Source: Methanosarcina acetivorans C2A (GTDB taxonomy: Archaea; Halobacteriota; Methanosarcinia; Methanosarcinales; Methanosarcinaceae). From it: 64,000 nucleotides of DNA. Below are positions 1 to 64,000 of this stretch, piece by piece. The DNA lies in NCBI RefSeq assembly GCF_000007345.1, contig NC_003552.1, positions 2,542,001 to 2,606,000 on the forward strand. The letters run 5' to 3'. The notes beneath the pieces were generated by a model. The model did not search any database. It was given only the letters and a program-made list of their open reading frames with translations, and was not told the DNA's origin. A program made the translations under genes and the position numbers. Within the stretch, counting starts at the first letter, position 1, and every line of letters begins with the position of its first letter.

Positions 1-68
1 ATTGTTTCTGAACGAAAGTCCAGAATAGATTCAGGATAAATTCAGAAGAAAACCGGACTGATCCGACA

Positions 69-962
69 ATGACAGATACAAATCCAGAAAATGTGAATAA
101 TTCAAAAATTACCATCATCTGCTCTGCCCCTGACCTTGCAAGCCAGAACATAAAGAAGCACCTTCTCGCCCTCAGGGAATGGAAGCCTCTGGAACTCCCC
201 GAAAACTCCGGGTTTTCCGCTGTCCTGGAGTCTGCGGACGGGAAGTTCAGGCTTGTAGATATCGAGGAAATCCACGTTTTTCAGGACGGGCTTGATAAGA
301 AACTGGAAGCTGCCGGGCTTCCTGCCGAATTGATTATTTTTGCCTCCAAGCACAGGAGCAAGGAGGAAGTGAAGTCCCTGACCGTGCACTGCACAGGAAA
401 TTCCTCGAACGAAGCCAGACTCGGGGGACACCCGAAAGAGCTTGCGGTATCCTCTCCGCCGGCTATGAAATCCATCCTGATGGAGATGAAAAGGCTTGCC
501 AAAGTAAAGGGGCTGGACTACGACGTAACTCTGGAAGTAACCCACCACGGACCAACCGAACTAAACGTGCCTTCCCTCTATGCCGAAATCGGGAGCACAG
601 AGGGACAGTGGGAAGAACCGGTCCCCGGGGAAATTGTTGCCCGGGCCATTCTTACCGTATCCCTGGAAAAAGTGCCGACAGCGGTAGGTTTCGGAGGCGG
701 GCACTATGCCATGCGCCAGACCGGGCTGCTGCTTGAAACAGCTATCTCTTTCGGACATAATTTCCCCAAGTACCAGCTGGAATTCGTGGATGAGGCTCTT
801 ATCAGGCAGGCGGTTGAGAAATCAAATGCCGAATTTGCTTACTTTGACCGGAAGTCCATGAAAAGTGCGGACCGAAAAAGGATCTCCCAAATTCTGGAGA
901 AACTGGGGCTAAAAGTCTTGAAAGAATCCGAGATCAGGGAAAAGTACGGCAGGGAAGAATAA
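69..962 (+). CDS. dtdA: D-aminoacyl-tRNA deacylase (archaeal DtdA/DTD2 type)
   Basis: A 297-residue protein of the archaeal/plant D-aminoacyl-tRNA deacylase family, which hydrolyses D-amino acids from mischarged tRNA and is a zinc-dependent cytosolic enzyme. Family signatures visible are GGHPKELAVSSPP (about residues 119-131), the histidine-rich EVTHHGP segment (about 158-164) and GFGGGHYA (about 219-226); the conserved histidines are the expected metal/catalytic ligands. Length is normal for the family. The ATG at 69 is the first in frame and gives the usual short polar N-terminus before the ITIICSAPD strand. It appears monocistronic; the next gene begins 80 bp downstream. Function is assigned from family membership. 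Confidence 0.95.
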   Translation: MTDTNPENVNNSKITIICSAPDLASQNIKKHLLALREWKPLELPENSGFSAVLESADGKFRLVDIEEIHVFQDGLDKKLEAAGLPAELIIFASKHRSKEEVKSLTVHCTGNSSNEARLGGHPKELAVSSPPAMKSILMEMKRLAKVKGLDYDVTLEVTHHGPTELNVPSLYAEIGSTEGQWEEPVPGEIVARAILTVSLEKVPTAVGFGGGHYAMRQTGLLLETAISFGHNFPKYQLEFVDEALIRQAVEKSNAEFAYFDRKSMKSADRKRISQILEKLGLKVLKESEIREKYGREE

Positions 963-1042
963 AGTTTATTGCATGATATCCCAAGTATCAGTGGGTATCT
1001 AAGTATCACAAAGGTCATTCAGTTCTTCGGGACAGAATCATC

Positions 1043-1405
1043 ATGTTCGATATCAGTCCTTTTTCTTTATTCCTCCGCTTTCTGTTCGGAGGAAGCGCTG
1101 TTTTAGCTTCCACCCTGATCGCCCGGACTTTCGGGGGCAAGCTAGGGGGAATCTTTGCTGCCTTTCCGGCAGTGTACCTGGCAGCAGTCGTGGGCTTGGG
1201 CCTGGAATATAAGGGCAGTGAACTGCTGTCTGTGACCGAGCAACTTTCGAGAGGAGCACTGGTGGGAATGGCAGCAGACATCTGCTGTGCACTTGCTGCA
1301 AGCTATTTTATTCTCAGGTATGGGTGGAAGAGAGGCCTTGCTTATGCCCTTTCCTTATGGGCGTTGCTTGCTCCGCTTATTTACTTTACATGGTTCGGGT
1401 TTTGA
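1043..1405 (+). CDS. DUF3147 family membrane protein (first copy)
   Basis: A small integral membrane protein of 120 residues with about four hydrophobic helices, the conserved RFLFGGSAVLAS start and the GGIFAAFPAVYLA segment typical of DUF3147. The role of the family is unknown. It lies 80 bp after dtdA and 170 bp before a related gene at 1575, so the two are probably a duplicated pair acting together, perhaps as a heteromer (inference). The end is a hydrophobic helix followed directly by TGA at 1405. No transport signature or catalytic residue is evident. Confidence 0.8.
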   Translation: MFDISPFSLFLRFLFGGSAVLASTLIARTFGGKLGGIFAAFPAVYLAAVVGLGLEYKGSELLSVTEQLSRGALVGMAADICCALAASYFILRYGWKRGLAYALSLWALLAPLIYFTWFGF

Positions 1406-1485
1406 AAAGGCGAAAATGGTCCGGAAAATAGCAGTTTAGAGAGCGACAGTCAAAATAATTATGTTCAATGAAAAAAAATCAAACT

Positions 1486-1560
1486 GGGACTAAACCAATG
1501 GAAATCAAAATAAGGCCTGAAACGGGAACTAAACCAATGGAAATCAAAACAAGGCTTGAA
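1486..1560 (+). repeat. Two-copy direct repeat between the DUF3147 genes
   Basis: Two near-identical copies of about 37 bp sit head to tail, each containing ACTAAACCAATGGAAATCAA (1489-1522 and 1528-1560). They lie just upstream of the second DUF3147 gene. No terminal inverted repeat is seen, so this is a local tandem duplication rather than a transposon. Confidence 0.75.
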
Positions 1561-1574
1561 TCGCGAGGTCGCTC

Positions 1575-1961
1575 ATGAAAGTCGATATTCGCGACCTGGG
1601 TTTGCGTTTCATCTTCGGGGGTCTGGCAGTTGCTGCCTGTTATGTTGTGCTCCAGCTTGTGCCTTCGAAGTCCTTTGCAGGGATTTTTGCCGCTTTCCCT
1701 GCGGTAATGGCTGCAGCTGTGATTATGGCAGGGCACTTTGGAAACTCTGAACAGGCAGCTGACATCGCCTTCGGAGCCAGTGCAGGGATGCTGGGCTGTA
1801 CTATCTGCGTGTTCACAGCCACCTTCTGTATGGAACATCTCGGGAAATGGGGGCTGTCTCTCGGAATCGCTCTTGTAGTCTGGTTTTTCAGTTCATACGC
1901 AGCAATTATGCTGATGCAGAACTTGCTGGAAAAACGAAAAAAGCAAAGAAACAGTATGTAA
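1575..1961 (+). CDS. DUF3147 family membrane protein (second copy)
   Basis: A 128-residue paralogue of the protein at 1043. It shares the start RFIFGGLAVAA and the core FAGIFAAFPAVMAAA, with about four predicted membrane helices, and ends in a basic tail (KRKKQRN) likely on the cytoplasmic side. Function is unknown. The pairing of two DUF3147 genes suggests a two-subunit membrane assembly (inference). The ATG at 1575 matches the start of the family alignment; no strong Shine-Dalgarno is visible. Confidence 0.78.
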   Translation: MKVDIRDLGLRFIFGGLAVAACYVVLQLVPSKSFAGIFAAFPAVMAAAVIMAGHFGNSEQAADIAFGASAGMLGCTICVFTATFCMEHLGKWGLSLGIALVVWFFSSYAAIMLMQNLLEKRKKQRNSM

Positions 1962-2064
1962 AAAGCACTTTAATAATGCAGGCTTCAAAAGAAAGCCTCG
2001 GATACTTTTCTTTTCTAGCTCTGCCTCTTATAATTCTTTTTTGTTTTGATATCTTGCTCTGCCG

Positions 2065-2140
2065 TTCTGCTTATTGCTTTACGTTTTGCTTATTGCTTTA
2101 TGTTCTGCTTATTGCTTTATGTTCTGCTTATTGCTTTAAT
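2065..2140. repeat. Four tandem 19-bp repeats at the 3' end of the Cys-rich gene
   Basis: Four contiguous 19-bp units (2065-2083, 2084-2102, 2103-2121, 2122-2140) share the core TTCTGCTTATTGCTTTATG with one or two changes each. Read on the minus strand each unit carries AAGCAATAA, the last two codons and stop of the gene at 2128-2289. The array therefore looks like repeated duplication of that gene's end. Confidence 0.85.
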
Positions 2141-2289
2141 TTCATCGGCTCCCCGCAGCACGTTATGTTGCCTGTACAGCAGGCATCAGTCGTGCAGCAG
2201 GTTTCTCCGCATGCTTTTACTACCTTAAGTTCGAACCCGCACTCTTCGCAAACAAGTACCTGACCCTCTTTCAATTCGCTGCAGTTCAT
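2128..2289 (-). CDS. Small Cys-rich desulforedoxin-like metal-binding protein
   Basis: A 53-residue ORF. Its layout, a G-x-V-L-x-C-E-x-C-G knuckle near the N-terminus and CCGEPMKL near the C-terminus, is that of the desulforedoxin/desulfoferrodoxin N-terminal rubredoxin-like knuckle, which binds Fe (or Zn) through four cysteines. Between them is an unusual extra Cys-rich insert, CGETCCTTDACC (residues 27-38), giving nine cysteines in all. The ATG at 2289 is preceded by GAGGTGA at good spacing, a strong ribosome binding site. The tandem array at 2065-2140 overlaps its stop. A small electron carrier or metal-storage role is inferred. Translation was done by hand. Confidence 0.75.
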   Translation of the reverse strand: MNCSELKEGQVLVCEECGFELKVVKACGETCCTTDACCTGNITCCGEPMKLKQ

Positions 2290-2484
2290 TTTATGTCACC
2301 TCAATTTGTTTGATAGGAAATGTATGTAATTGAGGTTCAAACTGATTTTGAAACAATAGTTCTGAGGATTGATCTGTAAACTTAAAAGTTTCTGTGGGCC
2401 AGGCCAAAAGGAGAAGAGAAAATAGAAGGTAGAAAAGGAAAGGGGAAAGAGAAATCTCCTATCTTCATTTCAGCATGTCAGACT

Positions 2485-3891
2485 TCATTCGAATCCGCCG
2501 GAAACCGCCATTTCTTTCCCTGCGCCGATCCCCGAATGGGCTGCATGTTTTTTAAAAGTTCGGTATACCCTGAAAAGCATGAATGCCGAAAGAATAAACG
2601 AGAGAAGATCCGAAGTCGGGTAAGCTGCCCAGACCCCGTCCAGGCCGTAATAATTCGGCAAAATAAGCACAAGCGGGATCAGGAAAAGAAGCTGCCGGCT
2701 GAGGGAGAGAAGAAAAGACGGTTTTGCCTGTCCGAGAGCCTGGAAAAGGGTTACTGTGACCACGTTCAGGCCTATCAGAGGCATTCCCATCAGCATGATC
2801 ATTACAGCGTGTTTTCCGACAGCCAGGTATTCTGGGTCGGCGCTGAAAAGCACGAGAAGCTGCTCCGTAAAGAGATAGATGGTAAGCAGGCCAAGGAGCC
2901 CGAAGGACGTTGTTGCAATAAGAGCCAGTTTTACGGCTTCCACTATCCTTTCGAACTTCTTTGCTCCGTAATTGAACCCGATAATTGGCTGCAGCCCAAA
3001 GGACATTCCCAGAAGAGGCAGGAAGATGAAGGAATTGACCTTTATTACAATCCCAAAAACAGCAATTGCAACATCTCCTCCATGGTTTGCAAGGGCATTG
3101 TATACGAAGATCATCATAAGGCTGCTCGAAGCCTGCATAACAAAAGATCCGAGCCCTATAGCCCCTATTTCCTTTATGATCTTCAGGTCCGGTTTGAGGT
3201 TTCCGGATTTAAAGTTCACGGCTCCCTTACCTTTAAGGCAATAATGCAGCAGCCAGCCCGAACTCACAGCCTGGGAGATTACGGTTGCAATTGCCGCTCC
3301 CTTTACACCCATCTCGAAGCCGAAGATAAAAAGAGGGTCAAGGAGGATATTGATGCCCGCTCCTATCAGCATTGCGTTCATTGCAAGGCGGGCATTTCCT
3401 TCGGCTCTGACGATGTGCTGAACCGCGACTCCGAAGACGAAGAAAATCCCTCCTTCAATTATGTATTCAAGGTATTCGCTCGCATAGGGCAGGATTCCGG
3501 GCGTGGCTCCGAAGATTTCCAGAATCGGACCAAGATAAAGGAGGAAGGGGACGGCAATAAGTATACTGAGGAACAGGCTCAGAGAAAAAACATTTCCCAG
3601 AGTTCGCTCGGCTTTTTCGTTTTCCTTTGCCCCGAGGGCACGGGAGATAATGGAGGACCCTCCTGTTCCAAGGACGATTCCAAAAGCCATGATTATCATC
3701 TGGATTGGAAAAGCTATCGAAAGCCCACCTATTGCCTGGACACTTTCTGCCCCATATGCCCTCCCTACAAAAAGGGTGTCCACAACATTATAGAGGGCCT
3801 GCACTATCATCCCTATGATCACAGGGGTTGAAAGTTTAAACAGAAGCTTCTTTACGCTCTCTTTTCCCAGAAATTCACTTTTTTCTTCCAT
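2485..3891 (-). CDS. MATE family multidrug/Na+ efflux transporter
   Basis: A 468-residue polytopic membrane protein with the two six-helix halves typical of MATE exporters. The N-terminus (SVKKLLFKLSTPVIIGMIVQ, then YNVVDTLFVGRAYG) and the repeat of the motif in the second half (QPIIGFNYGAKK) are characteristic. The family exports cationic drugs or metabolites in exchange for Na+ or H+. It lies 21 bp behind a MarR-type regulator on the same strand, so the two form an operon in which the regulator probably represses its own exporter. Length is normal and no defect was seen. The substrate is unknown. Confidence 0.93.
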   Translation of the reverse strand: MEEKSEFLGKESVKKLLFKLSTPVIIGMIVQALYNVVDTLFVGRAYGAESVQAIGGLSIAFPIQMIIMAFGIVLGTGGSSIISRALGAKENEKAERTLGNVFSLSLFLSILIAVPFLLYLGPILEIFGATPGILPYASEYLEYIIEGGIFFVFGVAVQHIVRAEGNARLAMNAMLIGAGINILLDPLFIFGFEMGVKGAAIATVISQAVSSGWLLHYCLKGKGAVNFKSGNLKPDLKIIKEIGAIGLGSFVMQASSSLMMIFVYNALANHGGDVAIAVFGIVIKVNSFIFLPLLGMSFGLQPIIGFNYGAKKFERIVEAVKLALIATTSFGLLGLLTIYLFTEQLLVLFSADPEYLAVGKHAVMIMLMGMPLIGLNVVTVTLFQALGQAKPSFLLSLSRQLLFLIPLVLILPNYYGLDGVWAAYPTSDLLSFILSAFMLFRVYRTFKKHAAHSGIGAGKEMAVSGGFE

Positions 3892-3912
3892 TTGGACTCT
3901 TCCGCTTCGTTT

Positions 3913-4374
3913 TTATTTCAAAGATCCCGGCTTTTCCGGAGGCTCGAACCCGGGTTCAAAGAGTTTAAGTGCGGCCTTCTGAACCAGCCGCCTGAAAGTT
4001 TCTTTTTCTTCAGGTGTGAAATCCGAAAGGAGGGTATCGACAAAAGACAGGAGCTTTTCCAGGACAATCCCCCTCATTTCCTTTCCCTTTTCGGTCAGGT
4101 AAACTTTGTAAGCCCTGCGGTCTTCTTCGTCGACCTGCCTGTACACGTACCCTTCTTTTTCCAGGCTCTGAATTGCTCTTGTGCTCGTGGCTTTGCTCAC
4201 CTTCAGGGTCCTTGCAAGGGTTTCCTGGGAGATTCCGTCTCTCCTGTATAAAACCATTAAAAAATCAAACTGTCCACTCCCTATCCCGTAAGGCTCAAGT
4301 TCCTTTGCCATGTATGCTAGGTGGCTCCTGTAAATATGGGCGATCGGGCCGCAGATTTCTCTTGGGTCTTCCAT
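3913..4374 (-). CDS. MarR family transcriptional regulator of the MATE operon
   Basis: A winged-helix regulator of about 153 residues: LYRRDGISQETLARTLKVSK (helix-turn-helix), then the wing with the signature DEEDRRAYKVYLTEKGKE. The ATG at 4374 was chosen over the one 15 bases upstream because it follows GGAGG at about 8-nt spacing, whereas the upstream ATG has no such site. It is first gene of an operon with the MATE exporter. A perfect 18-bp palindrome at 4436-4453 upstream is the likely operator. MarR proteins usually repress and are released by small aromatic ligands; autorepression with exporter control is inferred. Confidence 0.9.
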   Translation of the reverse strand: MEDPREICGPIAHIYRSHLAYMAKELEPYGIGSGQFDFLMVLYRRDGISQETLARTLKVSKATSTRAIQSLEKEGYVYRQVDEEDRRAYKVYLTEKGKEMRGIVLEKLLSFVDTLLSDFTPEEKETFRRLVQKAALKLFEPGFEPPEKPGSLK

Positions 4375-4435
4375 AATTTCATCCTCCATTTTTCGATTCT
4401 TGGAGGCTTGTTTTGGATATAGGTGAATAGGAATA

Positions 4436-4453
4436 TAGTTTCATATGAAACTA
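4436..4453. promoter_or_regulatory. Perfect palindrome, probable MarR operator
   Basis: TAGTTTCATATGAAACTA is a perfect 18-bp palindrome about 60 bp upstream of the MarR gene. Size and symmetry fit a MarR dimer site. The half-site ATGAAACTA recurs at 7095-7103 before a second MarR gene. Confidence 0.7.
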
Positions 4454-4591
4454 ATACGATGCCCTCAAGGTTTCGGATACATATAATAGTTGCGGTTCGG
4501 CCTGTTTTCGAGCACGGAAAGGAAATGGATAGGAATTTTGGGTTCATGTGCCTGAAAAAATGTATATAGAACCGGTTGATATAATTTACAT

Positions 4592-5743
4592 ATGTTCGAT
4601 GAAGACTTTATCCTGAAATGGCTGGATGAAGGCACCATTGATCACGCTCAGGCAGAAAAGATGAAGGAAGACCTTGCGGAGTATAAAAGGGAGCGCAGGT
4701 CAAAAAAACAAATCGTTGCCTTTTCGACCATAGGGGCTATTTTAATCGGGATTGGTGCCATCCTGTTTGTGGCTTCCAACTGGGAGAAAATCGGGAATAC
4801 AGTTAAGGTTTTGCTGCTTGTCGGAACTACGGTGGGCGTACATTATGCGGGTTATCGTTTAAAATACGAGCAGCAGAAATATCCAAGGCTGGGTTCTGCT
4901 CTGGTTTTACTTTCAGCCCTGCTCTTTGGAGCCAGCTTGTTTTTAATTGCTCAGATCTACAATATCAACGCCAACAACAGCACACTTGTCCTGATCTGGA
5001 TCCTCGGAGTTTTTCCCCTTATCTACGGCTACCGTTCCGCTTCAATTGCCGGACTCTGTTCCCTGCTTTTTTATCTCTGGGTCAGCTTGCTGTACCGGGA
5101 GAGTCCAGACCTTGATAAATTGATAAGTATCTGGGACCTCTACCTTATCTCAGGTATTTCCATCTATTTCCTGGGGGTTTTGAATGGGCTGACAGAAAAA
5201 GTAAAACATGCCGAAACCCCGTTTAAGTTTATGGGGCTACAGGCTGCACTCTTTGCCTTATTCGCACACACCTTCAAGCTTGGGGAATACCAGCCTGATA
5301 AAATCGTTCCTGTTATTTACGCCATCCTTGGAATCCTCTTCCTGGCAGTCCTTCTCCCAAAACCACTTCGAGAAAGGCTTATAGGTTTTCAGGCAGATGC
5401 GAGCATGTCCATAGTTGCTTTGTTAATGGCAGGAATCACGCTTACAACCATATACATCCCTGCATCGGAAGAAACTTACATGGTCCTTTTCAACGTCATC
5501 TTCCTCGGACTATTGACCCTGCTCCTGTATGCCGGGTACAGCACCGAAAATATAGGAATCATCAATACCGCGATGTTCTGGTTTGTCCTCCTTATTTTTG
5601 CGAGATATTTCGACTTCTTCTGGGAACTGCTTCCAAGGTCACTCTTTTTCATGCTGGGAGGGCTTGTCCTGCTGGTCATAAGTGTGGTGCTGGAAAGAAA
5701 GAGAAGGGAGCTTAAAGTCCAGTTTTCAGGAGGGGAACAATGA
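4592..5743 (+). CDS. DUF2157 domain membrane protein
   Basis: A 383-residue protein. It has a soluble N-terminal segment (WLDEGTIDHAQAEKMKEDL, DUF2157 start) followed by about ten or more hydrophobic helices beginning near residue 40 (IGAILIGIGAILFVASNWE). The NW motif after helix one is characteristic of DUF2157. Function is unknown; such proteins are commonly encoded next to a GDYXXLXY protein, as here, suggesting a shared membrane complex. Its TGA (5741-5743) overlaps an ATG (5740), so downstream translation may be coupled. Upstream sequence has a TATA-like run at about 4560-4590. Confidence 0.88.
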   Translation: MFDEDFILKWLDEGTIDHAQAEKMKEDLAEYKRERRSKKQIVAFSTIGAILIGIGAILFVASNWEKIGNTVKVLLLVGTTVGVHYAGYRLKYEQQKYPRLGSALVLLSALLFGASLFLIAQIYNINANNSTLVLIWILGVFPLIYGYRSASIAGLCSLLFYLWVSLLYRESPDLDKLISIWDLYLISGISIYFLGVLNGLTEKVKHAETPFKFMGLQAALFALFAHTFKLGEYQPDKIVPVIYAILGILFLAVLLPKPLRERLIGFQADASMSIVALLMAGITLTTIYIPASEETYMVLFNVIFLGLLTLLLYAGYSTENIGIINTAMFWFVLLIFARYFDFFWELLPRSLFFMLGGLVLLVISVVLERKRRELKVQFSGGEQ

Positions 5744-5874
5744 AGGGAACAAGGAAGTCAACGATGAAGGGAATAATGAAGGGAACAATGAGAGGAACGA
5801 TGAAAAGCATCTGTTTGAGCTTTAAAGGCTGTGAAGCCGCGGATTTTTCAGGAATGAGGGGGGTCCGGCGATGA
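5740..5874 (+). CDS. Possible 44-residue linker ORF of repeated MKG units
   Basis: This short open frame overlaps the DUF2157 stop by ATGA and its own TGA overlaps the ATG of the next gene, so it bridges the two with no gap. The first 20 codons are imperfect repeats of Met-Lys-Gly-(Thr/Ile), reflecting a purine-rich repeat with four ATGAAGGGAA-like units. It could be a real basic peptide or a chance frame in a repetitive ribosome-loading leader. The double stop/start overlap favours translation; the low complexity argues against a folded protein. Confidence 0.3.
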   Translation: MKGTRKSTMKGIMKGTMRGTMKSICLSFKGCEAADFSGMRGVRR

Positions 5875-6446
5875 AGCAGAAGCAGATCTTTTATCTCACG
5901 ATAGTTTTCTGGCTCCTGATCTTTTCGGGTTTCATCCTCTTCAAAGAATATACCCTGAGGACCGGGACGGAAATTTTGCTTAAAACCGAGCCCATAGACC
6001 CGAGAGACCTTTTCAGGGGAGACTATGTAACCCTTAATTACGAGATAAGTACCCTTGACCTGGACGAGATTCCGGCTGAAGATCCTTATTTTGATTATAA
6101 TGACCGGATATACCTGGCACTGACACTGGAAGACGGGTACGGAGTGCCCAAAAAGATCTACAGGAATCCGCCTGATGATGAACTTTTTCTCAAAGGCACG
6201 GTAAAACAGCTGATCTATGACTGGGAAGAAGATGAAGACAGCCTTATAGCTGAAGAGCCTCGCGTTAAGGAACTCAGGGTCGAATACGGCATAGAGAGCT
6301 ATTTTGTCCCCGAAGGCAGGGGGATAGAGATCGAACGTCAACAATGGACAGGAGGAGAAGGAGTCGATGTAAAGGTTGTTGTTGACAAGTATGGAAATGC
6401 CGTGGCTGAGAGCTTATTAATTGACGGCCAGGAGCTTGAGATTTAA
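5871..6446 (+). CDS. GDYXXLXY domain membrane-anchored protein
   Basis: A 191-residue protein with one N-terminal membrane helix (residues about 7-25) and an extracytoplasmic domain containing RDLFRGDYVTLNYEI, the defining GDYxxLxY motif. A second family block, VEYGIESYFVPEGRG, lies near residue 145. It follows the DUF2157 gene and belongs to the same transcription unit; the two families co-occur widely. The biochemical role is unknown; an envelope function is likely from topology. Confidence 0.88.
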   Translation: MKQKQIFYLTIVFWLLIFSGFILFKEYTLRTGTEILLKTEPIDPRDLFRGDYVTLNYEISTLDLDEIPAEDPYFDYNDRIYLALTLEDGYGVPKKIYRNPPDDELFLKGTVKQLIYDWEEDEDSLIAEEPRVKELRVEYGIESYFVPEGRGIEIERQQWTGGEGVDVKVVVDKYGNAVAESLLIDGQELEI

Positions 6447-7083
6447 GCTTTTTTTGCTGCGCTCAAGCGGACTAAATTTCAATATTTTTGCCCACACAAC
6501 CATATTCACTATATCGTGTCGTCCTTTCCCGCTCGACGCAGGAGAGCGGTCTTTCCCAAAAAGAAGGAAAAGAAAAAAGAAGAGAAGCCAGCCAGCAAGC
6601 AAATACAACTTGTGGCACCTGCAAGAGACTAAATATCAAAGTGACCTGGGAAATCGCGAATTCATTGCTTCTTTTATCTTTTCTGTTTCTTTTGTAGGGT
6701 CTCCAGACAGGCTGGCAAGGGCACTTTATATTCACATGTGGATTTTTATGAGGTTCGGGTTCAGGGAATATTATTTCTCGAACCATTGGACATTTCTCCA
6801 TGGTATCTTACTTTCTTAATAGTTGCATGAACCTATCTGTCAATCTTTTTTGCATGTTAGACGAGACAGCTTCCACCCTGCAGGAAGTAAAAGAGGTAAC
6901 AAAAAAGTTACCAGGTTTGGATGATCCTGCATATCTTCCGATTAAGCAGGGCGATTAAGCAGGGGGCTAACTACTTTTTTATCGGATTTTTATATAAATT
7001 CGATAAACTTAAATATCATACAATTAATTTGTTGTAAATATCAATTATTGATAATTACATCAGTTATAGTTCTCAAACAGTAA
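6447..7083. other. Long intergenic stretch, possibly decayed
   Basis: I see no convincing full-length gene. At 6458-6478 there is CTCAAGCGGACTAAATTT, which recurs near 12372-12390. The only frame with a plausible coding look is the short one at 6854-6958. The right part is very AT-rich and probably holds the promoter of the MarR gene at 7202. Confidence 0.6.
6854..6958 (+). CDS. Possible 34-residue peptide or gene remnant
   Basis: The frame from ATG 6854 to TAA 6956-6958 reads as an acidic, helix-friendly peptide ending LDDPAYLPIKQGD, with normal codon use. No ribosome binding site is evident and no family is recognised. It may be the tail of a lost gene or a true small protein. Confidence 0.25.
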   Translation: MLDETASTLQEVKEVTKKLPGLDDPAYLPIKQGD

Positions 7084-7102
7084 GTTTTCATCGTATGAAA
7101 CT
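7084..7102. promoter_or_regulatory. Inverted repeat upstream of the second MarR gene
   Basis: AGTTTTCATCGTATGAAACT contains TTTCAT and ATGAAA arms (7086-7091, 7095-7100) around a 3-nt centre, 100 bp before the MarR start. It shares the ATGAAACTA half-site with the operator at 4436-4453. Confidence 0.5.
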
Positions 7103-7201
7103 AAAGTAAATCCTCAGGCGCTTACAGACCGATGATGTAATCTGGCTATGGCATCCTTTGATCTGCATCTGCAGTTACACGTGTAGCGTCCTGGAGGAAG
7201 C

Positions 7202-7690
7202 ATGTTAGATGACAACAGAATAAGAGAACTCCGGCTAATAATGCTGGAAAGGACAATGCTGTTCAATAAATTGTTTGAAAGAGATGTCTCTCAAAAAATA
7301 TCCAGAGCCAGATTTGAAGAGCTCGAAAAGCTCGGCAAACAACAGCCAACGGTTATTCTGATAATCGGCATGATTGGGGAAATCATTCCTTCATACCTCG
7401 GCCTGTGCATGAACCTAGATAGGAGCAGCCTCTCAAGAATGATAGATTCCATGGAAACAAAGGGAATCGTTAAGAGAAGAACCGACCCGGAAGACCGGAG
7501 AAAAGTTCTGGTATCCCTAACTGAAAAAGGAGAAAGGTACTATGAGTTTCTCCTCGGAATAATGGAAGAAGTTCATGCTTCTATCATGGATTTTCTTGAC
7601 GAGCAGGATCTCAGAGAGTATGAAGCCTGCCTGAAAACGGAAGTACGGATCATGAAGAAAATCGATTCCAAACTGGGTGGAGAGGAATGA
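7202..7690 (+). CDS. MarR family transcriptional regulator
   Basis: A 162-residue MarR protein. The recognition helix region is LCMNLDRSSLSRMIDSMETK (about residues 80-99), and the wing carries RRTDPEDRRKVLVSLTEKG, the DxRxxxxxLTxxG signature. The ATG at 7202 follows CTGGAGGAAGC, a good ribosome binding site. About 500 bp downstream on the same strand is an RND-type exporter, so it probably controls that exporter (inference from the usual pairing). The upstream inverted repeat at 7084-7102 is a candidate operator. Confidence 0.9.
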   Translation: MLDDNRIRELRLIMLERTMLFNKLFERDVSQKISRARFEELEKLGKQQPTVILIIGMIGEIIPSYLGLCMNLDRSSLSRMIDSMETKGIVKRRTDPEDRRKVLVSLTEKGERYYEFLLGIMEEVHASIMDFLDEQDLREYEACLKTEVRIMKKIDSKLGGEE

Positions 7691-8187
7691 TCCCCGGGGA
7701 AAAATGCCTGAAATAAATAGGAGGGATGTTTGAAAGAGGGTCTACAGAACAGAGAACCCGCAGAAATGTAGAAGAAGTGCTTGCAGGAGCAGTGGGGTAT
7801 TAAGAACCCGGGCATCAAAAAAAATTAAGGATACATTGAGGATACATTAAAACAGTACTGCAAACCCGAAAGAGCCGGCGGAAAGTTGATCCCTGCATTT
7901 TGTTCCGGCTGAATCTCTACACCCCTAAAACTCTGGTGCCTCTCTCCTTTGAGCCGTGGCCTGCAGGCACTTTTATGGGGTCCTGTGAAAAATAATCTGA
8001 CCTGATTTTTTGAGAACGTAAAGCAAATCCAGACCTAATTTCCTGAGTAGAAAGCAAGGTACTGGGAAATTATTCGAATAATTTTCATGGAAAATTTGTT
8101 TTGAACAGCCGTGGCCATGGATTTTTTTCTGAAAAATGAAAAACGTTCCAAATAAAGAGTAAATGCAGTCTTTAAGGGGGTACCGCT
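7691..8187. other. Intergenic region before the RND exporter
   Basis: No gene is supported here. The only feature is AAGGGGG at 8174-8180, a ribosome binding site 7-8 nt before the ATA codon at 8188. Confidence 0.6.
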
Positions 8188-10530
8188 ATAAAAAACATAT
8201 TCGAAAAATTAGGTGTTTTCATCCAGAGTAGCCGTCCAGCTATAATTGTCACGCTGATCCTTTTTGTCATTATTTCCTTACAGGGAGCACAGCTGATCGA
8301 GATGGCTTCCGGGACGGAAACTTTTGTTTCTAAAGACACACAACTATACAAAAACTATGACCACCTCTACAAGGAAAACTTCGAGACAGACAGCATTGTA
8401 GTGTTGGTTCAGGGAAATGAGGTTGCATCCGAAGCCGTAATGAAAGCTGCGGATAGGCTGGAGCAGCAGATGCTGATTGTCCCGGGAGTTTTGTCGGTTA
8501 CAAGCCCTGCAACCCTGATAAAGCAAATAAATTACCACGTCACCGGAAGGTCGAAGATTCCCGATTCGGACCGGGAGGTTCAGGAGCGGATAAATAGCCA
8601 GCCAGCCACGTTCGAGACTCTCCTACCTGACAAGACTCATATGATGATAGTAATAAAGATCGCAGGCAGCGCAACTGATCAGCAGAAAGAAGATATCCTT
8701 AATGCCCTTTACCCTTCTCTCAAAGAAGCTGTTTTTCCTCCCGGGTATAGCCTCACTGTCACCGGTTCCCCTGCCCTGCGGGTTGACATGGAAAATGAGA
8801 TGACTCAGAGTATGGGGGTGTTGCTTGGTATATCCTCCATCCTGATGGTTATCGTGCTTCTTCTGGTCTTCAGGCATGTAAGGTGGGGACTTTTGCCCCT
8901 TCCGGTTGTGTTGCTTGGGGTTCTTTTTACTTTCGGGTTTATGGGATATAGTGGTGTGCCTATGACAATGGTTTCCATGGCAGCTTTTCCCATCCTTATA
9001 GGGTTGGGGATTGACTATGCTATCCAGTTCCATAACAGGATGGAAGAGGAAATCCGGACTGGAAACAGTTCAGAAAAAGCCCTCATCCTCACCATAAAAC
9101 ACACTGGCCCTGCCGTACTGATTGCCCTTATAATGACAGCGCTTGGTTTTGTCTCGCTTTTTACATCCACTGTGCCAATGATCCAGGAGTTTGGAATACT
9201 GCTCCTGATAGGCATCATCATGTGTTACCTCTCTGCACTCTTTTTCGGACTAGTAACTCTGTATAGTTTTGATTGGGTTTCCAAAAAGAACCCTTTCAAG
9301 CTATTTAAACAGAAGACAGCAGAAATCGAAACCGAAAATCCTCCTTCAAACCTTTCATCGACAAAAGTCGAGAGAGCCAAAGCCCTTGAAAACGCCCTGA
9401 TAAAGATCGCTGACTTTACTATAGGACATTCAAAGATTATCCTTGTAGTTGCCCTGCTTACATGTTTTGCGGGGCTTTATGCAGACCAGTCAGTTCCCAT
9501 CCAGACCGACACAAATTCCTTCATCCCACAGGACATGCCTTCCCTTATAAATTATAAGCAAATGATGGACCTGCTTCCGGGGAGTGGAGACCATTTCAAC
9601 ATCATTCTGAGAGTAAAGGATAACAGTGACCCGGAAATTCTGAAGTGGATGGATGAGTTTGGTCAGCATGAGGTTACAAACCGGCGCCACGTAAATGGGG
9701 CCACAAGTATTGTAGACCTTGTAAAGGAGCAAAACGGCGGTACAATTCCTGAAACCTCTGAGGAAATACAGGCAATATACGATGAAATCCCTGACAGCCA
9801 GAAGCAAGAGTATATATTAGGGAGCCAGTTGCTTACAATTGACCTTGATATAGGACAAGCCATGGAGAATATCGAGATAACAGGCATTAAAGAACTGCGG
9901 GATATTGTCCAGGAAGATATACAGTGGATGCAGCCGCCTCCTGGTGTTACCGTCGTTATTACCGGCCAAAGTGTAGCGATGATTGACATAATCGTCGCCC
10001 TTACGAGCGGTAGATCACTTATGACCCTGCTCGGTATAGGGCTTGTGCTGATGGGTTTGATCGTGGTTTACAGGGACCCAATAAAAGCTCTTTCCCCAAT
10101 AATTCCTATGTTTATTGTGGTGGGCTGGTCTGGACTCATCATGGCAGGGCTAAATATCGCCTATACACCCATGACAGCTGTGCTCGGGGCTTTGATCCTG
10201 GGGGTTGGGTCCGAGTATTCCATCCTGATGATGGAACGCTACTTTGAGGAAAAAGATAACGGTCTCGACCCGGTGAGTGCAATTAACCAGGCAGTAACTA
10301 CCACGGGCTCAGCTCTGATAGCTTCGGGAGCTACAACGGTTTTCGGGTTCTCGGCTCTTATATTTTCTCCCTTCCCCATTCTGAGCAATTTCGGGCTTGT
10401 GACGGTCATTGACGTTTGTCTGGCAATCTTCGTAACCTTCGTGGTCTTCCCGCCCCTTATCGTAATGATGGATACTCGCCGGGAGAAGAGAAGGGCGGCA
10501 AGTTTGGCAGCAGTTGCAGCAGCAGTTTGA
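8188..10530 (+). CDS. RND superfamily (MMPL/HAE3) exporter with apparent ATA start
   Basis: A large membrane exporter with two repeats, each made of a membrane helix, a roughly 150-190 residue external loop and a five-helix bundle. The motif GLGIDYAIQFHNRMEEE in repeat one and its counterpart GVGSEYSILMMERYFEE in repeat two are hallmarks of the hydrophobe exporter subgroup. The first in-frame ATG (8302) would delete most of helix one. The frame continues upstream as K-N-I-F-E-K-L then a hydrophobic helix, beginning at ATA (8188) placed 7-8 nt after AAGGGGG, with an in-frame stop at 8173. Either AUA is used for initiation or the start codon is mutated and the gene impaired. Substrate is unknown; lipid or drug export is typical. 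Confidence 0.85.
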   Translation: MKNIFEKLGVFIQSSRPAIIVTLILFVIISLQGAQLIEMASGTETFVSKDTQLYKNYDHLYKENFETDSIVVLVQGNEVASEAVMKAADRLEQQMLIVPGVLSVTSPATLIKQINYHVTGRSKIPDSDREVQERINSQPATFETLLPDKTHMMIVIKIAGSATDQQKEDILNALYPSLKEAVFPPGYSLTVTGSPALRVDMENEMTQSMGVLLGISSILMVIVLLLVFRHVRWGLLPLPVVLLGVLFTFGFMGYSGVPMTMVSMAAFPILIGLGIDYAIQFHNRMEEEIRTGNSSEKALILTIKHTGPAVLIALIMTALGFVSLFTSTVPMIQEFGILLLIGIIMCYLSALFFGLVTLYSFDWVSKKNPFKLFKQKTAEIETENPPSNLSSTKVERAKALENALIKIADFTIGHSKIILVVALLTCFAGLYADQSVPIQTDTNSFIPQDMPSLINYKQMMDLLPGSGDHFNIILRVKDNSDPEILKWMDEFGQHEVTNRRHVNGATSIVDLVKEQNGGTIPETSEEIQAIYDEIPDSQKQEYILGSQLLTIDLDIGQAMENIEITGIKELRDIVQEDIQWMQPPPGVTVVITGQSVAMIDIIVALTSGRSLMTLLGIGLVLMGLIVVYRDPIKALSPIIPMFIVVGWSGLIMAGLNIAYTPMTAVLGALILGVGSEYSILMMERYFEEKDNGLDPVSAINQAVTTTGSALIASGATTVFGFSALIFSPFPILSNFGLVTVIDVCLAIFVTFVVFPPLIVMMDTRREKRRAASLAAVAAAV

Positions 10531-10689
10531 GTAAAAAACTGAAACATGATCACTTTGACAGCCAGCAACTGCAGGCTGCAGGAAAGTGGATTGAAATGTG
10601 TAATCTTTTGAACCGAAGAACTGAGAAATAATTGATGGAAGACCGGGAGTCACGAATTCTCGGCCTTTTGTCCCTTCAGGGAAATAAAC

Positions 10690-11019
10690 ATGAGTTCGAA
10701 CTTAATTAAAAATCTCCAGAAGCTAGGTTTTACCGAAAATGAAGCAAAGATTTATGCCGTTCTTGTCTGCCTGGGCCAGGCAAGAGCAAGTGAAATTTCC
10801 AGAGCTGCCGGGGTTCCGAGGGCCAAGGTTTATGGCATCCTCAGGGGTATGGGGAAGAAAGGTTACGTCCGGATTCTTGAAGGTGATCCGATCCTCTTTT
10901 GCTGCACGCGACCCGAGGAGATGATCACAAGAATCAGGGCTGATTTCATGCGTTCCCTGAGAGAGACCTCTTCCGGGCTTAATGCTTTAAGTGCCGAAGG
11001 TAAAATGACAGCTCCCTGA
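10690..11019 (+). CDS. TrmB-type winged-helix regulator
   Basis: A 109-residue DNA-binding protein with the TrmB N-terminal pattern: LQKLGFTENEAKIYAVLVCLG, then ASEISRAAGVPRAKVYGILRGM as helix-turn-helix. It has little beyond the winged helix, so it lacks the long sugar-binding domain of full TrmB proteins. A C-terminal helix of about 25 residues may mediate dimerisation. It lies 160 bp after the RND exporter in the same direction and may regulate it or act elsewhere. It starts at an ATG after TCAGGGA. Confidence 0.85.
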   Translation: MSSNLIKNLQKLGFTENEAKIYAVLVCLGQARASEISRAAGVPRAKVYGILRGMGKKGYVRILEGDPILFCCTRPEEMITRIRADFMRSLRETSSGLNALSAEGKMTAP

Positions 11020-11125
11020 AAATCCATGGAATTTAGAGGTTTCTTATGAAGGTAGCAGGTATTTGAAAATTCAAATAAAAAGTGAAGTAATGCAAAAAGC
11101 TCCTATTTTCCTCACTTCTCCACAT

Positions 11126-12262
11126 TCATTCTTCCATATACACCCTTACCTCTTTCAACAGCTCCCTGATACTAATCCCCTGCGGGCAGACCTCCTCACA
11201 CTCCCCGCACTCAGCGCAGTTCCCGGCTTTCTCCTCAGGGGATAGAAGAACTCCATACTGGAATCTGGCATTTGCCACGTCGTCAAGCATAAAAACGTCA
11301 TTAAGGTAACTGAGGTTCCGCGGGATATTTACTCCCGAAGGGCAGGGTATGCAATACTTGCAGCCTGTGCAGTTGACTTTGATCCGGGATTTGTAGATCT
11401 CCTTAACCTCTTTGATAAGGTTTTTTTCTTCGGCTGAAAGGGAGTTAGATTGTCCTTCTTCTGCAATTCTCAGGTTTTCTATCAGGTGCTCCGATCCGGA
11501 CATTCCGCTCAGGACGACGCTGATTTCGGGATAGTTCCAGAGGTAGCGGAAAGCCCATTCTGCAGGGGTTCTTTTTATCCCGGCACGGTCCCAGACCTTT
11601 TTAGCCTCTTCCGGAATTTTTGAAGCAAGGTTTCCGCCGCGCAGAGGCTCCATGATAACGACGGCCAGCCCCTTTTCTGCCGCATATTTAAGTCCCTCGA
11701 CTCCTGCCTGGAAGTCCTCGTCCAGGTAATTGAACTGGATCTGGCAGAGGTCCCAGGGGTAGGCGTCAACGACTTCCTTGAAAACCTCCAGCTCGTCGTG
11801 GAAGGAAAAACCGGTGTATTTGATCTTCCCGGCTGCCCGAGCTCTTTCCAGGAACTCTATAACCCCGAAGCTCTTCATTTTCTCCCAGTAGCTTTTCTTT
11901 ACGGCGTGCAGGAGGTAGAAGTCGATGCAGTCAGTCCGGAGTTTCTCAAGCTGCTCGTTTAAGAAGCGGTTCATGTCTTCCTTGCAGTTTACGCGCTTGC
12001 AGGAAAGTTTTGTTGCAAGGAGGACTTTTTCCCGATACCCATTGGCAAGGGCTTTTCCCAGGAAAACTTCTCCCATCCCGCCGTGGTAAGAATAGGCAGC
12101 GTCAACGTAATTTACCCCGTGGTCGATGGCGTAGCGGAGGAGTTCGGTTGCTTTCTTTTCATCTATTTTTTCCGGTGCTCCTTCGAGAATGGGAAGCCTC
12201 ATGCAGCCGTAGCCCAGAATAGAGACCTTTTCGCCTGTTTTTCCTAATTTGCGGTACAGCAT
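11126..12262 (-). CDS. Aldo/keto reductase with C-terminal 4Fe-4S domain
   Basis: A 378-residue two-domain protein. Residues 1 to about 280 form an aldo/keto reductase barrel (start YRKLGKTGEKVSILGYGCMR, catalytic Asp/Tyr in VNYVDAAYSYHGG, Lys in LLATKLS, His in FYLLHAV). The C-terminal part has two cysteine clusters, CTGCKYCIPCP and CAECGECEEVCPQG, which should ligate iron-sulfur clusters. Such fusions are common in anaerobes and probably couple ferredoxin-type electrons to carbonyl reduction; the substrate is unknown. It stands alone on the minus strand. Confidence 0.93.
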   Translation of the reverse strand: MLYRKLGKTGEKVSILGYGCMRLPILEGAPEKIDEKKATELLRYAIDHGVNYVDAAYSYHGGMGEVFLGKALANGYREKVLLATKLSCKRVNCKEDMNRFLNEQLEKLRTDCIDFYLLHAVKKSYWEKMKSFGVIEFLERARAAGKIKYTGFSFHDELEVFKEVVDAYPWDLCQIQFNYLDEDFQAGVEGLKYAAEKGLAVVIMEPLRGGNLASKIPEEAKKVWDRAGIKRTPAEWAFRYLWNYPEISVVLSGMSGSEHLIENLRIAEEGQSNSLSAEEKNLIKEVKEIYKSRIKVNCTGCKYCIPCPSGVNIPRNLSYLNDVFMLDDVANARFQYGVLLSPEEKAGNCAECGECEEVCPQGISIRELLKEVRVYMEE

Positions 12263-12322
12263 TTTTTACCTCTTAATCGTGTCTACCCGGCATATGGGAT
12301 TAATGGGTCTAAACCTTTACTG

Positions 12323-12382
12323 CCCGAATTGCGATTCGGGAGCCCGCTGTCCGTTTCACTCGCTTCGCTCGCTCAAGCGGAC
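12323..12382. terminator. Two GC-rich hairpins upstream of the reductase
   Basis: CCCGAAT/ATTCGGG (12323-12329 and 12334-12340) forms a perfect 7-bp stem with a 4-nt loop. It is followed by a GTCCG/CGGAC pair (12349-12353, 12378-12382). The tail CTCAAGCGGACTAA also occurs at 6458-6472, so part of this is a dispersed repeat. The role as terminator or repeat is uncertain. Confidence 0.45.
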
Positions 12383-12529
12383 TAATTTATAAACGAGTAA
12401 CATTACTTTTATTTTTCTCAGGAGGACTGATTTAGTTATTTATCGGTGATTTTTTCGCAGGAGGGCTGATCGAAATGCTGCTAAGAGATACTATTATATC
12501 TGATCCTTTCCTATCACATATCGATTATT

Positions 12530-12889
12530 ATGGGGAAGAATATCCAGGAAATCAAGGAAGTAAAGGGCTTTATGCCCAAGTCTGTTGTTTACGCTGAGAA
12601 GATAAATGAGGATTTTGGCGAAGGGCTTGCCAGCTTTTATCAGGCTATCTGGGCTGAGAGGGAAGACGGGCTTTCCATGAAGCAGAAGCACCTTATGGTC
12701 TTTGCTATTGCTTGTTCCAATAACAACATAGAAAGCGCAGTCAAAATCCTTGAAAGGCTTAAGAAATTCGAAGCCACAAGAGCCGAAATTTCAGACGCTA
12801 TGATGATTGCTGCCTGGACCGGTGGAATTCAGAATTTCACGGATTTCAGTGTAGCTGTGCTGAAGGAAATGGAGAAACTCGGGTTTTAA
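12530..12889 (+). CDS. Carboxymuconolactone decarboxylase-like (AhpD fold) protein
   Basis: A 119-residue all-helical protein of the CMD/AhpD family: FYQAIWAEREDGLSMKQKHLMVFAIACSNNN and a C-terminal FTDFSVAVLKEMEKL helix. The position that in redox-active members is CxxCxxH reads CSNNNIE, so the second cysteine and the histidine are missing and thiol peroxidase activity is unlikely. It could retain a decarboxylase-like or purely structural role. It has no neighbour that suggests a pathway. Confidence 0.82.
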   Translation: MGKNIQEIKEVKGFMPKSVVYAEKINEDFGEGLASFYQAIWAEREDGLSMKQKHLMVFAIACSNNNIESAVKILERLKKFEATRAEISDAMMIAAWTGGIQNFTDFSVAVLKEMEKLGF

Positions 12890-13003
12890 GCAGCCATTTT
12901 TCTCCATTTTTTAAATCTTTTTTAAGATTTCTTTTTTAGTTCTTGTTATTCACCTATTCCAGTTCTTTTTCTCGAAACCTTTCGGGAACAATCCAGTTCC
13001 TGA

Positions 13004-13373
13004 ATGGATGATGCGCGGTTTGCTTCTAGTTTTCAGGGTTCTTTTCCTTTTTTTTATTCGCTAAAAATGATCCCCGAAGTCCGAAAGATGGCATCTATGT
13101 ACGTCTTTCCCGCTGCATTGTGCTTTCGGATTTTTTCCTTTAGCAACTATCCGGAGTTACGAAGTCGTGATCTACAGACCGATCAGGGATTACGGAGGTT
13201 GGGGCATACGCTACGGGTTAAAAAGGACTGCGTACAATGCAAAGGGCAACAGGGACGTATTTTTCGAATTTTGGGAAGGGAGTAAAGTAAAAAAATTAAT
13301 GATTGGTTCCCAAACCCAGAAAAAATTTTCCGACGTAGTTAGCAGAGCAATAAATAAACAGAAGCCGGGATAA
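13004..13373 (+). pseudogene. Frameshifted DUF6141 pseudogene
   Basis: Three reading frames carry consecutive pieces of one protein related to the intact gene at 13964. Frame one gives SFPFFYS..MIPEVRK (to about 13090), frame two DGIYVRL (about 13087-13107), frame three IRSYEVVIYRP then RDYGGWGIRYG to the stop at 13371-13373. The order matches the intact paralogue (FPLLLY..TEVRKDGIYIRL..). At least two frameshifts plus a missing N-terminal third make this a decayed copy. The RDYGGWGIRYG motif is actually better preserved here than in the intact gene. Confidence 0.75.
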
Positions 13374-13963
13374 GTTTTCTTCAGTTTATTTAGCTTTGAT
13401 GTTTTGTCTTTAAACCAAATTTATTCAGTTCAATTTTTTCAGTTCAAAAATTTCATTTTATTCTTTCCAGTATATCGGAATATTTGAGTTTTAAAAGTCT
13501 CGTAAGTCCCGAAAAAACCCGGTTAATCTTATCATTTATAAATTTTTCTATACTGTTTTTGGTTTTGGAATGTTTTTAAATATTTTCTTCAAGTGTTTTA
13601 TTACTTCAGTTAATTTTTTATCATTCCCTGGATTTTTAAATAAAAAATGATATAGAACTCCTATTTTTTTTCGGAAGCTTTATTTACCCCGCTTTGATAG
13701 AGAAAAATAGAAAGATTTCAATCAAAGACCTTTCCAGTTAAAAACGTTTCCAGCGGCAGGAACGTACTCCTCTATTAAGTTTTCTTAAAAGTCACGGCTT
13801 TAACTAAGGTACGATACGTGTTTACTTTGAATGTGTTTACTTTGATTTGCTGAGTATGTGTAAGTTGTCTGTTTCGTATAATAAAACACCTGCCTGAGAA
13901 GTAATGTAAGGAATATGTTGATCAGGGCATATGTCTGGTCAGGTCGCTATAGGGAGGGTTGCT
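13374..13963. other. AT-rich intergenic region
   Basis: About 590 bp of AT-rich sequence between the pseudogene and the intact paralogue. No gene or RNA structure stood out. Confidence 0.6.
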
Positions 13964-14458
13964 ATGGAGCGTCCGGAAACAGGTTTAATTTTTCGAGAAG
14001 TACAGGATCTGCATAATAACATTTTTCTGATTTCTGTTCTCTATCCTGCCCTTCTGCTCTGGTACGTCGAGGTCTACAGCCTGGTCTTCGGAAAGCCTGC
14101 TGGGGTCCAGAATATTCCAGATATCTACTTATTTGCGCTCTGGTTTGTCTTTGGGGTATTTTTCCCTCTTCTGCTCTACTGTACAAAACATATCACAGAG
14201 GTCCGAAAAGATGGAATCTACATCCGTTTAATACCTCTGAACCCTTCATTTAAGAAAATTCCCATTTATGTGGTTGAAGATTGCAGGATTCAGGCATATG
14301 ACCCATTTACCGGAAAGGATTACAAAGATTCATCCCCTTCCAGGAGAGCAAATTTCGTTGTAACCCTGCAGCTTATCAGCGGGAAAAGAGTAGTGATCAG
14401 CTCTAAAAACCCAAAAGAACTCCATCAGGCTATCATGTCTGCCGTGGCCAGCTTTTGA
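13964..14458 (+). CDS. DUF6141 family membrane protein
   Basis: A protein of about 164 residues: an N-terminal FREVQ motif, two membrane helices (about residues 22-42 and 55-78) and a soluble C-terminal domain (EVRKDGIYIRL through SGKRVVISSKNPKELHQAI). DUF6141 has no known function; the fold resembles membrane-anchored PH-like domains. ATG 13964 was chosen because GGGAGG lies 6-9 nt before it, while the upstream ATG at 13931 has no such signal. The usual GGWGIR block is replaced by a divergent sequence (TGKDYKDSSPSRRANF). It is probably a diverged duplicate of the pseudogenised neighbour. Confidence 0.78.
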   Translation: MERPETGLIFREVQDLHNNIFLISVLYPALLLWYVEVYSLVFGKPAGVQNIPDIYLFALWFVFGVFFPLLLYCTKHITEVRKDGIYIRLIPLNPSFKKIPIYVVEDCRIQAYDPFTGKDYKDSSPSRRANFVVTLQLISGKRVVISSKNPKELHQAIMSAVASF

Positions 14459-14846
14459 TCTAGAACAATTGCAGTGGAGTTTTGCAAGCCATCTTTTTCC
14501 GGCGGACAGGCCGGTCCCAAACCTAGGCAGCGGAAAGCGAGATAACTGGAAAATTCCATACAGATTCCGGAATAGATCAACCAGCTAATGAGGATCCACC
14601 CTTTTTCAGATATTTCCAAAATTTTCAGAAATTCCAAAGTGGTTTAGAACTTACACACGGCCTGTTACTTTCCGGATTCCTGAAGAAACTCGATTAAAAC
14701 AATTTTCCGGAATATTTCCTGGTTTGCGGATTATCTCAGGGTTTATATCTTGCCAGCCCAATATTAACCAGGGATTTCAGGTAGATTATGGGCAGGAGAC
14801 ATGACAGGCAAGAAGTTGTGTCATTTTCCAATTAGGTATTTTCTTC
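14459..14846. other. Intergenic region
   Basis: No gene, repeat or clear structured element was found. It presumably contains the promoter of the gene at 14847. Confidence 0.5.
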
Positions 14847-15527
14847 ATGAAAACGGTAAGGGGGAAGTTTATTAGAAGAGAGACAGACGCAGATAGGGAG
14901 AAAAGGTTTTCAGGTGAAGGTACGGAAGCTCTTTATAGGGAGCATGCAGGAATACCTGTGATCGAACTCGAACTCAAAAGCTTTCTTCAGCTCTTTGATT
15001 CTTTTGATCCTGCCCCGTTTCACGAAAAAGAGCTTAATCTGGACGCAGAAGAATATCTCTATAACGCTGTAGATGAATTTCCCCTGAAAAAGCCCCTTGA
15101 AATTATGATATATCTGCCGTCTACCGAGGTCAATGCACAACTCGAAACCGACCTTAAAGAAGCTATAAAAAATCATTTCTCATATAAAAGACTCCTTGCC
15201 GAAATCGAACTGAAAAGGCTGCTTCATCAGGGGAGAAAGAACTTTATAATAGCTCTTATCTTCCTTTTTCTCTGCCTGCTAGTGATCCGACTGCTTTCGG
15301 CTTTTGAAGAAAGCCTGGTGAACACTCTTTTTTCTGAAGGGCTCCTTATTATCGGCTGGGTTGCAATGTGGGAGCCAGTTCATATTTTTCTTTACGGCTG
15401 GTGGCCGATTGTCCACAGGCGGAACATTTACGAAAAAATTGTACATATGGACGTCTATATAGGGACAGGGTCTCCGACAAAGGAAATGGCTCAAGGATAC
15501 CGGTTCACGCCAAAAAAAAGGTTCTGA
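14847..15527 (+). CDS. Uncharacterised protein with two membrane helices
   Basis: A 226-residue protein not recognised as a named family. The first 130 residues are soluble and charged, with a segment MIYLPSTEVNAQLETDLKEAIKNHF. Two hydrophobic helices follow (about residues 133-151 and 163-185), then a short basic tail GYRFTPKKRF. The arrangement suggests a cytoplasmic sensor or adaptor domain anchored to the membrane. It ends 67 bp before the 3' end of the convergent taw2. Codon use and length support a real gene. Confidence 0.7.
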   Translation: MKTVRGKFIRRETDADREKRFSGEGTEALYREHAGIPVIELELKSFLQLFDSFDPAPFHEKELNLDAEEYLYNAVDEFPLKKPLEIMIYLPSTEVNAQLETDLKEAIKNHFSYKRLLAEIELKRLLHQGRKNFIIALIFLFLCLLVIRLLSAFEESLVNTLFSEGLLIIGWVAMWEPVHIFLYGWWPIVHRRNIYEKIVHMDVYIGTGSPTKEMAQGYRFTPKKRF

Positions 15528-15594
15528 AAATTCTAAGATCCGAAGCTTGAAAATTAAACCCTTATTAAGGCCCGGTAAAGTCTTCTTAAAACCT

Positions 15595-16626
15595 TCATTC
15601 AAAAATCCGCGCGTCTACAACCACATGCAGGACACCCGGAGAATACTTCTTTATTCTTCGGATTGCCAGAACCTCAACTTTTTTTCCCAGGCATCTTGCA
15701 GCTTTTTTTATCCTTTCTTCAGGCCTGGTCCTGAAGAGATTTTCAGGCACCGTTTCATGGTAATGCAGGATTCCTCCGCTTTTTTTCAGAGCTTTTATAC
15801 CCGGTTCCAGATAGTGGTGCGTTGTTCCCACATACCCCATTATAACCCTGTCAGCTTCTCCCTCAGGAGCAGCCTCCGCACAGTCTCCCTGAATCGGGGT
15901 AATAATGTCCTCTACTTGGTTCAGCCTGATATTTTCATTCAGGTAGGCAAAGGATTCGGGGTTTATTTCTATAGAGATAATTTTTTCCGGATGCGCATGG
16001 ACAGCCATGGGAATTGAAAAGTACCCAATCCCTGCAAACATGTCCACAACTATTTCTCCCTGACCGAGTTTGCTCATCCTTTTCCTTTCTTCAAGGTTCC
16101 CCTTGGAATACATCACCTTTGTTACATCCTGTTTGAAAAAGCAGCCATGTTCTTTGTGGATGGTTTCGGCCCCGCTACCAAGAAGGAGTTCTCTTTTTGG
16201 TTGACGGAACTTCCCTTCTATCCCGAAGTCTCTGACAACGCTCCGACATTTAGGGTACATGGAAAGCAGGGCTTCTGCAATCTGAATTTTTTTGCTTTCG
16301 AGGGTTTCGGGGATGCTGACGATAATGATGTCTCCTAAAATGTGCCAGCCGGAAGGGATATGTTTCATTTCTGCTTCGGTTAAGGTGCCTGAAAGGTATT
16401 CTTTCAGGGAACAGGTTTTTTCCAGGAATTCGGGTTTTTCCTGTTTGATTACCGGAAAATCTCCTACTATTTCTCCTGCAGCCTCAGTAACCGGGATTTC
16501 AAGAAAGGTACCTGTTGAGGTCTGGATTTTTCGGATTTTTCTTGCAGGGTCCAGGAAATTTCCGGCAACTGCTTTTTCCCTGATTTCTTCTCCTTTTTCA
16601 GGCGGAACGCGGATTGTTCTATACAT
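15595..16626 (-). CDS. taw2: tRNA(Phe) 4-demethylwyosine aminocarboxypropyltransferase Taw2
   Basis: A 343-residue Trm5/TYW2-superfamily enzyme. Domain D1 is HIPSGWHILGDIIIVSIPE (about residues 89-107). The linker LLGSGAETIHKEHGC is followed by a class I SAM-binding Rossmann domain (VVDMFAGIGYFSIPMA, ISIEINPESFAYLNENI). The motif MGYVGTTHHYL and the late HYH distinguish Taw2/TYW2 from the Trm5 methyltransferases. The enzyme transfers the aminocarboxypropyl group of SAM to imG-14 at position 37 of tRNA(Phe) during wyosine synthesis. It is monocistronic and convergent with 14847. Confidence 0.88.
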   Translation of the reverse strand: MYRTIRVPPEKGEEIREKAVAGNFLDPARKIRKIQTSTGTFLEIPVTEAAGEIVGDFPVIKQEKPEFLEKTCSLKEYLSGTLTEAEMKHIPSGWHILGDIIIVSIPETLESKKIQIAEALLSMYPKCRSVVRDFGIEGKFRQPKRELLLGSGAETIHKEHGCFFKQDVTKVMYSKGNLEERKRMSKLGQGEIVVDMFAGIGYFSIPMAVHAHPEKIISIEINPESFAYLNENIRLNQVEDIITPIQGDCAEAAPEGEADRVIMGYVGTTHHYLEPGIKALKKSGGILHYHETVPENLFRTRPEERIKKAARCLGKKVEVLAIRRIKKYSPGVLHVVVDARIFE

Positions 16627-17082
16627 TGGGATTGAAGGATAGCAGGCATGGGATTAATGTTTTTTGTTTGGTCTCTTCTTGAAGTAATCACTGAAAATAA
16701 TAAGATATTTAGCAGGGAGTATTATTTTACATACTAAATATAATTTAAATAAGAAATTACATATAGTAAAAGAGTATAAATCTCTTGTCAGCGAGGTATT
16801 CGATTAGTGGATACAGTATTTTTTTGCGTTCTGGAGCGAGCGATAGGGCGATGAAAACTCCTGTGATCAGTTCGAACTTTGTGTTTCATATCATTTTTGT
16901 ATTTTTTTAGAAGTTTTGAAATTATGTGAGTTTTTATTGGTCGGAAAATATCCTGTTGATCGGGGAACACCCGGGTAAATAAGAAGTCAAAAGGGGCATT
17001 GTGGAAACTTCTTATACATCTGACTATCTCTGATTCGTTCTAAAATAACGGTTAATTTTTCAAGAAAGGTGTTGGGTAGGAG
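16627..17082. other. AT-rich intergenic region
   Basis: No gene is supported. The sequence turns strongly AT-rich, marking the edge between core genes and the degraded injection-system locus that follows. Confidence 0.55.
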
Positions 17083-17450
17083 ATGGTTTTGTATTTTTGT
17101 GTGAGTGTGGAATATTAGTAAAGGAAAAGATTCGGGAAGACACATTCAACGTATACATAAAGACATCCCGAAATCCATCTACAAGAACTATAGGACACAG
17201 AAATTGCGGACTTATTTTTGATTTTGTGGAGGAAAATTGGCCTAAGAAGTACTCTTCAAGAAAAGAATTGAAAATTTTAGCAGCACGCTTTGCGGAAAAT
17301 AACAAGTTTTCTCCTGAAATTGTTTCAAAATTTCTGCTTGAGGTGGATAGGTTAAAATCCTGTGGTAAGCTTTCGGATGATAGAATTCTGGTGTATGCAT
17401 ACCAGAACGTTTTGAAAACTATGAGTGAAGTGAGCCAGTATTCTGAATAG
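17083..17450 (+). pseudogene. Frameshifted small putative zinc-binding protein at the eCIS locus
   Basis: From about 17097 the frame encodes 117 residues with a CEC near the start and TIGHRNCGLIFDF at about residues 31-43. These Cys/His residues could form one zinc site. No ATG opens this frame: the natural start seems to be ATG 17083 (MVLYF), from which a 2-nt insertion near 17100 throws translation into an early stop at 17116-17118. A TTG start at 17097 is the only alternative. It lies 43 bp before the broken AAA+ ATPase in the same direction and probably belonged to the same operon. The family is not recognised. Confidence 0.45.
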
Positions 17451-17493
17451 AGAGTCTTAGTTTCTGAACAAAAATCATTAGTTACTTTGCAAT

Positions 17494-19213
17494 ATGAAGC
17501 CTTATGCTAATAATCTCGAACATCTTCTGGATGAACTTTCAAGAATAGACCTGATGGTACAAAGCTACCTCGAAAAAGTACTGGAGAGTTTTCCTGGAGC
17601 TGGCGATGAATTTAGAGGTCTTTACGTATCAGAAGCTGAAATCGAACAGATCCAAAAAAATCCCGGTATAGGAGGCCAGCAGGTAGTAGCAGATGCAAGA
17701 ATTGAAAGACATAAGGTAATTGAGGCTATAATTGAGGCTATCAGAGAAGAAATAAATGCCAGAAAGATAGAAAGCCTGAGAAAAGGCACGGAATTGAGGC
17801 TTCATATTCTTTCGGAACTTTTTGGCCTTGATCCCTTTGAGATGGATATACTCTTAATCGGGCTTGCTCCGGAACTGGATCTCAAATATGAGAAACTCTA
17901 TCCCTATCTTCAAAACGACGTAAATAAAAAAAGGCCAACTGTAGACCTTGTTCTTTCAATGTTTATTCCAGCAATTGAAGAAAAAATTAAAGCTAGAGAA
18001 TATTTTTTACCTGATGCGTCCCTTAGAAAAAACCATCTGATTCATTTATTGGAGGGAGAAACAAACTCGAGTCTGTCTCTCATATCCAGCTTTATCAAAA
18101 TAGATGATAGAATTGTTAATTTTTTGCTCGGTTATGATGATCTGGATACCAGAATTGGGAATTTTTCAGCTCTGATAAAATCGAAAAGATCTTTTGAAGA
18201 CCTTATTCTGCCTGCAGATTTTAAAAGCAAGCTAATGAATATGGCAATCTGGTACAGCAGTAACAAGCTCCCGCTGAAACTTGTATTTTGCGGCCCTCTT
18301 GGAAGTGGGAAAAAAAGCGCGGCAGAAGCAGTTTGCAGAGTAGCGGGAATAAATCTGCTTGTCGTGAATTCCAGGGTTCTTTTTGAAGTTCAGTCTCTTG
18401 AAACATCTCTAGAAAATATTGATCTTATAAGGCGAGAAGCGCTTCTGCAAAATTCTGCACTGTATCTTCAAGCTTTTGATGTGGTTTTTGACGGCAAGGA
18501 AGCAATGAATTTTGCAGAAGCCCTAAACTAGGCCTTAAATAAGTTTCCAGGACTAATATTTTTGGCGGGCAAAGAGTCTATGGAATACAGTAAGGGTTCG
18601 ATCAATAATGGTTTTGTTCCCTATTCCTTTCCCTTGCCTTCATACCTGGTCCGTAAGCAGCTATGGGAATCTTGTCTGAAAAATTACGAGCTGGAGGGAG
18701 GGATAGACCTGAATATGCTTGCAAGTAAGTTCAGGTTTAGCGGAGGTCAAATTAGGGACGCTGCCCACACAGCATATATTTTTGCAGGAGATAAAAATCC
18801 TGCCAGCCCTGTGTTATCTCCAGAAGATCTCCAGAAGATCTCCATAAAGGCTGCAAGGCGCAGTCCAATCAGAAACTGGGCTCTCTTGCCCTGAAAACCA
18901 GTCCGCATTATATATGGGAAGACATTGTACTTCCGAAAGAAACACTGGAACATCTAAAAGAAGTTTCCGGGTTCATCAAATATAAAGGAAAGGTGCATTT
19001 TGACTGGGGTTTTGAAAAAAAATGTCTCTTGGAAAAGGCCTGAATGTTCTCTTTTCAGGCTCTCCAGGAACAGGAAAAACTATGGCTGCTGAGGTTCTTG
19101 CAAATGATGTAAAACTGGATCTTTATAAAATTGACCTTTCCAGTGTTGTAAGTAAGTACATCGGGGAAACCGAGAAAAATCTGAAAAAAATCTTCGAAGA
19201 AGCTGAAACAAGC
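17494..19213 (+). pseudogene. Broken AAA+ ATPase of an extracellular contractile injection system
   Basis: Pieces in order match the large AAA+ ATPase typical of eCIS loci. These are the N-terminal helical/winged domain (17494 onward), a first, degenerate ATPase module (VFCGPLGSGKKSAAEAV), a linker (AQSNQKLGSLALKTSPHYIW) and the start of the second module (NVLFSGSPGTGKTMAAEV, then SKYIGETEKNLKKIF). It is interrupted by an in-frame TAG at 18529-18531 and frameshifts near 18845-18890 and 19018-19022. It stops after EAETS, just before the expected Walker B. In Methanosarcina UAG can encode pyrrolysine, but the frameshifts and truncation show that the gene is dead regardless. Confidence 0.75.
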
Positions 19214-19273
19214 ATGGATCTTAAGGCTTCAGGAACCATGAATGTAAAAGGAGCAATGGTAAATCTTAATTAA
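19214..19273 (+). pseudogene. C-terminal tail of a VgrG/gpV-like spike protein, fused to the ATPase remnant
   Basis: The final 19 codons of this frame read LKASGTMNVKGAMVNLN then stop, the typical beta-helical repeat ending of phage-like spike and VgrG proteins (x-L-x-A-x-G-x-h-x-h-K-G-A-x-V-x-h-N). They follow in frame directly after the truncated ATPase (junction at about 19213). A deletion therefore seems to have joined an eCIS ATPase gene to the end of the spike gene, removing everything between. Motif recognition was by eye. Confidence 0.6.
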
Positions 19274-19607
19274 TTTTTTAGGACTTACGTACTTGAGATC
19301 AAAATCCAAAAACAGCAAGTTTTGTATTTATACAAAAAGTTTTGGGCAGTAATCCAGATAGTAAAATTGTTCCTCATTTTTTGTCCCCGCAAAACGAAGG
19401 ACCGTTCATTTTGTCGTCAAATAAGCATATTAAATCCCCTTTGTGTTTCTGGTAGCAGATAACACTCAGGGATTTATCGTTCTTTGTTATACTAAAATAA
19501 AATAGGAAGTAGATTTCCAATAGACCCGTTTTTTTTGCGATTTTTTAGAAAAAAAATTCCTGCATTTACAATGTATGGAAATATTTTGTAATTCTCAAAT
19601 TACCATC
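19274..19607. other. Non-coding stretch inside the decayed eCIS locus
   Basis: No coding signal was found. The sequence is AT-rich and appears to be degraded filler. Confidence 0.5.
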
Positions 19608-19772
19608 ATGCCCCTGTAGAAAATAGATGGTGTATGGTTTAGAAATCTATTGCCGGACAGGATTGAAAATCGAGATGTTGAAAGGTTGCATACAGGCCTT
19701 GGAATTGAGATCGAGATTGATGATTGGATTGCCTTGAAACATAAAAAAGACAGATCTGGTGAACGAAAATGA
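19608..19772 (+). pseudogene. Remnant of a gene upstream of the receiver-TM protein
   Basis: A frame with coding character (WFRNLLPDRIENRDVERLH then GLGIEIEIDDWIALKHKK) ends at TGA 19770-19772, overlapping the next ATG by ATGA. This is the usual arrangement of coupled genes. The only ATG in frame (19608) is followed after two codons by TAG (19617-19619). Either the 5' part is lost, or UAG is read as pyrrolysine in a 54-residue protein. No family is recognised. Confidence 0.35.
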
Positions 19773-20611
19773 CACAGTTAAAGATACTATTTGCCGATGA
19801 TGAAATTCCAGATAGGAAATCTGTAGGGGATGATCTCGGAAAGGAAATCCCTTATGAAAAAGTTCTAGAAGACGAACTTAAAAAGCCTATTAACTCCAAA
19901 AAATATAGTTTATGGAGACATAAAAAAGCATTAGATGATATATCCAAATTAACCGTTGCTAATAGCTATAAAGATGCAATAAAATTAGCCGAAGACAAAG
20001 AACAGCAATTCGACATAGCTATCATCGATTTGCATTGGAATGATTATAAAGAAAATAAGAATGCTGGTTTTGAAATTTGTGAGAAATTAGAGGAAAATTC
20101 ACAAGCTTTTAAGATTGTTTATTCAACTAGATTAAATGAAAATCCTGAATTACGAAAAAAAATTATTGATTTAAATGCATTGCCGCTTCATAAAATTTAT
20201 ACTAATCGTATTGATGATAAACAGATTGAAAAAAGTTGCGACCAGCTCAAATCTGTGGTATTATTTTTTGAAATGATTAAGGATCAAGGCACGTACCTTA
20301 CAATTACAGAAAGAAAAACTAAAATTAAGGGTTTAGATGCTTCTTTGAGTGAGTCATCAGATATTTTAAAAATTTCTAAAAATCAGCAAAAATGGTATTT
20401 TCGAGTGATGATTGCCCTTTGGACATTTTTTATTATTTATTTCTTTTATCAAATTAGTACCACTGGATTGTCGGATGAGATAACATTTGTTTTCGATGTT
20501 TTTACCGTCCTTGTAGGATCGATTCTCTATAAGCTTATTAGTTCAAATCAGGAGAATATTATGAAGATTCTCGAAGAAAGACAAACAATAGTAAGACAAC
20601 TCAGAGATTAA
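19769..20611 (+). CDS. Receiver-like domain fused to two C-terminal membrane helices
   Basis: A 280-residue protein. The start ILFADDEIPDR supplies the acidic pair of a response-regulator receiver domain. The phosphorylatable Asp is likely in FDIAIIDLHWND (about residue 90), the Ser/Thr in KIVYSTRL and the Lys in LPLHKIY. A large insertion separates the acidic pair from the second strand. Residues about 212-232 and 240-258 are membrane helices, and there is no output domain. The composition is AT-rich and unlike the flanking eCIS remnants, so it is probably an insert in the locus. It begins coupled (ATGA) to the preceding gene remnant. Signalling to a membrane partner is inferred. Confidence 0.7.
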   Translation: MTQLKILFADDEIPDRKSVGDDLGKEIPYEKVLEDELKKPINSKKYSLWRHKKALDDISKLTVANSYKDAIKLAEDKEQQFDIAIIDLHWNDYKENKNAGFEICEKLEENSQAFKIVYSTRLNENPELRKKIIDLNALPLHKIYTNRIDDKQIEKSCDQLKSVVLFFEMIKDQGTYLTITERKTKIKGLDASLSESSDILKISKNQQKWYFRVMIALWTFFIIYFFYQISTTGLSDEITFVFDVFTVLVGSILYKLISSNQENIMKILEERQTIVRQLRD

Positions 20612-20949
20612 TACTGATTATACATTTTTTCAGAGTGTCCTGATGTTTTCTTATAAAAGGTTAAATTCAAATAATTAGTCTATAACCTTGACAGGTATGT
20701 CTAGGTTATACTTATTATTCAAATGAGGATTTCTACGAAGCCGCATTTTCCTTCTTTTATGAATATTAGACTTTGCTGTGGGACGATGCATTTATTTTTT
20801 CTATCCCTGAATTAATTTGTTTCAAAATATCATGTAGTGTTTACTTTCATGCAATGTTTACTTTTGAGGAGAATTCCGGTCGTGTTCGGATTAAAATAAG
20901 CATGTTGGATCAATAATTTAAGAAGTCATTTTTGGAGGAGCTATTGATT
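20612..20949. other. Intergenic region before the PAAR gene
   Basis: Two direct copies of TGTTTACTTT(C/T) lie near 20837 and 20856. TTTGGAGGAG at 20931-20940 is the ribosome binding site of the PAAR gene. No other gene is seen. Confidence 0.5.
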
Positions 20950-21345
20950 ATGGGGCAACCAGCAGCTAAACAGCGAGACAGGATCGTGGCCATAGATATC
21001 AATATAGTTATGATACCTGCAGTTCCGTCGCCTATCCCAACGCCTTTACCCCATCCGTTTATGGGTATAATTAACGGAAATCTAAGCTCTGATGTAAAAA
21101 TAATGGGGATGCCTGCGGCTACGGTTGATTCCACAGCATCGAACACTCCGCCTCATATTCCTCAAGGCGGTCCTTTTCAGAAACCGCCTTCCAATAAGGC
21201 TACGATAAAATTGGGAAGCACCACAGTGCGGATAAATGGAAAAATGGCAGCAAGGAATGGAGATATGGCTATGACATGCAATGACCCTTCTGATCTGCCT
21301 TCCGGGACTGTATTGGCTGTTGGCACTGTTTTTATAGGAGGGTAA
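20950..21345 (+). CDS. PAAR-like spike tip protein of a contractile injection system
   Basis: A 131-residue protein with the PAAR-like layout: GQPAAKQRDRIV at the start, LPHPFMGIINGNLSSDVKIM, then the second PAAR repeats MPAATVDSTASNTP and INGKMAARNGDMAMTCNDP. PAAR proteins cap the membrane-puncturing spike of T6SS and eCIS particles, binding a metal through His/Cys near the tip. The frame extends to a TTG at 20932, but ATG 20950 is the real start because GGAGGAG lies 9 nt before it. The gene is intact, although its system is otherwise destroyed here, so it is probably a relic unless used in trans. Confidence 0.85.
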   Translation: MGQPAAKQRDRIVAIDINIVMIPAVPSPIPTPLPHPFMGIINGNLSSDVKIMGMPAATVDSTASNTPPHIPQGGPFQKPPSNKATIKLGSTTVRINGKMAARNGDMAMTCNDPSDLPSGTVLAVGTVFIGG

Positions 21346-21346
21346 T

Positions 21347-21370
21347 ATGATAGTTGAAGATTTGGCATGA
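21347..21370 (+). pseudogene. First seven codons of the next eCIS gene, truncated
   Basis: AGGAGGGT (21336-21343) is a strong ribosome binding site immediately before ATG 21347, but the frame reads only MIVEDLA before TGA. This looks like a normal operonic gene start cut off by loss of the following sequence, just upstream of the IS110-type element. In eCIS operons a baseplate gene commonly follows PAAR (inference). Confidence 0.45.
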
Positions 21371-21548
21371 AAGTATCTCTGATTTCGCACTCCAGACCCT
21401 CGTTCAAAATTTCTGATTATATTGGACACCAACATCACATTTTAGTCCTTTTTAATTGGATCCAGGGTCCGGAATGTGAACTTGAGGATTCTCTGTGTTC
21501 ACGTACTGTCAGTTTCCTCTTTCTTTACAATAGCGAAGATTTCACTAA

Positions 21549-22741
21549 TTATTGATACCTTTCATCAACCGAGAATTCCTCACTCTCAACAATCTTCCTC
21601 TTTTGAACTTCTCCCTTTTTGTATTCCATTTCATCCTCGTACATTTCATCTTTTGTTATAAGATGCCACAGAATTGTCACAATTTTCCTTGCTAGAGCAA
21701 CTATTGCTTTTGAGTGTCCAATTGTTTTCTTCTTCCGTTCAAAAAATTCTTTTAACATGCTTCCATTTTTTCTTGCTGCTGCCTGAGCAACCTGAATTAA
21801 AATCCATCTTGCAACCTTTGATCTTCTCTTTGTAATCCTCCCATTATGGAATTTATCTGCAGATTGGTAAACATTAGGTACCAGCCCAAGCCATGAAGCA
21901 AGTTTATCACCAGATGAAAAGTCATTGAAATCGCTTACTTCGGCGATGATAGTTGCGGCACTAATCTCGCCAACTCCTGGAGAGGACATAAAATTTTCAT
22001 TTCACGGTTATGGTTTGTATAGGCGTACCGGAAAATTTCTGTTTCTAAGATGTTGATCTGTTCATCAATATTTTTGATAAGGCTTAAACAGGTTTGAATC
22101 CTGATTGCAGCGCTTAAAGACATTTCACGATCAAGAACCTCTCTTATCTTATCACTTTTTTTGCGAACATTTGGGGAGAGACTCTCTATGATCTGATCGA
22201 CATTCTTACCTGAAGAAATTTCTGATAGAATTATGATTCCATTCTTACCAAAAATATCGGTAAGCACATCATTTAGATGAAACATTTCAGAGGCAAGAAT
22301 TGCACGAGCCACATTTTTTATATCTGTCCTTTTTTGCACAAGTTTGTGACGAAGGCGAATATATGATCTAAATTCTCTTTGATTTTTCGAAAAAACTCTT
22401 GAAGGTTTGATCATATTATTCAAGGCAAGTTGTGCAATAAACTCAGAGTCGATCTTGTCCGTTTTTTTGTGGGTAAAAGCCTTCATGTCACGAGCATTTC
22501 CAACAATAACAGTTAGATGGTTTATCAGTGACTCATAAATCGGAACCCAAAAATCGCTTGTTGATTAACATGCAACAACATCACATTTCTCTGAGATAAC
22601 CAAGTTTTTAAGGTCTAAAATGCCTTTTTCAGTCCTCTCAAAGCGCAGTTGCTTTTTCTCACCGAATATGCTGAGAATTGTGGTAATTAAAAATTTCTTA
22701 TGGATATCTAAAACGCAAGCTTTGTTTATTATTCCTGCCAA
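21549..22741 (-). pseudogene. IS110 family transposase (DEDD recombinase), inactivated
   Basis: The reading order on the minus strand is a putative TTG start at 22741, then CVLDIHKKFLITT and an in-frame TAA at 22565-22567 where the family has Glu in ACESTS. Next comes KAFTHKKTDKIDSEFIAQL (DEDD domain) and a long helical linker. After a frameshift near 21980 comes the Tnp_20-type C-terminal domain (SSPGVGEISAATIIAEV, DKLASWLGLVP). One stop and one frameshift make it non-functional. IS110 elements lack inverted repeats and move through a bridge-RNA-guided recombinase; the non-coding end lies just upstream (22742-22860). Confidence 0.82.
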
Positions 22742-22751
22742 GTTACATTAC

Positions 22752-22830
22752 CCCATATTTTTGTATGGGCAGTGTGATTGTCTCGAAGGCAATTTGGCAT
22801 CCGTGATCAAGGTCACAGTTACGCCTTCGA
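22752..22830 (-). ncRNA. Structured non-coding end of the IS110 element, bridge-RNA candidate
   Basis: Directly upstream of the transposase start are CCCATA/TATGGG (22752-22757, 22764-22769) and TCGAAGGC/GCCTTCGA (22783-22790, 22823-22830). The latter encloses GTGA/TCAC (22803-22806, 22813-22816). Strong nested hairpins at this place match where IS110-family elements encode their bridge RNA. The guide loops cannot be assigned without the intact element and its target. Confidence 0.45.
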
Positions 22831-23096
22831 TAGCAATTCACTGGTTAGTTTTTTGACGGCTTCAAGAACCCAAATCAGTACAACCTTCCTGCCCAAGATA
22901 ATAATGGAGTTAAAAGGTAAAAAAGGAAGACCATAGAGTACTTTCATTGGTTGTGCCTGTTATTCGAAGAATTTCATATGCGTTTTTCAGACTGAGCCGG
23001 TAAGAAGAGATCTGCGTCTTGCCTGAAAGGGTGCTCCCACATTCCTGCACCAAAGAGCCAAACAGTCTTAAATAATTTAAGATTATATTTTAGACC
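22831..23096. other. Spacer between the IS110 relic and the C45 gene
   Basis: No gene is seen. It contains the promoter of the C45-type gene (AT-rich ATTATATTTT at about 23082-23091) and probably the outer end of the IS110 relic. Confidence 0.5.
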
Positions 23097-24593
23097 ATGA
23101 AAAAAGATGAAATTCTTAGTAAGGCTTGTTTTGAGGAAATAAAGGGAGTCAAAGTCCTTCGCCTTAAAGGTAAAGCGTATGAAATGGGGTATCAGCATGG
23201 GTATTTGCTGGCGGATAAAATAGACTTGATGGTTAACAGGACTCTTTTAGCCACCGCTGCTTATGTTGCTGCACAGACAGGCTCAGATATTGATACGGCA
23301 GAGGAACTCTTATGGATGGGGCAAAAGGCAGCTGAACCTTTTTTACCGCAGGAATTCAAAGAAGAAATGGTTGGAATTGCCGATGGGGTCAAAGATGCCG
23401 GAATAAACGTAAGCCTCGAGCAGATCCTGCTCTGGAACACCAATTATGATCAGTGGTGTATTTACTGCCATCCTGATTACTGGAAAGGTGATAATCAGGT
23501 AGATAAAAAAGATAATAATCAGGCCGATCAGGACGATAATCAGGGTGAAAACCCTGTTGTCGGGAAAAACAGAAGTAATGGAGCTGCCCGGCAGAATATA
23601 AGTAAACCTGCAGGTGGGGGCTGCAGCAGTTTTTCTGCCTGGGGAGAGTGGGCTGGAGGCGATGGAAAACTGATATTCGGGAAAAATGAAGACAATTTCA
23701 ATATGCCGGAACAGTTGTCAAACCGAATGCTGGTTGTAGCAAGTCCCGATGATGGAATTGGACATGCTTTTTTGACTTATCCGGGAATGATCGGGCTTGA
23801 CGGGGGTATAAATGCGGATGGGCTTGCGATGATGACCCAGTTAAGTTCCATGCAGCATGAAAGTATGAAAGGCTGCGGGATAGCCACATTTACTCGTTTG
23901 CTCCTGACTCATGCGCGGACGGTTGAGGATGCGATCAGGATTTTCCAGGAGCATCCTCGCTGTGCCGGGATTGCCTATCATGTAGCTGATGCCAGGGCTA
24001 AAAAGGCAGTCGTGGTCGAAACTTCTTCCAGGAAAGTCTGCTGCCGTTACCCTATGCCAGGTGTTGAAGCCCTGTGGCAGACGAACCATTCCAACTGTTA
24101 TCCGGGCTGGATGGGTTATTCCGGGTACAACATGGTAGCTGATCAGGTCCCGGTAAACCAGCTAAAAGACATCTCAACGATCGAAAACTGGCAGAACAGC
24201 CTGAAAGAACCTTATAATTTTTATGTCCAGGCCCCCAGCCGTTTTGAACGCTACCAGCAGTTGATTCACGAGTATTATAGCAATATTACGGTTGAAAATG
24301 CAATAAAAATCTTGAGCGACTGCTATGACCCTTATACACGCCAGACCCGCGACGTACTTTTCCCTTCCTGGACAAATAATATTCTCTGTACTATTTGTGC
24401 ATTGTATCCTGACTTTGCCTATAAAGCAAAAGAACCGGTGGGGCAGTTTAAAGCACATATAGCAAATATGTGGAGTCTGGTGGCATATCCGGAAACCGGA
24501 GATTTCTGGCTCGCAATCAATGATTTTCCGGCACAGTACGGAGGATATGAACAGTTCAATTTGAAGGAATTATTAGAACGCAGTTCAATCTAA
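23097..24593 (+). CDS. C45 family autoproteolytic acyltransferase/hydrolase
   Basis: A 498-residue Ntn-hydrolase of the peptidase C45 (acyl-CoA:6-APA acyltransferase-like) family. The N-terminal part has the KGKAYEMGYQHGYLLADKI motif. The likely nucleophile is the Cys of GGGCSSFSAWGEW (about residues 173-185), which should become the new N-terminus after self-cleavage. GKLIFGKNEDNF then supplies the Asn/Asp pocket. An insert at about residues 130-160 is low-complexity, built of (D/N)NQ repeats, just before the cleavage site. No signal peptide is visible. The physiological amide substrate is unknown. The gene stands alone, followed by an IS1634-type element. Confidence 0.85.
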   Translation: MKKDEILSKACFEEIKGVKVLRLKGKAYEMGYQHGYLLADKIDLMVNRTLLATAAYVAAQTGSDIDTAEELLWMGQKAAEPFLPQEFKEEMVGIADGVKDAGINVSLEQILLWNTNYDQWCIYCHPDYWKGDNQVDKKDNNQADQDDNQGENPVVGKNRSNGAARQNISKPAGGGCSSFSAWGEWAGGDGKLIFGKNEDNFNMPEQLSNRMLVVASPDDGIGHAFLTYPGMIGLDGGINADGLAMMTQLSSMQHESMKGCGIATFTRLLLTHARTVEDAIRIFQEHPRCAGIAYHVADARAKKAVVVETSSRKVCCRYPMPGVEALWQTNHSNCYPGWMGYSGYNMVADQVPVNQLKDISTIENWQNSLKEPYNFYVQAPSRFERYQQLIHEYYSNITVENAIKILSDCYDPYTRQTRDVLFPSWTNNILCTICALYPDFAYKAKEPVGQFKAHIANMWSLVAYPETGDFWLAINDFPAQYGGYEQFNLKELLERSSI

Positions 24594-24670
24594 ATTTCTC
24601 TCACTTTTTTCAATTTTTGTAGAATTTCTGTTTGTTTTTCGTATCTCGTATAAACAATTTTTTCGAAACT

Positions 24671-24676
24671 TTCATA
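24671..24676. repeat. Left target-site duplication of the IS1634-type element
   Basis: TTCATA immediately precedes the left terminal repeat and is repeated exactly at 26351-26356 after the right end. Confidence 0.85.
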
Positions 24677-26350
24677 CCTGACTTCCCACTAATTTAGGCA
24701 CAACTCCTCTTTTTGCTTTAATTTCAGTGCTCTATCTATCGAAAAGTATATATCTTTATGTGCCTAATTATTATGCATAATGAAGCCATTTACAAGAGTC
24801 AAAGTAATAAAAGGAAACGAATACCTCTATGAGATCACTCCTTATTACGATCCTGTAGAAAAGAAAATCCGACAGAAAAGCAAGTATCTTGGGAAACTTG
24901 TGAACGACCAACCAATAAAAGTTCGCTCTCAAAAGAAACCACTGATATCTATCCCTGAAAAGGTACTCTCCTATGGAGAGTACCTTCCCCTCTTAAAAAT
25001 CGTAGAAGAGTTAAAACTTGATCTGCTGCTTAGCAAAAGCTTCTCAGAAAAACAAGCGTGGTCGATTTTAACTCTTGCGATGAATCACATAATAAAACCG
25101 CTAGCTTATGATCACATTGAAGACTGGTATGAAGGTACTGTTCTCTCTAAGGATCATCCTGAACTACCTCTTTCCTCTCAATCCATTTCAAACCTTCTGG
25201 ACTCTATTGGAAATAGTGCTGTACACATTGATTTTTCAAAGTCCTTGATAAAAGAGGTATGCACTTCCAATACTCTCATTTATGACATCACCTCCATTTC
25301 GACCTATTCACAGATGATCAGCCTACTGGAGTACGGTTATAACAGAGATAATCTCGATTTGCCACAAATAAACTTCTCGATGATCGTGGATAAGGAAAAA
25401 GGGATTCCTGTGATGTACGATCTTTATCCAAGAAGCATATCGGATGTAACTACATTAAAAAACACGATCAAGAAGCTTCAGGAGGAAGGAGTCCATGATT
25501 ATACTTTAATCATGGACAAAGGCTTCATTTCAACAGCTAACATAGAATCACTTGTGTCCAACGATCTTTCTTTCATAGTCCCACCTTCACAAACGATTAA
25601 AAGTGTGAAGGAAAAAACGTCCGAGATACACAAAACGATATATGACCCGCAAAATCTCGATGTCTACGAAGGTGAACCTATATTCACGATGCAAGTCGAC
25701 ATTAACGTTGGAGAGTTGAACGTAAAAGGTTATGCCTATTACGATCAAAAGCGAGAACATCAGGAAAGAAATAGTTTTTTCAAAGGTCTGCATGCAACGC
25801 TTGAGATGCTTGAAAAGGTAGATTTAAGACGTTGGATGGATCCTAAAATGGTGTTTATTAGTCTGGCAAAGAGATATGCTTCTTATTTGACATGGAAAGT
25901 CAAGGACAATAAGTTTGAAATTAAAGTAAAGAAGAATGCAGTGTCACAACGAGTAAACAAGATGGGAAAATTCATCCTGCTGTATAGGGGAAATCTGGAG
26001 TGGGATGAGTGCCTTTCACTTTACAGAAGCAAAGATATAGTTGAGAAAGGATTTTATTTCCTTAAAAATTACATAGAAGTTCCACCGGCAAATGTCAAGA
26101 AAAACAGCACTTTAAAAGGGCATCTGTTCATCTGCTTTGTTTCTTTGATCATTAGAATGAAGCTGATGAAGGAAATGAAAGAGGCAAAACTCAACAAGAA
26201 GTTCTCTGTTGAAAGCTTGATCGTGCAACTTGAAAAGAACAAAATTCTCCTTCTGTCAGAAGGAGAACAAATTGTCATGGAAAGGACAAAAAAGCAAAAA
26301 GAAATATTAGATGCGCTTGGAATATGTGCCTAATTCGATGGGAAGTCAGG
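24677..26350 (+). mobile_element. Complete IS1634-family insertion sequence (1674 bp)
   Basis: Imperfect 25-bp inverted repeats bound the element: 24677-24701 begins CCTGACTTCCCA and ends TTTAGGCAC, and 26326-26350 is its complement with about four differences. A 6-bp duplication TTCATA flanks both ends. A single transposase fills the interior. Exact ends, intact repeats and an intact frame suggest a recent insertion, and one that may still be active. It landed between the C45 and M4 genes without breaking either. Confidence 0.9.
24780..26333 (+). CDS. IS1634 family (IS4 superfamily) transposase
   Basis: A 517-residue DDE transposase. The first Asp lies in LIYDITSIS, the second in LIMDKGFIS (about residues 243-251). 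The glutamate is expected in the YRSKDIVEKGFYFLKN segment (about 418-433), the Y-(2)-R-(3)-E-(6)-K signature of the IS4 superfamily. The frame is uninterrupted from ATG 24780 to the stop inside the right end. It acts on the 25-bp terminal repeats flanking it. Confidence 0.92.
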   Translation: MKPFTRVKVIKGNEYLYEITPYYDPVEKKIRQKSKYLGKLVNDQPIKVRSQKKPLISIPEKVLSYGEYLPLLKIVEELKLDLLLSKSFSEKQAWSILTLAMNHIIKPLAYDHIEDWYEGTVLSKDHPELPLSSQSISNLLDSIGNSAVHIDFSKSLIKEVCTSNTLIYDITSISTYSQMISLLEYGYNRDNLDLPQINFSMIVDKEKGIPVMYDLYPRSISDVTTLKNTIKKLQEEGVHDYTLIMDKGFISTANIESLVSNDLSFIVPPSQTIKSVKEKTSEIHKTIYDPQNLDVYEGEPIFTMQVDINVGELNVKGYAYYDQKREHQERNSFFKGLHATLEMLEKVDLRRWMDPKMVFISLAKRYASYLTWKVKDNKFEIKVKKNAVSQRVNKMGKFILLYRGNLEWDECLSLYRSKDIVEKGFYFLKNYIEVPPANVKKNSTLKGHLFICFVSLIIRMKLMKEMKEAKLNKKFSVESLIVQLEKNKILLLSEGEQIVMERTKKQKEILDALGICA

Positions 26351-26417
26351 TTCATAACCACCTTATAAATAACTTCAGGATGAATATGGAATATACTGAG
26401 AAGGAAAATTAAGATCT

Positions 26418-28778
26418 GTGGCAAATATGAGAGGACTGAGCAAAAAACAGGCAAAATCTGTCGAGAAACTAAAGGAAATTGACCCCGAATCCGAAATTTT
26501 CTGGGATTCCCGGATGAAAATTCCTAAATTCATCAAAGGCACCCTTTCAAAACCTTCAGCCGAAAATCCTGAAACAATAGCAACGAAGTTTCTGGAAGAA
26601 TACAGGGCGCTTCCGGACATGCAGCCCGGGCTTGATGAGAACCTGGAATTTTTCTGTGCCGATACCGATTTTTCCGGATTTCACCATGTTATTTTCCTCC
26701 AGCATGTAGAAGGGATCCCGGTTTTTGAAGGATCTGTCCAGGTCCACATAAACCCTGCCGGGGAGGTTATCGCATACAAGGACTTTCGCCTGACAGAGGT
26801 GCCGGTTGTTCTTGAGCCGAAAATCAAAAGAGAAGAAGCCATTGAAATTGTCCGTCGGGATATCGGTTCGGAACGGGCTGTAACAGTTCCCCGTTCAAGG
26901 TTGATGCTTTTTCGGGATGGTGAAACACGGTTTCCCACAAACGATTTCCAGCTGAATAAGCTTCATCTGAAAAAACCTCGTCTGAATAAACTTCATCTGG
27001 TCTGGCAGGTTGAGTCCATCTTTGCCAAAGGGTTTGCGGGGAAGTTCCATTTCATTGACGCCCATACCGGAGAGCAGCTTTACACATTTTCCCAGATCCG
27101 ATCTGCCCTTTTTAGAAAGACCTACACTGCGAAGAATGAGTCCATCCTGCCTGGAGAACTGTTGTCCGAAAATCGGATGGCTACGGATGAGGTCGCCAGG
27201 GCAGCTCATGAAAATATGGGCATAGTGTACGATTACTACAAAAACACCTTCGGAAGGGAGAGTTATGATAATAAGGGTTCTCCTCTCGTTTCTTCGGTTC
27301 ACTTTCTACTGAACTACAATAATTCATTCTGGAGCGACTATCACAAACAGCTTGTTTTCGGAGACGGGGATGGTTTTCGCTGGAGACCCATGGCCTTTGC
27401 GCTCGATATTGTGGCTCATGAGCTGACGCATGCCGTTGCAGGTCAGACAGCCCGGTTTGTGTACAGTGAAGAGGCAGGAGCTCTTGATGAGTCCTTTGCA
27501 GACGTTTTTGCAACTTTTATCTCAAATGAAGGAAAGATAAAAAACTGGGAAATAGGGGAAGGAGTCTACACCCCTTTTCATCCGGGAGACGCCCTGCGGG
27601 ACCTTTCCGATCCTCCAAGGTTCGGGCAGCCCGATCATATTGACAATTACGTGCGGCTTGCTCCCGGCGAAATTCCTGATCTGCATAAGAACCAGGCAGG
27701 GTATATTCACCTGAACAGTGGAATCCTCAATAAAGCTGCTTACCTGACCATTAAGGGCGGGACCCACTACGGGATAAAAGTCAAAGGGATTTCAAGGGCG
27801 AGAGCCGAAAAGATCTATTACCTTGCTCTTACTGCATACCTCTGCAGTGCAACCCTGAGCAGGTGGAGGTTCCGGGAAGCCAGGTATGCCCTCCTGAATG
27901 CCTGCCGCCAGCTTTACGGGGAAAAAGGGCCCGAGTACGCGGCTATAAAAAATGCCTGGGCTGCGGTCGGCCTTGGAAAGCCGGAAGACCTTGGTGATCG
28001 GTTTCTGGTCGAAAAAGAGGCTTTTCCCGGAGTCCCTATCCCTGATGTGAGCCCTGACGGAATCCTTAGTTCCATTTATGTTCCGGAAGACGGGCTTGTA
28101 AAAGACATCAGAGTCAGTGTAAACATTGAACACCCATATCTCAGAGACCTGAGGCTCACGCTGTTTACGCCTGTCGGAAAAAGGATAGTTCTGCACGACC
28201 GGCTAGCCCGAAGGGACCGGAGCCTTGTAAGGACATATAATCCGGGGTCGGTTCCTGCCCTTGAAACCTGTATAGGAGAGCGGGCCTGGGGGAGGTGGAA
28301 TCTGAAGGTTGAGGATCTTGCAAGGGAACATACGGGTTCTTTCCACAGCTGGGGAATTAAATTTCTGATAAGGAAGGTTGAAAAGGAGGAACTTAAAAGG
28401 GAGATTTTTCCTTTTCTCAATGTGCCCGATGATGACCCCAAAGGCTTAGAAAGCTTCATTGAGGTTGAAAGAAGGGGAAAAATAGTAAGCTTTGAAGTGT
28501 CCCTGGAAATTACCCACCCTTCGATAGGGGAGTTGAAAGCCGTACTTGTCATGCCGTCGGGAGAGGAACTGTTGCTGCATAACAGGACAGGATACGGAAA
28601 AAGAGACCTCAAAAAAACCTTCAGTACCGAATCTGATGAGGTCCTGCTGCCTGCTGTAAATAAAGAGATGAAAGGGGTCTGGACTCTGAAGCTTACAGAC
28701 CAGGCAGCAGGAAATGAAGGAAGCCTTGACATCTGGGGGCTGTGCATTAAATACGAGAGTGACCCGGAGTTTCTTTAA
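26418..28778 (+). CDS. M4 (thermolysin-like) metallopeptidase with two P domains
   Basis: A 786-residue zinc protease. An FTP/PepSY-like propeptide occupies about residues 30-220. The catalytic domain carries VAHELTHAVAGQ (HExxH at about 334-338) and EAGALDESFADVF (third ligand Glu). Two proprotein-convertase P domains follow, each ending in a SWGIKF or IWGLCIKYE strand (about 530-660 and 665-783). The family cleaves peptide bonds before hydrophobic residues. No N-terminal signal peptide is visible: the start is polar (MRGLSKKQAKSVEKLKEID). It may therefore be intracellular, like protealysin, or exported by another route. The GTG start at 26418 and ATG at 26427 are both possible. Confidence 0.9.
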   Translation: MANMRGLSKKQAKSVEKLKEIDPESEIFWDSRMKIPKFIKGTLSKPSAENPETIATKFLEEYRALPDMQPGLDENLEFFCADTDFSGFHHVIFLQHVEGIPVFEGSVQVHINPAGEVIAYKDFRLTEVPVVLEPKIKREEAIEIVRRDIGSERAVTVPRSRLMLFRDGETRFPTNDFQLNKLHLKKPRLNKLHLVWQVESIFAKGFAGKFHFIDAHTGEQLYTFSQIRSALFRKTYTAKNESILPGELLSENRMATDEVARAAHENMGIVYDYYKNTFGRESYDNKGSPLVSSVHFLLNYNNSFWSDYHKQLVFGDGDGFRWRPMAFALDIVAHELTHAVAGQTARFVYSEEAGALDESFADVFATFISNEGKIKNWEIGEGVYTPFHPGDALRDLSDPPRFGQPDHIDNYVRLAPGEIPDLHKNQAGYIHLNSGILNKAAYLTIKGGTHYGIKVKGISRARAEKIYYLALTAYLCSATLSRWRFREARYALLNACRQLYGEKGPEYAAIKNAWAAVGLGKPEDLGDRFLVEKEAFPGVPIPDVSPDGILSSIYVPEDGLVKDIRVSVNIEHPYLRDLRLTLFTPVGKRIVLHDRLARRDRSLVRTYNPGSVPALETCIGERAWGRWNLKVEDLAREHTGSFHSWGIKFLIRKVEKEELKREIFPFLNVPDDDPKGLESFIEVERRGKIVSFEVSLEITHPSIGELKAVLVMPSGEELLLHNRTGYGKRDLKKTFSTESDEVLLPAVNKEMKGVWTLKLTDQAAGNEGSLDIWGLCIKYESDPEFL

Positions 28779-28898
28779 GGTTTGTCCCTATGGATGCTTT
28801 ATTCAAATATTTGGATATTTGTTCAACTAATTTTTTGTTTATTCAATGATTCTGATCTTTTTTCAACTAGTCTTTTGTTTATTCTACCAGTTTGGTTT
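28779..28898. terminator. AT-rich convergent intergenic region with TTTATTCAA repeats
   Basis: Between the converging protease and cupin genes are repeated TTTATTCAA-like and GTTCAACTA units and T-runs. This is consistent with bidirectional archaeal termination. Confidence 0.4.
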
Positions 28899-29915
28899 TT
28901 ATTCAAAGACTTCTGTGTTTTTCTCTGACCAGCCGGGCTGGTCTATGGCCAGGAATTTGAGGGTGCTGTTTCCGGTATTGTATGTCGTCTGGATTGCCCC
29001 TGCGGGGATGTATATGAGCTGATCCGGCTGCAGTTCGACCGGGATTCCGTCAATATAGAGGATGCCTTCTCCTTCGAGGATATAATGGACTTCCGAATTT
29101 TTCATCATGTGGGGGGCGATATTTTCTCCGGGCTCGATAACCGAATGAGCTATGCTGTAGTTAAGATCAAGGTTTTTATCGGTATTTCCGGGGTTCAGCA
29201 TTTCGGCAACATGGATATTCCCTGGTTCTTCGAGATAGGCGCATTCGGTCAGGTTCTTGCAGAGGATATAGTCATCCGCATAGAAGCTTGAACCGACTAA
29301 ATAAGCCCTCCCTTCAAAAGTAGCCTTTTTAACGAAGGTGAACCTGTGGACAGGTTCGGAACTTTCTGACTCCTTCCAGCTGTAATCCACCCAGCCTTCG
29401 CCCCTTCCGCTCCGGGTTGCCTCTATGAAGAGTTCCCCTATGGGCTTTCCTTCTGCGTCCAGAAGCCCGCTCATGTTTTCTCCTTCACGTTCCCTGTCCG
29501 GAGGGCAGACTACCTGAGTCCCGTTCATTGCCCAGACAAAAACATAGAAGTCACCGTTGTACCAGGGGGATTTTGGCTCTCGGAATGAGGGGAAGAGCTT
29601 TTCTCCCTGTGCCTCGATAAGTCTGGCTGTAGCCCTGACTTTATATTCGATAGTTTTCCTTTCGGTCGCCATCTTACTCTCTCCTTTTGCAAGAATAAGA
29701 GAGTCTGGCGGGGCAGGTCCCTGGACAGTTTGTTCTTCTGTTATGTTTTCTTCTGCAGCCAGGGATTCCCCGGTCACCCCTGAGGCGGGCTCGCCTAAAG
29801 TTTCATTTTTGAATTCTTCTGCAACTGCTGCCCGGTCGTCGTGGCTGCCACAGGTAAAAATACCAAGCAAAAGAGCAACTGCAAGCATTACGAATATAAT
29901 TTTTATTAAATCCAT
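28899..29915 (-). CDS. Membrane-anchored Cache-like plus cupin protein
   Basis: A 338-residue protein. Residues 1-22 form a signal/anchor (LIKIIFVMLAVALLLGIFTCG), possibly a lipid-modified Cys. A low-complexity acidic linker (about 25-75) leads to a single-Cache-type sensor domain (SPWYNGDFYVFVWAMNGTQVV, GRGEGWVDYSW, about 100-200). A C-terminal cupin_2 barrel follows (HMMKNSEVHYILEGEGILYIDG then IPAGAIQTTYN, about 255-325). Cache domains bind small ligands outside the cell and cupins bind metals or small molecules. The combination suggests an extracytoplasmic binding protein; the ligand is unknown. Confidence 0.8.
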   Translation of the reverse strand: MDLIKIIFVMLAVALLLGIFTCGSHDDRAAVAEEFKNETLGEPASGVTGESLAAEENITEEQTVQGPAPPDSLILAKGESKMATERKTIEYKVRATARLIEAQGEKLFPSFREPKSPWYNGDFYVFVWAMNGTQVVCPPDREREGENMSGLLDAEGKPIGELFIEATRSGRGEGWVDYSWKESESSEPVHRFTFVKKATFEGRAYLVGSSFYADDYILCKNLTECAYLEEPGNIHVAEMLNPGNTDKNLDLNYSIAHSVIEPGENIAPHMMKNSEVHYILEGEGILYIDGIPVELQPDQLIYIPAGAIQTTYNTGNSTLKFLAIDQPGWSEKNTEVFE

Positions 29916-30414
29916 ACGACTTCCCTATTTTTTTGAATTATTATTCAGCTCTACTGAAACTGCCTTCAGAATTTTCTTAAATACATACTTCTAATAATTA
30001 TCGGAAGTATTATTTTATTTTTTTCACTCTGTTAATGCCGTAAACTGCTTAAACAAGCATTTATTTACTGAAACTCCAGATAATTTCATAGTAAATCAGA
30101 TGTTTCTGTACTGTGACAGACAATTCTATCCTATGCGACTTATGAATCAATGACTTCTTTACGGCACTATGACCCTATGTTCAATCCTGAATAACTTTAT
30201 ATCGATATTACTCGAAAATTCAGGCTCCCATATAGCCGACGAAAGGAGCCAAAAAAAGAGCTGTAAAAACCAAAAAAGCTGTAAAAGCCAAAAAAGAGCT
30301 GATAATAGCAAAAGAGAGCTATTAAAGAGCCGAAAAAAGAGTTAAATTGAAATTTAAATAAAAAACCAAATAATAGGTGAATAAAAGACCCTAAATGGAT
30401 AAAGGAGGTAAAAA
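29916..30414. other. Intergenic region with purine-rich repeats
   Basis: Divergent promoter region between the cupin gene and exonuclease III. Its right part (30246-30345) is a run of imperfect AAAAAAGAGCTG-like units. GGAGG at 30404-30408 precedes the next ATG. Confidence 0.55.
30246..30345. repeat. Degenerate GAGC(T/C)-AAAA repeat
   Basis: At least six short units of the type (G)AGCTG/GAGCC separated by runs of A occupy about 100 bp upstream of the exonuclease gene. The function is unknown. Confidence 0.5.
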
Positions 30415-31197
30415 ATGCCGGAAAATTATAACCTTATTTCCTGGAATGTAAACGGTCTCCGGGCTGCAATGAAAAAGGGCTTTCTGGATTTGCTGCTGGA
30501 GCAGAAATTCGATGTCATCTGTGTCCAGGAAACCAAAGCCTCCCCGGAAAAGCTCCCGAGGGAAGTCAAGAACATTCCTGGCTACCACAACTATTTCGTC
30601 TCTGCTGAAAGAAGCGGGTACAGCGGGGTCGGGACTTTTTCAAAACAAAAGCCCTTCAAAGTAGAAACCGGAATGGGAATCGAGGAGTTTGACAGAGAAG
30701 GCCGTTTTCTCCGGGTCGATTACGAGAATTTTACCCTGATGAACATCTATTTCCCAAACGGAAAAGCCTCTCAGGAACGCCTGGAATACAAAATGTCCTT
30801 TTATGATGCTTTTTTGGATTATGCAAACGCCCTTAAAGCCGAGGGCAAAAAGCTTGTCATCTGCGGGGACGTGAATACCGCCCACAGAGAAATAGATCTC
30901 GCAAGACCCAAAGAAAACGAAACCACCTCGGGCTTCCTCCCCGAAGAAAGAGCCTGGATGGATAAATTCTTTGATGCCGGATATCTTGATACCTTCCGCC
31001 TGTTCAACAGTGAAGGCGGAAACTATTCCTGGTGGTCATTGAGAACCCGGGCCCGCGAAAGAAACGTTGGCTGGCGTCTTGATTATTTTTTCGTAAGTGA
31101 AAACCTTCGGGATAATGTAAAAGCTGCCCCGATTTACCCTGAAATCACAGGTTCCGATCACTGTCCGGTGGGGCTTGAACTCGAATTTCAGGTTTGA
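30415..31197 (+). CDS. xth: Exodeoxyribonuclease III (AP endonuclease)
   Basis: A 260-residue EEP-superfamily nuclease for base-excision repair. Motifs are [15 protein letters not shown] (start), [10 protein letters not shown] (metal-binding Glu), [22 protein letters not shown] (Asp/Asn), RLDYFFVS and the C-terminal [11 protein letters not shown] (catalytic Asp-His). All catalytic residues are present and the length is standard. The start follows AAAGGAGGT at good spacing. The gene is monocistronic and convergent with the flavodoxin gene. Confidence 0.95.
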
Positions 31198-31326
31198 CTT
31201 TTTCAGTCAAACACTTTATTTGCTCTTCTTTTTTCAAAGTTTTTTGAATCTTTTTCTGATTCTTTTATCGAATTCTTTTTCTAATTCTTTTATCGAATCT
31301 TCTATCTAATCTTTTATCGAATTTTT
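31198..31326. terminator. T-rich repeats between convergent genes
   Basis: Four imperfect copies of TTCTTTTATCGAAT and many T-runs lie between the converging exonuclease III and flavodoxin genes. They probably terminate transcription in both directions. Confidence 0.45.
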
Positions 31327-31860
31327 TTAGTGTGCCAGAGCAGGTTGGAACTGGGCGACCAGCTTGCTCGCCCAGTCTCGGATAGCATCCCAATCTCTGA
31401 TATCGATTGCTGGCATATTGTGTAAGGGGCTTCCCGGCAACCTGACAAGTATGTTGTCAGGGAAGCGTAGTTTTTCCTCATCGTACTTGCCGCCAAATAT
31501 TTCTATAGCAACGGGTGTAAGCCAGGGAAACTTCTCAAGCTCCTTGTCAAGCTGGGCACGCACTTCTTTCCACTCCTCTTCCTCATCATAGAAAGGGCCT
31601 AGTGCAAAAACTGCAACTGGCCGCTTCATCAGGGCTTCACGGTACCGTGAAAGAAAACTTTTTGCTTCCTTGTGCCAGCGGAGCATGTAAATTGGTGCGC
31701 CCAGCACTACTGCAGTGTATCCTTCAAGGGCTTTTACTTCTTTTGCGGGCTCGATATCTACCTCAAGGCCACTTTCGCGCAAAGTAGCTACAATTACCTC
31801 GGCTATTTCCTGTGTTGAGCCATACCTGGTAGCATAAGCCACAAGAACTCTGGTTTGCAT
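31327..31860 (-). CDS. Flavodoxin-domain protein (HemG-like)
   Basis: A protein of about 177 residues with a flavodoxin fold: VLVAYATRYGSTQEIAEVI forms the FMN phosphate loop (TRYGST) and VVLGAPIYMLRWHKEAKSFL is typical of the HemG/protoporphyrinogen-oxidase-like flavodoxins. The start was placed at ATG 31860 because the ATG six codons upstream is followed by GGGGGGA, which would serve as ribosome binding site for the downstream start. An FMN-dependent electron-transfer role is known for the family; the partner is unknown. Confidence 0.87.
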   Translation of the reverse strand: MQTRVLVAYATRYGSTQEIAEVIVATLRESGLEVDIEPAKEVKALEGYTAVVLGAPIYMLRWHKEAKSFLSRYREALMKRPVAVFALGPFYDEEEEWKEVRAQLDKELEKFPWLTPVAIEIFGGKYDEEKLRFPDNILVRLPGSPLHNMPAIDIRDWDAIRDWASKLVAQFQPALAH

Positions 31861-31928
31861 CCGGATCAATCCCCCCATTAATTATTATTTTTGCATCTAT
31901 TACTTACCATTGTCGGGTACAGATGCCG

Positions 31929-31933
31929 GCAGG
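31929..31933. repeat. Left target-site duplication of the IS21 element
   Basis: GCAGG precedes the left end and is repeated at 34133-34137 after the right end. Confidence 0.85.
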
Positions 31934-32029
31934 TGTCAACAGCGGTTTAATTTTCCCCACATTGGTCGGTTTAAATTTCCCCATCTTTTGATATAAATTT
32001 TACTCAATTTTTCATAAACTTGTTAGAAA

Positions 32030-32803
32030 TTACTGGTAGATATTTCCTGATTTTATACCATGTTTCTTCCTTTCTTTCAGCCTGTAACTTTCTCCTCTGA
32101 TGTTAATTGTAGTACAGTGATGGAGAATTCTATCAAGTACAGCAGCCGCTATTACCTGGTCTTTGAATATCTCTCCCCATTCTCCATATGATTTATTTGA
32201 CGTAAAGATGGTCGAACTCTTTTCATAACGTCTGGAAATCAACTGAAATAAACAGTGAGCTCCTTCCTCATCAAATGGGAGATAACCCATTTCATCAATG
32301 ATCAGAACTTTAAATTTCATAAAGCCTTTGAGTTTCTTTTCAAGCATTCCTTCTCGATTTGCTATTTTCAACTTCTCGATAAGGTTTCCTGTATTGGTAA
32401 AGTAAACCGAAATCCCTGCTTTTGCTACTTCAATCCCAAGAGCGATTGCAAGATGAGACTTTCCAACTCCGGGAGGACCAAGGAAAACAACGTTTTCTAC
32501 GTTATGAACAAATCTCAACGTTGCAAGGTCTTCTATGACTTTTTTATCAATAGATGACTGAAACTCAAAATCGAATTCATCAAGCGTCTTTTTCACAGGA
32601 AATGCTGCACTTTTCATCCTTCTCTCAATTGCAGCAGCTTCTCTGTGCTTCTTTTCCTGTTCAAACAGATAATCAAGTACTTCCATTGTTGTCTTGCTAT
32701 CTCTTGCAGCAATTTCAAGATAGTTGTCCAGAACCTCTTCAATAGTATTCAGTTTGAGGTATTGCAGGTTACTGTGAAGTCTCTCATAGCTGAAATTGTT
32801 CAT
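32030..32803 (-). CDS. istB: IS21 helper ATPase IstB
   Basis: A 257-residue DnaC-like AAA+ ATPase. Walker A is GPPGVGKSHLAIALG (about residues 107-121), Walker B VLIIDEMGYLPFD, with the C-terminal ERKKHGIKS tail. IstB cooperates with IstA in target selection and strand transfer. Its ATG overlaps the istA stop, giving translational coupling. Confidence 0.93.
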   Translation of the reverse strand: MNNFSYERLHSNLQYLKLNTIEEVLDNYLEIAARDSKTTMEVLDYLFEQEKKHREAAAIERRMKSAAFPVKKTLDEFDFEFQSSIDKKVIEDLATLRFVHNVENVVFLGPPGVGKSHLAIALGIEVAKAGISVYFTNTGNLIEKLKIANREGMLEKKLKGFMKFKVLIIDEMGYLPFDEEGAHCLFQLISRRYEKSSTIFTSNKSYGEWGEIFKDQVIAAAVLDRILHHCTTINIRGESYRLKERKKHGIKSGNIYQ

Positions 32804-34044
32804 TCAAAATCACCGTCACTGAATGTTTCATAGATGTCAAGAGACCTCTTTTCAACTTCAGGACCTGAGAACTTCAACGGAATCTGTAATTCTTTCTTGC
32901 ATTTTGAATTCTCTTTAAGAATCTCACTCAGGAGGCCCTGAAAATGTTCCTTTTTTCTGGAAACCCTACAATTACCTGAAAGAATTTCATGTTCACAAAC
33001 CTTCTCATAATCAACATAGACCTCGAATATTCCTTCAAAAATCTGAAGCTCTGCAGTTCTTCCTGCAAACCTGTAAGGAACAGAATACTTATTTCCAAGG
33101 AACGAAATATAACAGTCTCTGGAGACCTTTCTGGTCTCCTTATGGACAACTTTGTAAGGAGGAACCTGATCCAGAGGGATCAGTTTCTCCTCCTTAAAAC
33201 GTTCAAGGGGGATTTGATAGGTTGTTCCGTGGACAGTTGAATTTACCCTTTCCAACCACCTGTGAACTTGGGCGTTCAGGTCTTCGAGAGAGGTAAATCG
33301 TCTTCCAAGGAAGAAATCCCTCTTGACATAGCCTACCGTATTTTCAATTTTACCTTTTGTCTGAGGCCTGTAAGGCCTGCATAACCGTGGAATAAAACCA
33401 AAGCATTTGAAGAAATCCTCAAACTGTGAGTTCCATTCAGAATCTGATGATTTTAAGGCTCTTTTGATAACAACCTGTTTCATGTTATCATAGAGAATCT
33501 CCTGTGTAAATCCTCCAAAGTACTCAAAGGCGTTCAGATGACACTGGATAAGAGTGGAAGTGTCTATGCCCAGTGTAAATTCAACATATTTCATCCTGGA
33601 ATATCCAAGAATCATGTTGAAGCAAAAGAGTTTCTTTATCTTTCCATCAACCTCAACTGTTCCCATCTCTGCCCAGTCAACCTGAGCCTGTACACCTGGT
33701 TTTGTTTCATAGCGGAATACAGCAGGGACTCCCTGCTGAGGTCGGACTTCTCTTACAAAGTCCTTGACGATGGTCATTCCTCCATCAAAACCCATTTCTT
33801 TGATTTCCCGATAGAGCCGAGCAGTAGTGTAGGAGCCTTCTTCAAGCTTTTTGAGTATATAAGGTTTATATGGATCAAGCTTGCTCTTTCTTCCGGGACG
33901 TTTCTGGGGTTCAGGTAAGGTTTTCAGCTGGAGATATTTCCTCACAGTTTTCCTGTCAAAACCGGTTTGTCTGGCGATTTCACTAATGCTCAAGTTTTGT
34001 GAACTTAAATCTCGAATCAAGAATAAATCCTCCTTTTTCAGCAT
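32800..34044 (-). CDS. istA: IS21 transposase IstA
   Basis: A 414-residue transposase. An N-terminal helix-turn-helix (NLSISEIARQTGFDRKTVRKYL, about residues 17-38) is followed by an rve/DDE integrase core (VDWAEMG with the first Asp, ILYDNMKQVV with the second, the Glu in KGKIENTVGYVKRDF). A C-terminal beta-barrel follows. It is intact and overlaps istB. Confidence 0.93.
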   Translation of the reverse strand: MLKKEDLFLIRDLSSQNLSISEIARQTGFDRKTVRKYLQLKTLPEPQKRPGRKSKLDPYKPYILKKLEEGSYTTARLYREIKEMGFDGGMTIVKDFVREVRPQQGVPAVFRYETKPGVQAQVDWAEMGTVEVDGKIKKLFCFNMILGYSRMKYVEFTLGIDTSTLIQCHLNAFEYFGGFTQEILYDNMKQVVIKRALKSSDSEWNSQFEDFFKCFGFIPRLCRPYRPQTKGKIENTVGYVKRDFFLGRRFTSLEDLNAQVHRWLERVNSTVHGTTYQIPLERFKEEKLIPLDQVPPYKVVHKETRKVSRDCYISFLGNKYSVPYRFAGRTAELQIFEGIFEVYVDYEKVCEHEILSGNCRVSRKKEHFQGLLSEILKENSKCKKELQIPLKFSGPEVEKRSLDIYETFSDGDFE

Positions 34045-34132
34045 GATTCACAATCCTCGAACTTTTCTCAAGGATTGAGAATTGGGGAATTTTAATCCGC
34101 CGAAAATGGGGAATTCTTAACCGCCGTTGACA

Positions 34133-34432
34133 GCAGGTATTGCTGTCATACCTGAATCTTTTTACCTCAGACATTTTACGCTTCCATTTCGATCCCTTTC
34201 ACTCCCTGATTCTTCAAAAACAGATTCAAATGTCTGTGCTGCTGCATTATCAGGCTCTTATTTCTTAATACTAATTCATACTTTGCCGGAGTATTTGCTA
34301 CATAAGTAAATAATTTATAAAAAAAGAACGTAACTATTCTTACTTTTTTGGTGAGTTGTAATAAATAATCCAGTGCGGCTATTGTTCAATTAGTTTAGCA
34401 ATATGCCCCCTGTATAATGAGGAGTGATATAG
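34133..34432. other. Upstream region of the catalase pseudogene
   Basis: An AT-rich promoter-like region, TAAATAATTTATAAAAAAAG at about 34306-34325. No gene is seen. Confidence 0.5.
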
Positions 34433-35951
34433 ATGAATGAAAAGAGCGTTCTAAAGTATTAAACTACCGGATTTGGGATTCCTGTGGGGGATGACCAGAA
34501 CAGTCTTACAGTAGGGGAACGTGGGCCTGTACTTATGCAGGATGTTCATTTGCTGGATAAACTCAGCCATTTTGATAGGGAAAGAATTCCGGAACGTGTG
34601 GTGCACGCCAAAGGTGCAGGTGCCGGCGGTTATTTCGAAGTAACCGCGGATGTGACCAAATACACAAAGGCTAAGTTCCTGTCTGAAGTAGGCAAACGGA
34701 CCGAAGTTTTTGTCCGCTTTTCAACTGTTGGGGGAGAAAAGGGCTCGGCTGATGCAGCCCGTGACCCGCGCGGCTTTGCCGTGAAATTCTATACCGAGGA
34801 AGGTAATTATGACCTGACAGGAAACAACACTCCCGTGTTTTTCATCCGCGACTCTCTGAAGTTTCCTGATTTTATTCACACGCAGAAGCGTCATCCTGTA
34901 ACAAACTGCAAAGATCCGGACATGTTCTGGGATTTTCTTTCCCTGACCCCGGAATCGATTCACCAGGTCACTATCCTTTTCTCTGATAGGGGTACTCTTG
35001 CTGCCTTCAGGAACATGAATGGCTATTCAAGCCATACAAATAAAGTGGTACAATGAAAAGGGTGAATATTTCTGGGTACAGTACCATTTCAAGACCGATC
35101 AGGGTATGAAGAATCTGACCCGAGAAGAAGCAGAGAGATTAAGCGGAACGGACCCGGATCATGCTACCAGGGACCTGTATGAGGCTATCAGAAGAGGTGA
35201 CTATCCTTCCTGGACCTTTGAAATGCAGATAATGACCCCGGAGCAGGCTGAAGATTACCGGTTTGATATCAGAGACATCACCAAGGTCTGGCTTCACGGT
35301 GATTTTCCGACCATGAAGATAGGAAAACTTGTATTGAACAGGAACCCGACAAACTACTTTGCCGAAGTTGAGCAGGCAGCCTTCAGTCCTGCAAACCTGG
35401 TGCCGGGCATTGGTATTTCCCCGGACAAGATGCTGCATGCGATGGTCTTTTCCTATCATGACACCCACGTCCACCGGCTTGGACCCAACTACCACCTGAT
35501 CCCGGTGAATGCGCCAAAATACTCTCCTGAAACCAGCTACCAGCGGGATGGGTTCATGCGCGTTGACGGCAATGGAGGCAGCGGACCGAATTACTGGCCT
35601 AACAGTTTTGGCGGGTCTGCTCCGAATCCCTTTATTCTGGAACCGCCTTTCAAGGTCCCGGGACTGGCAGCCCGTACACCTTACAATTACCCCAACGATG
35701 ACTTTGTACAGCCCGGAAACCTCTACCGTGATGTCATGACTGAAGAGGACAGAGAGCATCTGGTAGGCAACATCGTCTACCATCTCTCAGGCGCCCAGAA
35801 ACGTATCCAGCTCCGGCAGACAGCTCTCTTCTTCAAAGCCGACCCCGACTACGGCAGCCGGGTGGCAAAAGGCCTCGGACTTGAAGTAAAGGAAGTCGAA
35901 CGCCTTGCTGGCATGAGCAATGAAGAACGTGCAAAGGCAACTGAAAAATAA
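34433..35951 (+). pseudogene. Catalase pseudogene (monofunctional haem catalase)
   Basis: The full length of a clade-3-type catalase can be traced. It has an N-terminal [22 protein letters not shown], the catalytic His in [17 protein letters not shown], the Asn in TPVFFIRD and the haem-ligand Tyr region in YSPETSYQRDG. However, codon 10 after the natural ATG 34433 is TAA (34460-34462), and an extra A in a run at about 35038-35045 shifts the frame within the motif [19 protein letters not shown] restart at 34484 would still meet the frameshift. Two independent lesions argue for a true pseudogene; the rest is well conserved, so inactivation seems recent. Confidence 0.85.
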
Positions 35952-36022
35952 AATGCTTGTAGGGAAAGGTTTCATGAAAAATCAGTAATGTAAGAAGAAA
36001 CCCGGAGTCACTGCATCCTTAC

Positions 36023-36083
36023 TGTATCCCCCAATACAGCCTCTTCGAATCTCACGCTCCCCCAAGCAGGTTGATTCGAAGAG
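36023..36083. terminator. Two strong hairpins downstream of the catalase
   Basis: CTGTAT/ATACAG (6 bp) is followed by CTCTTCGAATC/GATTCGAAGAG (36041-36051, 36073-36083), a perfect 11-bp stem. The position 90-130 bp after the gene suggests a terminator or small RNA 3' end. Confidence 0.5.
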
Positions 36084-36370
36084 AGAATCAGCAACTCCAA
36101 GGTGATTCTTTATGTGGTAGATTTTCCCCCATCTTACTTTCCACTACATAATATACTGGTAATGTAAATTATTTTAAATTAATTATACAAAAAATCGGTT
36201 CCAAACAAAAATTAATTCGACGTAAAATATTTCAAGCCTATTATTGTTCTTTTCGTACGCCAGTTCTGATCATTTTCAATGGCATTAAAATTTTCAATGT
36301 AATATAATTATTCTAATATATTGAAATTTCTAGTGAGGGCTAATTTTTCGTATCAATCATGATATATATG
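36084..36370. other. AT-rich intergenic region
   Basis: Low-complexity AT-rich sequence without a supported gene. It precedes the structured-RNA candidate. Confidence 0.5.
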
Positions 36371-36374
36371 ACCG

Positions 36375-36490
36375 TGTTATTATATATGTGCAGATTAAGG
36401 GTGATAGGGTTTCCTCTTAATCTTGGGTTGGATCGCAGGTAGGGACCTCGAGAATAGGGACTCGGACCCTACCATCTACTTCTAGACTAA
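36375..36490 (+). ncRNA. Candidate structured small RNA
   Basis: A TATA-like run (TTATTATATATG, 36377-36388) is followed by two hairpins: AGATTAAG/CTTAATCT (36392-36399, 36416-36423) and GGTAGGG/CCCTACC (36438-36444, 36467-36473). The second carries an inner CGAG/CTCG stem. Local GC content is far above the surroundings. No coding frame fits. The plus strand is chosen from the TATA-like run; the stems fold on either strand. Confidence 0.45.
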
Positions 36491-36685
36491 ACTTAAGAAA
36501 CACTACTTAAACTATTTTTAAGGTAATTGATTTCAAATTTATTTCATTTTGTTTGTTCTGCACCTTGTCGATAGAAATTACGGGTATTTGACTAAAATTC
36601 CTAATTCTGCATTCCTAATCTGCATTCCTACTCTTCTATTCCTACTCTTCTATTCCAAATCTGGCCCCTTATGGTGCGGACTTTC
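36491..36685. other. Spacer downstream of the sensor kinase
   Basis: No gene is seen; it contains the 3' end of the kinase transcript (minus strand) and short repeats of CTATTCC/TACTCTT. Confidence 0.4.
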
Positions 36686-38782
36686 CTACTCGACGCCCAC
36701 AGGGATTTGTGATCGTTCCGTTACATTGAAGGTGATTCTGAATTCCGTTCCATGTGCTCGTATAATCTCGATTTTTCCACCCAGCTGGTCAACAAGAGTG
36801 TTTACTAATTTCATTCCGAGGGATTCGAAACTTGCCAGTTCCACGCCTTCAGGAATTCCTATTCCGTTATCTGAAATTATCAGGCTGAAAAGGGATCTGT
36901 TTACTTCATTACACATTTTTTCTTTTTGAAGCTGGATTCGAATTTCTCCTACTTTTTCGGGAAATGCGTGTTTGAAAGCATTGGAAACTAGCTCGTTAAC
37001 GATTATACCCAGCGGGACTGCGATATCCATGTTAAACGATGTATTTTCTTCCAGATTCATGTACATGCGGATATTTTTACTACTCAGGCTATATGTCTGG
37101 AAAAGTTTTTCAGATAGCTTTCGAAGGTATGCAGAAAAGTCCAGTGCATCGGTTCCCTCCCCTTTATAGAGTTCTTCGTGAATCAGGGACATTGAAACTA
37201 CACGGTTCTGACTTTCCCTGAAAGCTTCAAGTACCTCTTTATCCCTGAACTTTTCAGCCTGAAGGTCCAGCAGGGAAGAGATTACCTGAAGGTTATTTTT
37301 TATTCTGTGGTGAATTTCTTTTATTCGGATTCTCTCCATTTTTTCCAGGGCTTCTTCAGTCTTCTTACGCTCAGTAATATCCTGAACCGTTCCTTTCATC
37401 AGAATTGGGTTATTTTCCTCATCGAATACTACTTCACCCTGTGCATGAACTACTCGCTCGTCACCATTATCTGAGATGATCCGATAATCACTGTCACAGG
37501 ACCCTTCGTTTAAAGCTCTCTTAATGGAATTTTCAAGGTAATCTCGATCATCGGGATGAATATAATTAAGAATTTTATCATAATCTAAGCCGGATTCTTG
37601 TGGTTCAAGCCCAAAAATACGATACATTTCATCAGACCAGTGCGATCTATTGGTTACGAGATCCCAATCCCAATTTCCTATATGAGCCATTTTTTGAGCT
37701 TCGGAAAGCCTTCCTTCGTTTTCCTTTAAGGCCTTATAAGCCTCTTCAAGCTCAACAGTACGTGCTTTGACTTTTTCTTCCAAACATTCGTGTGCTTTTT
37801 TCAGAGCTTCCTCTGCTCTTTTGCGTTCTGTGATGTCACGAGCGACATGCACGCATCCCATAATTTTTCCATCCGGATCATATAATGGCGAAACACTTAA
37901 TAAGAAATCGCCGCCCAGAAGTTCTTCGTGAACTTCTGTTATGCGCTCAAGTCCATCTTTAAGTAATTGCTTATGCGGACAAAAAGAGGGAGGTTCATCT
38001 GTCCCATGCATAACACGATGACATGTCAATCCTGCACATTCTTCCTGTGTCACTCCCAGCCTTGCTGCCATGGCTCTGTTCGCACGAACAATCCTGCATT
38101 CATTGTCAATTATGGCTACGAGATCTGGTACGGCATCAAATGTCCGTTCCCAGTCTTTTGCTGCCTGAAAAACTGCTTTTTCTGCTCTTCTTCTCCCGGA
38201 ATTTTCTATCCGGTCCCATCGTTCTTCTCTTTTGATCAAAGAGAACTGGTGGTTAAAGGCGATGTCAAGAATTTCGGTTGCGTTGCACATCTCAAGATGA
38301 TATGAACACAGAGATATCATCTGATGTTTTTCAATAACAGAATCTACCTTATTCTCATAATTAACAAAATCGGTCCAGCCTTCTTTTTCCAGCCAGCAGG
38401 CGTCCCCCGTTACCCGGAGTCCTTCATAACCGCTTTCCAGAGCCTGATTTAGTTTTTCTTTCAATCCGTTTACAGCTCTTTCCGAATCGAAAACACCTTC
38501 ATTTATGTATCCGTGGATGTAAGGAAAAATGTCTATCTGTCCTTTCTTCAGATAAATTTCAAAATCAGGAACAGCTCTTCTAAGGGCTTCTTTTGCCTCT
38601 TCTACTTCCAGGGGTTGTGACGTGATCCAGATGCAATTTTCATTATTCTCAAGCCCTGCTTTGAAATAAGGAACAAGTATCTCCATCAAGTCTTCTTTTG
38701 TCTGGTAAAATTGGCAAAAGTGCGTCCCCCAGGGCACATTTCCAATTATCTCAATACCAGAATTTCTCAGTTTTCCTTCCAT
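36686..38782 (-). CDS. Sensor histidine kinase: MEDS, two PAS, HisKA_2, HATPase
   Basis: A 698-residue soluble kinase. A MEDS/DcmR-like sensory domain (about residues 10-190, PWGTHFCQFYQTKEDL at the start) is followed by PAS 1 (about 205-325, with SPLYDPDGKIMGCVHVARDIT) and a coiled coil. PAS 2 comes next (about 355-470, WDWDLVTNRSHWSDEMYRIF), then HisKA_2 with the phospho-acceptor His in KEIHHRIKNNLQ (about 490) and a HATPase domain (NELVSNAFKHAF, SDNGIGIPEG). There are no membrane helices, so it senses cytoplasmic signals. MEDS domains occur in methanogen and methylotroph regulators. No response regulator is adjacent, so it is an orphan. Confidence 0.92.
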   Translation of the reverse strand: MEGKLRNSGIEIIGNVPWGTHFCQFYQTKEDLMEILVPYFKAGLENNENCIWITSQPLEVEEAKEALRRAVPDFEIYLKKGQIDIFPYIHGYINEGVFDSERAVNGLKEKLNQALESGYEGLRVTGDACWLEKEGWTDFVNYENKVDSVIEKHQMISLCSYHLEMCNATEILDIAFNHQFSLIKREERWDRIENSGRRRAEKAVFQAAKDWERTFDAVPDLVAIIDNECRIVRANRAMAARLGVTQEECAGLTCHRVMHGTDEPPSFCPHKQLLKDGLERITEVHEELLGGDFLLSVSPLYDPDGKIMGCVHVARDITERKRAEEALKKAHECLEEKVKARTVELEEAYKALKENEGRLSEAQKMAHIGNWDWDLVTNRSHWSDEMYRIFGLEPQESGLDYDKILNYIHPDDRDYLENSIKRALNEGSCDSDYRIISDNGDERVVHAQGEVVFDEENNPILMKGTVQDITERKKTEEALEKMERIRIKEIHHRIKNNLQVISSLLDLQAEKFRDKEVLEAFRESQNRVVSMSLIHEELYKGEGTDALDFSAYLRKLSEKLFQTYSLSSKNIRMYMNLEENTSFNMDIAVPLGIIVNELVSNAFKHAFPEKVGEIRIQLQKEKMCNEVNRSLFSLIISDNGIGIPEGVELASFESLGMKLVNTLVDQLGGKIEIIRAHGTEFRITFNVTERSQIPVGVE

Positions 38783-39129
38783 TTTTCCCTTCTCCAGCTA
38801 ACGAAAATAAATTCAAAACTTTCCGTTTAATCAACGTAAGCATGTTATTTCTGAGTTTTATGAAATTAAAACTATTCTAAGGTTTTTGTCATTTTAATCT
38901 GCGTATTCCTTCATTACTTCTTCGGATTTTTCCTTACCCATGCCGGTTCGTGGCTGTATTCCAGTTTACATTGACATTAATCTTTGATCCTGTTGCTGAA
39001 GTCTAAAATTATTTTTCTTTATATTACTTTAAAAAGATAAAGAAACAAAAAAAGCCACATATCCAGCCATTCCGTGGTTTTCGGTTGCTATACCCGTTAT
39101 TCCTTGAAATCCTAAGAATCCTAAAAATC
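38783..39129. other. Intergenic region upstream of the kinase
   Basis: Promoter side of the kinase and left flank of the next insertion sequence; no gene is seen. Confidence 0.5.
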
Positions 39130-40726
39130 GAGACTTTTTATTATTTTCTGGTTTTTCGTTTTCCCTCTATATCGTGCAAAACAATAAAATTTTAATTATA
39201 TTGATATATTTTTTCTATTTATGGGAAAAGGAAACATTGCAATAGATAAATCAATGATAAAAACAATAGTTGACGGCAAAATAATAATTCCTTTGCCAAA
39301 AGTTTTGGTTGAAAATCGATACTATCCTATGTTCTCTATATTCTCCCCTACTCAGTGTGATAGTTGTGGAAGTAAATTACATGTTAACTCTCATCACACT
39401 CGTTTTATTATATCACGTTACGGCACTATATCTCTCAATGTTACATACTGGCTTTGTCCCACTTGTAAGAAACATTATCATGATCAGGTTATTGGTGTTC
39501 AGGGTTCTGCAAATTACAGTTCTGAATATTATGATACACAAATAAATGTCAGATACGATGGACGATGCAGTCTGCACAATTCTCGGCGAATTGGGGAAAC
39601 ATATACAGAAGGAGTAATAAATGTCTGTGGAAGAGCTCCTTGTCCCACTTCATTGTGGTTATATGAACAGAAACTAGCAAAACTTTCAAAGCAAGAACTT
39701 TTGAACCAAGGAGTTAGCTTTGAAGAAACATTGTATGTTGATGGGAATTGGATCAAGAATGGATGGAAAAAAAAGCTTGAAGAATTTATTGGAACGAAAC
39801 TCACAAAGAAAGAATGGAAAAAAATGCGATATAAATCTGTTTACGTTGTTGCTACCAAAGAGAAGGTCATTTTAGATTTTGAAGTAACTGAGAGGTTACC
39901 AACAATTGAGGCTCTGATGCCTCTTTTTATACGAATAAAGAACCGATTTCCTGAAGATAAAATCAAAAAGATTGTTTCTGATGAGGATAAAGCGATCATT
40001 GGAGCCGTAAAAATGGTCTTTCCTGAAGTGACTCATTCTTTTTGTGTGTTTCATCAATTAAAAAACGTTAGTAAGAGGTATTATGAGGAATTCAGTTCTA
40101 TTGAAGAGATTCCAGATAACGATAAGATTACCTACAATGAGATATCTCAATTGATACTTTCTGATACGGTTATCAGTGCTGTTGCGCATATTCAGAAGAT
40201 ACGAGAATTTAACTCTGATCTTGAACTTTCTGAAGCGTCTCATAAAGCGATTTCTTATGCCGAAGAGATTTTCAGCAAGAATGTGAGCTTCTTGAAAAAA
40301 GGTTTTACACCTGAGACAGATAATACAATGGAACAAATATTTTCTTTGATATGTGATATAGTAGACAAAGTAAGGTCATTCAAAACCGATAATGGACTAA
40401 CTAATTTTTGTTACAATCTATTTACTTTTTTCAACAAACGGTGTTTCAGCACTGGAAAATGGAAAGGTTTCTCACCTTTAATGAGAGCAAGATTCCAATA
40501 TGGATAATGCTAGAATTGGAGAATAATTAGTTCTTAAACTTGATGGCTTATAGCTGTAGCTGTCGGAAATTCCCACAAAAATAGTTCCACAATTTGGAAA
40601 ATTTTGGTGAATGCTTGTGTAAATGAATCAACATTTTTAAATGAGTTAATTGATTTGCTCAAATTGGGATGAAATTTTGTGGTTGTCTTGAAATTGAAGA
40701 AAAACCAGAAAAAATTAAAAAGACTC
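39130..40726 (+). mobile_element. Insertion sequence with a MULE-like transposase
   Basis: Inverted repeats of 28 bp bracket the transposase: 39130-39157 starts GAGACTTTTTA and ends TTTTCTGGTTTTTC, and 40699-40726 is its complement with about three differences. The outer limits may extend further, because similarity continues weakly outward, and no target duplication was identified. The family could not be named with confidence. Confidence 0.6.
39221..40507 (+). CDS. Transposase, MULE/ISNCY-like DDE with zinc ribbon
   Basis: A 428-residue transposase. An N-terminal zinc ribbon (CDSCGSKLH then CPTCKKHYH, about residues 46-90) precedes a DDE core with the first Asp in TLYVDGNWIKNG, the second in KKIVSDEDKAIIGAV and FCVFHQLKNVSKRYYEE after it. 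The late ETDNTMEQIFS supplies the glutamate. Intact frame. Confidence 0.8.
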   Translation: MGKGNIAIDKSMIKTIVDGKIIIPLPKVLVENRYYPMFSIFSPTQCDSCGSKLHVNSHHTRFIISRYGTISLNVTYWLCPTCKKHYHDQVIGVQGSANYSSEYYDTQINVRYDGRCSLHNSRRIGETYTEGVINVCGRAPCPTSLWLYEQKLAKLSKQELLNQGVSFEETLYVDGNWIKNGWKKKLEEFIGTKLTKKEWKKMRYKSVYVVATKEKVILDFEVTERLPTIEALMPLFIRIKNRFPEDKIKKIVSDEDKAIIGAVKMVFPEVTHSFCVFHQLKNVSKRYYEEFSSIEEIPDNDKITYNEISQLILSDTVISAVAHIQKIREFNSDLELSEASHKAISYAEEIFSKNVSFLKKGFTPETDNTMEQIFSLICDIVDKVRSFKTDNGLTNFCYNLFTFFNKRCFSTGKWKGFSPLMRARFQYG

Positions 40727-41127
40727 TAAAAATCCGAGATAACCTAAATTCCTTTTGTTTTGTATAATGAAAATAATATTAATTAATATTTGAAATTTCC
40801 TAAAAATGAATATATATTATTCGTTTATATACGAACTTTCTTTATTCTTACTCGCTTCAAAAGCATCTTTATTTTCCAGGCTCTCAATATACGAAGATCT
40901 TTGTAGAGTAAGGTTCCTCACTGTACACCAATCCTCACTGTACAGAGATCTTCACAACACACCCTCTCCTTTTTTATTCTTATTTTTTTGTCTGCCAATT
41001 AGAGAGTACAAAAAGTTTTTAGAGAAAAGATGGAACTGAATATTGTTAGATATAATATGAAAACAAAATAATGTATGGTTCTGCAAATAACTCTTCGTCA
41101 ACAGGAGAATATCTTCTGAGGTGTAAA
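40727..41127. other. Leader region of the corrinoid adenosyltransferase
   Basis: An AT-rich region. GAAGATCT/AGATCTTC (40893-40900, 40946-40953) forms an 8-bp inverted repeat around two direct copies of CCTCACTGTACA. This could be a leader hairpin or regulatory site. Confidence 0.45.
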
Positions 41128-41649
41128 ATGACCAGGGGCATGATATATATTTATACTGGGGAAGGGGAAGGAAAGACCACGAATGCCCTTGGGTTGGCTC
41201 TCAGAGCGGTAGGTCACGGGTACAGGGCCATAATTATCCAGTTCATGAAAGGTAGAAAATACATCGGAGAATACAGGGTAAAGGATAGGCTGGCTCCGGA
41301 ATATGAGATTCATCAGTTCGGGAGGGAAGAATTTATAGACTTTAAGAATCCTATGCCCTTGGATTATGAACTGGCGGCAAAAGGGCTCGAATTTGCAAAA
41401 AAAGCTCTCAAGAGAAAGCCAAGACTTTTGATACTGGACGAGATAAATCTTGCAGCTCATTTCGGAATTGTGAAGACCGAAGATATCCTGAAATTGCTGG
41501 AGGATATACCGGAAGAGACAACAGTCGTCCTGACAGGAAGAAGGGCTCCAGGAAAACTGATCGAAAGAGCGGACCTTGTTACTGAAATGAAGTTTGTGAA
41601 GCATCCATTTGAGAAAAACGTTCCTGCAAGGAAAGGGATTGAATATTAA
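41128..41649 (+). CDS. cobO: Cob(I)yrinic acid a,c-diamide adenosyltransferase (CobA/CobO type)
   Basis: A 173-residue P-loop enzyme that adenosylates corrinoids on the route to coenzyme B12. Walker A is YTGEGEGKTTNALG (about residues 9-22), a Walker B-like strand is LLILDEINLAAHFG, and VVLTGRRAPGKLIERADLVTEMK is the usual C-terminal block. ATG 41128 was preferred over 41071 because GAGGTG lies 5 nt upstream and the protein then starts at the conserved GMIYIYTG strand. It fits a methanogen, which depends on corrinoid methyltransferases. It is followed 100 bp later by a CDF transporter. Confidence 0.9.
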   Translation: MTRGMIYIYTGEGEGKTTNALGLALRAVGHGYRAIIIQFMKGRKYIGEYRVKDRLAPEYEIHQFGREEFIDFKNPMPLDYELAAKGLEFAKKALKRKPRLLILDEINLAAHFGIVKTEDILKLLEDIPEETTVVLTGRRAPGKLIERADLVTEMKFVKHPFEKNVPARKGIEY

Positions 41650-41748
41650 TTTCCGGACCAATTTCTAAAAAATTTTAAAATTCATTGTCTATGTGTTTTC
41701 CGTTTGTGTATATTTTTCTGTGTATATATTCAAAAATGATGTGAGAAA

Positions 41749-42984
41749 ATGGCTGTACAGGAGAACTTATTGTTAGGAGCTAAGGCTTCAAAGAATGCTA
41801 CTCTTACTCTGGTTTTTCTTTCAATTTTAAAAGGCGTCGTCGGCTTTTATTCCGGAAGCGCATCTCTGATCGCAGATGCTATCCACACGTCCCTGGATAT
41901 TTTCACATCACTTGCTGTCTGGATAGGGCTCAAGCTCAGCATGAGGGGCAGTGAAGAAAAATTCCCCTATGGCTACTACAAAGCAGACAACCTTGTTTCA
42001 CTTTTTGTTTCTATTATAATCCTCTTTTCCGGAGTCGAACTTGTACGTGAGGCGCTGCTGAACATCGCAAGTCCTGTTGAGATTAAACTGCAGGGAATCG
42101 CACTTGGTACAGCTGTATTTTCAGTAATAGCAATGTATGCACTATCTCAATACAAATTCAAAGTCGGCAAACAGATAGATTCTCAGGCTTTGATTGCCGA
42201 TGCCCTCCACTCCTATACAGACGTTTTCAGTTCCCTGATAGTTGCTATTACAATTATCGGTTCACTCTTAGGCGTGTTATGGCTCGATAGTGCCGGAGTA
42301 CTGGTCATCTCTTTAATGATATTCAAGCTTGGAATCGGTATGGCAAAGGACTCAATACTGACACTGATGGACGCATGGCTGGATAAAGATTCGATTGAAA
42401 GAATCAGGCAGAATGTGGGTAGTATTCAGGGCGTGAAAACTGTTGATGAAATCAGACTTCGAAAATCCGGTCTTGTAGTATTCGGGGAAATCGAGATCGA
42501 AATAGAGGGCGATGCCAGCCTTAAAAGAGTAGAAATGCTTTTCGAGGAAATAGAAAAGACGGTGAAAAACGAGGTAAAGAACCTGGAACATCTGGTTGTC
42601 AATGTAAAGCCCGAAAAGATATCGGTAATGAAGATTGCAGTTCCTGTCCTGATGCAGGAAGGTTTGCATTCAAAAGTCTCCCGGCATTTTAGCAAAGCTC
42701 CTTATTTTATTTTTATCGAACTTGAAAATAATGATATAATAAGCTGGGATGTCAGTGAGAACCCTGCCGCAGGCCTGGAGAAGAAAAAAGGTCTTAAAGC
42801 GGCAGAATTTCTGAAGGATCAGGGTGTCAATGTTTTGATCGCGGGTGAAATCGGAGAAGCCCCTTTCCACACTCTCCGCGATAATTTTGTAAAGCTGCTC
42901 CAGATGCCGGAAGAAATTGAAGATGTTGAACAAGTTGTGAAGAAGGTTTCGGAATTGAATACGCTTACAGCCCCTACGGAATAA
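41749..42984 (+). CDS. Cation diffusion facilitator fused to a NifX/NifB-type domain
   Basis: A 411-residue protein. Residues 1 to about 285 are a CDF metal exporter: six membrane helices, metal-site motifs AIHTSLDIF and ALHSYTDVF, and a cytoplasmic CDF C-terminal domain. Residues about 292-395 are a dinitrogenase iron-molybdenum cofactor-type domain (KIAVPVLMQEG..SKVSRHFSKAPYF, VNVLIAGEIGEAPF). The added domain, which in NifX/NafY binds metal cofactors, may sense or deliver metal to the transporter. CDF proteins export Zn2+, Fe2+, Co2+ or Mn2+. Proximity to a B12 gene hints at cobalt or iron (inference). Confidence 0.9.
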   Translation: MAVQENLLLGAKASKNATLTLVFLSILKGVVGFYSGSASLIADAIHTSLDIFTSLAVWIGLKLSMRGSEEKFPYGYYKADNLVSLFVSIIILFSGVELVREALLNIASPVEIKLQGIALGTAVFSVIAMYALSQYKFKVGKQIDSQALIADALHSYTDVFSSLIVAITIIGSLLGVLWLDSAGVLVISLMIFKLGIGMAKDSILTLMDAWLDKDSIERIRQNVGSIQGVKTVDEIRLRKSGLVVFGEIEIEIEGDASLKRVEMLFEEIEKTVKNEVKNLEHLVVNVKPEKISVMKIAVPVLMQEGLHSKVSRHFSKAPYFIFIELENNDIISWDVSENPAAGLEKKKGLKAAEFLKDQGVNVLIAGEIGEAPFHTLRDNFVKLLQMPEEIEDVEQVVKKVSELNTLTAPTE

Positions 42985-43030
42985 AATAACCCCAGGGTTA
43001 GTAAATTCTTCAGAATAATAAATATGGATA

Positions 43031-43095
43031 CTTTTTCTCTTCCATTCCGACCACCTGCACTCTTCATGCCCTTCAAAAATAGAAACATAAGACTG
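43031..43095 (-). pseudogene. Fragment of hsdM
   Basis: On the minus strand about 20 codons read YVSIFEGHEECRWSEWK, identical to a segment of the hsdM relic at 55595-56364. Nothing else of the gene remains. It lies upstream of TPR gene 1, just as the larger hsdM relic lies upstream of TPR gene 3, showing that the two loci are duplicates. Confidence 0.75.
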
Positions 43096-43628
43096 TTTGT
43101 TACTGGGAAAGCGTGAAGCAGCTGAGAAGTTCATGTATATCAAGTGCTTTTTACCTGAGATATTATGAAGTTAACTGTTTTTGCGGGAACTGCTGGAAGA
43201 GACACTTAATTCTAATACTCCGAGCTCCAAATTACCTTTATGTCTAGGCGGCTCGTAGATTTAACATTCAGGGAATTGATGAATGCATCTACTCTTTTTG
43301 AAAAGGGGAAATATGAAAAGGCCCTTGAGAAACTTAATAAAGCTGAAAAACTGGCGGAAGAGGCAAAAAGTTCGGACCTTTTGTGCCGTACCCTGCTCCA
43401 CAAAGGAGAGGTTATGGATGCCATGGATAAGCCAGGCGAAGCGCTGATGCTGTATGAAAAAGCTCTGGGAATTTCGTCAAATCTTTTTTTAAATGAACCC
43501 CAGGATTCCTCCTATCAGATATATCTTTATAATTCCATTGGTCTTATTGGGAAAAATCTTGAAGATAGAGATAGTTTTTCGGCAGCGGAGAAGTCTTATG
43601 AACGTACAAATAAATATTTTGATGGGAT

Positions 43629-45252
43629 GACACAATTCCATAATTTAGTGATTTCTCATTTTTTTCCATCCTTTAAACTTCAATTTCTCTGCTAACTTCC
43701 TAAATAAACTGTAATATAACCCTTGAGAAACAATTTTTTTGGCGTTTCTGCCAAAGAATTCTTTTACTTCTGTAATTTTTCACTGAACCTATTGACTAAA
43801 ATCGACACGCTCCGCTATGTCATTCTGAACTACTCTCTCAAAAATAGATATTACTAAAGCTTAAATGGAGAAAATAATCTGAACAATTCCATAAATGACT
43901 TTTGTGGTTTCTTAAGTAAATTTAATCTTCTCATCTGAGTAAGTTTAATCCGATTTTCAATTCCTTTGTCAGTTCTAAACTTCTTCTTGTTATCCGTTTT
44001 TAGACTTTTTGAATAATAGCTTTCGATAGGGTTATTTGTCGCTGGCGCTCCTGGAAGATAATGGAACAAAGTAAGATTTAACCAGTGTTTATTGATCATC
44101 CACAATCGTTTTTGAACCTTTTCATCATATGTTCTTATATTTTCCATTAATTTATCAAAGTTATATTTTGCTTTTTCAAGACTATTACGTGGAAGATTTT
44201 CCTTTTTTCTTCTGATTTCAAGCTTTAATTTATGTCTATACTGGCAAAATTCCTTTTTTGCTTTTTTAATCCATTCTTGATGCTTTTCTTTGTTATTAAT
44301 TACGTTGAGTTCTTCAGATTGAAGTTTTTGCAGAAATTTAATCTCATTCTCTCTATTATAAAATATACTTAATAACCTGTACTTCAAAAGTTCCTGTTCT
44401 ATCGTTGTGTTCTTTGGAAAATCATTAACAATAAGCTTATTTAAATGCATCAAACAATATTGATGGACTAACTTATCCCTAAAAATTTCCTTTAATATAT
44501 CAGGGTATCTCTTATCAAAATCCGTAACGATAAACACTGGCTCTGATGCATCAAGATTTTTCTTTAGAAATTTCTTGATGGTTTCTGGACTCTTATCTTT
44601 GAAAAGTTCATCTGCTATCGTTCTTTGAGCTTTTGCATCCAGTAAAGTTAAACGGTATTTCTGACATCTTCCTTCTTTTGGATGTTGTTCGTCATAATGC
44701 ACCATATGTATATTTTCTGAATATGGAATAGTTTCCTGTTCCATTTCTTTGTAGAATGCTCTAAAAATCGTGCTTCTTGATCTTGGATATATGAAATCCA
44801 TTAGATCAGAAATTCCATCATATGAAACGTTATGGTATCTGAGTAACTGGAAAAAATCATTGAATGTATCAAAAAGTAAAGTCTTCATATCTTCCCAAAA
44901 ACTATAATCTTCTTCGTGTGTACTACCACAGTTTGAGCATTTATACCGACCAATGTTGATTTCCCCAAGACCGTCTTTGGTATGGGGATTATAGCCATTA
45001 TGAACCATTGGAGTATTACAAATTGAACAGACGGGAGGAATTTTTCTACGAAAAATTCCTCGTGTAGTATATTCATAATCGTTTCCAAAACAACCAAAAA
45101 CGTCTAAGAGAGCATGGAGCTCAGAAAAGTTATTAAGTGTAAGATTTATAGTCACCATTGCTTCTGCCGTAACATCATTACATAATTATAGGATTATAAT
45201 TTTGTGTAGTGATGTTACACTTACTTTTATCACTAGATTTTGGGACTGAGTC
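43629..45252 (-). mobile_element. Insertion sequence inside TPR gene 1 (1624 bp)
   Basis: GATGGGAT is duplicated on both sides (43621-43628 and 45253-45260). The ends are imperfect inverted repeats of about 24 bp, the left starting GACACAATTCCA and the right complement starting GACTCAGTCCCA, both reaching TAGTGAT. One transposase lies inside on the minus strand. An 8-bp duplication is typical of IS256-like, IS1595-like and ISH6-like groups. Confidence 0.88.
43854..45158 (-). CDS. Transposase of the IS in TPR gene 1 (MULE-like DDE)
   Basis: A 434-residue transposase. The N-terminal zinc ribbon is CSICNTPMVHNG then YKCSNCGSTHEEDYSF. The catalytic region contains MVHYDEQHPKEG, FIVTDFDKRYPDIL and HQYCLMHLNKLIVNDF, with the terminal Glu in NNPIESYYS. 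It is intact. It is not closely similar to the transposase at 39221, although both have the zinc ribbon plus MULE-type architecture. The exact family is unassigned. Confidence 0.8.
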   Translation of the reverse strand: MVTINLTLNNFSELHALLDVFGCFGNDYEYTTRGIFRRKIPPVCSICNTPMVHNGYNPHTKDGLGEINIGRYKCSNCGSTHEEDYSFWEDMKTLLFDTFNDFFQLLRYHNVSYDGISDLMDFIYPRSRSTIFRAFYKEMEQETIPYSENIHMVHYDEQHPKEGRCQKYRLTLLDAKAQRTIADELFKDKSPETIKKFLKKNLDASEPVFIVTDFDKRYPDILKEIFRDKLVHQYCLMHLNKLIVNDFPKNTTIEQELLKYRLLSIFYNRENEIKFLQKLQSEELNVINNKEKHQEWIKKAKKEFCQYRHKLKLEIRRKKENLPRNSLEKAKYNFDKLMENIRTYDEKVQKRLWMINKHWLNLTLFHYLPGAPATNNPIESYYSKSLKTDNKKKFRTDKGIENRIKLTQMRRLNLLKKPQKSFMELFRLFSPFKL

Positions 45253-47252
45253 GATGGGATACTTGATGCATATAATAAACTGATTGCGGAGCAGCCTGAA
45301 AATCCTGAGTATTTGTTGAATTATTTAAAAACCTTGAAAAATTTTGGGGCTTATTTTTTAATTATCGGTCAACCTGAAAAGCAAATTCCGCTTACCAACA
45401 GTACCCTGGAAACTTTCAAGAAAATATTAATTCTCCAGCCCGAGAATCAGAAAATTTTAGAACAACTTGATTTATTCGTGAAGAAGCTTGGAGAAGAATA
45501 TCTGGAAAATGGGCTTTTTGAAGATGCGAAAAAAGTCTATGACCAGTTACAGGAAATTTACAGGACTCTTCTTGAAAAAGATCCTGATAACGAGCTTGTA
45601 CTTCATTATCTTATTTTCTCCTATGGGTACTTAGGAGACCTCCATTCGAAACAGGGGTACCCTGAAAAAATGGAAGAAATTTACCTGCAGGCTCTTTCAA
45701 TAGTAGAAGACAACTTACGCAAAAACCCTGAGGACGTTGCATTTCTCGTTAACAGAGGTAAAATTTACGAGGAAATCGGGATCGATTATTCTGAATCAGG
45801 AGACCCCGAAAAAGCAAACTCGTTTTATGAAAAAGCGCTCGCAAACTTTGAAAATATGAAAGGGAAATACCTGGATGACCCGGATTATCAGTTTAAACTT
45901 ATAGAAACTTTTGGCAACCTTGGGAAACTTTTTGCAAAAATAAAGAGCATCGAGAAAGCAAAACAATGCTATATGCATGAAATTGAAATTTATGATTCCC
46001 TCTTCGAAAATGATCCCGAGGATGAAGACCTCAAAATGGAGATTATCGACACCTTAATGGAGATAGGGAACCTCTATGCTGAAGCAGGAGATACGGAGCC
46101 GGCAAAAGAATACTATGAGAAGGCGATTGAGGGATACGAAATGCTGCTTTCCGAAAACCCGGAGTCAACTGATTTTGAGATTGGTATTTCGGACGTCCTT
46201 ACCGCTCTTGGGGACATGTTTGCAAAAGTGGGGCGCGAAGATATGGAACCCGAAGAGGAAGCCGAAGATGCAGAACTTGAAATTGCTCGGGAATACTACG
46301 AAAAAGCCCTCAAACTAAACGAAAAAGAATTTGGACGATATCCTGACGATTTAACATGCCAGGATGAGCTTGTCAGGACGCTGGGCAGAATTGGAGATTC
46401 ATTTGCAGCTCAGGAAAGGTACATAGATGTGATTCCATTTTACCGGCGCATTATCGAGATCAAGGAACAGGCAGTAAAAGATAATCCCGATGAATGGATC
46501 TATATAATGACTCTTACTAATTACCTGTATCAGCTAGGGTATTTTTATGGAAAAATTGGAGAAACGGAACTGGAAAAGGAACAATATTCAAAGGCTGCTG
46601 AACTTTTCTCCAGAGTATTGCACGATGAAAAACTCTCGCTTCCAGTGAAACAAATCCTGGCTACTGATGTTCAGTTCCATGGGATAAACCTGCTTAATTC
46701 CAGAAAATTTGACAGTGCGAAAGAAGCCCTGGACACTACCCTTAAGTTTTTTGAAAGCCAGTATGAAAAAGACCCGGAAGAGCCGGAAAACTATCCTTTC
46801 ATCTGTGAAGCCCTCTTCCAGAGCGGAAGGCTGCAACAAGCCCTGGAACACTTTGAAGAAGCGGCTAAAATCTTTGATTTGATGCTCTCAATAGTGGAAA
46901 AATTGATTGAATCAGATCCCGAAAATCCCGAAGCAAGGGAAAAAGCAGGAATCAGTTATACCGACGCCGGAGAAGTGTATTCTCTTATCGGAGAGTATGA
47001 AAAGTCAGAGCAGGCTTTTGAAAGATCCCTGGAAATAAATATAGCTCTCCTTGATGAAGAGCCGGAGAATCCCATATATAAGATAAACCAGGCGGAAACA
47101 TTTGAGAAATATGCAAAGTTACTCTCAAAACTGGGCAGAAGTGAGGAAGCAGAGGATTACAACAAAAAATCCGAGGAAATACACAGGAAACTGGCTGAAG
47201 AGGACTTAGGTGAAATGGATAAAGATGAATAAAAATGATATTTTAAACTTAG

Positions 47253-47380
47253 TGCCTATCCGAAAAGTCGGTAATGCGATCGAAAAGTTACAGCAGGTCT
47301 ATAATAGCAGGGCATCCTCTTCGGTTTTGCATATTGCTAATGGTAAGTTACAATAGGTCATAACACTTTTCGGATAGGCT
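47253..47380. repeat. MITE, tandem copy 1 (128 bp)
   Basis: A 15-bp perfect terminal inverted repeat (GCCTATCCGAAAAGT at 47254-47268, complement at 47365-47379) bounds a 128-bp non-coding element. CTTAG flanks it on the left (47248-47252) and right (47381-47385). It lies just past the TPR gene 1 stop. Confidence 0.85.
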
Positions 47381-47385
47381 CTTAG

Positions 47386-47513
47386 TGCCTATCCGAAAAG
47401 TCGGTAATGCGATCGAAAAGTTACAGCAGGTCTATAATAGCAGGGCGTCCTCTTCGGTTTTGCATATTGCTAATGGTAAGTTACAGTAGGTCACAACACT
47501 TTTCGGATAGGCT
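47386..47513. repeat. MITE, tandem copy 2 (128 bp)
   Basis: A second copy, nearly identical to copy 1 and separated from it only by one CTTAG. A third CTTAG follows at 47514-47518. After this the sequence resumes with a second copy of the end of TPR gene 1 (GGTGAATGGATAAAGATGAA). Confidence 0.85.
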
Positions 47514-47548
47514 CTTAGGTGAATGGATAAAGATGAATAAAAATGATA

Positions 47549-47600
47549 TTTTAAAAACCATGTAGACCTGTGATGTTATGCACATAATTTAGGGTTAACA
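47549..47600 (+). pseudogene. Vestige of the 74-residue gene after TPR gene 1
   Basis: The sequence CCATGTAGACCTGTGATG and TTATGCACA, then AATTTA, parallels the spacer and first codons of the intact gene at 59180 (CCATGTAGATCCGTGAT, TTATGCACA). The coding part is lost after about three codons. It confirms that the ancestral order was TPR gene followed by the small gene. Confidence 0.55.
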
Positions 47601-47839
47601 GTAGATATTATACAATTTTTGGGAGTTAAATGTTTTGGTGGTGAGTTGAATAAACAGGATTAAGCCTTATTTTCCGATTACTGTGAATAACGATTAAGCG
47701 TGTGGAAGGTTTTAATAGGCTGAAATATTTAAGAAATCATGTTTTATCCGCTTGTTCAGCTAAAAACTCCCCGTGACATGCATAAGGTTTGCACCAACAG
47801 CCTAATACTTTGCCCTTGAGTCTTGATATTGTCATGTGA
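47601..47839. other. Spacer without recognisable genes
   Basis: AT-rich, no supported feature. Confidence 0.4.
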
Positions 47840-48071
47840 GCTTCAAACACAAACGTTACCATTTATGCATGTCCCAATAGGATTACCTCAAATGGAGAAG
47901 GTAGCGTATACGCAATTCGTGGTATAGCTTCTTGTCGCACCTGCGGAAAGTCACATATATTCAATCAGCGCAAATATTATCATGAAGACCATAACCAAGC
48001 TCAGGATTCTTTATCCAATATGGACTGTTATAAGCATATTCTCATTGCTATACGCACCGACACTCACTAAC
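47840..48071 (+). pseudogene. Possible zinc-ribbon (transposase-like) fragment
   Basis: One frame reads VTIYACPNRITSN, then GIASCRTCGKSH and FNQRKYYHEDHNQA, resembling the zinc-ribbon and basic region at the start of IS transposases. It has no start codon (TGA at 47837-47839), a single Cys in the first knuckle and soon stops. It overlaps the start of the next gene. Probably an IS remnant. Confidence 0.3.
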
Positions 48072-48500
48072 GAATCTACATTTTTCAAACTTGGTCAATT
48101 AGGTCAGATAATTGTACAACTGTTCCAGATAGCGGTTGCATTATTGCTGTATGAATTTTTCGAGAAGACCGATAAGGTACAGGCATCGATGATTGTCATA
48201 TTCGGTCTCTTAGGAGTACCTCTCGCATTGATGGGAATACTCATTCCTGAAGCATCACACTTAGCAGAGGTGTTCTGGGGACTGTGGCTTATACCCATTG
48301 GTACGCTAGTTATCAGATCAAGAATGTTCCCAAAATGGGTGGGATATTTTTTATATCTAGGATCTTTAGGATATTTAGGGGGAACAATCTCATTTTTCCT
48401 TATAGGATTTGTGCCAGCTTACGTTGAGGCCTTCACAATGGGTGAGCTTATTTGGGTGCTATGGATAACCATCATAGGTGCTAAAGAAATTCAGAAGTGA
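47982..48500 (+). CDS. DUF4386-like membrane protein, short form
   Basis: A 172-residue protein with about five membrane helices. The C-terminal part (AEVFWGLWLIPIGTLVIRSRMFPKWVGYFLYLGSLGYL) matches the DUF4386 pattern. The family is usually 200-240 residues; here the middle is shorter, so this may be an internally deleted form. Function is unknown. Its start lies inside a decayed IS-like fragment and its end abuts an IS21 remnant, so the gene is tightly boxed in by mobile DNA. Confidence 0.6.
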   Translation: MKTITKLRILYPIWTVISIFSLLYAPTLTNESTFFKLGQLGQIIVQLFQIAVALLLYEFFEKTDKVQASMIVIFGLLGVPLALMGILIPEASHLAEVFWGLWLIPIGTLVIRSRMFPKWVGYFLYLGSLGYLGGTISFFLIGFVPAYVEAFTMGELIWVLWITIIGAKEIQK

Positions 48501-48502
48501 CT

Positions 48503-48760
48503 GTGAATGGAGCTTGGGGAGAAATATTCCTGGATCATGTAATAGCTGCTGCAGTACTTGACCGTATACTCCATCATTGCACTACGATTAACATAAAAGG
48601 AGGGAGCTATAGGCTAAAAGAAAGGAAGAAACAGGGAATAAAAACTGTAATTCCATACACTTAATTCTACAGAAGTTCTTGAAAAATTGAGCAAACTTTA
48701 TATCAAAAGGTGGGGAATTTTAAACCGCCCGAAGTGGGGAAAAGTAAACCGCAGTTGACA
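48503..48760 (+). mobile_element. Remnant of an IS21-family element (istB 3' end plus terminal repeat)
   Basis: The frame 48503-48664 encodes the last 53 residues of an IstB (HVIAAAVLDRILHHCTTINI, then YRLKERKKQGIK), similar but not identical to the intact copy at 32030. It is followed by the IS21 right end: TTAAACCGCC, GTGGGGAAAAGTAAACCGC and AGTTGACA at 48753-48760. The rest of the element is gone. Confidence 0.85.
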
Positions 48761-48825
48761 CCGTATCCGCTTCTCTGGGAACAGGGATTTTTAATGCCGT
48801 TAGCCCTAAGTTTTTCCAAAGATAT

Positions 48826-49563
48826 TCATGCGAATAATTGTCGAATCTTAATCAAATACATCATCCAACGGTATATAATCATCTGCTTTTTTCTTTTCCG
48901 GATCATTTTCTCTGATGCCTTAGCTACCTTTTCAGGTTTCAGGGTCATGAAAGCAGGAGCTCTTATATTATTGTCTTTGTTATCCTGAAATGATGTTGCC
49001 ATTGACCCAGGGAGTAATAGTCCTACCTTGATGTTGCAGGGTCTCAACTCCTCACGCAAACCTTCGGTAAAGCCTGCCAAAGCAAATTTGGTTGCAGCGT
49101 AAACACTGTTCTCTGCCAGTGATATTTTGCTAAAAAGAGACCCGACATTCAGGATATATCCACAATCGCTCTTTTTGATCAAAGGAAGTAACGCTTTTGT
49201 ACAATAATAAGCTCCGAAGAAATTGACTTCGAAATGCTTTCTCATTTCCTGATTCGACAGTTTTTCAGAGACTTCATAGGTTCCAAATCCTGCATTGTTG
49301 ATAAGGACATCAACACATGTAAAATTGTTCTCTATTATTGATCTCATCCGAAGCACCTCCTTTTCGGAAGAAATGTCACATTGGATGATGCAGGGTGCAT
49401 GAGCTGTCAGTGTTTCTATTTCCGTTTGTACCTTCCGTAAAAGTGATTCGGTACGGGCTATCAGAATAACATTTGCGTTCTTCCGGCTCAGGTGCAGTGC
49501 AAGTTCCCTTCCAAGACCCTTAGAAGCACCGGTTATCACGATGTTCTTTCCATCAATTTTCAT
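48826..49563 (-). CDS. Short-chain dehydrogenase/reductase
   Basis: A 245-residue classical SDR. The nucleotide motif is VITGASKGLGREL (TGxxxGxG), then VLINNAGFGTYE (NNAG), with catalytic Ser in LNVGSLFS and YxxxK in SVYAATKFAL. Residues following suggest NAD(P)-dependent oxidoreduction; the substrate is unknown. A basic C-terminus with a hydrophobic patch (KKQMIIYRWMMYLIKI) may touch the membrane. It is last gene of an operon with a PadR regulator and a small membrane protein, with 4-nt ATGA overlaps. Confidence 0.9.
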   Translation of the reverse strand: MKIDGKNIVITGASKGLGRELALHLSRKNANVILIARTESLLRKVQTEIETLTAHAPCIIQCDISSEKEVLRMRSIIENNFTCVDVLINNAGFGTYEVSEKLSNQEMRKHFEVNFFGAYYCTKALLPLIKKSDCGYILNVGSLFSKISLAENSVYAATKFALAGFTEGLREELRPCNIKVGLLLPGSMATSFQDNKDNNIRAPAFMTLKPEKVAKASEKMIRKRKKQMIIYRWMMYLIKIRQLFA

Positions 49564-49862
49564 GTAATTCTCCTGATAGCATATCGTTGGATTTTGGATT
49601 CAATTTGTCGGGCATAGATCATTATCCCGATAAAGCCGGCTGTTGAAGCCCCGACGAATCCTCCCACGCCGTGTCCTATAACATTAGAGATAATGGTTTC
49701 CGGGAAAGGGATAACATAGTAGTTCAATGCGGCTGTGATTAATCCGCTTACAATTCCTCCCACGGAGGCTATCTTCAGAGCTTCACTAACAATGTCTTTC
49801 ATGTTCATTTTACCCACATTGCCTTTCATGTTCATTTCACTTACATTGTCTTTCATATTCAT
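49560..49862 (-). CDS. Small membrane protein with a triplicated N-terminal repeat
   Basis: A 100-residue protein. The first 27 residues are three tandem 9-residue repeats (MNMKDNVSE-type), encoded by three 27-bp repeats, each beginning with ATG. Two glycine-rich membrane helices follow (about 33-52 and 58-80) and then a basic tail. Any of the three ATGs could initiate; only the outermost overlaps the padR stop by ATGA. Function is unknown, but operon position suggests work with the SDR. Confidence 0.75.
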   Translation of the reverse strand: MNMKDNVSEMNMKGNVGKMNMKDIVSEALKIASVGGIVSGLITAALNYYVIPFPETIISNVIGHGVGGFVGASTAGFIGIMIYARQIESKIQRYAIRRIT

Positions 49863-50428
49863 TTCACCTCAGTGTTGAGCCTCGACGAACCTTTCGGAAG
49901 TTTTTCATCTTCCAGGTACTTCTCGATCAGTTCATCTACCCACTGAATCAGACTGTCAAACAGGAGTTCATATTGCCTCATAATAGATTCAGGACCTACG
50001 GGGACATTGGGAAAACTAGCAATATCCTCTCCAACATCTCTTTTTCCACTGTAGAAAAATTGTCTGAGATTCCTCAACATTTCCAATCCGGTACCCTTAT
50101 CAACAAGGTCCAAATTGAAAACAAAAGCATTAAAATCGAAGTAGATCTTTCCCGGGTTCTCTGAGAACTGGTCCATCAATTCCAAAAGGTATTCAGAACC
50201 TGATTCAGTAAGAGTGTAAATCACTTTTTCCGGCATATTTCCTTCTTTTACTGCACTTGTGGAAAGGTAACCTTTTGATGAAAGTTTCTTTAAGTTTTGA
50301 TAGATGGTCGGAGTGCCCACTTTAAGCCATTTCTTCACGCAGATGTGTTCTACGAATTTTGTAAGCTCATAAGCACTCATCGGTTCTTTTTTTAGTTGTC
50401 CGAGTATTATCAGATCGATAGGCGACAT
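49859..50428 (-). CDS. PadR family transcriptional regulator
   Basis: A 189-residue PadR protein. The winged helix is IDLIILGQLKKEPMSAYELTKF, then TPTIYQNLKKLSSKGYL and VIYTLTESGSEYL; a C-terminal helical dimerisation domain occupies about residues 90-180. It heads an operon with the small membrane protein and the SDR. An inverted repeat at 50472-50488 lies about 45 bp upstream and is the likely autoregulatory operator. Confidence 0.9.
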   Translation of the reverse strand: MSPIDLIILGQLKKEPMSAYELTKFVEHICVKKWLKVGTPTIYQNLKKLSSKGYLSTSAVKEGNMPEKVIYTLTESGSEYLLELMDQFSENPGKIYFDFNAFVFNLDLVDKGTGLEMLRNLRQFFYSGKRDVGEDIASFPNVPVGPESIMRQYELLFDSLIQWVDELIEKYLEDEKLPKGSSRLNTEVK

Positions 50429-50471
50429 ATTATTTGTTCTCCCGTTTATCTGAATTGAAGATGCATTATTA

Positions 50472-50488
50472 TAGTATGGTCAATACTA
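50472..50488. promoter_or_regulatory. Inverted repeat upstream of padR, probable operator
   Basis: TAGTATGGTCAATACTA has perfect 6-bp arms (TAGTAT/ATACTA) around a 5-nt centre, followed by a partial repeat ACTATGGTC. PadR proteins usually bind such a dyad over their own promoter. Confidence 0.6.
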
Positions 50489-51127
50489 CTATGGTCCATC
50501 GTAATATAAATAATTATTCATTTGTAGGAAAAAAGAGAGATAGAAAAGGTTTTTTTGCAGGGGTATTCTCATAGGTTCATTGTAGGACTATTTGGAAATG
50601 CAGTGGTTACGATGACTTTTAGGTGGCTACACAATAAAATAGTGGAAATTCTAACACATGGTTGATTTTTAAACACAAAAATAATTGTTTTCGAACATCT
50701 GTTATTATTTTTTTCCTTAGTTTGATGGATATATTGCCTTTTTTATCTTTTCGTGTTGAGCTCATCCCAAAACCTATTCTATCCCTGCATCGGTCAAAAT
50801 TTCAGAATTATTTTCATTCTGTGACTTGATTGACTATTTCAGATTCAAGATTCGGAGTGCTGATTTTGAGTTTTGGGATAAGCTCGTAATATATACTATG
50901 CAGCGGTTTTCTTCGTCGTCGTCAAAAGCCCAAAATTTCACTTATATTTAATTTCATGCATCTTCGGTTGAGTGAGGAATCGTGATAAATTGCCTCCATT
51001 CTCACAACAATTGTCAATAATTTTAATGTGTTGTGGACTGGAACTGGGTATCGATTTCATGTAATAAGGCCAAAATTTAAGGCAGCCTTTTGGTGCAAAA
51101 TCGATAGCTTTCAGGCAAGAAAATTCC
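50489..51127. other. Intergenic region containing a MITE
   Basis: Apart from the inverted-repeat element at 50758-50885 there is no supported gene in this 640-bp stretch. Confidence 0.5.
50758..50885. repeat. MITE-like element with 16-bp inverted ends
   Basis: GAGCTCATCCCAAAAC (50758-50773) and its complement with one change (50870-50885) bound 128 bp of non-coding sequence. The sequence is unrelated to the tandem MITEs at 47253. Confidence 0.7.
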
Positions 51128-51346
51128 TTAACCGATGACCAATGTATTTAATTTCATAATTTCAGGAATCTTGTCTTTCCATAACGGATTTTGTGAAAAA
51201 TTATCTCTTGCTTCTTTACTGTAATAAATATTAATCAATATCAAATCTGAGCATGATACGTTATCTAAAAGGTAATAATCTGCTGCTCTTCTGCTGGATA
51301 ACCATTTTAATATGAACTTGTCATTTTTGAGCTCTGCTATCTTCAC
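51128..51346 (-). CDS. Uncharacterised 72-residue protein
   Basis: GTG start at 51346, preceded by GAGAGG at about 8 nt. The protein is mixed helical and charged (KIAELKNDKFILKWLSSRRAA, then LWKDKIPEIMKLN). No family is recognised. The ribosome binding site supports a real gene, but it could be the end of a larger lost one. Confidence 0.4.
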   Translation of the reverse strand: MKIAELKNDKFILKWLSSRRAADYYLLDNVSCSDLILINIYYSKEARDNFSQNPLWKDKIPEIMKLNTLVIG

Positions 51347-51384
51347 AATTCAACCTCTCATATCTTCATAGCATCAATCCCTAA

Positions 51385-51624
51385 GAGGCTGTCTTAAAAT
51401 TCAAATCATTTCTACATTTGGGTGGTACGCATTGTTGATCTTAAGTTTACTCCACAAATTAATTAGATCTTACTTATTCGCTCGATGCATAATATCAAAT
51501 GCATTAGACATCATGGTTAAAATTTAAACTTTAGACATTTAACGGTTCAATTCTACCGTTTTTCAATCCAAATACATGAGTCCTATCCCAATTGTATAAT
51601 CAAATTGAATTTTAAGACACGCTC
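51385..51624. repeat. MITE upstream of a 74-residue gene (240 bp)
   Basis: Inverted ends of about 20 bp sharing TGTCTTAAAATTCAA, with two mismatches near the tips (GAGGC versus GAGCG), are flanked by TAA on both sides (51382-51384, 51625-51627). The 3-bp TAA duplication is like that of IS5-group elements. Its right end lies 12 bp before the next start codon. Confidence 0.75.
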
Positions 51625-51636
51625 TAAGTCTAAATT

Positions 51637-51861
51637 ATGCACAAAACCTTCCGAGAATTTAACGGCAAAACTTACATGCTCGATGAGCTGAGCTATTTCG
51701 GACTTGATAAATCCAATGCCGAGAAAAGAAAAGCCATGATAAAAAAGAGCGGGCTTGGGGCCAGATGTATAAAAAAAGCAAATGGCAAATACGTAATATA
51801 CCGCGAATATACCGGCGATATAAAAGAAGAAGACGGCTCTTCGCTGTTTCGGGTAGGGTAA
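51637..51861 (+). CDS. Conserved 74-residue protein (copy A)
   Basis: A small basic protein starting HKTFREFNGKTYMLDELSYF with a central GLGARCIKKANGKYV and ending DGSSLFRVG. It differs from the copy at 59180 by only about four residues. Elsewhere in the window the gene follows a TPR gene; here it stands alone behind a MITE. The beta-rich, Lys/Arg-rich sequence could be a small nucleic-acid-binding fold, but no family is recognised. Confidence 0.75.
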   Translation: MHKTFREFNGKTYMLDELSYFGLDKSNAEKRKAMIKKSGLGARCIKKANGKYVIYREYTGDIKEEDGSSLFRVG

Positions 51862-51939
51862 AAATACTTGCTTTATTATGACATTTCTATACTTGATTTA
51901 TTCATGTGTGAATCTCACTCGATTCTGATTCAACGTTTT

Positions 51940-53979
51940 TCAAAAAGGTAAATTCCGGAATATTTCTTTCTTCAATTTTTGTATTGATTTTTCCGAAGGA
52001 AAATCAAGAATTCTTTTCTCGTAAAAACTCACGGATTCATTTATCAGGCTTCTATGGTCCGAAATATATTTAGGGAACCTTGAGTCCAGGGTAAATGTGT
52101 AAGCCCAGTCTTCTTCCGATCTTATGGACCTTCCAATACTCTGGCACACTGAAATAGCAGTTTTGTATTGATAAAAAAATTTGTCTTTGTCCTTTCTTGT
52201 TGAAATGTAAAGATCACTTATATCAGGATACGGAACTTTAATCAAAATTTGAAACCTCGAGGAATCATCTGCAAGGTCTACGCCCTCTGTCATTGAAGGG
52301 GTGCAAAGCACGGTAGGTTCAGGGGATTCAAGATGGTGGCTCAGAACCTCGAGCCTGTTTTGCTGGTTGTGTGTTAAAATTCGGGAATGTCCTTCTTTAC
52401 AATGTGATTTTAAGTATTTCGAGATCTCGGAATTTGATGTATGAATGATTCCTTTATACTTCGGGAACATTGATAATATGACATCCACAGCCGCTACCAG
52501 GTTTGTCCACAAAATCCGGTCGTTATTCAGAACCAGGTTTTCAAAATTCAGTTTGCCTATGGAAAGATGATATACTCCATGGTTTTCCGGGGGGAATGTC
52601 GAAGGAATCGGGATGAAAACCGTATCTTCAGGATTAAGTCCCATATTCCCGGCAAAGTAAGAACAATCAAGGACAGTGGCAGACAGTATTACACGGATTT
52701 TTCCAAACCTGAAGAATTTGCCTTCAGCGTATTCGTTAATGAAAATGGGTCTGAAATTAACGGACTCGATTTCCTTATCTTTTTCTTTTTCTTTGATGTC
52801 TATTATCCAGTTGGATGGATTTTTCCAGTATTCTAACAAAAATCTCGCAATTTTGCTATGCAAGTTTACTAATTTATTGAGCCTCTCAACCCTGAGCTGG
52901 GCTTCATATTTCGGCCTTTCACTTCGGTCTTTTTGTGATCTGGCAACCAGGGATGAAATATTATCTTCATTACCTTGTTTTTCTTTTAGCCTTGCTTTGC
53001 AAACGTCAATTAAATCTTCAATTCTGCTATCAACTTTGTTCCGGATAATTTTTACAATCCTGTGAAGCTCTTTTTCAGGATAATTTAATTTTTCCAGGTT
53101 GATAACTTCTTTTGCTATTTCTTCAGGAATCGTTTTTTTAATGTTTTCCAACCAGAACGAATATACTTCCAGCTTTTCCTTCATTGTAAGCTCTATGTCC
53201 CCGAGGTCCGGGAAGTTAGAACCCGGAAGAAAGTTTAAATTCCTATTCGAAAACGTGAATTTTATGAAATTCGCGATCTGGAATTCTATGTTATGTCCTT
53301 CGTCAGCGATTAAGACTTCCCGTTCCCCAAAGTCGCCCACATAATTGGATTCGATTAAAAAATAATTATAGTTAAAAATCGTGATTGGCGAGTTTAAACC
53401 TTTCATCTTCTGGACATAATACTCGCATCTCTCATGTTCCGCAGTTTTCCAGCACAAACCCCCTCTGCTGGAAGAAAAGCCTGCAAAACGACTACTCTGA
53501 TTGTCTTTACCTTGTTCTTCATAAACCAGATCGCATTTGACGGTTTTTCTGTCACATTCCGGTATTACCTCCAGTTTTTCCAGCATTTTATGCTTTTTAT
53601 TTTCGCTGTCCTCGTCTTCCTCTTCATCTACCGAAAGCTTGCAAAGGCCTTCAGAACAAGGGTAACCGGACCCATCCTCTCTTTTTTCTCCCATTTCCTT
53701 TAATGCTTTACAGGTCCAGTTCCCTCTTCCGGTAACTTCATTTACATATTGGGGATAATCTTCAATGTATTGTTTCTGGAGAGATTTCTGGTTGGTGCAG
53801 ATGTAGGCACTTTTAAAATACCTGGCAATTGCAATAGACAGCGCAGTTTTTCCCGAACCCGTTGGAGCCTGAATTATAAAATTTATTTTTCCCCTGTCAA
53901 GTCCTTCCTGAATTTTATCTAAAACGTATCCCTGATGTCCCCTGAACTCTACATGAGGGAAAAAGTCTTTCATGACCAT
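51940..53979 (-). CDS. DinG/XPD-like superfamily 2 DNA helicase
   Basis: A 679-residue helicase. Motif I is IIQAPTGSGKTALSIAIA (about residues 34-51), motif II is the variant box LIADEGHNIEFQ (DEGH instead of DEAH), and motifs V/VI are CTPSMTEGVDLADD and SVCQSIGRSIRSEED. Between motifs Ia and II lie cysteines in GNWTCK, PCSEGLC, CDRKTVKC and LCWKTAEHERC, the place of the 4Fe-4S domain in XPD/DinG. A 5'-3' DNA helicase role in repair or defence is likely. It lies alone in a mobile-DNA-rich island, so host-defence use is plausible (inference). Confidence 0.88.
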   Translation of the reverse strand: MVMKDFFPHVEFRGHQGYVLDKIQEGLDRGKINFIIQAPTGSGKTALSIAIARYFKSAYICTNQKSLQKQYIEDYPQYVNEVTGRGNWTCKALKEMGEKREDGSGYPCSEGLCKLSVDEEEDEDSENKKHKMLEKLEVIPECDRKTVKCDLVYEEQGKDNQSSRFAGFSSSRGGLCWKTAEHERCEYYVQKMKGLNSPITIFNYNYFLIESNYVGDFGEREVLIADEGHNIEFQIANFIKFTFSNRNLNFLPGSNFPDLGDIELTMKEKLEVYSFWLENIKKTIPEEIAKEVINLEKLNYPEKELHRIVKIIRNKVDSRIEDLIDVCKARLKEKQGNEDNISSLVARSQKDRSERPKYEAQLRVERLNKLVNLHSKIARFLLEYWKNPSNWIIDIKEKEKDKEIESVNFRPIFINEYAEGKFFRFGKIRVILSATVLDCSYFAGNMGLNPEDTVFIPIPSTFPPENHGVYHLSIGKLNFENLVLNNDRILWTNLVAAVDVILSMFPKYKGIIHTSNSEISKYLKSHCKEGHSRILTHNQQNRLEVLSHHLESPEPTVLCTPSMTEGVDLADDSSRFQILIKVPYPDISDLYISTRKDKDKFFYQYKTAISVCQSIGRSIRSEEDWAYTFTLDSRFPKYISDHRSLINESVSFYEKRILDFPSEKSIQKLKKEIFRNLPF

Positions 53980-54199
53980 AGAAATTCCAGTTTAGGTTTA
54001 TACCTACTGTGCTTATTTATATAGTAAATATGAAACGATATATATACATATGCATAAGCGGCTACCGGAATCACCTACCTTACAGGGACGTCCGCAGAGC
54101 TAAAGTTACCATCAGGTAATTCGGGTAATTAGAGTAAATAGGGAAACTGTTTTTCCATTATCCCTAAATTCTAAATATCCCTAGTTCCAATTTGTCTTC

Positions 54200-55393
54200 A
54201 TGTCCAGACAAGCTGAGGATTTACTGGTTAGGACTTTAAATGATGTGTCTTCTCTATTTGGAAAGGAGAGGTACAAAAAAGCCCTTGAAAAACTTGATAA
54301 AGCCGAAAAACTGGCGGAAAAAACAAAGAGGACGGACATCCTGTGCCGGGTTCTACTGCAAAAGGGAGCGATAATGACTGCCATGGGTAAGCCGGAAGAG
54401 GGCCAGGACCTGTACGATAAAGCCCTGGATATTTTCAGGACTTCCGATTTAAATGAGCCAGAGAGTTCTGTTCTTAAATCTACCCTTTCTAATACCTTTA
54501 GTGAGCTTGCAAGACACTTTAAAATGACAGATAGTATCGAAAATGCAGAAAAGTGTTACATGAACGAAATAAAAGTCTACGAGATTCTTCTGGAGAAGGA
54601 TCCCGAAGATGAGGACTCAAACCTGGAAATTGCCAGAATTTTCAAAGCTATTGGGGATCTATATGAGTATTTTAAGCCAGAAGAGATGGACCCCGAAACT
54701 GAAAGGCAGTATTACAAAAAAATTCTGGACATAAGGGAGAAAGCCTTTGAACTGCTTCCTGATAGTGAGACCTATATATATGGTCTGGCCAATGCCCTTA
54801 GAAATCTTGTTGATTATTATATAATTCGGCAGGACTACGAATCCGCGATCCAACTTCAAGAACGCGTTGTTGAGGTCATGGAGGAACTTATTGATCTTCT
54901 GGCAAACTGGAAGGACCTGAAAGCCAAGAGCAATACCTATGACAAATTGGGTTCCCTTTATGCGGAAATAGGAAAAGAGGAGCTTGCACAGGAACAGTAT
55001 TCAAAAGCCCTTGAATATTATGAGATGATTTTTGATGATGAACTCTGGCCCCTTTCTGTTAAGGCGATGCTGGCTTCCGAACTCATGGAACGCGGAAAGA
55101 CCCTCCTCCTTTCAAAGAAATACGAGAGTGCAAAAGATTCTATGGATATGGCCCTCGATTTCCTTGAAGGAGTAGATAAAGAAGAACTGGAAGACAGCAC
55201 AAAAGAATCCCTGGACCTAACATATGTTTTTCTTGGAGAAGGAGATAAGGAAGAGTCGGAAGACTCCGGTTATCTGTCTGAATTGGCTGGAATCTTCAGG
55301 GAGTATGCAAAAACTCTCTCAGACTTGAACCGGAATGAAGACGCAGAAGAGTTTACTGCAAAATCGGAAAAAATATTGGGGAAACTGGCTTAA
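54200..55393 (+). CDS. TPR-repeat protein gene 2 (short paralogue)
   Basis: A 397-residue TPR protein. It begins MSRQAEDLLVRTLNDVSSLF like the other two TPR genes and shares EKALEKLDKAEKLAE and the C-terminal EYAKTLSDLNRNEDAEEF. It is about half their length, lacking the central repeats. No signal peptide or catalytic domain is present. It is an adaptor-type scaffold; the partner is unknown. It starts at an ATG 17 bp into a promoter region shared in style (TTCCAATTTGTCTTC) with TPR 1 and TPR 3 and has no Shine-Dalgarno, suggesting a leaderless transcript. Confidence 0.85.
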   Translation: MSRQAEDLLVRTLNDVSSLFGKERYKKALEKLDKAEKLAEKTKRTDILCRVLLQKGAIMTAMGKPEEGQDLYDKALDIFRTSDLNEPESSVLKSTLSNTFSELARHFKMTDSIENAEKCYMNEIKVYEILLEKDPEDEDSNLEIARIFKAIGDLYEYFKPEEMDPETERQYYKKILDIREKAFELLPDSETYIYGLANALRNLVDYYIIRQDYESAIQLQERVVEVMEELIDLLANWKDLKAKSNTYDKLGSLYAEIGKEELAQEQYSKALEYYEMIFDDELWPLSVKAMLASELMERGKTLLLSKKYESAKDSMDMALDFLEGVDKEELEDSTKESLDLTYVFLGEGDKEESEDSGYLSELAGIFREYAKTLSDLNRNEDAEEFTAKSEKILGKLA

Positions 55394-55447
55394 GAGGGGG
55401 GGGGAATGAAGCTTCATAAATTTTCTCCAACATCCCCTTTAAGTAAC

Positions 55448-55559
55448 TGTCACAAAACAGATTAGGCAGATTTTTCATAAAGTTGATTTTCAATTGGTGA
55501 TATCGATCTTGAAAATCAAGGCATCGAATTGAAGCCTGTGCATAGTTTGTTCTGTGACA
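55448..55559. repeat. Small palindromic MITE-like element (112 bp)
   Basis: TGTCACA(A/G)AACA ends about 20 bp long (55448-55467, 55540-55559) are inverted to each other. Inside, TTGATTTTCAA and TTGAAAATCAA form a perfect 11-bp inner repeat. The element lies between TPR 2 and the hsdM relic. Confidence 0.7.
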
Positions 55560-55594
55560 ACTCCTTAGTCTTGCAGAAAGCCGGGATGGTTTAT

Positions 55595-56364
55595 CGGATT
55601 GCTTGTTGAGTACAGGGACTCTACCAGCCGATGAAGGTGGGCTGCTTTTACGATTAAGCCGAACATTCCCGTGCAGGACCATGTTCATGAGCGCGATCCT
55701 GACCATCGTAGAGTCAAAATCAAAGCCTTCACCATATCAGGCTTGTCTACTGCTTAAAAATGTACCTGTAAGCCATAAACGAAACCTGCCTTCCCGCATG
55801 CCGGGTCGCAGATCCTGTCATTGATATCAGGGTCCACAAGCTCGACTATCATTCTGATTATGTGCCGGGGATCCTGAACTGCCCGTTCTTCCCTGCAGTT
55901 GCGAGCTGGCTTAAGAGGTATTCGTAAATGTCTCCCTGCACATCCGAAGTCTGCCCTGAAATATTGAGTTCGTCAATAATCCCTACCGCTTCCTGCACAA
56001 GGGAAGGCTTCGGGATAATGAACACGGCATCTTTCATATGCTGGGAAAAAAGCGTCTTCTCCCCATCATGAATATTCTTGATAAACGGAAACACAACGTC
56101 TCTGACGTGTTTCAGCATCTCCTCAGCAGATTTGTGTTTCCATTCCGACCACCTGCACTCCTCATGCCCTTCAAAAATAGATACATAAGCCTTTCCGGTA
56201 GCATTTGCCCGCCTCTGTTCCAGTACGTCCATATCCTCAAGTCTCTTCATGAAAATGAGGTACGACATCTGCTCAATGGACTGCAAGGGGTTGGACAGCC
56301 CGCCGCTCCAGAACCTGTCCCAGAGGGCATCTATTTTTGACTTTTTTTCGGGTGGGAGTCTCAT
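55595..56364 (-). pseudogene. hsdM: hsdM relic (type I restriction-modification methyltransferase)
   Basis: The N-terminal 165 residues are well preserved (IDALWDRFWSGGLSNPLQSIEQ, then SYLIFMKRLEDMD, GQTSDVQGDIYEYLLSQLA), ending at GKNGQFR. A frameshift at about 55865-55875 follows. The next frame continues as HIIRMIVELVDPDIND then the SAM motif start DPACGKAGF, stops, and after an internal deletion shows GFDFDSTMVRIALMNMVLHGN (to about 55640). It was an N6-adenine methyltransferase subunit. The catalytic NPPF motif is absent. It cannot be functional. Confidence 0.85.
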
Positions 56365-56527
56365 GTGATCACTTGTTTTTAACTTATTCTAAGCGTTAAT
56401 TTTGGGCATTGTGCTTTAAATGTTGTGCTTTGTCACGAAGGTAGAAACTGACGTACCCTTTATTTCATAATAACGAGAAGTTATACTTTTTTTACCGTGA
56501 ACTTCTGGAAGAAGCGATTTATTCTAA

Positions 56528-56764
56528 CCTATTTTCGGCAGGTAACTTGATTTTTTCCAAGTATTTTTATTGATAGCGTTTTTGTGGGAAAACACATTTT
56601 CTTCCACATTAAACATTACTGCAAAAATGGTTCGTTACTTATATAGGACGTAAGATTTGAGTCATATGTTAACCAGCTTCAAGTATATTACAAATTTGCA
56701 GAATGTTTTAAAAACAATATCAGCAAAAATATTTAATTCATAATGTCGACCTGCCGAATATAGG
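56528..56764. repeat. MITE in the promoter of TPR gene 3 (237 bp)
   Basis: The ends CCTAT(T/A)TTCGGCAGGT are inverted to each other (56528-56543 and 56749-56764, one mismatch) and TTCTAA is duplicated on both sides (56522-56527, 56765-56770). At the duplicate locus before TPR gene 1 the same sequence appears once and uninterrupted (AATTCTAATACTC, about 43211-43223), the empty site. A related element lies at 60479-60746. Confidence 0.88.
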
Positions 56765-56794
56765 TTCTAATACTCTGTGTTCCAAATTTCCTTT

Positions 56795-59143
56795 ATGTCC
56801 AAACAGCTTCAAGACTTAATAGATAGGGAATTGATGAATGCTTCCTCTCTTGTTAAAAAAGGAAAGTACGAAAAGGCCCTTGAGAAACTTAATAAAGCTG
56901 AAAGATTGGCTGAAAAGGCAAAAAATTCGGAACTTTTTTGTCGAGTCCTGCTTCATAAAGGAGAGATATTGGATTCCATGGAGAAGTCACGTGAAGCGCT
57001 GTTGCAGTATGAAAAAGCTCTGGAGATTTCGTTACGCTTTTTTATGAGTGATCCACAGGATTCTTCCTCTCAGCGATGTCTTTATAATTCTATTGATCTC
57101 ATGGAAAATATTCTTAATAAAATAGATGATGTTTCGGTCGCAGAGAAGTCCTATGAACGCACTAATAAATATTTTGGAAAAGTAATAGGCACATATGAAA
57201 AGCTGATTGCTAAATATCCTGAAAACCATTATTACTTAATAAATTATATAATAACAGTGAAGAATTTAAGAGGGTATTTATTAAATGTTGGTAAATCTGA
57301 AAAGCAAATCCAGCTTATCAACAGTACTCTGGAAACTTTCAAGGAAATATTAAATATCCAGCCCGAAAATCCGGAAATATTTGAAAAATTAGATGAATTT
57401 GTGAAGGATCTGGGAGAAGAATTTCTGGATGATGAGCTTTTTGAAAATGCGAAAAAAATCTATGAGCATCTACAGGGAATTTACAGGGGCCTTCTGGAAA
57501 ACTATCCCGATAATGAGCTTGTACTTCATTATCTTATTGTCTCCTATGGGTATTTTGGGAATCTATATTCGAGGCAGAGATACCTTGATAGAATTGAAGA
57601 GACTTACCGGCCAGCCCTTTCAATAGTAGAAGACAACTTGCGTAAAAACCCTGAAAATACCGCATTTCTTGAGAACCTGGGTAAAATTCACGAGAAAATA
57701 GGGGTCACTTATTCGGAAGCGAAAGATCAGGAAAAAGCAAACTCATATTATGAAAAAGCGCTTGCAAACTTTGTGAATCTTAAAGGAAAGGCTTCGGAAG
57801 ACCCGGATTATCAGGCTGAACTTGGAAAAATTTTTGCCAATTTAGGGGAGCGTTTCGAAACAATAAATCGCATCGAAAATGCAGCAAAATCCTATTTGCA
57901 TAAAATTGAAATCTATGATTCACTCTTTGAAGAAGATCCAGAGGATGAAGATGTCAAAATGGATAATATCGACACCTTAATGCATATCGGAAACCTCTAT
58001 GCTGAAGCAGGATATACGGAGCCGGCAAAAAAATATTATGAAAAAGCGATTGAGGGATACGAACGGCTGCTTTCCGAAAACCCGGAGTCGACTGATTTTG
58101 AGATTGGCATTTCTGACATCCTCACCGCTCTTGGAGATATGTATGCGAAAGTGGGAGAGGAAGAAACGGAACCTGAAGATGCGGAACTCGAAACTGCACG
58201 GGAGTACTACGAAAAGGCCCTCAAACTGAATGAAAAAGAATTTGAACGGTATCCTGATGATTTAACATGCCAGGACGAGCTTATCAGGACTCTTGGCAAG
58301 CTTGGAGATTCATTTGCAGTCCAGGACAGGTACGAAGATGTAATTCCATTTTACCGGCGCATTGTCGAGATCAAGGAGCAGGTGGTCAGGGATGACCCCC
58401 GGAGATGGCTGGCTGTAAATTCTCTGACTAATTTCCTATATCAGCTGGGGTCCTATTATGGTAAGATTGAAGAAGTGGAACTTGAGAGGAAACAATATTC
58501 AAAAGCTGCGGAACTTTACTCAAGAGCTTTGCACGATAAAAACCTTCAGCATCAGATAAAAGAAGTGCTGGCTGTTGAAGTTCAGTCACATGGAACAGCC
58601 CTCCTTAAATCCGGAAAATATAATGCTGCAAAAGAAGCCCTGGATCTTGCCCTGGAATTCTTTGAAAACCTGTATGAAGAAGACCCGGAAGACGAAGAAA
58701 ACTATCCTTTCATCTGTGAAGCCCTCTTCCAGAACGGAAATTTGCAAAGAGCCCTGGAAAACTTCGAAGAAGCGGCTAAAAGCTTTGATTCCCTGCTTCC
58801 TATTGTGGAAAAACTTCTCGAATCAAACCCGGAAAGTCCAGAAGCTCGTGAAAATGCTGGAGTTACATATACTAATGTTGGAGAAGTATATTCTCTTAAC
58901 GGGGAGTATGAAAAGTCAAAGCAGGCTTTTGAAAGAGCCCTGACCATAAATGCAGTTCTTCTTGAGGAAGAACCGGATAACTCCCTCTACAAGATAAACC
59001 AGGCGCAAACATTTGAGAAATATGCAAAGTTACTCTCAAAACTGGGCAGAAGTGAGGAAGCAGAGGATTACAGCACAAAATCCGAGGAAATATACCGGAA
59101 ACTGGCTGAAGAGGACAGCGATGAAGGAGACATTAATGAATAA
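56795..59143 (+). CDS. TPR-repeat protein gene 3 (full length)
   Basis: A protein of about 782 residues made of tetratricopeptide-type repeats throughout. ATG 56795 is chosen over the in-frame GTG 56777 because it aligns with the starts of TPR 1 and TPR 2 (MS[KR]). Repeats of the form AREYYEKALKLNEKEFERYPDD and YSLNGEYEKSKQAFERALTI are easily seen; the protein is very acidic. No signal, membrane or catalytic domain is present. Such proteins scaffold protein complexes. It is followed 36 bp later by the 74-residue gene. It is the only undamaged full-length member here. Confidence 0.88.
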   Translation: MSKQLQDLIDRELMNASSLVKKGKYEKALEKLNKAERLAEKAKNSELFCRVLLHKGEILDSMEKSREALLQYEKALEISLRFFMSDPQDSSSQRCLYNSIDLMENILNKIDDVSVAEKSYERTNKYFGKVIGTYEKLIAKYPENHYYLINYIITVKNLRGYLLNVGKSEKQIQLINSTLETFKEILNIQPENPEIFEKLDEFVKDLGEEFLDDELFENAKKIYEHLQGIYRGLLENYPDNELVLHYLIVSYGYFGNLYSRQRYLDRIEETYRPALSIVEDNLRKNPENTAFLENLGKIHEKIGVTYSEAKDQEKANSYYEKALANFVNLKGKASEDPDYQAELGKIFANLGERFETINRIENAAKSYLHKIEIYDSLFEEDPEDEDVKMDNIDTLMHIGNLYAEAGYTEPAKKYYEKAIEGYERLLSENPESTDFEIGISDILTALGDMYAKVGEEETEPEDAELETAREYYEKALKLNEKEFERYPDDLTCQDELIRTLGKLGDSFAVQDRYEDVIPFYRRIVEIKEQVVRDDPRRWLAVNSLTNFLYQLGSYYGKIEEVELERKQYSKAAELYSRALHDKNLQHQIKEVLAVEVQSHGTALLKSGKYNAAKEALDLALEFFENLYEEDPEDEENYPFICEALFQNGNLQRALENFEEAAKSFDSLLPIVEKLLESNPESPEARENAGVTYTNVGEVYSLNGEYEKSKQAFERALTINAVLLEEEPDNSLYKINQAQTFEKYAKLLSKLGRSEEAEDYSTKSEEIYRKLAEEDSDEGDINE

Positions 59144-59179
59144 AAATGAATTTTAAGAGCCATGTAGATCCGTGATTTT

Positions 59180-59404
59180 ATGCACAAAACCTTCAGAGAA
59201 TTTAACGGCAAAACCTATATGCTCGACGAACTGAGCTATTTCGGGCTTGATAAATCCGATGCCGAGAAAAGAAAAAAAATGATCAAAAAGAGCGGGCTTG
59301 GGGCCAGATGCATAAAGAAAGCAAATGGTAAATACGTAGTATACCGCGAGTATACCGGCGATATAAAGGAAGAAGACGGCTCTTCACTGTTTCGAGTTGG
59401 GTGA
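59180..59404 (+). CDS. Conserved 74-residue protein (copy B)
   Basis: Nearly identical to the copy at 51637 (KIKKSGLGARCIKKANGKYV, then YREYTGDIKEEDG). It lies 36 bp downstream of TPR gene 3 in the same direction, and its vestige follows TPR gene 1 at 47549-47600. The pair TPR plus small protein therefore behaves as a repeated module. No family is recognised. The strong conservation of the two copies suggests recent duplication or selection. Confidence 0.78.
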   Translation: MHKTFREFNGKTYMLDELSYFGLDKSDAEKRKKMIKKSGLGARCIKKANGKYVVYREYTGDIKEEDGSSLFRVG

Positions 59405-59522
59405 AAATACTTCCTCAGTTACAGGTTTCCAGTTCAAAAAAATAAATATGTAGCTTTCGTCTCCGCTTTCAAATCGAGCAGAAACTTCACTGCGTCAGGA
59501 TGCAGCCCTACTCTGAAACTCA

Positions 59523-59714
59523 TCAGACTTCATCCAGGCTTACAAACTTATCTTTTTCTTCAAGTTTTTTGTACTGGCGCTCCATGAATGCCTCATAATC
59601 AACTTCATCCATCAGGCGCTTGAGAATTTCGTTGTAGGTTTCCCCTTTCATGCCATACTTCTTTAGCCTGTCTCTTACGTCTTTTGTGACCGGAATTGTG
59701 GTAGCTTCACTCAT
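59523..59714 (-). CDS. Antitoxin-like ribbon-helix-helix protein (VapB/DUF7557 type)
   Basis: A 63-residue protein: TTIPVTKDVRDRLKKYGMKGETYNEILKRLMDE, the strand-helix-helix of small archaeal antitoxin-type DNA-binding proteins, and an acidic C-terminal tail (KKLEEKDKFVSLDEV) that would contact a toxin. No toxin gene adjoins: upstream is non-coding and downstream is the convergent 74-residue gene. It is an orphan, or regulates in trans. Confidence 0.8.
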   Translation of the reverse strand: MSEATTIPVTKDVRDRLKKYGMKGETYNEILKRLMDEVDYEAFMERQYKKLEEKDKFVSLDEV

Positions 59715-60126
59715 AATGCTCTTTTAAGTTATTAAAGTTATAAGGACTTATAAGTTACTATTAATTACTTTTAATTAGCAGTTCCTGAAAAATCGAATCA
59801 AAATTTATTTCGATCTCTTCTGTCTTTTGGAAAAGATCACTTTCCTTCGTTGAGCGTGGCAGAAACTATTAGCATTACAATATGACTGCACATGTCCGAA
59901 AAAGTGTTATCCTATCCTCGAAAAGGGTTTTTAAATTCGCATGGTATCGAAAGCCTCCGCCAGCTTGTCTGGCGGCCCTTCCCCATAAGAAGAAAAAAGT
60001 TGAAGGAAGAAGGAGTAAAAAGGCTGAATGCCGAAAGAAAAAGCTTGAAAAAGCAGTAAAGAGAGATAAAAGAAGGAATAAGTTGTTATTTGTCAATTTT
60101 TTTACTTAATTGGGTTGTAATTTACC
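59715..60126. other. Intergenic region with a small hairpin
   Basis: CCGCCAG/CTGGCGG (59957-59963, 59969-59975) is a perfect 7-bp stem with a 5-nt loop. A 75-codon frame (59882-60109) is extremely Lys/Arg-rich with no start signals and was not accepted as a gene. Confidence 0.45.
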
Positions 60127-60240
60127 GATTCTCTTCTTTTTTGTCTTTTTATGGGACACGCCGCTCTCCTTCATCGAGCGTGACAAGAACGGTTCGGTAA
60201 GCCGAATATAGTTGTACGGGTCAGAGTTCAGTATTCAATT
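60127..60240. repeat. 114-bp direct repeat, left copy
   Basis: Matches 63229-63342 over the same length with about five differences. Both copies lie just beyond an hsdS 3' end, contain a CGCTC/GAGCG hairpin and a pyrimidine run, and probably represent the original hsdS terminator region. Together they bracket the retron. Confidence 0.85.
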
Positions 60241-60258
60241 TTTTGCAATTCATGCTTA

Positions 60259-60332
60259 TTAAACCAGCTCTCTTGTAAAGGATTTTTGCATGAGAGCGTC
60301 TATTACTTTGCTTTTTCGGGTGGGAGTTTCAT
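60259..60332 (-). pseudogene. Deletion scar joining the start of hsdM to the end of hsdS
   Basis: Read on the minus strand, ATG 60332 begins MKLPPEK as in hsdM. About 20 nt later the sequence becomes the end of hsdS in another frame: VIDALMQKSFTRELV, then TAA at 60259-60261. Both parents encode (K)IDAL at the junction, so deletion at short homology is likely. Everything between, a whole hsdM-hsdS pair, is missing. Confidence 0.7.
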
Positions 60333-60478
60333 GTGATCACTTGTTTTTAACTTAATCATTTATTTTTAATTTATTTTTTAGCTCGTTTTTAATCTGTTTT
60401 TAATCTTCTTTTTAACTTGTTTTGAGCATTAGTTTCGGGTATCTGGCTTTAAATGTTGTGCTTTGTTATGAACTTACC

Positions 60479-60746
60479 TTCGGCAGGTCGATATTTAATT
60501 TTTAATAATTTTTTACTGATGGCAATTTTGAAAATGATGTTCAATAATTGTGTGTATTTGTTAAGTTTACATATGACCAATTATTAATCACTCATGCTAA
60601 ACTTTAAAGAAAAAAAATGATTCAATACTTATATAGGTTGTGAGAGTTGGATCACACGTTAACCAGCTTTAAACATAATAATAGTCATATTATGTTTTAA
60701 ACGGCATCGGGAAAAATATTTTAATTTATAATGTCGACATGCCGAA
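60479..60746. repeat. Diverged copy of the CGGCAGGTCGA MITE
   Basis: TTCGGCAGGTCGA at 60479-60491 and TGTCGACATGCCGAA at 60732-60746 are inverted to each other. The interior resembles the MITE at 56528-56764. The flanks also match the region between hsdM and TPR 3, so this is a third, truncated copy of that locus without the TPR gene. Confidence 0.65.
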
Positions 60747-61086
60747 ATTAAGATGAAGGAAAGATTCGATCTTTTCATAAAAATTAACCTTAGGTGGTAA
60801 AAAGTCGGAATCTGAAACTCAAAACCCATCCCAGAAACCTGAAAATAAACCCAATACAATCCTCAAAACAGTTGAAATATTATCCCCCTTCAATATAGAA
60901 TTTTCGGGAAAAACCTAGAAAAGCTAGCTGGATTTGTTTAATTTGAGGATCTTGGACAAGAATCTAAAAATTTAAAGAAGATCAGGAATTTTTCTTGGAG
61001 TGTGAGAGGCTGAAAATTATATAACCTGAACAAAGTGATGGACATGCTGGGATAAAATGAAACATTTTGTGATAATACAAAAATTA
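60747..61086. other. Intergenic region downstream of the retron RT
   Basis: AT-rich, without a supported gene; it contains the 3' end of the reverse transcriptase transcript. Confidence 0.5.
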
Positions 61087-62775
61087 TTATCCACAATTTT
61101 TATTAAAATCATATAATATTCTCTTCATTTCGTCTCTCATAATTAGACAATAAAATTGATCTTTTTCTTTGGCCTTATTATTATTTCTCATCATTATTTT
61201 TAATTCTTCACATAATTCATTGTTCAGATTGAAATTAGTTACTATCGAAATTAAATCCAAATCTTCATAGCATGTACATTTAAAAAACTGTCTGAATGTA
61301 CTGTTTTCGCTATCAGTATTTTTTCTCCTTTCATTCTTGTCTGATATATCACTTGATTTCATAACAAATGCTACAGCTATGGTATCACCATAAAACTCAG
61401 TAGTAGCTTTCATGTCATAAATTTCATGACCATGATGATGTCCACCCGTCGTTCCAGTATAATGACCTATAATGTATTTCATACATTTCTTATATATTTC
61501 ATTTTTAACATCCAAACAGTCGCTACAAGCTTCAACCCCGTGTATTTTCGTACTACATTTTTCTTTCAGGTTGTTCAACTGTTTTTTAAACTCTTCTGTA
61601 AATGCACCTTCTGGAAGTTCTACAATCTTTGTAAAGAATCCTAATTCATCAAATTTAACTAAAATAGTTTTAGACACTCTTTTCAACTGATTTGTGTTAA
61701 TTTCGCTCTCTTTTATTTCTTTTATATGTTCATTATATTCGGACCAATCAATTTTTTTAAGTGATTCTATTAAAGGTGTCGCAAATTCAGGATCAACCGC
61801 ATTGGCACATCCTAAGTGTCCAAATATTCTTTCTCTAAAAAAAGGATCATTTGATCTATTTTCTGCAACTGGACCATTAGTTTGGATATTATTAACAATT
61901 GCTTTTAGATTCTTTTTCTTGTTCCTACCAATACTAACTTTGTCGTTGACCACTAACCCTGTAACTTTTTGTCTTGAGCCTTTTGAAAACATTCTAGTTT
62001 TTTCATGATTCACAACAAATCCATCATCCTCAATGATCCCAATAATTTTTTCTTTGTGCATGGGAAGCTTATATGAGCCAGAAATCGTGACATCATCTGC
62101 ATATCTTGAATACCTAAAATTTCGTCTTGCACAATATTTTGCTATCTTTTTGTCAAGTTTTAAAGCGACCAAGTTGGCTAACATTGGACTTGTAGGTGCA
62201 CCCTGAGGTAATTTCCAATGATAAGTACAAAGATCAGCAAGTGTCCAAGCAATTTTTTTAGTATACCCAGCCGATTTAAATACATAATAAACAGATCTGA
62301 AATTTATGCTTGGGAAAAAATCTTTAATGTCGACACCTAATACCAGATCTTGATTTACATGCACTTTAGCATTAGTAAAAATCGTCTTACCAGGAATGAA
62401 TCCATGTGCGTAATCGCCAGAATTTAACTTATATAAAATATTGTCTAAAATCCATCTTTGAATATATTTCATTTTTTTAGATGGTGCATTGATTTCCCTA
62501 AAATCCCCATTTTTCTTAGGTAGTTTAAATGTAATATATCCTTTCTTTTTGTTTGACAGAAAAAGATTAACTTGTTTAAGCGAAGAATTTGTTAGTTTGC
62601 AAAAGTGGTTGATGTCATATATGTAAGGTAAATTTTTTGATTTTAATCGTTTGAAGGACTTGAATTGTTCTTCGTATTCCTCTTCAGTTAGGTTTGGAAT
62701 TATGCCTTCTTCTGTGTAATTTTTAAACAAGATTTGTAATTTTTCATCTTCTGTTAGTTTATTTTCCACAGACAC
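61087..62775 (-). CDS. Retron-type reverse transcriptase with C-terminal extension
   Basis: A reverse transcriptase of about 562 residues. Domains in order (numbering from 62775) are an N-terminal helical region and INAPSKKMKYIQRWIL (RT1/2). Next come VDIKDFFPSINF (first catalytic Asp), LPQGAPTSPMLANL (RT4), RYSRYADDVTIS (YADD, about residue 225) and KVTGLVVNDKVSIGR, the VTG motif of retron RTs. From about residue 350 a unique extension has a CSDCLD pair, GGHHHGHE and EFYGDTIAVAFVMKSSD, then YCLIMRDEMKRIL. The D..(x)n..MKS spacing could be a PD-(D/E)xK-like core (inference). The frame opens at 62829, but GTG 62775 or a nearby codon is the likely start, outside the a2 repeat. It makes msDNA from the adjacent ncRNA. 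Confidence 0.88.
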   Translation of the reverse strand: MSVENKLTEDEKLQILFKNYTEEGIIPNLTEEEYEEQFKSFKRLKSKNLPYIYDINHFCKLTNSSLKQVNLFLSNKKKGYITFKLPKKNGDFREINAPSKKMKYIQRWILDNILYKLNSGDYAHGFIPGKTIFTNAKVHVNQDLVLGVDIKDFFPSINFRSVYYVFKSAGYTKKIAWTLADLCTYHWKLPQGAPTSPMLANLVALKLDKKIAKYCARRNFRYSRYADDVTISGSYKLPMHKEKIIGIIEDDGFVVNHEKTRMFSKGSRQKVTGLVVNDKVSIGRNKKKNLKAIVNNIQTNGPVAENRSNDPFFRERIFGHLGCANAVDPEFATPLIESLKKIDWSEYNEHIKEIKESEINTNQLKRVSKTILVKFDELGFFTKIVELPEGAFTEEFKKQLNNLKEKCSTKIHGVEACSDCLDVKNEIYKKCMKYIIGHYTGTTGGHHHGHEIYDMKATTEFYGDTIAVAFVMKSSDISDKNERRKNTDSENSTFRQFFKCTCYEDLDLISIVTNFNLNNELCEELKIMMRNNNKAKEKDQFYCLIMRDEMKRILYDFNKNCG

Positions 62776-62817
62776 CACTATAACCAACTTAAAAAAATAT
62801 ATTGATAAATATGTTTT

Positions 62818-62999
62818 AGTTGCCCTCACTAAATCGTTGGGCGATTTACTGCATGGAATATCCAGTGCAGCCAGGGTACCGGCGGAGCGGATATTTCATG
62901 TTTTCGGCCAAAGGTTTACCTTTGCTAAGTATGGCATTTGCATGGTGTAACACCACACATAACTCTCTGGCGAGAGTTAATTCAAAACTGAGGGCAACT
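62818..62999 (-). ncRNA. Retron msr-msd non-coding RNA
   Basis: Perfect 11-nt inverted repeats AGTTGCCCTCA (a1 at 62999-62989, a2 at 62828-62818) close a region of about 182 nt. Read 5'-3' on the minus strand its stems are AACTCTC/GAGAGTT (62978-62961), TGGTG/CACCA (62955-62943) and CAAAGG/CCTTTG with loop TAAA (62924-62909). A 9-bp stem around ATATCC/GGATAT (62897-62855) and AAATCG/CGATTT (62847-62831) follow. The arrangement, ending about 40 nt before the RT start, is that of a retron. The branching guanosine is not certain; an AGC occurs at 62926-62924. Confidence 0.82.
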
Positions 63000-63020
63000 G
63001 AAGAAATGGAAGTTTACATA

Positions 63021-63030
63021 ATATAAATAT
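63021..63030 (-). promoter_or_regulatory. TATA box of the retron
   Basis: ATATTTATAT on the minus strand lies 22-31 nt before the a1 repeat, the normal archaeal TATA-to-start distance. Transcription should therefore begin at or very near a1 and run into the RT gene. Confidence 0.65.
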
Positions 63031-63228
63031 TTGACGATGTGAAACAGTTATTAAGGAAAAGTAAGAAAAATGATAACTTTTTTCATTCATATTTATTCAC
63101 AATGATCCAAAGTAAATCGATCTTTGTGTATCCATCCGCTTTAAAAAGACCTTCCGATGATTGCTGTTAGTAGTAAATGATAACCGAGTAACAAACGCCC
63201 CTGCCATCTTGCCTGACGATCTTTTGCT

Positions 63229-63342
63229 GATTCTCTTCTTTTTTGTCTTTTTATGGGACACGCCGCTCTCCTTCATCGAGCGTGACAAGAACGGTTCAGT
63301 AAGCCTAATATGGTTGTAAGGGTCAGAGTTCAGGATTCAATT
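63229..63342. repeat. 114-bp direct repeat, right copy
   Basis: The partner of 60127-60240, placed 16 bp beyond the stop of the hsdS gene. See that entry for the comparison. Confidence 0.85.
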
Positions 63343-63358
63343 TCTTAAAACTTCATTT

Positions 63359-64000
63359 TTATGAAAACAGTTCTCCTGTGAAGGCTTTCTGCATAAGGGA
63401 GTCGAAGAGGTTATTGATTTTGAAAGAGGATTGTTGTTGAGATACAGTTGTTTTTTCAATTTGGTGTACCATCTCAGCAAATCTGAGCTGAAGATCAAGA
63501 GATGCAATCAAAGCAGGGAAATTTTTCAATTGAGTCGAATTTATGCTTGCAATTCCCGTAGTTTGTTTTGCAGATTTGAGGAAATACATTTTTCCATAGG
63601 TGCTACCTATAAGCATACTCAAATACTCAGGAACTAGACATTCTCTGTTGACTCTTACTCTAAATATGTGGTTTTGATGTATACAGGTTGGAATTTGTCT
63701 GTTCCAAACAGCACCCCTTCCCAATTTATCGGGATCTCCACCTTCGGTTAGTAAAATATCCCCACCTTGCAGTGCATATTTTTCTACATCTGATGGTAAA
63801 ACTTCAATCTCTTTAATTTCTGTTAAGTCCAGATAACCATCCTGAACGTTTGCCACTCTCAAATAAGGAACAAAAACAGTAGGCTTTCCAGCAAGTTTTC
63901 TTCCCTTTGTAACTCCAGATACGATTTCAGAAACATCTTTCAACTTTATTTCTTTCCAATTTTTAGGATTTACTACCGGATCTCCAAACATCTCCAAAAA
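63359..64000 (-). CDS. hsdS: Type I restriction-modification specificity subunit HsdS, C-terminal part
   Basis: The frame runs off the window end; 213 residues are visible. They form one target-recognition domain (NWKEIKLKDVSEIVSGVTKG, LRVANVQDGYLDL, GGDILLTEGGDPDKLGRGAVW, then CIHQNHIFRVR). A conserved helical spacer ends FDSLMQKAFTGELFS. FLEMFGDPV at the edge of the window is the usual linker before the second recognition domain, so the missing part lies beyond 64000. HsdS selects the DNA target of HsdM/HsdR. No intact hsdM is in the window. Confidence 0.9.
   Translation of the reverse strand, partial: FLEMFGDPVVNPKNWKEIKLKDVSEIVSGVTKGRKLAGKPTVFVPYLRVANVQDGYLDLTEIKEIEVLPSDVEKYALQGGDILLTEGGDPDKLGRGAVWNRQIPTCIHQNHIFRVRVNRECLVPEYLSMLIGSTYGKMYFLKSAKQTTGIASINSTQLKNFPALIASLDLQLRFAEMVHQIEKTTVSQQQSSFKINNLFDSLMQKAFTGELFS

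Follow-up and report, generated by a model that had tools for sequence, protein, structure and literature searches.

The window considered here, meaning the whole 64,000-nucleotide stretch of DNA that was analysed, contains a retron locus of Methanosarcina acetivorans C2A at positions 61087-63030 of the minus strand. The locus consists of a TATA box, a non-coding RNA (ncRNA) and the gene for a reverse transcriptase (RT) that is fused to a C-terminal extension of about 215 residues (Table 1). The first-pass annotation of this DNA had placed the TATA box, a perfect pair of 11-nt a1/a2 repeats and five intervening hairpins at this locus, and all of these elements were recovered where that annotation had put them. 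An A/T-rich box comparable to the TATA box is found at similar spacing in most of the relatives' loci; scans of the locus for sigma-70 promoters and terminators are uninformative for archaea.

Table 1. Features of the retron locus (window coordinates) and of the alternative C-terminal domain in related loci (coordinates of those loci).
Feature	Position	Strand	Remarks
TATA box ATATTTATAT	63021-63030	-	about 22 nt before a1
a1 arm AGTTGCCCTCA	62989-62999	-	perfect 11-nt repeat with a2
Candidate branching guanosine	62988	-	first base past a1; invariant in 10 of 10 aligned ncRNAs
msr hairpin SL1	62960-62979	-	two-sided changes in 4 of 8 pairs
msr hairpin SL2 TGTGTGGTG...CACCATGCA	62939-62959	-	96% of cells paired
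Hairpin SL3 CAAAGGTAAACCTTTG	62909-62924	-	70% of cells paired; conservation lower
Probable msd hairpin SL4	62852-62900	-	sequence varies among relatives, hairpin in nearly all
Probable msd hairpin SL5, adjoining a2	62831-62847	-	100% of cells paired
a2 arm TGAGGGCAACT	62818-62828	-	perfect 11-nt repeat with a1
Retron reverse transcriptase	61738-62775	-	NAxxH, YADD, VTG motifs; GTG start about 62775
Fused C-terminal domain, probable effector	61087-61737	-	Cys4 knuckle, invariant residues, predicted fold
Alternative C-terminal domain	L006:2581-3216 and L005:874-1515		EruA similarity: L006 copy

The ncRNA is 182 nt in length and is bounded by the a1 and a2 arms. Folding of a 201-nt region gives -70.4 kcal/mol (z -6.5), a stability equalled by none of 200 shuffled sequences. 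Among ten aligned loci, 92.4% of the cells pair and 15 of the 40 pairs carry changes on both sides, a level of covariation reached in 0 of 500 shuffles, and sliding the pairing partners lowers the paired fraction to 36-54%. The a1/a2 helix is 98% paired over the ten loci, with 6 of its 11 pairs changed on both sides. These sequences were aligned with MAFFT without any fitting to structure, and the covariation counts refer to sequences rather than to independent events. Hairpin SL4 has a folding z of -1.7 in M. acetivorans, mostly -2.5 to -4.3 in the relatives and -1.2 in METP1. A covariance model built from the ten ncRNAs located an eleventh directly upstream of an RT (G550, E 1.2e-17), and because this sequence had been left out of the model it represents an independent find. 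Because homologous RTs in other archaeal genomes are preceded by such arms, hairpins and a TATA-like box, with the ncRNA present in 11 loci, these features of the locus go beyond chance. The ncRNA structure is conserved by selection, and the first-pass annotation, which would have been refuted by homologues lacking compensatory changes across 62818-62999, survives this comparison. The guanosine that follows a1 is a candidate branch point by analogy with known retrons, where the branching G occupies this position, and branching itself is inferred. A search of Rfam returned nothing relevant, and the archaeal RNA model, run with filters off against bacterial type III-A loci, gave weak matches only, none of them significant.

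The RT has the motifs NAxxH, YADD and KVTG, and its gene, including the fused extension, ends at 61087; an alternative 580-aa reading frame starting at 62829 would overlap a2. Its proposed retron character is upheld by model scores: the best PADLOC match is RT_III-A (343 bits), followed by II-A and XIII (307 bits), and the NCBI retron St85 model NF038233 scores 255 bits, above its cut-off of 235. The nearest solved structure is that of retron Ec86 (E 1e-51). Phylogenetic placement, the annotation's suggested check, likewise puts the RT inside the retrons. Within the tree the ten fused RTs of archaea are united in a single clade (95/96), and the branches that link the RT to types III-A, II-A and XIII are unresolved. 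Group II intron RTs are numerous in M. acetivorans, which is the one circumstance in favor of reading the locus as an ordinary group II intron or DGR-type RT preceded by a chance RNA fold. That reading is already refuted and can for practical purposes be set aside: the RT scores and motifs are retron-specific, the group II model gives 54.8 against a cut-off of 300, the tree separates the RT from the genome's own group II enzymes with support of 99/98, and the covariation of the ncRNA speaks against a fold arisen by chance. A further archaeal retron-like RT was noted at L067:1-2003 (G310), where an upstream 297-aa gene resembles, by eye, a type II nucleoside deoxyribosyltransferase-like effector.

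The retron lies among fragments of type I restriction-modification genes and insertion sequences. The restriction-modification pieces (window 55858-56364 and 63359-64000) comprise an N-terminal fragment of hsdM and an hsdS cut short beside an apparent transposase gene, and a large hsdR-like open reading frame is located outside the window (L090:8161-11028). Two direct repeats of 124 nt, 94% identical and 3102 bases apart (window 60121-60244 and 63223-63346), flank the retron; a longer match of 181 bases takes in the end of an hsdS-like gene, and part of the repeat occurs about 26 further times across the genome. This setting, together with a frameshifted copy in G075, is what could be expected of a decaying remnant that has lost its function in the M. 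acetivorans genome. Such decay is very improbable, however, given an intact reading frame, perfect a1/a2 arms and dN/dS values of about 0.07-0.2 for the RT part as well as the C-terminal part. No separate reading frame fit to serve as an effector adjoins the RT, as the first-pass annotation had stated. A comparison of the neighborhoods of the 11 loci found no gene except the RT to be systematically common, and genes for a PRTase and a DNA-binding protein are absent in the window and around the relatives.

The C-terminal extension had been described as carrying Cys pairs, a GGHHHGHE stretch and an MKS segment that match no nameable retron effector, and both parts of this description are borne out. 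A Cys4 knuckle (C406, C416, C419 and C430 in the numbering of the 561-aa protein) is followed by H446-x-G448-x-E450-xx-D453, K472 and Q495. The four cysteines and the H-x-G-x-E-xx-D...K...Q pattern are common to all retron copies of the domain, and G, E, D, K and Q are invariant in 12 of 12 aligned domain sequences, retron-linked and others. Sequence searches with the domain against Pfam, PADLOC, PHROGs and PDB sequences yielded no match, the PADLOC fused-retron models matching only the RT part of the protein. For some relatives the PADLOC RT_III-A model PDLC02944 (597 positions) extends into the knuckle region if the RT forms part of the query; homology is not demonstrated thereby, because the match is lost once the domain is given alone. 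The domain itself is under purifying selection, with dN/dS of about 0.09-0.21.

Relatives of the domain are fused to retron RTs in G009, G081, G077, METP1 (the same genome as G658), G333 and G550, and in frameshifted form in G075. The domain also occurs, in more distantly related form, on unrelated proteins (L108, L123 and L124). With the domain as query, viral contigs and plasmids contained no retron relative; stepwise searching of them turned up a single protein on a bacterial plasmid and another on a viral contig. The archaeal example (L108:1276-3061, G088) is a 473-aa protein whose C-terminal end is the knuckle/E-D-K-Q domain and whose gene overlaps a 130-aa nucleotidyltransferase-like gene; the two may form a toxin-antitoxin or defence pair of their own. 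The knuckle domain is also C-terminal in a protein of 721 aa encoded on a 33-kb viral contig from IMG/VR (L124:1-2166), and a helicase gene neighbors a shorter homologue carried by a Paenibacillus plasmid (L123).

Two weak relatives (L119 and L121; E 0.0017 and 0.013) were added to deepen the domain alignment. A first AlphaFold model based on seven sequences was discarded for low confidence (pLDDT 49.5). AlphaFold2 with twelve sequences produced a model with pLDDT 77.8 and pTM 0.78, the five models being alike in confidence. Together with the invariant E, D, K and Q, the predicted order of strand-strand-helix-strand-helix-strand agrees with the core of restriction endonucleases. A Foldseek search of viral proteins returned a best E of 1.5e-3, several restriction endonucleases appearing at probabilities of 0.84-0.99, whereas no meaningful match was found in the PDB and neither library held a fold match below E 1e-3. 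For the extension, a restriction-endonuclease-like core is predicted, and the fold matches are only suggestive. The residue two positions before K472 is hydrophobic (V, L, I or similar, as in VMK, LMK and IIK) in the retron proteins, and the canonical D-(D/E)xK is absent, so that any catalysis would depend on a variant site. Nuclease activity of the domain is likely, as an inference from the predicted fold and the conserved residues, and has not been shown. The non-canonical motif, the lack of a significant fold match and the absence of the domain from family libraries leave room for an effector in which the H, G, E, D, K and Q residues serve some other activity, for example on nucleotides or NAD. 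This possibility is unlikely without being negligible, since the predicted succession of strands and helices with its invariant E, D, K and Q fits a restriction-endonuclease fold, and restriction endonucleases, an Mrr-domain protein and Rpb5 are overrepresented among the viral fold matches.

The distribution of C-terminal domains among the archaeal RTs is revealing. In two loci (G084 and G086) the RT and the ncRNA are kept while the C-terminal domain is a different one, and a profile comparison of the two domain types detected no relationship between them. The alternative domain of G086 matches positions 1172-1304, the C-terminal part, of antiphage_EruA, a NACHT protein, with E 3.2e-7; because this is well below that model's own cut-off, it is to be read as domain similarity only. 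The RT of G016 is followed by this same alternative, PD-(D/E)XK-like domain, here without its D and ExK residues, and then by a nitrilase resembling that of CARF_nitrilase effectors (E 1.8e-91). The G016 fusion was observed at L007:1618-4086 and again at L096:6433-8901, with an in-frame TAG 11 codons into the N-terminal region. The alternative-type retron of G084 (L094:5480-8386) adjoins, as judged by eye, a cas1-like reading frame.

The RTs of G077, which has the knuckle type, and G086, which has the other type, are sisters (91/97) and have similar msd stems. Constraining all the knuckle-type RTs to one group lowers the log-likelihood by 31 units with a p-AU of 0.056, and repeated exchange of domains among retron RTs is for this reason favored by the sequence comparisons but unproven. 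In G009 the RT is nearest to that of G081 (dS 0.80) and the C-terminal domain is nearest to that of M. acetivorans (dS 0.62), mixed affinities that, at the level of sequence divergence, are consistent with recombination between modules.

Because close relatives keep the RT and the ncRNA and swap the domain, the extension is probably the effector of the system; its toxicity and antiviral activity are inferred. The lack of any other conserved gene, purifying selection and the exchange of the domain all support this assignment, and the earlier proposal that the extension is the natural effector candidate is strengthened by its replacement with an EruA-like domain, or with an EruA-like domain and a nitrilase. 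The fused domain is the sole effector candidate at the locus, although its activity is unproven. Alternatively, the locus may be a retron in which the C-terminal domain is an msDNA-processing, DNA-binding or adaptor module and killing is performed by an effector encoded elsewhere, as the PRTase is in type III-A. The bacterial type III-A relatives do have separate effector genes (a PRTase and a small open reading frame upstream), and the loss of the motif beside the nitrilase in G016 indicates that an analogous PD-(D/E)XK-like domain can persist without catalysis. This alternative is nonetheless rather improbable, as the 11 loci are without any conserved neighboring gene, the replacement domains resemble parts of antiviral effectors and the invariant polar residues suggest catalysis.

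The interpretation of the locus as a complete single-protein retron, in which msDNA restrains a zinc-knuckle, restriction-endonuclease-like nuclease, is considered probable in the absence of data on msDNA, toxicity or antiviral activity. Under this interpretation the ncRNA would be transcribed from the TATA promoter and fold by way of a1 and a2. The RT would then prime at the guanosine past a1 and copy the msd hairpins SL4 and SL5 into an msDNA of at most about 76 nt, and the resulting RT-msDNA complex would restrain the fused C-terminal domain. Viral activity that altered or removed the msDNA could free the nuclease, which might attack nucleic acid and stop the infection, probably through killing or arrest of the host. 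All steps past production of the ncRNA and protein are inference, and msDNA production, inhibition and release are inferred from Retron-Eco2 and similar systems. In Retron-Eco2, which has been solved, msDNA restrains an RT-Toprim fusion whose effector domain, toxic by itself, stays silent as part of the fused protein (PMC12405507), and in other retrons the effector is also controlled by msDNA (PMC13158370).

The presence of the RT in M. acetivorans is not new, as a retron-like RT of this organism was reported in 2003 (cited in PMC6868368). What is new is the ncRNA, together with the family of effector domains and the exchange of these domains; it is not excluded that such fusions are already included in a published listing of retron types. 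The literature searched contained no experimental archaeal retron, work on retron function having been done on bacteria. The locus is best described as belonging to an archaeal lineage of single-protein retrons with interchangeable fused effectors. A broader proposal, for which the chances appear evenly balanced, is that archaeal retrons are a type of their own, in which an archaeal promoter, the ncRNA and the RT make up a conserved chassis and C-terminal antiviral cassettes (a new family of Cys4-knuckle nucleases, a domain also present in NACHT antiphage proteins, and a nitrilase) are attached to it in exchange for one another, the knuckle being an undescribed effector family that also serves other archaeal and bacterial systems. 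Because M. acetivorans is genetically tractable, the system intact and the promoter archaeal, msDNA production and antiviral use in an archaeon can be tested. The natural swaps on one chassis offer clean comparisons for learning how an effector is restrained by msDNA. The knuckle domain may represent a new nuclease family.

In its composition, an ncRNA and one RT-effector polypeptide without a separate effector gene, the locus is similar to Retron-Eco2/Ec67 (type I-C, RT-Toprim), the type XI RT-protease and the type XII RT-TIR retrons. It differs from these in that its RT is closest to III-A models, its fused domain has no relation to Toprim, protease or TIR domains, and its host and promoter are archaeal; membership in I-C, XI or XII is ruled out by the absence of their effector domains. 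The C-terminal domain is similar to PD-(D/E)XK and Mrr-like restriction endonucleases in its predicted alpha-beta core and in the order in which E, D, K and Q follow one another, and is dissimilar in the hydrophobic residue at the usual (D/E/Q)xK position, the Cys4 knuckle in front and the undetectable sequence similarity. Retron Ec86 (type II) has in common with it the guanosine after a1 and is the closest solved RT; the effector of Ec86, however, is a separate nucleoside deoxyribosyltransferase-like protein. With the type III-A retrons (L056, L057 and L126) the locus has in common that RT_III-A is the best PADLOC match of its RT, a link that the tree leaves unresolved, and that the ncRNA immediately precedes the RT gene. 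Membership as a full type III-A retron is ruled out because there is no PRTase: the M. acetivorans locus has neither PRTase nor DNA-binding gene and possesses the fused domain instead, and the archaeal ncRNA model has no significant match in type III-A loci. In Retron-Sda1 the usual PRTase effector of a type III RT has likewise been replaced (PMC12548924), there by two separate genes (HipA and DUF3037) and in M. acetivorans by a domain of the RT polypeptide itself.

Follow-up and report, generated by a model that had tools for sequence, protein, structure and literature searches.

The 64,000-nucleotide stretch of Methanosarcina acetivorans C2A DNA analyzed here (the window) carries on its minus strand a retron reverse transcriptase (RT) gene that reads in frame into a C-terminal tail of about 196 residues, with a structured msr-msd RNA and its a1/a2 inverted repeat lying next to the RT (Table 1). 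The minus-strand open frame at 62829-61087 holds 580 codons when counted from a GTG at 62829. That GTG falls within the a2 repeat of the retron RNA, so a GTG at 62775 is preferred as the likelier start, giving a 562-residue protein with the same numbering as the initial annotation of this DNA.

Table 1. Positions of the retron components, candidate residues and flanking repeats. Coordinates refer to the window except for the last row, which is numbered within the two relatives.
Feature	Coordinates	Strand	Remarks
124-bp direct repeat, copy 1	60121..60244	n/a	flanks retron unit; 94% identical to copy 2
C-terminal effector-like module, aa 367-562 (~196 aa)	61087..61677 (stop codon included)	-	in-frame fusion to RT
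Q496	61288..61290	-	Gln in following predicted helix; invariant 8/8
K473	61357..61359	-	candidate catalytic lysine, end of next predicted strand; invariant 8/8
H447 H448 G H450 E451 xx D454	61414..61437	-	candidate catalytic/metal cluster; invariant 8/8
C407, C417, C420, C431	61483..61557	-	candidate zinc-binding cluster; all four Cys invariant 8/8
Retron RT domain and thumb, aa 1-366	61678..62775	-	RT profiles, NAxxH, YADD, VTG
msr-msd non-coding RNA	62813..62999 (187 nt)	-	directly upstream of RT
a2 repeat TGAGGGCAACT	62818-62828	-	pairs with a1
msd hairpin	about 62852-62901	-	within msr-msd RNA
a1 repeat AGTTGCCCTCA	62989-62999	-	pairs with a2
124-bp direct repeat, copy 2	63223..63346	n/a	flanks retron unit
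Alternative tail	L007 1501-2289; L008 877-1665		no Pfam match

A retron RNA and a III-A-like reverse transcriptase

When the DNA preceding the RT gene was compared between the window and ten archaeal relatives, all 11 loci proved to hold an msr-msd RNA, in which the AGTTGCCCTCA/TGAGGGCAACT inverted repeat surrounds conserved stem-loops and one variable long hairpin. In the 11-sequence alignment 93.4% of cells are paired and 18 of 35 pairs have changed on both sides, a result that none of 500 shuffles equaled, and sliding the partners along the alignment as a control lowered pairing to 35-54%. The RNA occurs in a single copy in the genome. With an RNA of such strong covariation adjoining the RT, the locus is a real retron.

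The RT domain matches RVT_1 (E 8e-21), scores above the cut-off of the NCBIfam model retron_St85_RT (NF038233) and carries the hallmark motifs NAxxH (as NAKVH), YADD and VTG. Its top PADLOC profile is RT_III-A (E 4e-103), which places it in the III-A clade, and among solved structures in the PDB the nearest in sequence is the Ec86 RT (E 1e-51). The closest bacterial plasmid RTs are 337-345 residues long, lack the tail and adjoin an upstream gene pair, in one annotated case a phosphoribosyltransferase (PRTase) and a small protein. No PRTase or winged-helix partner gene adjoins the RT in the window or, as judged from ORF lists, its relatives, and the loci read share no conserved neighboring gene; the genes flanking the archaeal RTs are unrelated and differ from genome to genome, leaving the RT gene to stand alone. 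A more distant archaeal retron-like RT of 317 residues, near a contig end (L069), is without the tail, and its locus also has a 300-residue ORF of unknown function.

The retron unit is flanked by two 124-bp direct repeats lying 3102 bp apart, of which the genome holds 26 other copies at 71-83% identity, and recombination between such repeats is a possible route of retron gain or loss. By eye, type I restriction genes (HsdR and HsdS) occupy 63359-64000 and continue beyond the window to about 69087, with HsdS interrupted by a transposase-like ORF (64307-65626); an N-terminal HsdM fragment lies at 55858-56364, on the other side of the retron from HsdS. Two similar-looking TPR-rich proteins are encoded nearby (54185-55393 and 56777-59143, plus strand), and a group II intron domain is found at 47770-47903 on the minus strand (Rfam group-II-D1D4-7, 55 bits).

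Conservation and exchange of the C-terminal tail

The initial annotation had pointed to the C-terminal extension of the RT as a possible nuclease-like effector with a Cys/His cluster that could bind a metal. The sequence landmarks on which it drew lie on the minus strand where it had placed them: VTG at 61957-61965, CSDCLD at 61510-61527, GGHHHGHE at 61423-61446, EFYGDTIAVAFVMKSSD at 61348-61398 and YCLIMRDEMKRIL at 61114-61152. No match in Pfam, NCBIfam, PADLOC, PHROG or PDB sequence profiles explains residues 367-562. A PADLOC scan of the tail with the thumb gave a weak RT_III-A match and no Toprim, protease or TIR domain, and POLQ_helical matched four members over the RT thumb, below its cut-off. 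Sub-threshold PHROG and Pfam matches to the tail were dropped as inconsistent between members. A search of viral contigs, plasmids and phages for the tail found nothing credible, with one Alteromonas phage match (E 0.3) disregarded.

Eight archaeal genomes (the window, L003/L009, L004, L005, L006/L011, L010/L015, L034 and L016) carry this tail linked to the same RT, and the tail's dN/dS of about 0.08-0.21 (Nei-Gojobori) indicates purifying selection. Because it has been kept in eight genomes at so low a dN/dS, the tail reflects more than chance, and the extension is, as had been proposed, a distinct effector-like module. In one of the eight (L016 560-2262, L029) the RT is frameshifted and the tail is still open as a 256-residue frame, which could reflect decay, an assembly error or a freed effector.

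Alignment of the eight members gives thirty invariant columns, the most conserved patch being TGG-x-HHGHE-xx-D. The H447-D454 cluster sits where the first long strand is predicted to begin in both of the low-confidence models described below. The suggested Cys/His metal cluster holds up in its four cysteines, whereas H412 is present in only seven of the eight members; zinc binding by this segment is a candidate function, judged from sequence. The acidic residues put forward as catalytic, E460, D464 and D476 (in EFYGDT and SSD), proved variable, and the invariant acids are instead E451 and D454, just upstream.

Three close relatives carry a different tail. In L007 and L008 an unrelated tail follows the same RT (70 and 77% identical) and thumb, with similarity ending at about residue 360 of the window RT, and this alternative tail is also found in L017. 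Phylogenetic trees of the RT recovered neither tail type as one clade in any of 200 bootstraps and required two to three changes, with most branches weakly supported. Third-position identity between the window and L003 rises from 0.54 up to about residue 328 to 0.77 beyond it, a jump matched in none of 2000 shuffles, and a recombination breakpoint at about residue 328 thus parts the RT from the tail between these two lineages. Unrelated tails on close RTs, the conflict in the trees and the jump near residue 328 together establish that tails move between RTs at the thumb joint, and the tail is therefore an exchangeable module.

To the eye the alternative tail looks the more canonical PD-(D/E)xK domain (LDFKFLV...VCAEFK...KQLPLYL), and profile comparison revealed no similarity between it and either Mrr or the window tail. 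An 849-residue frame in L017 (616-3165, L030) joins a retron RT and the alternative tail to a further C-terminal region resembling nitrilase/carbon-nitrogen hydrolase, with a marginal Pfam match (E 0.096).

Evidence bearing on a nuclease-like effector

The locus has no separate effector gene, which makes the tail the most likely retron effector. The bacterial relatives pair a tail-less RT with an adjoining gene pair and the archaeal RTs stand alone with a tail, which argues that the tail occupies the effector's place. What kind of effector it might be was approached through predicted structures and profile comparison.

AlphaFold2 modeled the thumb and tail (251 residues) with low confidence (pLDDT 48.7), and a shorter construct with L010 as query was also of low confidence (pLDDT 54.1, pTM 0.57). 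Both models show a helix, two long strands, a helix, a strand, a helix, a strand and a helix, with an additional short strand before the pair in the first, an order that is suggestive of a restriction-endonuclease-like core at these pLDDT values. Foldseek matches of the 251-residue model were dismissed as meaningless. For the second model, VIA-align returned ten rows with Z of at least 2, of which rows 1, 4, 5 and 7 are restriction enzymes (AspBHI 2.5, MspJI 2.3, EcoT38I 2.2 and 2.1) at values within noise; by our reading these matches cover the catalytic domains. The Foldseek list for this model includes FokI, XPF and MGME1, every E value being above 0.2. The structural case is thus a suggestive one, made by the repeated appearance of a single superfamily, as individual Z values lie within the noise.

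Profile comparison leans in the same direction. Against a profile of 21 archaeal Mrr_cat sequences, hhalign gave the tail a local score of 18.1 (z 4.1) and a global score of 13.3 (z 4.7), each reached in 2 of 500 column permutations, a figure uncorrected for the choice of Mrr, which had been picked as target by eye before the test. Control profiles for PIN, HNH and PRTase drawn from the same genomes were weaker, none rising above permutation in both local and global modes. K473 aligned with the lysine of the Mrr (E/Q)xK motif in both alignments, and in one of them D454 fell opposite the Mrr aspartate. HMMER against Pfam found no PD-(D/E)xK or Mrr match in the tail, and in single-sequence hhalign Mrr proteins were not enriched over decoy ORFs. 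With Mrr chosen by eye and the single-sequence version giving no enrichment, the resemblance is a lead of moderate strength; conversely, the alternative tail lacks any Mrr signal despite its PD-(D/E)xK look, and the Mrr test can therefore miss such domains.

The assignment to PD-(D/E)xK nucleases made in the initial annotation thus survives in part. The profile and weak structural lean towards Mrr and the position of K473 at the ExK lysine favor it, but the D-x(n)-(E/Q)xK signature is absent from all eight members: D454 and K473 are invariant, yet the residue two before K473 is always V, L or I. Since the acid/amide is replaced by an aliphatic residue throughout, we do not file the tail as a PD-(D/E)xK enzyme, and regard it as nuclease-like, outside the canonical family, on fold evidence that is suggestive only. 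Nevertheless, E451, D454 and the HHxH group may supply the metal ligands, in which case the tail would work much as a PD-(D/E)xK enzyme does.

The departure from the signature leaves room for other readings. The tail might be an effector of a different kind, a new zinc-containing hydrolase or RNase with its own fold and an HHGHE...D...K site. That no sequence family matches the tail, and that the TGG-x-HHGHE-xx-D patch is unlike classical PD-(D/E)xK sites in addition to the missing (E/Q)xK, would fit such an enzyme, whereas the order of secondary structure and the profile similarity favor Mrr_cat above the three controls (PIN, HNH and PRTase); we consider this possible, with the odds against it. 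The missing acid/amide would equally suit a dead PD-(D/E)xK-like domain, or a structural or nucleic-acid-binding extension serving in sensing or tethering, with the effector encoded elsewhere. Inactive restriction-endonuclease-like domains are a known precedent, but the polar cluster is invariant rather than decayed, dN/dS is low and the loci read share no conserved neighboring gene that could encode such an effector, all of which make this reading improbable.

Two further assignments fare worse against the profile controls. The four cysteines and HHxH cluster suggest to the eye an HNH-type or other Cys/His (treble-clef) nuclease, but the HNH profile fell short of the permutation mean in local mode and came close to it in global mode, and Pfam gave no HNH match, so that we think this very unlikely. 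That the tail is a diverged PRTase, the normal effector of type III-A retrons now joined to its RT, would accord with the PRTase gene beside one bacterial relative and with a global score reached in only 2 of 100 permutations; the local score, however, equals the permutation mean, Pfam gave no PRTase match and no phosphoribosyl-binding motif was seen, making this the least credible of the readings considered.

Our preferred explanation takes as its base the RNA, the RT, the fusion and the conserved, exchangeable tail, all of them directly seen, and describes a one-gene retron in which a III-A-like RT carries a diverged Mrr-like nuclease as its effector tail, an identification that we put at about even chances. 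The tail would then be a metal-dependent PD-(D/E)xK-like nuclease with a four-cysteine zinc-binding segment in front of it and a non-canonical active site made up of E451, D454, K473 and perhaps H447, H448 and H450. The Eco2 RT-Toprim fusion suggests by analogy that the RT-msDNA complex would keep the tail inactive, that virus interference with the msDNA or the complex would free it, and that the freed tail would cut nucleic acid and so stop the infected cell. The retron is probably an anti-virus system. More tentatively, with the balance somewhat against it, the locus could represent an undescribed retron class, so far found only in methanogen-related archaea, that uses exchangeable effector cassettes fused in frame to the RT, of which one would be a nuclease with a new HHGHE-D-K site.

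Comparison with known systems

Retron studies have been almost wholly bacterial, and a complete single-gene Methanosarcina retron, comprising RNA, RT and fused effector, offers a simple system for testing archaeal retron defense. Rest and Mindell (2003, cited in PMC6868368) had earlier pointed to an RT of Methanosarcina acetivorans, presumably the one in the window, as a putative archaeal retron; the citing text in PMC6868368 does not describe its RNA, its tail or tail exchange. A literature search, for which the 2020 retron classification paper lay outside the scope, found no match to the phrase 'archaeal retron' and none on this tail, which is likely new to the literature.

In its layout the protein resembles Retron-Eco2 (Ec67, type I-C RT-Toprim), where one protein likewise comprises RT, thumb and C-terminal effector. 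The isolated Eco2 Toprim is toxic and RNase-active, and the full-length protein is not toxic (PMC12405507). Unlike Eco2, whose effector is a Toprim domain, the window protein is matched by the PADLOC RT-Toprim profiles over the RT part only, and it reaches 221.6 with the NCBIfam Ec67 fusion model, whose cut-off is 450. The single-gene RT-effector fusions of types XI (RT-protease) and XII (RT-TIR) in PADLOC are similarly built, although their profiles too match only the RT part here.

By RT profile and closest plasmid RTs the system is nearest to type III-A retrons (PRTase, winged-helix protein and RT), from which it differs in having the 196-residue RT tail in place of adjoining PRTase and winged-helix genes. 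Retron-Sda1, with a type III-A1 RT, sets a precedent for swapping out the PRTase effector that accompanies a III-A RT: HipA/DUF3037 replace the PRTase there, and these genes defend without the RT (PMC12548924). In Retron-Sda1 the replacements are separate genes, whereas here the fusion is in frame, and the natural RT-effector swaps described above, with a breakpoint mapped to the thumb, illustrate how one effector gives way to another in retrons.

Among nucleases, the tail resembles Mrr_cat, MspJI and AspBHI weakly in profile and structure, with the same order of predicted elements and K473 falling on the catalytic lysine. The Mrr-type active site follows E---D-X(12)-QxK (PMC4926085), from which the tail departs in its D-x18-K spacing with an aliphatic residue two before the lysine, in its HHGHE motif and in the preceding Cys4 segment; should the tail prove to be a nuclease, it would be one whose active site differs from the textbook signature.
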